A stretch of DNA of 26,644 nucleotides, taken from a virus. The stretch is taken from positions 1-26,644 of the IMG/VR virus record IMGVR_UViG_3300042402_003384; one strand, given 5' to 3'. Position numbers and translations under genes: made by a program. Of this stretch, positions 1 through 26,644 are shown in pieces. The notes under the pieces were generated by a model, which was given only the letters and a program-made list of their open reading frames with translations, was not told the DNA's origin and did no database searches. Within the stretch, counting starts at the first letter, position 1; every line of letters starts with the position of its first letter.

Positions 1-92
1 GTATCTAATACTGTAATTTTAGTTGTATCTGTTTGTGAATAACTGCTCAAGCTCAATATTACCAATAGTGGTAATAGAATTAACTTTTTCAT
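1..92 (-). CDS. Secreted protein, N-terminal part only; possible second lysis (outer-spanin-position) gene
   Basis: An ATG at 92 opens a frame that overlaps the end of the preceding coiled-coil gene by 74 nt in another frame and runs off the window edge after 30 codons. The visible residues begin MKKLILLPLLVILSLSSYSQ, a textbook signal peptide: two lysines, a hydrophobic core, then small residues with a likely signal peptidase I cut before the Gln. Endings like SYSQ are common in flavobacterial exported proteins. The nested position resembles Rz/Rz1 spanin pairs, in which the outer spanin starts inside the inner spanin gene. However, no lipobox cysteine is visible, so an outer-membrane lipoprotein is not supported. 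The signal peptide is seen directly; the lysis role is inference from position. Confidence 0.6.
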   Translation of the reverse strand, partial: MKKLILLPLLVILSLSSYSQTDTTKITVLD

Positions 93-354
93 CTGTTTCG
101 GTTTTAATTAAGGTTATGTTCTTTGTTACGTTATTGACATTATGTCCAACTACGTCGATATCTTTATCGATTGTAACGATTTGTTCAGAAATTTTATTGT
201 TTTCGACCTGAACGGAATCTATTTCTTTTTGGATAGATTCGATTTTTGCATTATATCCAGCAACATCTGTTTTAATACCTTGGCTTTGAAATATAGTATA
301 CCCCGCCAAACACGCAATCAAAACTAATAGGATATTTGTTTTATTTATCTTCAT
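19..354 (-). CDS. Membrane-anchored coiled-coil protein, inner-spanin-like (Rz-type)
   Basis: This 111-residue protein has a short basic N-terminus, one hydrophobic segment at about residues 7-23, and then a long polar, heptad-like stretch rich in Ile, Val, Glu, Lys and Asn that should form a periplasmic coiled coil. Such an N-in, C-out layout is typical of inner-membrane spanins, which with an outer-membrane partner fuse the two membranes at lysis. Support comes from the overlapping secreted-protein gene that starts at 92 and from a separate putative late promoter (368-375) just behind a hairpin. There is no sequence motif specific to spanins, so a simple membrane-anchored structural or chaperone-like protein remains possible. 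Confidence 0.5.
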   Translation of the reverse strand: MKINKTNILLVLIACLAGYTIFQSQGIKTDVAGYNAKIESIQKEIDSVQVENNKISEQIVTIDKDIDVVGHNVNNVTKNITLIKTETDEKVNSITTIGNIELEQLFTNRYN

Positions 355-367
355 ATCTATGTTTTAT

Positions 368-375
368 TATAAATA
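368..375 (-). promoter_or_regulatory. Putative late promoter box (TATTTATA) before the lysis genes
   Basis: The coding strand reads TATTTATA, 13 nt before the ATG at 354 and directly behind the hairpin at 381-402. The same octamer precedes four virion genes in this window and was found nowhere else by eye. No conserved upstream element is visible, as in T4 late promoters. The promoter role is inferred. Confidence 0.5.
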
Positions 376-380
376 TGAAG

Positions 381-402
381 AAAGGGGGTTTTATCCCCCT
401 TT
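381..402 (-). terminator. Hairpin, probable intrinsic terminator after the clpP-like gene
   Basis: A perfect 8-bp stem (AAAGGGGG/CCCCCTTT, 381-388 with 395-402) with a 6-nt loop lies 4 nt beyond the stop of the ClpP-like gene. On the minus strand the stem runs into TTTCTTC rather than a clean T tract, so termination may be incomplete. It separates the replication operon from the lysis pair. Confidence 0.6.
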
Positions 403-406
403 TACC

Positions 407-1084
407 TTATTTCTTCTTTTTACCCACGATTTCATCGATGATACCGTAGGAAAGTGCTTGTTCAGCATCTAACCATAGGTCACGAGTTGCGTCGTTTTTA
501 ACTTGTTCAGCTGGCTTTCCACAATACCCACCTAATAATTCAAATAGGATATTGTTTACTTTTCTCCACTCAATCATACTGATTTCAGCATCTTGGATGT
601 TCCCAACTGCACCACCTGATGATTGGTGTAACATTGTTTGGGAGAACCTTAATGAACCTCTCTTACCTTTGGTGCCTGCGCCTAATAAGACTGAACCCAT
701 TGAAGCTGCCATACCTGTATTGATGGTTCTGATATCTGATTTAATGTAGTCCATCACGTCTACCATAGAAAGACCTGACTTAACCGATCCACCTGGACTG
801 TCGATGTGCATTGTGATGTCATTACTATCAATACTATCCAAGAACATTAACTGAGCCTGAACAATAGTCGACATATGATCATCCACGCCACCCGCAACCC
901 AAATGATACGTTCCATCATTAAACGTGAGAACACGTCCATAACGGTTACATTTAAGCTTCTTTCCTCTAAGATGTAAGGAGTTAAACTGTTTTCTACTCT
1001 TTGATTGTAATAGTCCAATTTCAATGAACTAATACCCTTGTCTTTTGCGTAAAGACCAAACTGTTGGTAATCTTTTGGTGTCAT
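407..1084 (-). CDS. clpP: ClpP-family serine protease
   Basis: A 225-residue serine protease of the ClpP/crotonase fold. The order of catalytic motifs matches ClpP: SPGG at 96-99 (oxyanion region), GMAASMGS with nucleophile Ser128, MLHQ with His153, and Asp202 in TRDLWLDAEQA followed by YGIIDEI near the C-terminus. The N-terminal 60 residues are longer than in mature bacterial ClpP. In phages such proteins serve either as head-maturation proteases or as ClpP substitutes acting with a host Clp ATPase. No head genes or ClpX/ClpA-like ATPase are in view, so the role stays open. It is the last gene of the replication/restriction operon, 41 nt after the gp46-like gene, and has its own candidate Bacteroidota-type promoter at 1102-1133. 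Confidence 0.88.
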   Translation of the reverse strand: MTPKDYQQFGLYAKDKGISSLKLDYYNQRVENSLTPYILEERSLNVTVMDVFSRLMMERIIWVAGGVDDHMSTIVQAQLMFLDSIDSNDITMHIDSPGGSVKSGLSMVDVMDYIKSDIRTINTGMAASMGSVLLGAGTKGKRGSLRFSQTMLHQSSGGAVGNIQDAEISMIEWRKVNNILFELLGGYCGKPAEQVKNDATRDLWLDAEQALSYGIIDEIVGKKKK

Positions 1085-1101
1085 AAATTTAGTTTATAGG
1101 A

Positions 1102-1133
1102 CAAATATAATTAAGATATTCGAAACTAAGAAA
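1102..1133 (-). promoter_or_regulatory. Candidate Bacteroidota-type promoter for the clpP-like gene
   Basis: On the minus strand TATATTTG (1102-1109) fits the TAnnTTTG -7 element exactly and TTTC (1130-1133) lies 20 nt upstream, one mismatch from the TTTG -33 element. The start codon is 17 nt downstream of the -7 box. The -33 element overlaps the end of the gp46-like gene. This would let the protease be expressed by host polymerase independently of the operon. Confidence 0.4.
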
Positions 1134-3462
1134 TTTTTGTTGTGATAAAATCTACAGACGAAACATTCTCCTCTTTTTTAATCATAATGATGTTATCCGA
1201 CCAATTACGTATTAAAGAATTATGTGATATGACAAGAATATGGTCAAAATAGTTTTTAATCTTTTTAAAGAACTCACCCACCATTTCCAAGTTCTCATCC
1301 GCAATCTTACCGAATACCTCATCCATCACTACGATATTTGGTTTAGGTAATGAAGATATCTTGGTTAGTACGCTACGAAGTGCTAATGAGGATATTGTTC
1401 TTTCATATCCAGAACCGGCATTAAGGGGTTTAACAATACGTGTCTCGGTATCTATCATGATGAACTCAACTTCATTCTTATCGTTTATATTCATCTCTAA
1501 AATAAAATGACAACTATCCACCAATAAACGATACAGTTCCTGATTGATTAACGGAATCATATTTTTAAGAATAACTTTAGAGATACCATTCTTACCATAA
1601 ACAGTTAAGTAAATTTTAAACACAGATGACAATTCTTCCTCTGCGGTAATTTTTTTAATCAACTCTTCGTTTATACCAATCTTCTCATTCATGTTTGTTA
1701 TGTTGTTGGTATGTTTTTCGATATTAGTATTTGTTTGTCTAATATCTCCGTTGGCAGTTTCTATTTTAGTTTTAAGAGCAATTACTTCTGCATCTATTTT
1801 TTGATTATCCTCAAGTTTCTTTTTATTACTTTCGTAATTATCTAATCTTTTTTGTTTGCCATCAATCTCCAATTGTTTTTGCTCCACCTCCAACTCATAT
1901 CTTTCTTTACGAAGTTTATTTCTTTCGTAATTTTCAAATTCAGTTTTTAATTTATCAAACTCTTCAGATTGTTCTCTTAATAAATCAAATTGATTTTGAT
2001 TTAATTCCATTTCTTTAATGATGTCTTCAATTTCTTTTTTAATCTTTTCTATTTCATCCGTATGATCGACTTCATCTAGCGCTCTATTACATACCGGACA
2101 AACGGTTCCTTCCTCAAATTGTTTAATTGATTTTTCCCTTTGGGACTTTTCGTATTTATAAGCAACGTCAACACCTTGAAGGTTTGCCATCTGACCTTTC
2201 AATTCTTTGTGTTGGTCTTCGTGATAGAATTGTGATGGTTCGACCACTACTACATCATTAGCATTAGTTTGACTTTGGTTTCTTTGTATTGTTAATTCAT
2301 TAACTTCTCTTTGTAATAAGGTTGGATTGGTATTTAATAAATCTTTATCTACGTCGTTATTTCTTTTTAAGAATACCTCGTCTCTTTTCTTTTCTAAATT
2401 TTCCAAATCCTTTTCAAACTTATCTAACTCTTTGGTTAATCTTTCGATCTCATTTTCAGAATTAGTTATACTTTCTTTGTATGTTTCGTTGTCGGATTCT
2501 AAACTAACTTTATTGTACGTATTCGACACTAATTTCTTTGACCAATCATTAAACATCTCTTTAGCAATTTCTTCTTTTGCTTTAAGACTTTCTAGTCCCA
2601 TGAACTTTGTTAAGATTTGTCCGCGTGCTGTTGGTTTAGATTCAATTAATTCTTCCAAATTGTAACCAGTTGTTAAAATTGTAGATAGGAAATCTTCTTG
2701 TGTTCCGATTGCCGAAGATATATAAACTTCTGTTTCTCTTCTCTGTTCCCCAGATAAATTTACAATAGATCCGTCTTCTGATTTCTTATAAAACTCCAAT
2801 TCGTTTTTAACGGTATAATCACCAGACTTGCTCATCTTACGAGAAGTCTTTCTTTCTATCACATAATCCTCTCCATCAATAGTAATCTCACCACGAACAC
2901 TAACATCATTCTTATCGGTAAATCTGTTAAAGATCTCTCCGTTAGTTTTAGTTTTAGTTGTTGTGTTGAAGAATAGGTACATAAGGAGATCAACAGAGGA
3001 TGTAGATTTACCACCAAAGTTTTTAGGTGTTGATTCAATTACCGTAATACCATCTAAATTTGTAAAATCAATTGTGTTGTTATCACCAAACGAAAGAAAA
3101 TTTGAGAACTCGACTTTTTTAATAAACCACTTATTGTACCTAACTTTATTTTCGTTCAATTTATCTATTTGGGCATTGACCTTATTATCTAATCTTTCCA
3201 TCAAATCTTCTTTAATAACAATATTGTTATCTCGAAGAAAGTCCTTCATTAGTTTCTTTTGATACTGATGGTCTAAAATACTATCGGACGCCTCTAAAGA
3301 TTCTAATCGTGTTTGATTAACATTAGTTAATGTTTTAGTGATTACCTGAACGGATTTAGCGTTATGTTTTTTCTCAAAATAAGATTTCACCCTTCTGATT
3401 TTCTCAGGGGTGAAATTCTCGGGAACATCTTCCCATGTTACTTTTATAAACGGACTACTCAT
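1126..3462 (-). CDS. 46: Rad50/SbcC-like ATPase, T4 gp46 homologue (recombination exonuclease subunit)
   Basis: This 778-residue SMC-like protein has split ABC-ATPase halves joined by long coiled coils. Visible in order: an ATP-binding start with FSNFLSFGDNN at about 119-129, a P-loop ending GGKST near 150-154, a zinc hook CPVC at 455-458 in the middle of the coils, a signature segment around 681-696 (NAGSGYERTISSLALR), Walker B VVMDE at 711-715 and the switch histidine VISHNS at 744-749. With the Mre11-like gp47 it should form the complex that resects DNA ends for recombination-dependent replication and host DNA breakdown. Two oddities: an N-terminal extension of about 110 residues not usual in this family, and a P-loop whose first glycine is replaced (PKNFGGKS). 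Its start overlaps the end of a methyltransferase gene by 8 nt. Confidence 0.93.
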   Translation of the reverse strand: MSSPFIKVTWEDVPENFTPEKIRRVKSYFEKKHNAKSVQVITKTLTNVNQTRLESLEASDSILDHQYQKKLMKDFLRDNNIVIKEDLMERLDNKVNAQIDKLNENKVRYNKWFIKKVEFSNFLSFGDNNTIDFTNLDGITVIESTPKNFGGKSTSSVDLLMYLFFNTTTKTKTNGEIFNRFTDKNDVSVRGEITIDGEDYVIERKTSRKMSKSGDYTVKNELEFYKKSEDGSIVNLSGEQRRETEVYISSAIGTQEDFLSTILTTGYNLEELIESKPTARGQILTKFMGLESLKAKEEIAKEMFNDWSKKLVSNTYNKVSLESDNETYKESITNSENEIERLTKELDKFEKDLENLEKKRDEVFLKRNNDVDKDLLNTNPTLLQREVNELTIQRNQSQTNANDVVVVEPSQFYHEDQHKELKGQMANLQGVDVAYKYEKSQREKSIKQFEEGTVCPVCNRALDEVDHTDEIEKIKKEIEDIIKEMELNQNQFDLLREQSEEFDKLKTEFENYERNKLRKERYELEVEQKQLEIDGKQKRLDNYESNKKKLEDNQKIDAEVIALKTKIETANGDIRQTNTNIEKHTNNITNMNEKIGINEELIKKITAEEELSSVFKIYLTVYGKNGISKVILKNMIPLINQELYRLLVDSCHFILEMNINDKNEVEFIMIDTETRIVKPLNAGSGYERTISSLALRSVLTKISSLPKPNIVVMDEVFGKIADENLEMVGEFFKKIKNYFDHILVISHNSLIRNWSDNIIMIKKEENVSSVDFITTKIS

Positions 3463-4876
3463 TATTTTCTTTTACTATTATTACATTATCTAAAATCTTT
3501 TTTTGTAAAGAAAACCATCCTTTACTCATTGGTTTTGATATTTTCTTTAAAGATTCTAAAAAATGATTATTTGTAAAAAGTATATCGTCATCTTGAGATA
3601 TAATATAATAACCCGAATAAACCAAAACATCATTATTAACATGTATGAATGGATTATTTTCAAATATTGTTGAAATGACTATCTTATTACCATTTGTATC
3701 GTTAAGACCTTGGGACCTGCCCCAAGTAAACCATTTATACTTTTCGTTCTTACCTTTATCTCTGTTCATCAATTTTACCATATTATCACTAAGATATGCA
3801 TGTGCCAATGGGTAATTTTCAGTAAACTCGGTCTCTTCCATTGGTACATTTCTTCCGTTTACATTTTTATATGGAAAAATAACTTTATTATATGTCCCAT
3901 CATATTTTGATGCTTTTATACAATTTTTGGTGATCGTTGATTCAATAGAATATTTTTTTTTGTTTTTTGTAAATGTTATAATTCCATTATCCTCTTGGTA
4001 ATTAGCTATAACAAACACTTTGTCAGCCAATGTCGCAAATCCTGTTTTTACTTTATATAAATCAGAAAATTTAACACCTTCTATGTTATTTTGTACCTCG
4101 CTTAAAAAATTGATTGTTTCTTTTCCATATTCAATATCAATATGAGATGCAATTGTAAAATCCTTTTTAGTTAAATTATACGCAAAAGTTCCTTCGGTTT
4201 TTTTCAATACCGTTATACAAGTATATGTTGATGCGTCTTCAAATAATTTTTCAGACTTAAAATCATATATCTTACTAATCATCTTATCTTGATACAATGT
4301 CTCCACAACCAACTCAGATGAATTGTTGTAAAGATAACTATTTGGTGTAATGTAACATAAAACGCCATCATCGGATAAACACTTTTTATATAATTCAAAA
4401 AATCCATAATAAATGTCAACCATACCATTTTTTAAAAACGTATAGTTTTTTTGAAGAATTGTTAAATACTCTTTTGGTAAATTGTGTATTCTAACATATG
4501 GTGGATTACCAACAATATAATTAAATTTTATTTCTTCAACAATATTATTGATTAGCGCATCTCCATGTATAATATTCGGTCTAGCTTCAATAAAATCATA
4601 TTCCGATAATAATTTTTCAATATTGTTTACCGATTCGTTGTAATTTATTTGGTCAATTTCTATTCCGTAAATTTTAGATATTTTATCGTTTAATGTTTCG
4701 ATATCGTCTTTATATAATAAAATTAAACGTTTTAAAATTTCAATAATAAACCTACTGTCCCCACAACCCGGCTCCAAAATATAATCCATTTTGGTTGGGT
4801 CATACGTTTCGTTCAACATAAAATCAATTATAAATTGTTTTGTGAAGACTTCCCCCTTTGTTTTTTTCTTAGACAT
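3455..4876 (-). CDS. N6-adenine DNA methyltransferase, gamma-class (Eco57I/BsuBI-like)
   Basis: A 473-residue DNA methyltransferase. It opens with KGEVFTKQFIIDFML, the entry motif typical of Eco57I/BsuBI/PstI-like enzymes, followed by the SAM-binding motif EPGCGD at 35-40, an acidic motif II (GIEID, 71-75), HGDAL at 104-108 and the catalytic NPPYVRIH at 124-131. The C-terminal half would be the target-recognition domain; it does not show which site is recognised. It is expected to protect phage DNA from a cognate endonuclease, most likely the gene directly upstream (overlap of 8 nt). Its own end overlaps the gp46-like start by 8 nt, so it is translationally linked into the operon. The DNA is visibly more AT-rich than that of the flanking genes, suggesting acquisition. 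Confidence 0.9.
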   Translation of the reverse strand: MSKKKTKGEVFTKQFIIDFMLNETYDPTKMDYILEPGCGDSRFIIEILKRLILLYKDDIETLNDKISKIYGIEIDQINYNESVNNIEKLLSEYDFIEARPNIIHGDALINNIVEEIKFNYIVGNPPYVRIHNLPKEYLTILQKNYTFLKNGMVDIYYGFFELYKKCLSDDGVLCYITPNSYLYNNSSELVVETLYQDKMISKIYDFKSEKLFEDASTYTCITVLKKTEGTFAYNLTKKDFTIASHIDIEYGKETINFLSEVQNNIEGVKFSDLYKVKTGFATLADKVFVIANYQEDNGIITFTKNKKKYSIESTITKNCIKASKYDGTYNKVIFPYKNVNGRNVPMEETEFTENYPLAHAYLSDNMVKLMNRDKGKNEKYKWFTWGRSQGLNDTNGNKIVISTIFENNPFIHVNNDVLVYSGYYIISQDDDILFTNNHFLESLKKISKPMSKGWFSLQKKILDNVIIVKENNE

Positions 4877-5474
4877 TAGATTTATAATTACTTGTTTCTA
4901 CAACAATATTACTTATTGGATTATTATTAATAAATAAATTGTGAACATCTTGTTTTGTTTCACAATTTTCAATTCCGTCGATATTAAAAGTGACTAGAAC
5001 CTCTTCAATATCAAAATAGCATAATATATCTTGTTTTGTTATAAAAAATGGTTTATTTTTTTCGAAACTTTTTATTTTTTCTTGTGTTGAAAATAACGGT
5101 GTAACATTTGGTACAAAACTTATTTGTCTAATTTTAGAATTTTTATAAGAATTATATTTTACTCTTTGAAATTCACCAGCTAAATTGCTTAAAAAACCTA
5201 GATGATTTTTTTTAATACTACTTGCGGGTGCTTTAATTAATATAATTTCCTTTAGTAAAGCATCTTCGTACTTTAAAACATCGATATTAAAATTTTTACC
5301 CCAATTAGACTCTATTCTAGATTCTGTTTTAAACGTAATGTTGTTTTCATTTTCTCTCGTTATAGACTCTATAACAATTTGATTTAAGGCATGTTGTTTT
5401 ATTTTACCTCTTGATGTACTAGTTTTATAATTAAGCTTATAAACATAATGTAACTGTTCTTTTGTAAATGTCAT
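4869..5474 (-). CDS. Probable restriction endonuclease partner of the adjacent methyltransferase
   Basis: I do not recognise the family with certainty. The 201-residue protein sits between two methyltransferase genes and overlaps the second by 8 nt, the position of a type II endonuclease. A stretch around 63-104 reads FNIDVLKY, then EIILIKAPASSIKKN, then GEFQRV. An acidic residue (Asp65), a lysine at the end of a hydrophobic beta-strand (Lys81) and a later glutamate (Glu101) could build a PD-(D/E)XK core with a displaced glutamate, as known in the Cfr10I/Bse634I group. Upstream Glu36 could belong to the core's first helix. Nothing transmembrane or secreted is seen. The nuclease role is inferred from context plus this motif and needs structure prediction to confirm. 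Confidence 0.5.
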   Translation of the reverse strand: MTFTKEQLHYVYKLNYKTSTSRGKIKQHALNQIVIESITRENENNITFKTESRIESNWGKNFNIDVLKYEDALLKEIILIKAPASSIKKNHLGFLSNLAGEFQRVKYNSYKNSKIRQISFVPNVTPLFSTQEKIKSFEKNKPFFITKQDILCYFDIEEVLVTFNIDGIENCETKQDVHNLFINNNPISNIVVETSNYKSNV

Positions 5475-5485
5475 AATTTTATTTT

Positions 5486-6586
5486 TTAATATGTTTTAAT
5501 TAAAAAGATATATTCAGTCACATTTATTTTTCTGTCTTTCAAATTTCTACTTGCTCTATATGCTGGATAGTTTTCATCGAATACGGTTACTTCACCTTTT
5601 AATTGACAAACTTTATACATATCATCATAAGATATAAAACCTTCATTGTTATATGATATCATAATATATTTTGAATCCGTATTTTCAATCAATTTACTAA
5701 ATGCTGATAACGCTTCCTTTTGTTTATTATATAAAGATTTTTTCCAATTAGTTGGTATTCCGGCTACTTTAGAAATTTCAGATGGTTCAACATAGTCTAA
5801 GATGGTATTCAACATATGATAGTTTGAACCATATGGATGTTGATTATATGGTGGATCATAATAAACTAAATCTAAACCTTTCAACTTACTCATTAAATCG
5901 TTTGTGTCAGATTGAAAAGATTTACTTTTACAATCAAAATCACTTAGAATTATTGATTCCATAGTTATTTCACCTAATATTCTCTGTAATGCATTTTCCG
6001 CTTCTCCACCAAACTTACCCAAAGGTGATTTTTTACCTTTGTAAAATCCTTTGAATACACCAGACGTATTGTTATGTACGGATGCTTTATATAAAAGAAT
6101 TGATAAGAATATATCTTTTAAGTGTTTAGGTATTTCTAAATCAATTGTTCTTCTAATGTTATCAATAATTTTAGCGTTCTCATTAGTATAGAAACATCTT
6201 TCTCCTTCTTGTATGTTTTTTGTATCCTTAGGTGCGTATAATTTTTCTATAATACCTTCACCTAAGTCGGTACGTAATTTCTTATCATTTAGGATTTTAA
6301 CGTAATTTTTAATTTCCTCAAAATCAATTTCGTTCTTATTTTTAAGGAACGACTGATTAATGATTTTTGAATACTTCTCTAAATCATTTGTAATTAATAA
6401 AGATGCGTGTTCTTTGAAATATCGTGCGACAGCTCCAGAACCAGAAAATCCATCTACAATTAATAATTTATCTTTACCTAAGTCTTGTTTTACAATTTGA
6501 ACAACGTTATCAATAAATTTTATAAGTGATCTTTTATTTCCTAAGTATGTTATTAATTGATCTTTTAAAAAATCTTTAGTCGTCAT
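5486..6586 (-). CDS. N6-adenine DNA methyltransferase, D12 (alpha) class, partner of the EcoRI-like enzyme
   Basis: This 366-residue enzyme follows the D12/Dam-type order: ITYLGNKRSLI at about 12-22 (SAM-binding motif X), DGFSGSGAVARYF at 45-57 (motif I), an inserted recognition region, and the catalytic motif DPPY at 244-247 within YYDPPYNQHPYGSNYHML. It should methylate adenine N6 in the site cut by the neighbouring endonuclease, using S-adenosylmethionine. Its start overlaps the end of the EcoRI-like gene by 11 nt, so restriction and modification are translationally coupled, with the endonuclease gene first. No control (C) protein gene is visible to delay endonuclease synthesis. Its G+C content looks low, about 20-25 percent in sampled lines. 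Confidence 0.92.
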   Translation of the reverse strand: MTTKDFLKDQLITYLGNKRSLIKFIDNVVQIVKQDLGKDKLLIVDGFSGSGAVARYFKEHASLLITNDLEKYSKIINQSFLKNKNEIDFEEIKNYVKILNDKKLRTDLGEGIIEKLYAPKDTKNIQEGERCFYTNENAKIIDNIRRTIDLEIPKHLKDIFLSILLYKASVHNNTSGVFKGFYKGKKSPLGKFGGEAENALQRILGEITMESIILSDFDCKSKSFQSDTNDLMSKLKGLDLVYYDPPYNQHPYGSNYHMLNTILDYVEPSEISKVAGIPTNWKKSLYNKQKEALSAFSKLIENTDSKYIMISYNNEGFISYDDMYKVCQLKGEVTVFDENYPAYRASRNLKDRKINVTEYIFLIKTY

Positions 6587-7280
6587 ATTTTTTTATATAG
6601 TATTCTATCGAGTATCTCGAGATTTTATCTGTTATGTCATATATTTCCTGTCTTGACCAATCACTAGACCCCGGAGCATCGTGCATAGAATGTCCTCTCA
6701 TGAAATAGCTGCCACCTACACTATTATGTTTTTGTAATCTCATCCATTCGTAATGAATAACATTCGGTTCAGTGAAATTGAAAGTTCTTTTAATTCTATC
6801 TGGGATTGTTGATTCTAATTCATAAAAATCACAGCCCTGTAAAAAAACAACAAACGGACAGATATCTTCATCACCATAAATTAATCTTGCAACACACAAT
6901 TTATCGGCAATTCTTTCACTAGCATTACCTTGTGCTTGTTTTTCCTTTCCTTCGGTTAATCTTTTATCGTTTGTTCCTTGTCTCTTTTGTTCTGGAAATA
7001 AATAATAATGTTTTATACCCTTTATACGTATCCATGATAAACCACCATCGGGTTTTAAATAACTTTTATCATTAACTTCCGCATCAGAATCATACATTTC
7101 TTTTAATATGGTAATCGGTATTTTTTCATCAACACCAAATTCATAACCAGGATAAAGTAATTTATATTTTTCCATGATTTCATATGAAATATCTAAGATA
7201 TCGGCGTCCTGAAATTTAGATTCAATATTTTTTGCTGCGTGTTGATTAACACTATTCCTAAGTACGTTTGATTGTGACAT
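6576..7280 (-). CDS. EcoRI-family type II restriction endonuclease
   Basis: A 234-residue protein recognisable as an EcoRI relative (EcoRI has 277 residues). Matching segments in order: SYLKPDGG at 73-80 (EcoRI SSIKPDGG, catalytic Asp91, here Asp78), PEQKRQG at 96-102 (EcoRI AEAKHQG, Glu111 and Lys113, here Glu97 and Lys99), QGNASERI at 117-124 (EcoRI AGNAIERS, the DNA-contacting Asn141, Glu144 and Arg145, here Asn119, Glu122 and Arg123), and CPFVVFLQGCDF at 141-152 (EcoRI FPYVLFLEGSNF). The full active site and the residues reading the inner AATT are therefore kept, so an active enzyme cutting GAATTC or another nAATTn site is expected. The comparison is from memory of EcoRI, not an alignment run. 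It is the first gene of the four-gene restriction island, 1 nt after a DUF1360-like membrane protein gene. Confidence 0.9.
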   Translation of the reverse strand: MSQSNVLRNSVNQHAAKNIESKFQDADILDISYEIMEKYKLLYPGYEFGVDEKIPITILKEMYDSDAEVNDKSYLKPDGGLSWIRIKGIKHYYLFPEQKRQGTNDKRLTEGKEKQAQGNASERIADKLCVARLIYGDEDICPFVVFLQGCDFYELESTIPDRIKRTFNFTEPNVIHYEWMRLQKHNSVGGSYFMRGHSMHDAPGSSDWSRQEIYDITDKISRYSIEYYIKKYDD

Positions 7281-7281
7281 T

Positions 7282-7590
7282 CTATTTGATTCTATTTTCT
7301 TCGAAGAACTCGATTATGGCATTTAAAGCCCATACGCCACCTGCGGTTAGCATACCGTCAAAAAATAAATTGATGAACCAAATAGTGTTAAAGTATTGTG
7401 CCGATATACTACCTAAAAATAATGACATAAAGAACCCAACCCATGTGCTAGTACATAAAGTACATGAAATAAGATCGCCAAAAAATTTAGATTTACTTTT
7501 AATCCACACTCTTGTGGATTCGAATATTGACCCCCATACTAATATTGAGGTCATTCCATATGCTGCAATTATGTAAAATAATAAGATCAC
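7282..7590 (-). CDS. Small membrane protein, DUF1360-like
   Basis: A 102-residue membrane protein. The start codon is GTG (7588-7590); the next ATG, at residue 13, would remove most of the first membrane segment. Hydrophobic segments lie near residues 2-19, 48-62 and 68-92. The central motif CTLCTSTWVGF (43-53), with paired cysteines, Trp and Gly, is what identifies DUF1360-type proteins, a family known from phages and spore-formers but without an assigned function. It lies 1 nt upstream of the EcoRI-like gene and downstream of the 7591-7706 gap. Whether it belongs to the restriction island or to the core phage operon cannot be told from sequence. Confidence 0.7.
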   Translation of the reverse strand: MILLFYIIAAYGMTSILVWGSIFESTRVWIKSKSKFFGDLISCTLCTSTWVGFFMSLFLGSISAQYFNTIWFINLFFDGMLTAGGVWALNAIIEFFEENRIK

Positions 7591-7706
7591 CGTAGTATGT
7601 TTTTATTCCTGGTATATACTTCTTTTTTATATACCGCTTATACACTCTCGTGTAATAAAATAATACACATAATATTCGGTAAAAAAAAGAAAGTTGCCTG
7701 AAATTA
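7591..7706 (-). other. Intergenic leader with two small hairpins upstream of the restriction island
   Basis: This is one of only two gaps above 100 nt. It contains a perfect 8-bp AT-rich hairpin (GGTATATA at 7611-7618 with TATATACC at 7628-7635) and, on the transcribed strand, a 5-bp stem TACAC/GTGTA closed by a GAGA tetraloop at about 7640-7653. A T8 tract (7681-7688 region) follows the stop of the coiled protein gene but no stem precedes it, so I do not call a terminator. No convincing promoter was found. It could be a leader for the membrane protein and restriction genes. Confidence 0.4.
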
Positions 7707-8240
7707 TTACTCGTCGTACAATGAACTTAGATCGCTATTTTTCAAATATCTACCCTTACCTAAATTGCCTAATGAAGATGTGATCTTATCCAGGTCAGAT
7801 TTTAATTTTTCATTTTCCTTCATTAGCTTTTCGATTTCCTCATTGTTAGTTACTTCCTTTATAACTTCTACTATTTTCTCAACGGGAACCTCTTTAATGA
7901 CCTCTTTCGTTACGGTCTTTGTCTTACCCTTCTTCTCTACAACAACCTCTTTAATCACCTCCACGGGTACTTCTACTATGACTTCCTTAATTACTTCTCT
8001 AATCACCTCTATTGGAACTTCTACTATCTTCTCAACCTCAACTTTAATTTCTTTAATTACTTCCTTTTGGATCTCAACAATTTCTTTAACTCGGTTACCA
8101 TTTGGTGTCTCACCGTACTTTAACAAAGAAAACCCTCTCGCGAAGGTTTCCTGTGCTAATTTCTCTATGTTAACTATTTCATTTAATTCACAATATTGAA
8201 TAAACTCATTATCCAAGATTAACGTGCTCTTCGGTTTCAT
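7707..8240 (-). CDS. Val/Glu-rich repetitive coiled protein between gp47-like gene and restriction island
   Basis: No family recognised. This 177-residue protein has three parts: a globular N-terminus (about 1-50, with FIQYCELNEIVNIEKLAQETF), a repetitive middle (about 50-130) built of short units such as KEVIVEVPVEVIKEV alternating Glu/Lys with Val/Ile and occasional Pro, and a coiled-coil stretch (about 131-155, EEIEKLMKENEKLKSDL) before a polar tail. Repeats of this VPVEVI type form extended beta/coil spacers in many phage and bacterial proteins. Its start lies inside the gp47-like gene with a 32-nt overlap, which suggests coupled translation and an old partnership with the recombination operon. 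In T4 the corresponding place between genes 47 and 46 also holds small genes (46.1 and 46.2), but no similarity can be claimed. Confidence 0.75.
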   Translation of the reverse strand: MKPKSTLILDNEFIQYCELNEIVNIEKLAQETFARGFSLLKYGETPNGNRVKEIVEIQKEVIKEIKVEVEKIVEVPIEVIREVIKEVIVEVPVEVIKEVVVEKKGKTKTVTKEVIKEVPVEKIVEVIKEVTNNEEIEKLMKENEKLKSDLDKITSSLGNLGKGRYLKNSDLSSLYDE

Positions 8241-9027
8241 TTTCTATATCTTTGATATCGTTTATTCTAAAGTGTAGGAATGGTTGTTCATTAGGTAGGT
8301 CGTGAAATTCGTATTCATTTGTAATTACATTGTATATACCGTAGCCATGATGTTTGACTGTTTCCCCGAAGTTTTGTTGTATTAAACTACCGACCATGAC
8401 CGCTTGTCCACCATTAGGTAGTGTAAATTGTTGTCTTTTATGTATGTCTCCACATAGTAGTAAATCCAAATCAACAAAGTTTAAACGATCATATGCGTCT
8501 TCAAATTCAAAACCTAAATCAGTTGACATTCCTTGGATTGGTCCGTGGAATAATCCAACGGTCAATTTAGTTTCATCTTTTATAAACTCAGGTCTTGCGT
8601 TGTGTTGATATAATGAATAAACAACCCATTGAATATTATCATCAATATAATCACCACTATCTTTATAATAAACAATAGTTGGGTCGTCTAATAATTGAAC
8701 CACAGGAGTTATACTATCCATTCTTTGTGTGTTATTCTCCAAGAAATCGTGATTACCAGGAATAATAACAACCTTACCATATTTTGATAATTCTTTTAAG
8801 AACCAACTTGTTAATAATAGTTGTTCATTAGAAATATTTATTTTCTGATGCGCTATGTCCCCCGCAACGACGATACGAATTTCTTCATATTGAATATTCT
8901 CTTGGTGCCATAAAATATTATGTTGGCGTATCTCATCAATTAATGTTTCAAATTGTTCTCTATACAAATCGTGCATTTGAATTGTACGAATATGTAAGTC
9001 CGCAATGTGTATTATCTTCTTGACCAT
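8209..9027 (-). CDS. 47: Mre11/SbcD-like nuclease, T4 gp47 homologue
   Basis: A 272-residue calcineurin-like metallophosphoesterase. All metal-binding motifs are present in order: IADLHIR at 8-14, AGDIAH at 55-60, PGNHDF at 90-95, LFHGPIQG at 159-166 and CGDIHKRQ at 192-199. It pairs with the Rad50-like gp46 to process DNA ends, giving substrates for recombination and helping to degrade host DNA. It is shorter than T4 gp47 (339 residues) and lacks much of the C-terminal capping region, keeping mainly the phosphoesterase core and a short tail likely to bind the Rad50 coiled coils. The start overlaps the RecB-like nuclease gene by 16 nt. Its partner gene is about 4.7 kb further downstream, beyond the restriction island. 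Confidence 0.93.
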   Translation of the reverse strand: MVKKIIHIADLHIRTIQMHDLYREQFETLIDEIRQHNILWHQENIQYEEIRIVVAGDIAHQKINISNEQLLLTSWFLKELSKYGKVVIIPGNHDFLENNTQRMDSITPVVQLLDDPTIVYYKDSGDYIDDNIQWVVYSLYQHNARPEFIKDETKLTVGLFHGPIQGMSTDLGFEFEDAYDRLNFVDLDLLLCGDIHKRQQFTLPNGGQAVMVGSLIQQNFGETVKHHGYGIYNVITNEYEFHDLPNEQPFLHFRINDIKDIENETEEHVNLG

Positions 9028-9881
9028 CTTGAAATATATTTTGACAAATCCATTGTTAGAATCGCACTATTAATTTGTGGTGGGACTTTATATTCCACAA
9101 ACGTTCCGTCGTCTTTTAAGAGAACGACCACATTACCTAATAATTTAGTGTCTTGGTATTTTGTACCTTCCAACATCTTACGTAACAATCTACCATACAA
9201 CGGAAGTTGTAAATAATAATGTCCTAATGCATTATCGTGAAAATTATTAAATGGTGGATATAATCTACCAGTATAATGATGAACCTCAAAGTTCTTTGGT
9301 TGGTTTGTCTTCCAGTCGGTAATAACAAATCCAAAACCATCTTTCTCTTTATTTTGCATCAACCATACTTTATCCGGTTGTCCCGTATATTGTTCTGTTG
9401 GGTCACCTAATACTATTTCGGTATCTAATAATACACCACCTCTTTCCAACATTAAATTGATAAACTCTTTTCCGGCTTTAATCATATTATCACTCTTAAC
9501 ATATTGCTCTTCATTAATTGTGAAAATAGGTTGTCTAACTTCTTTGTAATTATCAAAACGACTAATCAAATCGGTTTCCAATTCAAAGTGAACTCGGCTA
9601 CCCATATTGGTAGATAAATTGCCGGCTTGTTTCCATTGTTCTTGTAATTGTCTTGCACCTTCGGGATCTCCGTTTGACATTCTCAATGCCATACCTTCGG
9701 CATCGAATGGTTTATGAAACTTCTTTATAATTTTAGACACGGATGGAAAATTCTTTTTAACTTCACCATCAACATCTTTCATGTAATAAATGTGTTCTTC
9801 TTCAATAAAAGTTAATTCTAATTCTTTTCTTCTTTTTTCTAATAAATCATTTATCTCTAATGATACGTCTTTTAAATTCAT
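9012..9881 (-). CDS. RecB/Cas4-type PD-(D/E)XK nuclease
   Basis: A 289-residue nuclease of the RecB-like PD-(D/E)XK superfamily. Core motifs: GSRVH at 94-98 (the G-x3-H motif), an acidic residue before the core, GQPDKVWL at 167-174 (Asp170), VITDWKTN at 187-194 (Asp189 and Lys191), and QLPLY at 225-229 (the Q-x3-Y motif of RecB and Cas4). The N-terminal segment FPSVSKIIKKFHKPFD is typical of phage-encoded members that bind DNA ends. No cysteine cluster for an iron-sulphur centre is seen, which argues against true Cas4 or AddB. It probably acts as a DNA exo- or endonuclease in replication or recombination. It starts 1 nt after the primase stop and runs into gp47. Confidence 0.87.
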   Translation of the reverse strand: MNLKDVSLEINDLLEKRRKELELTFIEEEHIYYMKDVDGEVKKNFPSVSKIIKKFHKPFDAEGMALRMSNGDPEGARQLQEQWKQAGNLSTNMGSRVHFELETDLISRFDNYKEVRQPIFTINEEQYVKSDNMIKAGKEFINLMLERGGVLLDTEIVLGDPTEQYTGQPDKVWLMQNKEKDGFGFVITDWKTNQPKNFEVHHYTGRLYPPFNNFHDNALGHYYLQLPLYGRLLRKMLEGTKYQDTKLLGNVVVLLKDDGTFVEYKVPPQINSAILTMDLSKYISRWSRR

Positions 9882-9882
9882 T

Positions 9883-10824
9883 TTAATCTATTTGTTTTAT
9901 TTTATATTCACTTAAGTTTCCTTGTAAATCAGCAATATCTTTATCACCCTCTAATCTTATGCTCCACACTTTTCCCATTAATTTTCCGCAATTCAATCTG
10001 TGATATAATCGTTGTTGGTCTTCCCATGCGTCTGGATCCAATACAATAACTATTTTTTTTGCATTATTGTAGAGTTTCATAAATAAATTTTCACTCATAA
10101 ACTTTCCTAACATTGGTATGGCATTAGGAATGAAAATACTATCAAATGCACCTTCTACTATGTATATTGTTTCATCCCAATTGATTAAATGTTCGTTGAA
10201 AATAATTGTTTCCTTTTGTGCTTCGGGATTCATATATTTTCTTTTTGTCTTCTGTAAATAAGAACGTGCAATAAAATAATTTAATCTTTTATTCTCATCA
10301 TAAGATGGAATAATAATTCTACTCTCATAAAGACCAGTATAACAAAATCCAATATTGTATATCTGTAGCATCAGATCTGTGATATGTCTACTTTTAATAT
10401 AATTATAGGCCTGTTTGTATTGTGGTGTAAGTTTAAGACCCATACTTGCGTCTTTGAATGGAATAAATTCTTTTGGTAATCTTACCGGTTTATAAGTTCT
10501 TGCAGCGACTTCTTCGTCATCTTCTGGTTTTAATAAAAGATATTTCTTTAATTGCCTTGGATTACCAAACTTTTTTATTAACTTATAAATTGATCCATGT
10601 GTATTATGTGTTTCGGCGCACACCCAACATTTATAAACGCCGTATTTGTAATTGACTTCTAGATTACCTTTACCATCGCCTTGTTCCAAACCTTTAATTT
10701 CATGTGAACATACCGGACAGTCGAATGATACTTGATATCTATAATCATTGTGATTTTTATAGTCACCAAATATATCTTCTAAAATATCAAAAACTGCAGA
10801 ATAATCTACTTCTTGGGTGTTCAT
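9883..10824 (-). CDS. dnaG: DnaG-type DNA primase (zinc-finger plus TOPRIM)
   Basis: This 313-residue primase makes RNA primers for lagging-strand synthesis. An N-terminal zinc-binding domain uses Cys36, Cys39, Cys66 and Cys69 (CPVC and CWVC). The TOPRIM domain has YIVEGAFDS at 221-229 with Glu224 and IVLDPDAW at 260-267 with the DxD pair. It lacks the DnaG C-terminal helicase-binding domain, as expected of a compact phage enzyme. I start it at the ATG at 10824 (MNTQEVDYS). The frame stays open to 10896, but those 24 extra codons would run through a T-tract and a GC-rich terminator stem and encode an implausible hydrophobic lead. It heads the operon, with no Shine-Dalgarno sequence. Confidence 0.9.
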   Translation of the reverse strand: MNTQEVDYSAVFDILEDIFGDYKNHNDYRYQVSFDCPVCSHEIKGLEQGDGKGNLEVNYKYGVYKCWVCAETHNTHGSIYKLIKKFGNPRQLKKYLLLKPEDDEEVAARTYKPVRLPKEFIPFKDASMGLKLTPQYKQAYNYIKSRHITDLMLQIYNIGFCYTGLYESRIIIPSYDENKRLNYFIARSYLQKTKRKYMNPEAQKETIIFNEHLINWDETIYIVEGAFDSIFIPNAIPMLGKFMSENLFMKLYNNAKKIVIVLDPDAWEDQQRLYHRLNCGKLMGKVWSIRLEGDKDIADLQGNLSEYKIKQID

Positions 10825-10851
10825 GATAATAATATAAGAAAAAAGTATGAT

Positions 10852-10887
10852 AAAAAAAAATGGGAGCCGGACACCACGCCGACTCCC
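10852..10887 (-). terminator. Intrinsic terminator with strong GC-rich stem and T9 tract
   Basis: On the minus strand GGGAGTCGG pairs with CCGGCTCCC (10879-10887 with 10862-10870; 9 bp including one G-U) around an 8-nt loop, followed after one A by nine Ts. It ends transcription from the resolvase side or of the small structured RNA just upstream, and lies only 28 nt before the primase start codon. Confidence 0.85.
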
Positions 10888-10925
10888 TCCAACCAAACTT
10901 GTATTTCTACAAGTCCCGTCCTATT
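10862..10925 (-). ncRNA. Candidate small structured RNA or leader/attenuator upstream of the primase operon
   Basis: This stretch is strikingly GC-rich inside an AT-rich genome. The transcribed strand folds into a perfect 7-bp hairpin ACTTGTA/TACAAGT closed by a GAAA (GNRA) tetraloop at 10897-10914, preceded by GGACGGGAC and followed by the terminator hairpin and T tract. Such a tetraloop hairpin plus terminator is what a small phage RNA or a regulated leader looks like. No open reading frame is conserved through it and no tRNA fold fits. The upstream boundary and the promoter are not determined; the rest of the gap to 10977 is AT-rich with only a weak GTAAA/TTTAC hairpin. Confidence 0.5.
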
Positions 10926-10977
10926 AATAAGTATAACAATAACGACTTATAAAGTAAAACATTTACTGCCTTATATT

Positions 10978-11586
10978 TTATGACGTCTGTTTGTTCATGT
11001 TTACATAACCTATTACGCATGTTGCAGCATCGGCCATATCATAATTTTCTTTTTTAAGATTACCTGTTTTACCGTATAACCAGTTAACATCAGGACATAC
11101 GTTGTTAACGTGTTCCCATATTACATGTTTTTTATCTATGTCTTTTGGATATCCACCAAATAAAACATTCCGTCCCTTATCGTTTGGTCCAACCAAATCA
11201 GGGAAAGCAAATTTTCTTGAATTGTATGTTGAAATAAACGTCGGTAAAACCCCTAAAACATCGTAACAGTTTTTGAGTATCAATGTGTTATAACGTAATA
11301 GAGTACCAATTGTATAGATATTATTTGACTGCAACAATGGTTCTTCGATGATAACACGAAGTATCCCCATATCTTTATAATTCTCCAAATGTCTTTTAAA
11401 AGCTTCGGCTTTTAAGATTAATTCTTCGATTTTATCCTCTGGTTGTGGTTTTATTTTTGGTGAAAAATGTGTTAGCTCTAACAATTTAGAACCTGACATA
11501 TCAAACAATGCAAATCCAATGGTTTTAGTGGAGATGTCCAATCCTAAAATCTTTGGTTTGTTTTTGAAATTAATATCTATACTCAT
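10978..11586 (-). CDS. ruvC: RuvC-like Holliday junction resolvase
   Basis: A 202-residue RNase H-fold nuclease. The N-terminal strand ILGLDISTKTIGFALFD carries catalytic Asp17, VIIEEP at 78-83 provides the glutamate (81 or 82), and YDMADAATCVIGY at 182-194 supplies the last acidic pair (Asp183 and Asp186), the same order and spacing as RuvC. It should cut four-way junctions formed by recombination-dependent replication before packaging, the job done by the unrelated endonuclease VII (gp49) in T4. Only these motifs are conserved, so a RuvC-fold nuclease with another substrate is possible. It stands between the virion genes and the replication operon, with terminators on its downstream side. 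Confidence 0.8.
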   Translation of the reverse strand: MSIDINFKNKPKILGLDISTKTIGFALFDMSGSKLLELTHFSPKIKPQPEDKIEELILKAEAFKRHLENYKDMGILRVIIEEPLLQSNNIYTIGTLLRYNTLILKNCYDVLGVLPTFISTYNSRKFAFPDLVGPNDKGRNVLFGGYPKDIDKKHVIWEHVNNVCPDVNWLYGKTGNLKKENYDMADAATCVIGYVNMNKQTS

Positions 11587-11625
11587 AGAGTAAAAATTAA
11601 ATCAAATTAATTGAATAGTAAAGTG

Positions 11626-13908
11626 TTAGAAGTCTAATTTAATCGCAAAAACTTGTGTTCCAGCTCTTTTTACCGGTGTCGGTGCTTTAGCAACAACTAA
11701 AGGTTCTTTATTAGAATCTAATAACGCAACTTCGGTAATGTATGTTGGGGGTAACGTTCCTGTTTTTGGGAAAGTCGGGTTTTGTGAATACCCTCCCGTA
11801 CTACTTGGGTTATCTCCAAACGTTCCAGTTGGTAAATTGATCATCATATTCATTTCTTCAATATCCGTGGCTCTAACTAATCTTACGCTACCAGGGAACG
11901 GTTGTTCGTCACCAAATTGTGAGCTCGTTGTTATTCCTGTGGTACCTAAGTAATTTGTTGTAAGTCCTGACAAATGATCTTCTAAATCAAATGTTGATGC
12001 ACTATTGAATGATGTATAATTAATTGTAAATGAAATACCTAATAAGTTTGATGGTTTAATAAAAGGTGTGTTTACTCCATTTGTTGTAGGTATTTGTGAT
12101 GTTAAATTAATTATTTTCCACCCATCAAATGATGGTGTTTGACCTGTATTTATTTGAACTAACGCATAAAATTGATCAAAAACAAATCCTTCTGTAATTT
12201 CCGTAAACCCTGAAACCATGTTTGTAAATGTGTTACCAGTATTAAATTTCATTGATATTTGTGATGGTGTTCCATTACTTGAAATTTTATTAAAGTAATT
12301 ACACGGTAGTGAGTTTAATGTATTGTTTACTGTATTTTTAAACATATATGTAACCCAAGCCGTTTGTCCTGTTGTTGATAACATTGATTGACCACTTGTA
12401 CCATCATGTGAAACTAAACCCAATTTAGGTGAGGGTAATGTATACCTTCTGTTGGATCTATAATCTAATATTGCAACTAATTCTTGATCATCAAAAACAA
12501 CCATTTTATTATTCACAAATACTTTACCAACTTTATTATCTTGTTCGTCAAGTAAAAATCTAAACTTAATATTATGTTTTGCGTTAATTGATGATTTAAT
12601 ATAATAATCAGTTGTATCCATAAAAAATCTAGCTCCGAGTGTTGTTCCTGTGTTTCTGTGATAAGATATAAATGGTATGAATATTTCAAAATATTCAGAA
12701 TCGCTCAAATCCGTTAAAAGATTTTGTCTATCATAATCTTCAACAATTGAAATGTTACACATATTCACCCCTGTTGGTGTGCAATGTCCGATATAATCAT
12801 CATATTTAAAAAATCTTTCGGGATCAATAGATATATTCCCCAATTCAGAATAATGTATTATTGCAATACATCTTTGTTCAGAAGGTAATACTTCAACCAA
12901 TTCGTGAGTGAATCCTGTTGAAAATGAATTTGCAAATGATGTTCCAGTTATTGTAATACCGGTTGTTGGAAGGCCTTCAAGTGGTACAAACGTTTGACCG
13001 GTTTGACTGTATCCTAATAAATTTTTTATAGACACATATCGATTACTTGTATATTCAGATAAACTTTCGTCGTCCGTGGTTCCACCGATTGGGATATCTG
13101 TCCAAACTGTATTTAATTTCCATGAATTAAGTCGCAATGTATAATCAATTGGATAAATTAAATTATCTGATAACTTTTCAATTTCGTATTCATTTATAAT
13201 TACCTCTAAATTACCTGTTAAACCAGATACATTTGATAAATCGGGAACATTTCTATCTAACGTTAAGGTTTGTGTACTTCCTGTTGTTCCTCCCGTATAT
13301 CTGTAAACAAAACTAGTTGTTTTACCTGTTGATATATAATTTTTTATGACTTTATTGTCTTGATTATCTAAAGTATTTCCCGTTAATGATGTTTTTAAAA
13401 CTAATGTTGTATATCCTGTTGGGTTTATATTGACTCCCGATATTTTAGTGAAAGTAATTTGATTGGTTCCTGTTAACCCACTATATGGTATTATACCAAT
13501 TATCGTATCAATTGTTGTTCCAGAAAAAGTTTCAGTAAATGTTGCCCCACTGATCGGTGTTAAAGATTTAGTCGAAGCCCCTAACTTAATATAGTTTGAA
13601 ACTATACCTGCAGCTCCCATTTCGTTTCTTAACGTAACTGGTTTATTATTTGATATTGGTGTTCCGTAAGTTGTTGAAACAGTACTATCCAAACCAAAAG
13701 GATACTTTACTCCTCCGTCATAATCAAATGGTGCAAATACTTTTTGATGATTTGTTGATCCTGTTAATGAAGATAAATTATAATCAAATTCGGAATCTCC
13801 AATTTGGAAATACTGAATATTAAAATTACCGTTAGCAATAGCCTTTCTACCTCTATTGGTAATTCTTGCTGATAAATATTCCGAATTGTTACTGTTTAAA
13901 AAACTCAT
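11626..13908 (-). CDS. Tail-fibre/baseplate-like virion protein
   Basis: A 760-residue protein rich in Thr, Ser, Gly and Asn, typical of beta-structured tail proteins. The N-terminus (about 10-40, with YLSARITNRGRKAIANGNF followed by YFQIGDSEFDY) resembles the attachment domain of phage collar/fibre proteins that plug into the baseplate. The C-terminus (YITEVALLDSNKEPLVVAKAP) resembles the segment of tail-collar fibre proteins that usually reads as EvGLYD plus lvAvak. The middle shows repeated Gly-Thr turns and no enzyme motif. It is preceded by a putative late promoter box at 13913-13920 and is the last virion gene before the resolvase. The virion assignment is safe; the exact position in the particle is inference. 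Confidence 0.7.
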   Translation of the reverse strand: MSFLNSNNSEYLSARITNRGRKAIANGNFNIQYFQIGDSEFDYNLSSLTGSTNHQKVFAPFDYDGGVKYPFGLDSTVSTTYGTPISNNKPVTLRNEMGAAGIVSNYIKLGASTKSLTPISGATFTETFSGTTIDTIIGIIPYSGLTGTNQITFTKISGVNINPTGYTTLVLKTSLTGNTLDNQDNKVIKNYISTGKTTSFVYRYTGGTTGSTQTLTLDRNVPDLSNVSGLTGNLEVIINEYEIEKLSDNLIYPIDYTLRLNSWKLNTVWTDIPIGGTTDDESLSEYTSNRYVSIKNLLGYSQTGQTFVPLEGLPTTGITITGTSFANSFSTGFTHELVEVLPSEQRCIAIIHYSELGNISIDPERFFKYDDYIGHCTPTGVNMCNISIVEDYDRQNLLTDLSDSEYFEIFIPFISYHRNTGTTLGARFFMDTTDYYIKSSINAKHNIKFRFLLDEQDNKVGKVFVNNKMVVFDDQELVAILDYRSNRRYTLPSPKLGLVSHDGTSGQSMLSTTGQTAWVTYMFKNTVNNTLNSLPCNYFNKISSNGTPSQISMKFNTGNTFTNMVSGFTEITEGFVFDQFYALVQINTGQTPSFDGWKIINLTSQIPTTNGVNTPFIKPSNLLGISFTINYTSFNSASTFDLEDHLSGLTTNYLGTTGITTSSQFGDEQPFPGSVRLVRATDIEEMNMMINLPTGTFGDNPSSTGGYSQNPTFPKTGTLPPTYITEVALLDSNKEPLVVAKAPTPVKRAGTQVFAIKLDF

Positions 13909-13912
13909 ATGT

Positions 13913-13920
13913 TATAAATA
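13913..13920 (-). promoter_or_regulatory. Putative late promoter box (TATTTATA) before the tail-fibre-like gene
   Basis: Coding-strand TATTTATA, 4 nt before the ATG at 13908. If it is a -10 type element the transcript would be nearly leaderless. One of five identical octamers in the window. Confidence 0.5.
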
Positions 13921-13933
13921 TCTTTATTTAATT

Positions 13934-14944
13934 TTATACTTGTTCTAATTTAGCTTGTGCAACAGTTAATGAACCGTCGGAAATTGCACTTACATCCCAA
14001 TTTGTTACGGTATGTACCCCAACAGGTAACGTAAATGTTGTAAATGAAGCATTTCCTTCTCCCGTACCACTTAAAGGTGACGCACCCTGACCTGCAAAAT
14101 CTGGTGAAATTGAACTTCCGTTAACATCTATTGTGGTGTCTGCTCTATAACCAGTGACAACCCAAGTTTTTAATTTTATAGTTACCGTGTCATATGTGAC
14201 AGTAATGGTGGTTCCGCTTGTTTCTGTTGTTGTTCCCGCACCACTTGACCTACTTGCACTAATTGTAGATCTTGAAAAAGTGGCAACTCCTCCGCAACCC
14301 ATAAATCCTGTTGATATGATCGCGTATAGTGTTCCTCCTGGATTTGTTGTTGTATTTACACCTGTAACTACCCATACGTTACCCGGTGATGTGACTTTTT
14401 CATCAATTGCAAATTGACCTTCAGGATATTCTTCTGAATATGCGACAGAACTATCAGAGCAATTGGTTAATTGATACCAAATACTTATCGGAGTTGATGT
14501 TGGTGTTGGTGGTGGTGGTGTTGATGTTGGGGTTGGTGATACCGTTGTACTGGTTGGCGTAGGGGTTGATGTTGATACAATAGGTGTACTAGTTGGTGTA
14601 GGTGGTATAGGTGTACTAGATGGTGTTGGTGTGGGGGTTGGTGTCGATGTTGGACTAGGTGTAGGGGTTGCCGGTAATCCATTGATTGGTAACATTTGAA
14701 ATGGTTTAGGGTCACAACTACCCGGAACCACTCTATCCGCCTCAACATAAATGTAATTTATACTATAAAGAGTTAATCCCGTAACATATAATCCATTACC
14801 ATTAAAACTATCATGTGGTACATTTTGATAATTAGATAATACCGTACAACTATTTTTATTGCTCGTTGTACATCCAGATAAATTAAAACTTAATAAAGAA
14901 TTACCTCTGTCACCTAATTTTACATATGTATTAAATAAACTCAT
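13934..14944 (-). CDS. Virion surface protein with Thr/Pro linker (receptor-binding candidate)
   Basis: A 336-residue protein with an N-terminal domain (about 1-90, ending SCDPKPFQM), a linker of about 62 residues made of TPTPTSTP-type units, and a C-terminal part with a Cys-containing module beginning WYQLTNCSD and a beta-rich end. The N-terminal domain resembles the first 72 residues of the next gene upstream (ending NCTDTKPWSV), so the two are probable paralogues. The linker shares codons with the giant gene at 15601-20559. A function at the tail tip, such as host binding, is plausible but not shown. It has its own late-type promoter box and follows a terminator. Confidence 0.65.
   Translation of the reverse strand: MSLFNTYVKLGDRGNSLLSFNLSGCTTSNKNSCTVLSNYQNVPHDSFNGNGLYVTGLTLYSINYIYVEADRVVPGSCDPKPFQMLPINGLPATPTPSPTSTPTPTPTPSSTPIPPTPTSTPIVSTSTPTPTSTTVSPTPTSTPPPPTPTSTPISIWYQLTNCSDSSVAYSEEYPEGQFAIDEKVTSPGNVWVVTGVNTTTNPGGTLYAIISTGFMGCGGVATFSRSTISASRSSGAGTTTETSGTTITVTYDTVTIKLKTWVVTGYRADTTIDVNGSSISPDFAGQGASPLSGTGEGNASFTTFTLPVGVHTVTNWDVSAISDGSLTVAQAKLEQV
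14487..14675 (-). repeat. Thr/Pro-coding low-complexity repeat in the 336-residue protein
   Basis: Degenerate in-frame 6-nt and longer repeats (ACACCAACACC types) encode TPTPTSTP. The segment is built from the same codon strings as the larger array at 16303-17525, including ACTAGTACACC for TSTP. Confidence 0.85.
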
Positions 14945-14948
14945 ATTC

Positions 14949-14956
14949 TATAAATA
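14949..14956 (-). promoter_or_regulatory. Putative late promoter box (TATTTATA) before the 336-residue protein
   Basis: Coding-strand TATTTATA, 4 nt before the ATG at 14944 and about 20 nt behind the terminator at 14979-15004, as expected if a new transcript starts here. Confidence 0.55.
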
Positions 14957-14978
14957 GTATTATATAGAATTTAAATAA

Positions 14979-15004
14979 AAAACCCCTTATAATAAAGGGG
15001 TTTT
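14979..15004 (-). terminator. Intrinsic terminator after the 177-residue linker protein
   Basis: A 10-bp stem (AAAACCCCTT with AAGGGGTTTT) around a 6-nt loop, continuing on the minus strand into a T6 run and further AT-rich DNA. It lies 23 nt beyond the stop at 15028. Confidence 0.85.
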
Positions 15005-15027
15005 AATATTGTTATATTTTTTTATAT

Positions 15028-15561
15028 TTAACATGCTTCAATTGCCGATGTAATATAACCACTAGCACTAGCTATTTCACCTGAAACTCTTTGACTTTCT
15101 GAATCAACATCTCGTTTCCAACTATAATAACCTCCACCGCTGAGTCCTGATGTTAAACTTGAATCGGTAAAGAATCTAGTGACACTAGTTCTCGTTTGTT
15201 CCGCAGCCCATACTTCACTTGGTAGTGCTGTTGTAAAATAACTACACGCATCCGATATAGTTGTACGACTATCTGGTGTGATATTATATAGATAACTTAC
15301 CACCGTAGGTGTTGGTGGTATAGGGGTTGGTGTTGGGTTAGGGGTCACACTCCATGGTTTTGTATCCGTACAATTACCTGTACTTGCAATTGTACCTCCC
15401 GTTATTGTTTCGTATTCAGTGTCTACAGGATGACCATTAGTTAGTTGTGTTCTAGTAACTCCAGTGGCTATCCAATAAGTTACATTACTACTTGTTGTTC
15501 CTGAAATGTTAAACGGACCCACATCCGTCGATGTTGTTGTTATTGTAAATGTTATTCTCAT
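15028..15561 (-). CDS. Small virion protein with short Thr/Pro linker and C-terminal Cys module
   Basis: A 177-residue protein. Residues 1-72 form a beta-rich N-terminal domain related to that of the 336-residue neighbour (FNISGTTS versus FNLSGCTTS, NCTDTKPW versus SCDPKPF). A very short linker [12 protein letters not shown] follows, then a C-terminal module running from SYLYNITPD through DACSYF and FFTDSSLTSGLSGGGYYSW to a final Cys. The same order (aromatic start, Cys, FTxxxL, GGxxF/Y, final Cys) is seen after the long linker of the giant protein at 15601-20559. This suggests interchangeable tip modules on a shared plan. It has its own late-type promoter box and terminator, so it forms a single-gene unit. 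Function unknown; receptor binding is inference. Confidence 0.65.
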   Translation of the reverse strand: MRITFTITTTSTDVGPFNISGTTSSNVTYWIATGVTRTQLTNGHPVDTEYETITGGTIASTGNCTDTKPWSVTPNPTPTPIPPTPTVVSYLYNITPDSRTTISDACSYFTTALPSEVWAAEQTRTSVTRFFTDSSLTSGLSGGGYYSWKRDVDSESQRVSGEIASASGYITSAIEAC

Positions 15562-15577
15562 ATATTTTGTTTCTTTT

Positions 15578-15585
15578 TATAAATA
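15578..15585 (-). promoter_or_regulatory. Putative late promoter box (TATTTATA) before the 177-residue protein
   Basis: Coding-strand TATTTATA, 16 nt before the ATG at 15561, in the 39-nt gap after the giant gene. One of five identical octamers. Confidence 0.5.
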
Positions 15586-15600
15586 TCTGTTTATTTTATT

Positions 15601-18600
15601 TTATGTTCCACCACCAGCACAAGCTTGTGTGCAATTATCATAAGGTCCATCAAATGGATATAATAGTGGTACCACTACACCAGGATCTGTTGTTGCACTT
15701 ATTATCATAAATACACTTGGATTATCTGTCCAGCTGTAAAATTTACTTGAAAGTGATACGGTAGATCCGACTGGAAACGCAACAATTTGATTAGAAGCAC
15801 TTTCACCACAAGGCTCCGCACAACCATATTGATCAGCCAAATAGTAGTCATATCCTGAACCTGTTTCGGTTGAAGTTGGAGTTGGATCAGGTACTGGTGT
15901 ACTAGTTGGTGGTGGTGCAGGTGTTGCTGTTGGATCTGGTACTGGTGTACTAGTTGGTGGTGGTACTGGTGTTGACGTTGGATCTGGTACTGGTGTTGAC
16001 GTTGGATCTGGTACTGGTGTACTAGTTGGTACTGGTGTAGGACAAGCCACACAAGTTCCGTGTTGCTCAAATGTAGTACTTGTTGATCCACCATATTGTT
16101 GTACTTCTCTTGATATTGAACCGTCACTTATAAAAAATACCCCACCGTAATCTAATAATGGTAATAAATTATTTGTAAAGTTTGTTGCCGTACAGAAATC
16201 ACTAGTGTTTCCTATCACCGTAAATTGGTATCCAACTCCATATTCTGTATTACCACCAGCACATGCTACCGCTCCCGATGTATCACTAAAATACAAGAAG
16301 AAAGTAAATGTTGGTGTTGGTGTGGGGGTAGGGGTTGGTGTTGGTGGTATATCTGTTGCGGTTGGTGTAGGAGTAGGTGGTACATCCGTAGGTGTTGGTA
16401 CTGGCGTATCTGTTGGTGTTGCGGTTGGTGGTATAGGTGTACTAGTTGGTGTAGGAGTAGGAGTAGGAATTGGTGTCTCTGTTGATGTTGGAGTTGGCGG
16501 TACTGGTGTACTAGTTGGTGTTGGAGTTGAAGTACTAGTTGGAGTTGGTGGTACCGGTGTACTAGTTGGTGTTGGGGTTGAAGTACTAGTTGGAGTTGGT
16601 GGTACCGGTGTACTAGTTGGTGTTGGGGTTGGACTAGTAGTTGATGTCGGAGTTGGTGTTGCAAATGTTATGTCTACTTCAATATCAAATACACAATTAG
16701 GTGTTGCGGTTGGTGGTATAGAAGTACTAGTTGGTGTAGGGGTAGGAGTTGAAGTACTAGTAGGTGTTGGTGTAGGTGTTGGTGTTGACACAATAGGTGT
16801 ACTAGTTGGTGTAGGAGTTGCCGTTGGTACTATTGGTGTACTAGTTGGGGTTGGTGTTGCAAATGTTATATCTACTTCAATATCAAATACACAATTAGGT
16901 GTAGCTGTTGGTACTATAGGTGTGCTAGTTGGGGTCGGTTGTATAGGGGTACTAGTTGGTGTAGGGGTTGGTGTAGGAGTAGCGGTTACAATATCTACGG
17001 TAACATCAAACACACAATTAGGTGTTGCTGTTGGTTGTATAGGGGTACTAGTTGGTGTAGGGGTTGGTGTTGGGGTTGCGGTTACAATGTCCACGCCAAT
17101 ATCAAATACACAATTAGGTGTCGCTGTTGGTTGTATAGGAGTACTAGTTGGTGTAGGTGTTGGTGTAGGTGTTGCGGTTACAATATCCACGGTAACATCA
17201 AATACACAGTTAGGTGTTGGTGGTATAGAAGTACTAGTTGGTGTAGGGGTGGCAGTTACGATGTCTACACCAATATCAAACACACAATTAGGTGTTGGGG
17301 TTGGGGTAACAATTTGAGCGGAAACATCAAATACACAATTAGGTGTTGCTGTTGGTTGTATAGGTGTGCTAGTTGGTGTAGGTGTAGGGGTTGAAGTGCT
17401 AGTTGGGGTTGGTGGGATAGGGGTACTAGTTGGTGTAGGAGTAGGAGTTGGTGTAGGTGGTATAGGTGTGCTAGTTGGCGTAGGTGTAGGGGTTGGGGTA
17501 CTAGTCGGTGTAGGTGTTGGTCCTTCAAAATATGTCGCTGTACCTCCAGTAAACGTACAATCATAAATGTCGGTAAATGGTCTAGCATTTAAATCTAAGA
17601 AAATTTCATTATTACAATCATTAGGACCGTATTTAAATGATGTTAATTTTATTTTTTCATTTCCTTCATTATCTGTAAAAATATTTACTGTTAAAAGTTT
17701 TCTTCTAACTTTAGTTGGTGTTAATGTAATTCCAGTGGCTCCCGTAAATGGTGCATATGAACTTATATAACCATAATTGTCAACGGTTAAACCTGAATAT
17801 TCACAATCTGTACATGTATTAATATACGTTACTGTATTCAATAATGCGACTTTCCATAATTCTTTTATTTTATCGTAATCTGCCATTACCGTATTACCTG
17901 AAATGATTGTTGCATAATCACTTCCCGAACCATCGTCTTGAAATAATTTTGCACTATTTGAACTATTAGTTTTACCGGATACAATTACATATGTTAATCC
18001 GGTAACTGACGAAGTATTTCCTGTTGTTCCAGAATAAAAATTTCCATTTATTTCAAATGTTGGAAATATTAATATATTCCCATCGTACTTATATTCTCCT
18101 AATTCATTTACCTCTTCACGAATAATGTTATCATATTCATCAATGACATCTTCAAAATATTGATTATATCCACTTGGTATTTCAGGATATAAATTGTCAA
18201 CAATTTCAATAGGTTGACATCCGTATTTGTATTGATACTTTGGTCTACCAAAAATATTGTTTGAGATTAAATTACCTCCCGTCCATAATGTTGTTGATGG
18301 TATAATTTGATCTACGACACTCGTCCAATATGGACTCATTTTTTCGATGAATAAATTAATATCGGGGAAAGTATAAGGTACAAAATCTGTTCGTGATATG
18401 TAGTCTTGATATATGTCTTCTAATGTAATATAATTTTTTCTATATTTTACCACATTTGAATTTCTGATTTGTTGATGTAGCATTAAATCAACGTATTCCG
18501 CAAACGTAACTCCCGTTTGCGGTAATAAACTATTTGTACCAAAAGTTGTTCCCGTAGGTCCATTATCTCTTGACTTACGATATATGTCATAATCAACACC

Positions 18601-20559
18601 TTGTGCTGACGATAAATAAACTTCAATATTTTTTCTGTTTAATATCAAATGTGATTCGTCTCCGGCAAGTTCGGTTTGTGTATTATCTATTACGGTTTCC
18701 AATTCATATCCCGTATCTAAACCTGGTAACGTTCTATATATGTTAAAATAATCTTCACCATATGTACGCGGACTATCTTTGGTTATAACAGTTTTTGTTC
18801 TACCAGTTAATTGAAATTGGCCATTCACTGTTGTACCACTAGATAAATCTTGATCTACAATTAATGGTGATTTATGATCTTTAGTGTTGTCATACCAACC
18901 TGATCCTTTTTGGAAAAATAAATCCGTTACACCACTTACCGATTTTGGTTGAAGTGTGTCAGAATTGACGGGATAACCATTTACGCTTAATGATGTCGAT
19001 CCGGTTGTAGTACCCGTTGAATATGTATATGTTGAAGTATTAAATGTTGCCGTTGTTACAAGGTATTTTCCTGATATTGCCTTGAAAATATCACCTTCCA
19101 AATCAAAAGATTTGGGGTACGATTTTACCTTATAAACAAATTGATTAATTTTAATCAAAGGTTCGGGGGCGCCTAAAAATCTTAAAAAGAATTCTAACGA
19201 TTGTCTTGTACCTTTTGATTTATAAATGTGAGCTAGGTTCACTAATAATCTTCTATAAAATTCATATTCGGCGTCCAATAAAGACGTTCCCGAAGTTAAT
19301 CCAGAATATTGTTGTGATGTTTTAGTATAAAGTAATTGATCTATTGTTTTCTCATCAATTAAATTGACTGTGTCTAAACCTAATGTATTGGCTAAATTCT
19401 TTAATAAAATATCGGGTACGTTATTAATACCGTCATAACTTACATTTCTCATGTAAGCAATATTGTCAATATATTTTTTTACATTATCAAATGATTGACC
19501 ATAAAGTTGAAATATGGATTCTGCTTTTTTATCTGGACTATCAAACTCAAATAATTGGGGTGATGTTAAAAATCTTACAAATAAATTAGATTTGTAGTCA
19601 TCAATTTCGTCAGCAATATCACTCAATTTTGTTAAGTAATCTTCGTAGTCTAATCCTGCAATTTTAATGTTCCAACCATCTTTTTCAGATAATGGCCAAG
19701 TATAGTTTACAGATATCAATTCTGTTTTTGTTTCGTCAAAACTATCTCTTGGTACTTTAAAACTTGCGGTATATATTGGTGAGGTGTCTCTATTAAGTAA
19801 ACTTTCCTCTAAGTCATCTAATCCTCTAAAAAATTCTTCAACCACTCCATCATTTGGTCTAATTAAAATATTCGAAGAGTATGTTGATCCAGTAAATGGT
19901 TTTCCATTAACGGTTAAAGTGATAATATTATCTCGGTTTGGTTCAACATATTTAATTATATTATATGTTTTACTATTTAAGTCAATGACATATTTTTGAT
20001 AGCTATTATAAAAATCTCTTACTAAATTACCTGATGTTTTATTATCCTTACTCTTTGGTGTTACAGCTATAATCGAAAATGGATTATATAACATACTAAA
20101 CTGTACATCAAATTTTGTTGTATTATTTAAAACGTTATATTGTATGTTTGTTGCGGATAAGTTATTTGTACCAATTAAGCTAGTGGAATCTATTAAGATT
20201 GCCGCAGGGAAGTTAATTACAATTTTTTGTGTTGATACGCCTAATCTACTTTTTAATGATCCGAATAAAGATTTTCCTGCGTCATTTTTAGCACCTTTAA
20301 ATCTTGTCTCTTTCTTTCTTTTTGCAATCTCGTCTTTAGATAATAAATCATTCTCTAATTTTAAATCGTCTAATGTTAAAAATTCGGAAAACGGATTTGT
20401 TTTAAAATTTTTTGTATCTCTTTGTACTACTTCACTATCTAAACTAAAGTTCGTATTAGTCAATTGACCAGTACCAGTAGTGATTTGACCACCAACTAAA
20501 TTGTCGCTGAACGTATCAGCACCACTCGCAGCTTGACTTGGAACTTTTCTTATTGCCAT
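15601..20559 (-). CDS. Giant baseplate protein (tail protein I-like) fused to a Thr/Pro repeat stalk and terminal modules
   Basis: A 1652-residue protein in four parts. Residues 1 to about 1010 are baseplate-like. Around 440-475 they carry [20 protein letters not shown], the KGT..LE motif of tail protein I/baseplate wedge proteins. Residues about 1012-1418 are an almost pure Thr/Pro/Ser stalk broken by seven NCVFD-containing units. A roughly 90-residue Cys-containing module follows, then a second linker of 9-residue PTSTPVPDP units (about 1506-1562), and a final Cys-rich module beginning [11 protein letters not shown]. The layout suggests a baseplate subunit with a flexible, possibly O-glycosylated arm presenting tip modules. 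The start is the ATG at 20559, which overlaps the preceding stop as TAATG. Baseplate assignment is good; the role of the arm is inference. Confidence 0.75.
15870..16042 (-). repeat. 27-bp tandem repeat encoding PTSTPVPDP units
   Basis: About six in-frame copies of a 27-bp unit (9 residues, PTSTPVPDP with P/A and D/P variants) near the 3' end of the giant gene, linking its last two modules. Several units keep identical codons, which suggests recent duplication. Confidence 0.85.
16303..17525 (-). repeat. Long Thr/Pro-coding repeat array with seven NCVFD units
   Basis: About 1.2 kb of in-frame repeats. The most regular part has a 96-bp period (32 residues): the NCVFD block recurs at about 17197, 17101 and 17005. 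Other spacings between successive blocks are 51, 78, 123 and 198 bp, all multiples of 3. Between blocks the DNA alternates short TPTP and TSTPIxPT strings, with TSTP nearly always written ACTAGTACACC. The strand is purine-poor on the coding side. Expansion and contraction by slippage or homologous recombination is likely. Confidence 0.9.
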
Positions 20560-21491
20560 TAAATGTTAGTAATTGTATCAAAGTTTAATGTCTCATCAAT
20601 ATCAAGACGATTTTCTCTAACCTCGTAAAGGGTTTCGTTAAAGTCATCTTTGATTTCGAATAAGTTATATTGTCTGTATATGTTATTTTCCTTATCGTAA
20701 ATTGTGTAGATACCCGGAGCAACCGCCTTGGTTTGATTACCGTAAAGTGCATTTGCAAGTGTTGACGCATCATGTTCAACCATATCGATTTGTATTGTCG
20801 TTGGGTTGAAGAATGTATTTGATAAAATAATCTTCTGACCTGGACTACCAATGAACGGAACCGTATTTGGTTTGTTTGATGGCGCTGAAGATGGTGTAAC
20901 GGTTAAAAACATAAAGTTTGTTGCACCTTCACTATATTGATATCTTACTGACTTTTGTGTTGTTGTATTTAAGTTTGCTGTGACAGGTGTACAATAAAAA
21001 GAAGATGTAACTATCTTATAAAAGTTAGGTAATTTCTTATTATCATTTGGATTAATGTATTCGATTCTGTATCCAACTAAACCTTGTGGGGTAAACTTAT
21101 TTCTATCCGCTGACGGAACGTTAGATAAATCGATTACAACTCCTCTAACTGATGGTAATGAAGCTAATATTCCACAATCCGTAATTGTAGTTCTAATTTG
21201 TTTTGGTCTTATATAAAGTGTATATATACCTAAATTGCTAAAATCGGTAGCATTAATCTTTAAATTATATAAACCACCTAATATTTCAACGTTTTCAATT
21301 GCCTTATATGTACCACCATCTTTAGATGTGTCTATATTGTGAAAAACAGGTGTCAAGACATTAGTTGACGTTAATTTTTTTAATGTAACAGGTGCCGTTG
21401 CGGTTCTACCTGACACATAATGATATAGAATTTCCACATCATCAGGTGATACATCCGCCGGTCTAACTATTCCATATGATCCTACTGCCAT
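20559..21491 (-). CDS. Baseplate/tail virion protein, unknown family
   Basis: A 310-residue protein with no family I can name. It is beta-rich, with Ser/Thr-Pro turns, no membrane segment and no enzyme motif. A central stretch ([22 protein letters not shown]... to the cysteine in TDCGIL) and a C-terminal region [19 protein letters not shown] look like Ig- or gp8-like beta domains. Its stop overlaps the start of the giant baseplate gene (TAATG), implying coupled translation and therefore matched amounts, as expected for partners in one wedge or tail sub-assembly. A late-type promoter box stands 10 nt before its start, so these two genes probably form one late transcript. Virion function is inferred from position and composition. 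Confidence 0.6.
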
Positions 21492-21501
21492 AAACTTTTA
21501 T

Positions 21502-21509
21502 TATAAATA
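21502..21509 (-). promoter_or_regulatory. Putative late promoter box (TATTTATA) before the 20559-21491 gene
   Basis: Coding-strand TATTTATA, 10 nt before the ATG at 21491, in the 24-nt gap after the PKD protein gene. Confidence 0.5.
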
Positions 21510-21515
21510 TAATTT

Positions 21516-22826
21516 TTATTGTTTTCTAACCTTAAAAAATCCATTTCCATAAACATCTAATTCTAATATACTATCAATTTCACCTAATCTCAAGTTTTGT
21601 TCCATAATACCTTGCCTTCCTCTCTCTACAAATATGTCAGAATAAACCGATGGGTCGTCAATAAAACCGATAAAATGTTCATTTCTTGTAATAACGTTAT
21701 TAATTACCTCTTCTTTACTAAAATCGGAAGTCTTACCTGTTATCATGGTATATCCATCCGCAAAGTCCATGTACCATAAACTACTTGTTGGTATGCTACC
21801 GGTATTTAAACTACCGCTTATAATACTACCTGTCTCCAATGTGTATCCCGTATATGCTGACCCGGAAAATAATCCAGTAACATACATTGAACTACTAACA
21901 GTTGTTTCTCCATATTTTTTTAACTCACTAATTTTACTACCGCCTATTGCCATATATTTTAAAACAGACGATCCGGTAAAACCTGAAAATTTAGAATTAT
22001 TTAAATAATCTAATGATCCAGTTATTTGGGTGAATGGTATTGTAAATCCGCTAAATGTCCCTAAAGGATTTTCAACTACCGATCCTGTGTTAGGTACGGT
22101 AATATTTTTATTTATCTTTTCTTTACTCCAAGGTGAATCTAAAGATAAGTTTAAAGTATAACTACCTGTCGCTGAATAAGTATGTGATGCTGTTGGAAAA
22201 TTAGAATAAAGAACTCCGCTATTTGTGCTCAGCGATCCTGAAGTTCCATCTCCCCATTTTATTGTATAAGTTTGTTCTACAATTTTTCTCAATTTATCAG
22301 GGTTAACCGTGTTATAAACGGTAACAACTGAGCCTGATTGGTTATAAGTAAAATTGACTAACTGCTCAACTTGTTCCATGTTACCATCAAAAGATGACAT
22401 AACACCCAGTTCATCGGCATTTGATTCGAGTACAATTGGTATAACGTGATCATAACCTAATGGTCCAGTATATAAATCCCACGAATTACCGTTCCATTTA
22501 TAATATTTTCCCTGTTTATTATTGATTGCTCTTTCTTCGATAGGTTGCCAAAAAGAACTAGTTGTTGATGGTATATTATTTAAATTTGAACCAGTTAATG
22601 AATTATACGTATTACCGCTATGAAATAAAACTATGTCTTTATCATATGTTATACCAGTGTACCATCTAACATCCCGAACCAAACTTCCCGTTTCAGGTAT
22701 CATACCTGAACCGCTACTCCAAGACACCCAAGTGTTTGTAAAATCAAACCAATACTTTCCCGTAAGTGAATGCAAATTCACATCAGGTATTTGTCTTTTT
22801 AATAGTGTATATTCGTTTCTTTTCAT
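21516..22826 (-). CDS. PKD-domain virion protein (tail/baseplate)
   Basis: A 436-residue protein. Residues about 184-245 are a clear PKD (polycystic kidney disease) Ig-like domain: YTIKWGDGTSG at 187-197, with the WGDG strand, and HTYSATGSYTLNLSL at 215-229. PKD domains in surface proteins support weak carbohydrate or protein contacts. The N-terminal part has a GNTYNSL...NNIPSTTSSFWQPI segment (71-96) typical of phage fibre proteins. The C-terminus (about 370-436) is a mixed domain ending in LELDVYGNGFFKVRKQ. The gene begins with an ATG overlapping the previous stop (TAATG) and, uniquely here, has a perfect AAGGAGGT Shine-Dalgarno sequence. Likely a baseplate-attached fibre or decoration protein. 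Confidence 0.7.
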   Translation of the reverse strand: MKRNEYTLLKRQIPDVNLHSLTGKYWFDFTNTWVSWSSGSGMIPETGSLVRDVRWYTGITYDKDIVLFHSGNTYNSLTGSNLNNIPSTTSSFWQPIEERAINNKQGKYYKWNGNSWDLYTGPLGYDHVIPIVLESNADELGVMSSFDGNMEQVEQLVNFTYNQSGSVVTVYNTVNPDKLRKIVEQTYTIKWGDGTSGSLSTNSGVLYSNFPTASHTYSATGSYTLNLSLDSPWSKEKINKNITVPNTGSVVENPLGTFSGFTIPFTQITGSLDYLNNSKFSGFTGSSVLKYMAIGGSKISELKKYGETTVSSSMYVTGLFSGSAYTGYTLETGSIISGSLNTGSIPTSSLWYMDFADGYTMITGKTSDFSKEEVINNVITRNEHFIGFIDDPSVYSDIFVERGRQGIMEQNLRLGEIDSILELDVYGNGFFKVRKQ

Positions 22827-23875
22827 TATGTTGTACCTCCTTTTTCGTAGAAATTAATACTATTTGATACAGTATGTCCCGTTCCAACTCTAATTGGTGA
22901 TGTGTTACCGGTTACTCCGCTATATTTGTATATTTGATATGTTCTTTCATAATGGTCGAAATCAACTTGATAGTACATATCTTTTTCCTCCGTTATAACA
23001 TATGAAGATGTAAAACCTGAATTGGTAAAATCTAAAATACTACCGTCTTTCCCATTAAAGAATTTAGCGGTCATGAAAAACGTATTCATCCCATGATAAA
23101 AATTTCTATTATATGTAATTTGATTTGGGATTGTAAAAGTTTGTCCTGTCCATCCAATTAATGTTGTTCCACTTGTTGGTATATTTACTTGTGTTATATC
23201 ATTATTTTCATTTGTAAATAAAATAGTTTGAACTGTTGATCCCGTTCCAAAGACATATTGGTCTAATGTTATTGTTCCGGTCAAATTTGTATCTTCTAAA
23301 TTGCTCTCATCGTCAAACCAAAACAAATACATATTTTCTTTGTTTCTATAATTTGATCCGGTAAAGATTGGTATATGTATATAAAAAGAAGATGTTGTTG
23401 AGGTGTATAAAAATTTCTCCCCTAATGGTAGCGATAAGTTTTTAGCACTAACAAATCTTCTGTTTTGTCTTGTTGGTGGTTCACATGTTAATGTGGTTCC
23501 GGTATTTGATATTACCGTAGGTGTTTTATAAAACTCCAATCTAAAGAAACTTTCAGTTGACTGTCTTAACATCAATTCATTTTCTCTCAATGTGATATCA
23601 ACATTAGGTGCTCTGTAGTCTTGAACATACGTAGATCCGCTAACAAAATAAAAATTAAACCATATATCAGTTTGTTCTTTATTTGTTAATAATGTAGACG
23701 GATATGGTCTATGAATATATCTAACCGTTTCGTAGTTCTTAGCTGGATTTATAATATCCTCCAAAACTTCTTTTTCAAACTCTACAAAATTTTCACTCCA
23801 ACCTAAATCGGTTCTAAAATTTTGTTCGGTGTTAATGACAAAGTTTAAATTGGTATTGTTCTTTAATATTTCCAT
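22826..23875 (-). CDS. Virion (baseplate/tail) protein, unknown family
   Basis: No family recognised. The frame is open two codons further (a TTG at 23881), but I choose the ATG at 23875 because it overlaps the upstream stop as TAATG, as at the other junctions of this cluster. That gives 349 residues, beginning MEILKNN. It is a soluble beta-type protein with many Thr, Gly, Phe and Tyr and phrases such as SGSTYVQDYRAPNVDITLRE and TSFYIHIPIFTGSNY, resembling jelly-roll or Ig-like tail domains. The end encodes YEKGGTT, whose codons double as the Shine-Dalgarno sequence of the next gene. Placement within the baseplate cluster is the only functional clue. Confidence 0.6.
   Translation of the reverse strand: MEILKNNTNLNFVINTEQNFRTDLGWSENFVEFEKEVLEDIINPAKNYETVRYIHRPYPSTLLTNKEQTDIWFNFYFVSGSTYVQDYRAPNVDITLRENELMLRQSTESFFRLEFYKTPTVISNTGTTLTCEPPTRQNRRFVSAKNLSLPLGEKFLYTSTTSSFYIHIPIFTGSNYRNKENMYLFWFDDESNLEDTNLTGTITLDQYVFGTGSTVQTILFTNENNDITQVNIPTSGTTLIGWTGQTFTIPNQITYNRNFYHGMNTFFMTAKFFNGKDGSILDFTNSGFTSSYVITEEKDMYYQVDFDHYERTYQIYKYSGVTGNTSPIRVGTGHTVSNSINFYEKGGTT
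22835..22842 (-). promoter_or_regulatory. Strong Shine-Dalgarno sequence before the PKD protein gene
   Basis: AAGGAGGT on the coding strand, 8 nt before the ATG at 22826, inside the last codons of the preceding gene. None of the other starts checked has a comparable sequence, so this gene may be translated more strongly than its neighbours or independently of them. Confidence 0.7.
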
Positions 23876-25710
23876 TAACAATTAGTTTTGTTTTTATAAT
23901 TATTAAATCCAATTAAACCGTCATTTTTATTTGTGTAAGATTTTTCATTTCTTAAATAAAAATTAATATGTTTTGCAACATAATGCATGTTATTCATAAA
24001 TGGAAAGTTTGTACCATTTCCATCTTGATCTAAAAATCCATGATCATAAACATCTCTCCATTTCCAAAGTTTTTCATTTTGATCGTAGAACGCATTTTCT
24101 GGTAAATTAATTAATGTATTTGGTTGTTTTGCATCAAGTTTTGAATTTTCAATGTATGGCGATAGTTCTCTCAATTTAACTCTGTGATGAGGTTGGTAAT
24201 AATAACCGACGGTGTTTCCTGTATCCGCCAATGAATAAAAACTATCTTGGTCTTGACTATGATCGAATATTTTTACGCCACCCACGTTTTTTAAATGTGA
24301 GAACTTATGGTATGTTTCACTTATAATCCTCTCTTTAATTTCGCCTCTATTATACTCAACAAATGCACCGGTTAATATTGTATCTTTTTGTAAAACGTTT
24401 CCTTTGGTAAACCCTGAAACCCCACTGTTTACAGTAAGAGATGATTTTGTTATTCCTGTTTCGGTGTTTCCTGTAAATTGTTTGTCCATCCAACTATCAT
24501 GAAAATTAAATTTATATCCTATCTTAGGTGGATAATCAAAAAATCCATTTTCATTTCTAAAAATCATAGTAACATAAACTTCAGTTGGTGTGTAATTTAA
24601 ATTATTGGTTAATCCTGATAACGTAAAAGTTTTTTTAAAATCGAACAAAAGCGATTCTTGTCTATTTCTCTCAACCAATATATCATTTTCTTGTAATGGA
24701 TTTTCAAATAATATTTTTCTTTCATCTTCAAATATTGAAGATTCAAAACCAACTTTATCTAAAATATAATCATCAATTGTTGTTAGTGTTTTATGTTTAT
24801 GTACATAATACGTTGATGTTGTTCCGCTTATATTATTAATATCTTTACATCTTCTTCCTAGTACTACGGAACTCAATACTGTTCCCAATGAAATCTCACC
24901 TTTTAAAATATTAATTACGTATTTTTCTGAATTGTAATTTTCATCTCCAACGCTATCGACATAGAATGTTCTAAATTGTTCAGTTGTTGGTGTTATGGGT
25001 ATTGTATAATATGTCTTTCCTGTTGTAGTTCCTGAAAATGAAGTGTAGGTTCCTCCAGATAAAATTATATATTCCCCTTGTGATATTCCGTGTTCTACGG
25101 GCGATGTCAATTTATAATAATTACCATTTGATTCGACTCTAAATGGAATACCATTTCCGGCAACAAAGTTATAATTTGTGCCGCCAGATAAAGTGTAATT
25201 CATTGTGAACCCCGTATCCTGACCATACACATATGTTAAATACATGTTCCAATTTTTATATGGTGCCTCAATTACGGTTGTTGATGTGTGTCCAGTATAA
25301 CGATTATTTGGTAATATACTTACCGTTGGTGCCGAAATTACAGATCCACTACTTGGTGTTGATACTTCTCTTAATACGTCATTTCTTAAAAATGCAAATT
25401 CATTATACGGTGTAAATCCAATATCGCTTCCCGTTCCGTCACCGGTTAAATAAAGATTTTTTAATAAAGGATTATAATCTGTAAGTCCAGAATACATATT
25501 TCTAAAAACCATTTTTATTTTACCGTATATTTTATAATTAATAGATTTATTTCTTTCTTCATTAAACAAATCTGCTAAGTTTAAAACAATATCTTTATCA
25601 CCTTGTCTTAATAATGTCTCATCATTCTCTAATTTAACGCTAAGATTTAAATCTTGTTCTTCTGCCTTGAAGTACCTTTTACTCGGTAATAATATTTCTT
25701 TCTTTTCCAT
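23875..25710 (-). CDS. Large baseplate/tail virion protein, unknown family
   Basis: A 611-residue protein without a recognisable family. The N-terminus (LLPSKRYFKAEEQDLNLSV) is charged. The body is beta-rich with repeated Gly-Thr-Thr turns and a short predicted helical stretch near ADLFNEERNKSINYKIYGK. The C-terminal 100 residues (LRELSPYIENSKLDAKQPN, then WRDVYDHGFLDQDGNG, then HYVAKHINFYLRNE) look like a compact conserved domain and would be the best query for a profile search. Its stop overlaps the next start and its start overlaps the previous stop, both as TAATG, so it is locked into the four-gene coupled set. A structural role in the baseplate is inferred from its neighbours. Confidence 0.6.
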   Translation of the reverse strand: MEKKEILLPSKRYFKAEEQDLNLSVKLENDETLLRQGDKDIVLNLADLFNEERNKSINYKIYGKIKMVFRNMYSGLTDYNPLLKNLYLTGDGTGSDIGFTPYNEFAFLRNDVLREVSTPSSGSVISAPTVSILPNNRYTGHTSTTVIEAPYKNWNMYLTYVYGQDTGFTMNYTLSGGTNYNFVAGNGIPFRVESNGNYYKLTSPVEHGISQGEYIILSGGTYTSFSGTTTGKTYYTIPITPTTEQFRTFYVDSVGDENYNSEKYVINILKGEISLGTVLSSVVLGRRCKDINNISGTTSTYYVHKHKTLTTIDDYILDKVGFESSIFEDERKILFENPLQENDILVERNRQESLLFDFKKTFTLSGLTNNLNYTPTEVYVTMIFRNENGFFDYPPKIGYKFNFHDSWMDKQFTGNTETGITKSSLTVNSGVSGFTKGNVLQKDTILTGAFVEYNRGEIKERIISETYHKFSHLKNVGGVKIFDHSQDQDSFYSLADTGNTVGYYYQPHHRVKLRELSPYIENSKLDAKQPNTLINLPENAFYDQNEKLWKWRDVYDHGFLDQDGNGTNFPFMNNMHYVAKHINFYLRNEKSYTNKNDGLIGFNNYKNKTNC

Positions 25711-26624
25711 TATTCAGTTGGTGGGAATGCTCCTTTAGGACCAAAGAGGTCAATAAATTTATCAAGCCCTGTTTTGCCGGCCTTCAGTCCAAAATAAAAT
25801 TGATATGGTGTTGATAGAATTTGTTTTGTTCCATCATAATAATCTTCTCTTCGTGGTAATATAAAATCAACGTTTGTGTTCCATGAAATTGATTCCCATG
25901 TTCCTGCCGTACCATAACGAGTATGTAGTGTTCCATTAGTAGGATTATCAATAGTTCCGCTCGTAACTTGTAGAACCGTGTAACCTGGATATTCAGAATC
26001 GTATCGTGTGTACCCTGTGGATGATCCTGAATATATAACATCAAATTCAATTTCATTGTTAACACCTATACTGGTTAATGTTAATCCTGTAAAATCATTT
26101 GTCATTGGTAATAATAGATATCGATCCGATACATCATTGGTACCACCAGTAAACTTATAACCATATGTCATACCCTGTAATGGTTGTAATTGAACTGAAT
26201 CATAATCCCACGATTGATCATCGGATGTTGCTTCACTTGTACCACCAAATCCAGTTCCTTTTTTATCCCATAAATAAAATGGAACTTTTTGTGACGATTC
26301 GGTTAATCTTCCAGGTTCATTTAAACATAATCTAACTCTTTCACCATCTTCATCTAATTCAAATGTTACAGGTAAGGGTCCATAAAAGGTTGTGCCAGTA
26401 ACTGTTTTTTTAAACACATCAGGATATGTTTCAGGATCTAAAAATTGATACGAATATCCAAGATATTTTGGACTTTGTAAATCAAACTCTTCAATTCCCG
26501 CTTCACTATTTATTGAGATTAATTGTAATAGATCTCCATCAAAAACATTATTAAAACTTTGACCTGTAAATCCAGCATTATCAAAGAAATTATCTAAACC
26601 AAAAGTTGCATTACTGATATCCAT
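25710..26624 (-). CDS. Virion structural protein, baseplate cluster
   Basis: A 304-residue protein, the first gene of the coupled set within the window. It is acidic and beta-rich. The N-terminal part (TFGLDNFFDNAGFTGQSF and PKYLGYSYQFLDP) has no match I know. The C-terminal end, YQFYFGLKAGKTGLDKFIDLFGP (split here: YQFYFGLKAGKT then LDKFIDLFGP), resembles a short conserved tail seen in proteins of large phages. The ATG at 26624 is supported by the compact MDISNATFG start; only 20 nt upstream are visible and they hold no TATTTATA box, so its promoter may lie outside or it may be cotranscribed with further genes. A structural role is inferred. Confidence 0.6.
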   Translation of the reverse strand: MDISNATFGLDNFFDNAGFTGQSFNNVFDGDLLQLISINSEAGIEEFDLQSPKYLGYSYQFLDPETYPDVFKKTVTGTTFYGPLPVTFELDEDGERVRLCLNEPGRLTESSQKVPFYLWDKKGTGFGGTSEATSDDQSWDYDSVQLQPLQGMTYGYKFTGGTNDVSDRYLLLPMTNDFTGLTLTSIGVNNEIEFDVIYSGSSTGYTRYDSEYPGYTVLQVTSGTIDNPTNGTLHTRYGTAGTWESISWNTNVDFILPRREDYYDGTKQILSTPYQFYFGLKAGKTGLDKFIDLFGPKGAFPPTE

Positions 26625-26644
26625 TCTATAGTTTATTGCTAATC

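What the first reader, a model, noticed from the sequence alone, without database searches (positions are those of the whole stretch)
10862..10925. GC-rich structured RNA with GAAA-capped hairpin and terminator before the primase operon
In an AT-rich genome this short segment has a perfect 7-bp stem with a GNRA tetraloop, a GGACGGGAC lead and a strong terminator stem with T9. It ends 28 nt before the primase ATG. It could be a small phage RNA or an attenuator controlling about 10 kb of replication and restriction genes; GGACG could pair with UGUCC in the terminator as a weak alternative fold.
Basis: partly seen in the sequence, partly recalled or inferred. Interest (0 to 1): 0.62.

Follow-up and report, generated by a model that had tools for sequence, protein, structure and literature searches.

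The report
Conserved phage small RNA beside primase
A family of large viruses, probably of Bacteroidota, carries one copy of a roughly 65-letter, two-hairpin small RNA gene just in front of its DNA primase gene; its shape and key letters are very strongly conserved, the RNA is in no RNA-family database searched, and it shares a signature with RNA ends of unrelated phages and of one bacterial gene family, which suggests a common but still unidentified binding partner.

Summary
On the minus strand (about 10921 to 10853) lies a two-hairpin RNA ending in a strong intrinsic terminator. All 61 viral contigs whose primase is at least 61% identical carry it at the same place, one copy per genome. Across 45 distinct sequences 97.7% of stem cells pair and 214 cells show double changes (0 of 500 shuffles reach this), so it is a genuine structured RNA. 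Rfam has no match. The linker GUUGG and the terminator loop GUGGUG stay nearly fixed while both stems change freely. A promoter-like box precedes all 45 copies; a second lies just before the primase start. The proposed alternative fold exists in 3 of 45 members and costs about 15 kcal/mol, so the attenuator reading is not supported; the small phage RNA reading is. Unexpectedly, GUUGG plus a GUGGUG-loop terminator recurs in unrelated phages (17 of 60 non-clade hits have a stem, about five groups; scrambled-loop control 0 of 38) and in the 3' untranslated region of one secreted gene family of Bacteroidota. Most likely it is an independent phage small RNA that binds a factor in trans. Partner, target and function are unknown; no transcript data were available.

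The parts
10926..10958 (-). Promoter-like region of the small RNA: TTTTACTTTA, about 17 nt, TATACTTATTAATA
   Evidence: TAT box conserved 7-16 nt before the RNA in 45 of 45 distinct members; alignment A2; listed by the promoter scan as TTTACT-17-TATACT. Not tested by experiment.
10853..10921 (-). Small RNA (covariance-model match, 88.8 bits)
   Evidence: covariation
10891..10920 (-). Hairpin I: GAC/GUU base, conserved G x R mismatch, tandem G.U pairs, variable stem, variable loop (GAAA here)
10889..10893 (-). Linker GUUGG, nearly invariant; its GUU closes the base of hairpin I and GG is unpaired
10862..10887 (-). Hairpin II: intrinsic terminator stem, fully covarying, loop containing GUGGUGU (invariant in the first 32 aligned; GUGGUG core in nearly all later ones)
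10852..10860 (-). T9 tract of the terminator
10824..10840 (-). Separate TATATT-type box a few bases before the primase ATG (probable primase promoter, leaderless or nearly so)
   Evidence: box present in 45 of 45 members; genome-wide TATTTAT box peaks about 11-15 nt before ATG
9883..10824 (-). DNA primase (DnaG type), always the next gene downstream
   Evidence: PHROG 47, E 1.6e-40
10978..11586 (-). RuvC-like resolvase, gene upstream; about 0.9 kb is inserted between it and the RNA in some relatives
   Evidence: PHROG 159, E 1.7e-5; L029, L042, L379

Best explanation
An independent small RNA gene of a clade of large phages (probably of Bacteroidota). It is transcribed from its own promoter, starts near GGACGGG, folds into two hairpins and ends at its own intrinsic terminator, giving an RNA of about 60-70 nt (inferred from sequence). 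It acts in trans, not on the adjacent primase: the conserved base of hairpin I, the linker GUUGG and the terminator loop GUGGUG together form a recognition surface for a protein or RNA partner in the infected cell (inferred). Because the same GUUGG plus GUGGUG-loop terminator occurs at RNA 3' ends of unrelated phages and of one host gene family, the partner is most likely a host factor that recognises such 3' ends, for example an RNA-binding protein that stabilises or presents small RNAs in bacteria that mostly lack Hfq. Shown: structure, conservation, position, recurrence of the motif. Inferred: transcription, trans action, partner.
For: Present upstream of primase in all 61 contigs with primase at least 61% identical, absent at that place in 19 more distant ones. 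Later collection-wide scans found further members: 69 of 73 and 64 of 65 hits, and wherever primase was on the fetched stretch it followed the RNA. One strong copy per record in 28 phage records. 97.7% of cells paired against 69.6% shuffled; covariation score 0.741 against 0.214, 0 of 500. Conserved G.U wobbles argue for function as RNA on this strand. Loop and linker held while stems change. Promoter-like box in 45/45 and separate primase box in 45/45. In four large phage contigs it is the only one of 19-67 terminator-like sites with GUUGG upstream and a GUGGUG loop, so it is not the phage's ordinary terminator style. Motif recurrence with control: 17/60 against 0/38; host 3'UTR element.
Against: No transcript data exist here, so the promoter, 5' end and size are predictions. 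No target or partner is identified. Complements of the loop and linker are not enriched at phage gene starts and the full loop complement is absent from one Bacteroidota genome's rRNA region. The host of the phage is not known; Bacteroidota is inferred from promoter boxes and relatives. The host resemblance covers only the 3' half and one gene family; allowing for the size of the search, my rough estimate of one such event by chance is several per cent. A stricter motif pattern found no stem-bearing chromosomal copy in 395 Bacteroidota genomes.
Confidence: 0.5

Rival explanations
1. Antisense small RNA: the invariant loop GUGGUGU and linker GUUGG are seeds that base-pair with host (or phage) mRNAs and change their translation.
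For: An invariant loop on a changing stem is the usual look of a seed; promoter-like box and terminator; known phage small RNAs such as PreS of lambda work this way (review PMC12197685).
Against: Complementary words are not enriched, and mostly depleted, at phage gene starts in four contigs. Host unknown, so host mRNAs could not be tested. The same loop in unrelated phages and a host 3'UTR fits a shared binder at least as well as a shared target.
Confidence: 0.25
2. Cis-acting leader of the primase operon: attenuator, riboswitch or put-like antitermination element that controls read-through into primase.
For: Always directly upstream of primase and in the same orientation; it ends in a terminator.
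Against: No conserved antiterminator; the proposed alternative fold is possible in 3 of 45 and 15 kcal/mol weaker. Terminator arms change completely while the 5' part is fixed. Primase has its own promoter-like box after the terminator in 45/45.
Confidence: 0.12
3. A special 3'-end or terminator module only: it ends upstream transcripts (RuvC operon) and protects or processes their 3' ends; the transcript itself has no further role.
For: In phage groups B and C and in the host family the motif sits directly at gene 3' ends; it has a strong terminator.
Against: In this clade a conserved promoter-like region lies between the RuvC stop and the RNA, and hairpin I with conserved G.U pairs is more than a terminator needs. 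Other terminators of the same phages lack the motif.
Confidence: 0.13

Closest known systems
Phage small RNAs with own promoter and terminator (PreS of lambda, OOP RNA, VpdS; review PMC12197685)
   Same: Short intergenic phage transcript with terminator; PreS acts on replication (dnaN).
   Different: No sequence relation examined; PreS needs Hfq; OOP is antisense to its neighbour, while this RNA is on the same strand as its neighbours and no target is known.
FopS/GibS small RNAs of Bacteroides bound by RbpB (PMC11697453)
   Same: Bacteroidota small RNA with terminator hairpin; a model for a protein partner in these bacteria.
   Different: FopS has a single-stranded 5' seed and one hairpin; the Rfam scan gave only a GibS match far below cut-off and on the other strand.
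HK022 put antitermination RNA
   Same: Two hairpins close together in a phage transcript (from memory).
   Different: put is read through and acts on downstream terminators; this element itself ends in a terminator.
3'UTR element of a secreted ~200-aa paralog family in Flavobacteriaceae-type genomes (found here)
   Same: GUUUAGUUGGU, then terminator with UGUGGUG loop, covarying stem, U-run.
   Different: Lacks the CGG lead and hairpin I; attached to a protein gene; no Pfam domain.

Membership tests
Any Rfam family | Score at or above the curated cut-off | tested here: not met
   0 matches in the window at gathering score; only sub-threshold matches with permissive search
Structured RNA | Compensatory changes that keep stems beyond chance | tested here: met
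Independent phage small RNA | Own conserved promoter and terminator | tested here: inconclusive
   Promoter-like box 45/45 and terminator present, but consensus boxes are not proof of transcription
Independent phage small RNA | Discrete transcript during infection | not testable with these tools
   No RNA data held
Transcription attenuator | Conserved mutually exclusive antiterminator fold | tested here: not met
   3 of 45; -15.6 against -31.1 kcal/mol
Antisense small RNA on phage mRNAs | Complementary sites near target starts | tested here: not met
   (simple word counts and ungapped pairing on four contigs)
Antisense small RNA on host mRNAs | Conserved complementary host sites | not tested
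   Host unknown
Replication origin element | GC-skew switch at the element | tested here: not met
   Skew follows gene direction; the RNA lies inside a long co-directional block

The most novel reading that the evidence does not exclude
The pair 'GUUGG plus terminator hairpin with a GUGGUG loop' is a general RNA signature of Bacteroidota phages and some of their hosts, read by an unknown RNA-binding factor in bacteria that mostly lack Hfq, and this phage RNA is a dedicated decoy or hijacker of that factor.
Probability: 0.25. Interest if true: 0.85.

Novelty: new variant of a known kind. Interest (0 to 1): 0.62.

Why it matters
It is a strongly constrained small RNA, apparently undescribed in Rfam and in the literature searched, in a widespread group of environmental large phages, and its signature recurs in unrelated phages and in a bacterial 3' end. 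If the signature is a binding site, it gives a direct handle (a bait RNA with defined mutants) for finding an RNA-binding factor in a phylum whose small-RNA machinery is little known.

Tried and rejected
Attenuator fold; G-quadruplex fold (not favoured); phage mRNA antisense targets; full-length loop complement in rRNA; replication origin by GC skew; tRNA/tmRNA; second copies elsewhere in the same genomes (only weak chance-level hits); GenBank phages: no DNA match of the region and no RNA in five related records, including Flavobacterium phage immuto and a Lak phage; a loose pattern scan of prokaryote genomes was saturated by chance hits. Pairing of the loop with the primase start codons was considered by eye: ACACC occurs in many members but is missing in others, so rejected. 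A wide first pattern scan was too loose to be useful.

Full report
What was checked. The window is a 26.6 kb virus record. The finding lies on the minus strand between a RuvC-like gene (10978-11586) and a DnaG-type primase (9883-10824), followed by an exonuclease, an SbcD-like gene and, further on, restriction-modification genes. The sequence is as described: GC-rich RNA, hairpin with GAAA loop, strong terminator with T9, 28 nt before the primase ATG.

Relatives. A search with the primase brought 80 loci from viral contigs. The 61 with 61-100% primase identity carry the RNA immediately upstream of the primase; the 19 with about 47-54% identity do not. Two later scans of the whole viral collection with RNA patterns returned almost only this family (69 of 73; 64 of 65), and wherever the primase was on the fetched stretch it lay just downstream. 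The gene before the RNA can differ: some relatives have about 0.9 kb inserted after RuvC. A covariance model built from 32 sequences finds a single strong copy in each of 28 carrier records, the longest 336 kb, and none above noise in the distant relatives. About 67 distinct RNA sequences were seen in the end by a simple pattern.

Structure. All 45 sequences folded singly give the same two hairpins, with small variations at the base of hairpin I. Hairpin I has a 3-bp base (RAC with GUU), a conserved G by G/A mismatch, two conserved G.U pairs, a variable stem and a variable loop. Hairpin II is the terminator: its arms change completely, including exchanges of the G-rich and C-rich arm, but the loop keeps GUGGUG. 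On the 45-row alignment 97.7% of cells pair (shuffled 69.6%), 214 cells carry a change on both sides (shuffled 65), and the covariation score is 0.741 (shuffled 0.214, 0 of 500); sliding the partners by one column destroys this. The alignment was fitted to part of this structure, which favours it somewhat, but the arm exchanges are visible by eye. Rfam has no match.

Transcription signals. A TATA(T/C)T box lies 7-16 nt before the RNA in 45 of 45, and another lies shortly before the primase ATG in 45 of 45. The second pattern was permissive. Flavobacteria use TAnnTTTG boxes (PMC9723704). In four large phage contigs TATTTAT boxes peak about 11-15 nt before ATG codons, which suggests many leaderless messages. 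These are consensus boxes, not measured promoters.

How it may work. A cis attenuator is unlikely: there is no conserved alternative fold, and the primase seems to have its own promoter. Complements of the conserved words are not enriched at phage gene starts and the rRNA region of one Bacteroidota genome gives no full loop complement. A trans-acting RNA with a conserved recognition surface is the simplest reading.

A wider signature. Scanning Bacteroidota genomes with the model gave weak hits, many of which turned out to share the linker and the loop: the 3'UTR of one secreted protein family, often in tandem copies, reads GUUUAGUUGGU, then a terminator with UGUGGUG loop and a covarying stem. 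A pattern scan of viral contigs then found the same pair in phages outside the clade: group B, before a portal gene (10 loci); group C, in a head-tail operon (4 loci); and single cases L598, L643 and L647. With the loop TGTGGTG, 17 of 60 non-clade hits place the loop on a stem; with the scrambled loop TGGTGTG, 0 of 38. Many of the 17 are near-identical, so they amount to about five independent groups. Group C and L647 resemble Bacteroides and Flavobacterium phages by protein; the host of group B is unclear. A stricter pattern in 395 Bacteroidota genomes gave no stem-bearing hit, so the signature is not common on chromosomes. In the four phage contigs it is unique among 19-67 terminator-like sites.

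Limits. No expression data, no host, no partner. The contig records are mostly incomplete. The wider signature was found by following weak hits, so it should be treated as a lead; the scrambled-loop control is one control only and its hits include 13 clade members that were set aside. Literature search found no description of this RNA or loop, but the library is partial.

Noticed in passing
L476-L481, L484-L487, L508-L511, L541: In Flavobacteriaceae-type genomes a family of secreted ~200-aa proteins without a Pfam domain, often in tandem, has a 3'UTR of about 60 nt that is far better conserved than the coding part.
   Followed up: partly
G004, G005, G010, G011 (large phage contigs): A TATTTAT(A) box sits about 5 nt before many ATG codons (97 cases in the -15 to -11 bin), suggesting a phage-wide promoter type with leaderless messages.
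   Followed up: partly
L665, L677: Upstream of a GUUGG/GUGGUG-type terminator lies TCTAC...TAAGTGTAGAT, which resembles the end of Cas12a repeats from memory; could be chance.
   Followed up: no
window 5486-7280, minus strand: Weak EcoRI-like protein (just under the Pfam cut-off) next to a D12-class adenine methyltransferase: a possible restriction-modification pair downstream of the phage replication genes.
   Followed up: no
window 14485-17590: Long [10 protein letters not shown]-type repeats in tail or surface proteins, giving long open frames on the other strand.
   Followed up: no
L473: The recA-like gene end in one Bacteroidota genome also has GUUUGGUUGG directly before its terminator, but without the GUGGUG loop.
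   Followed up: no
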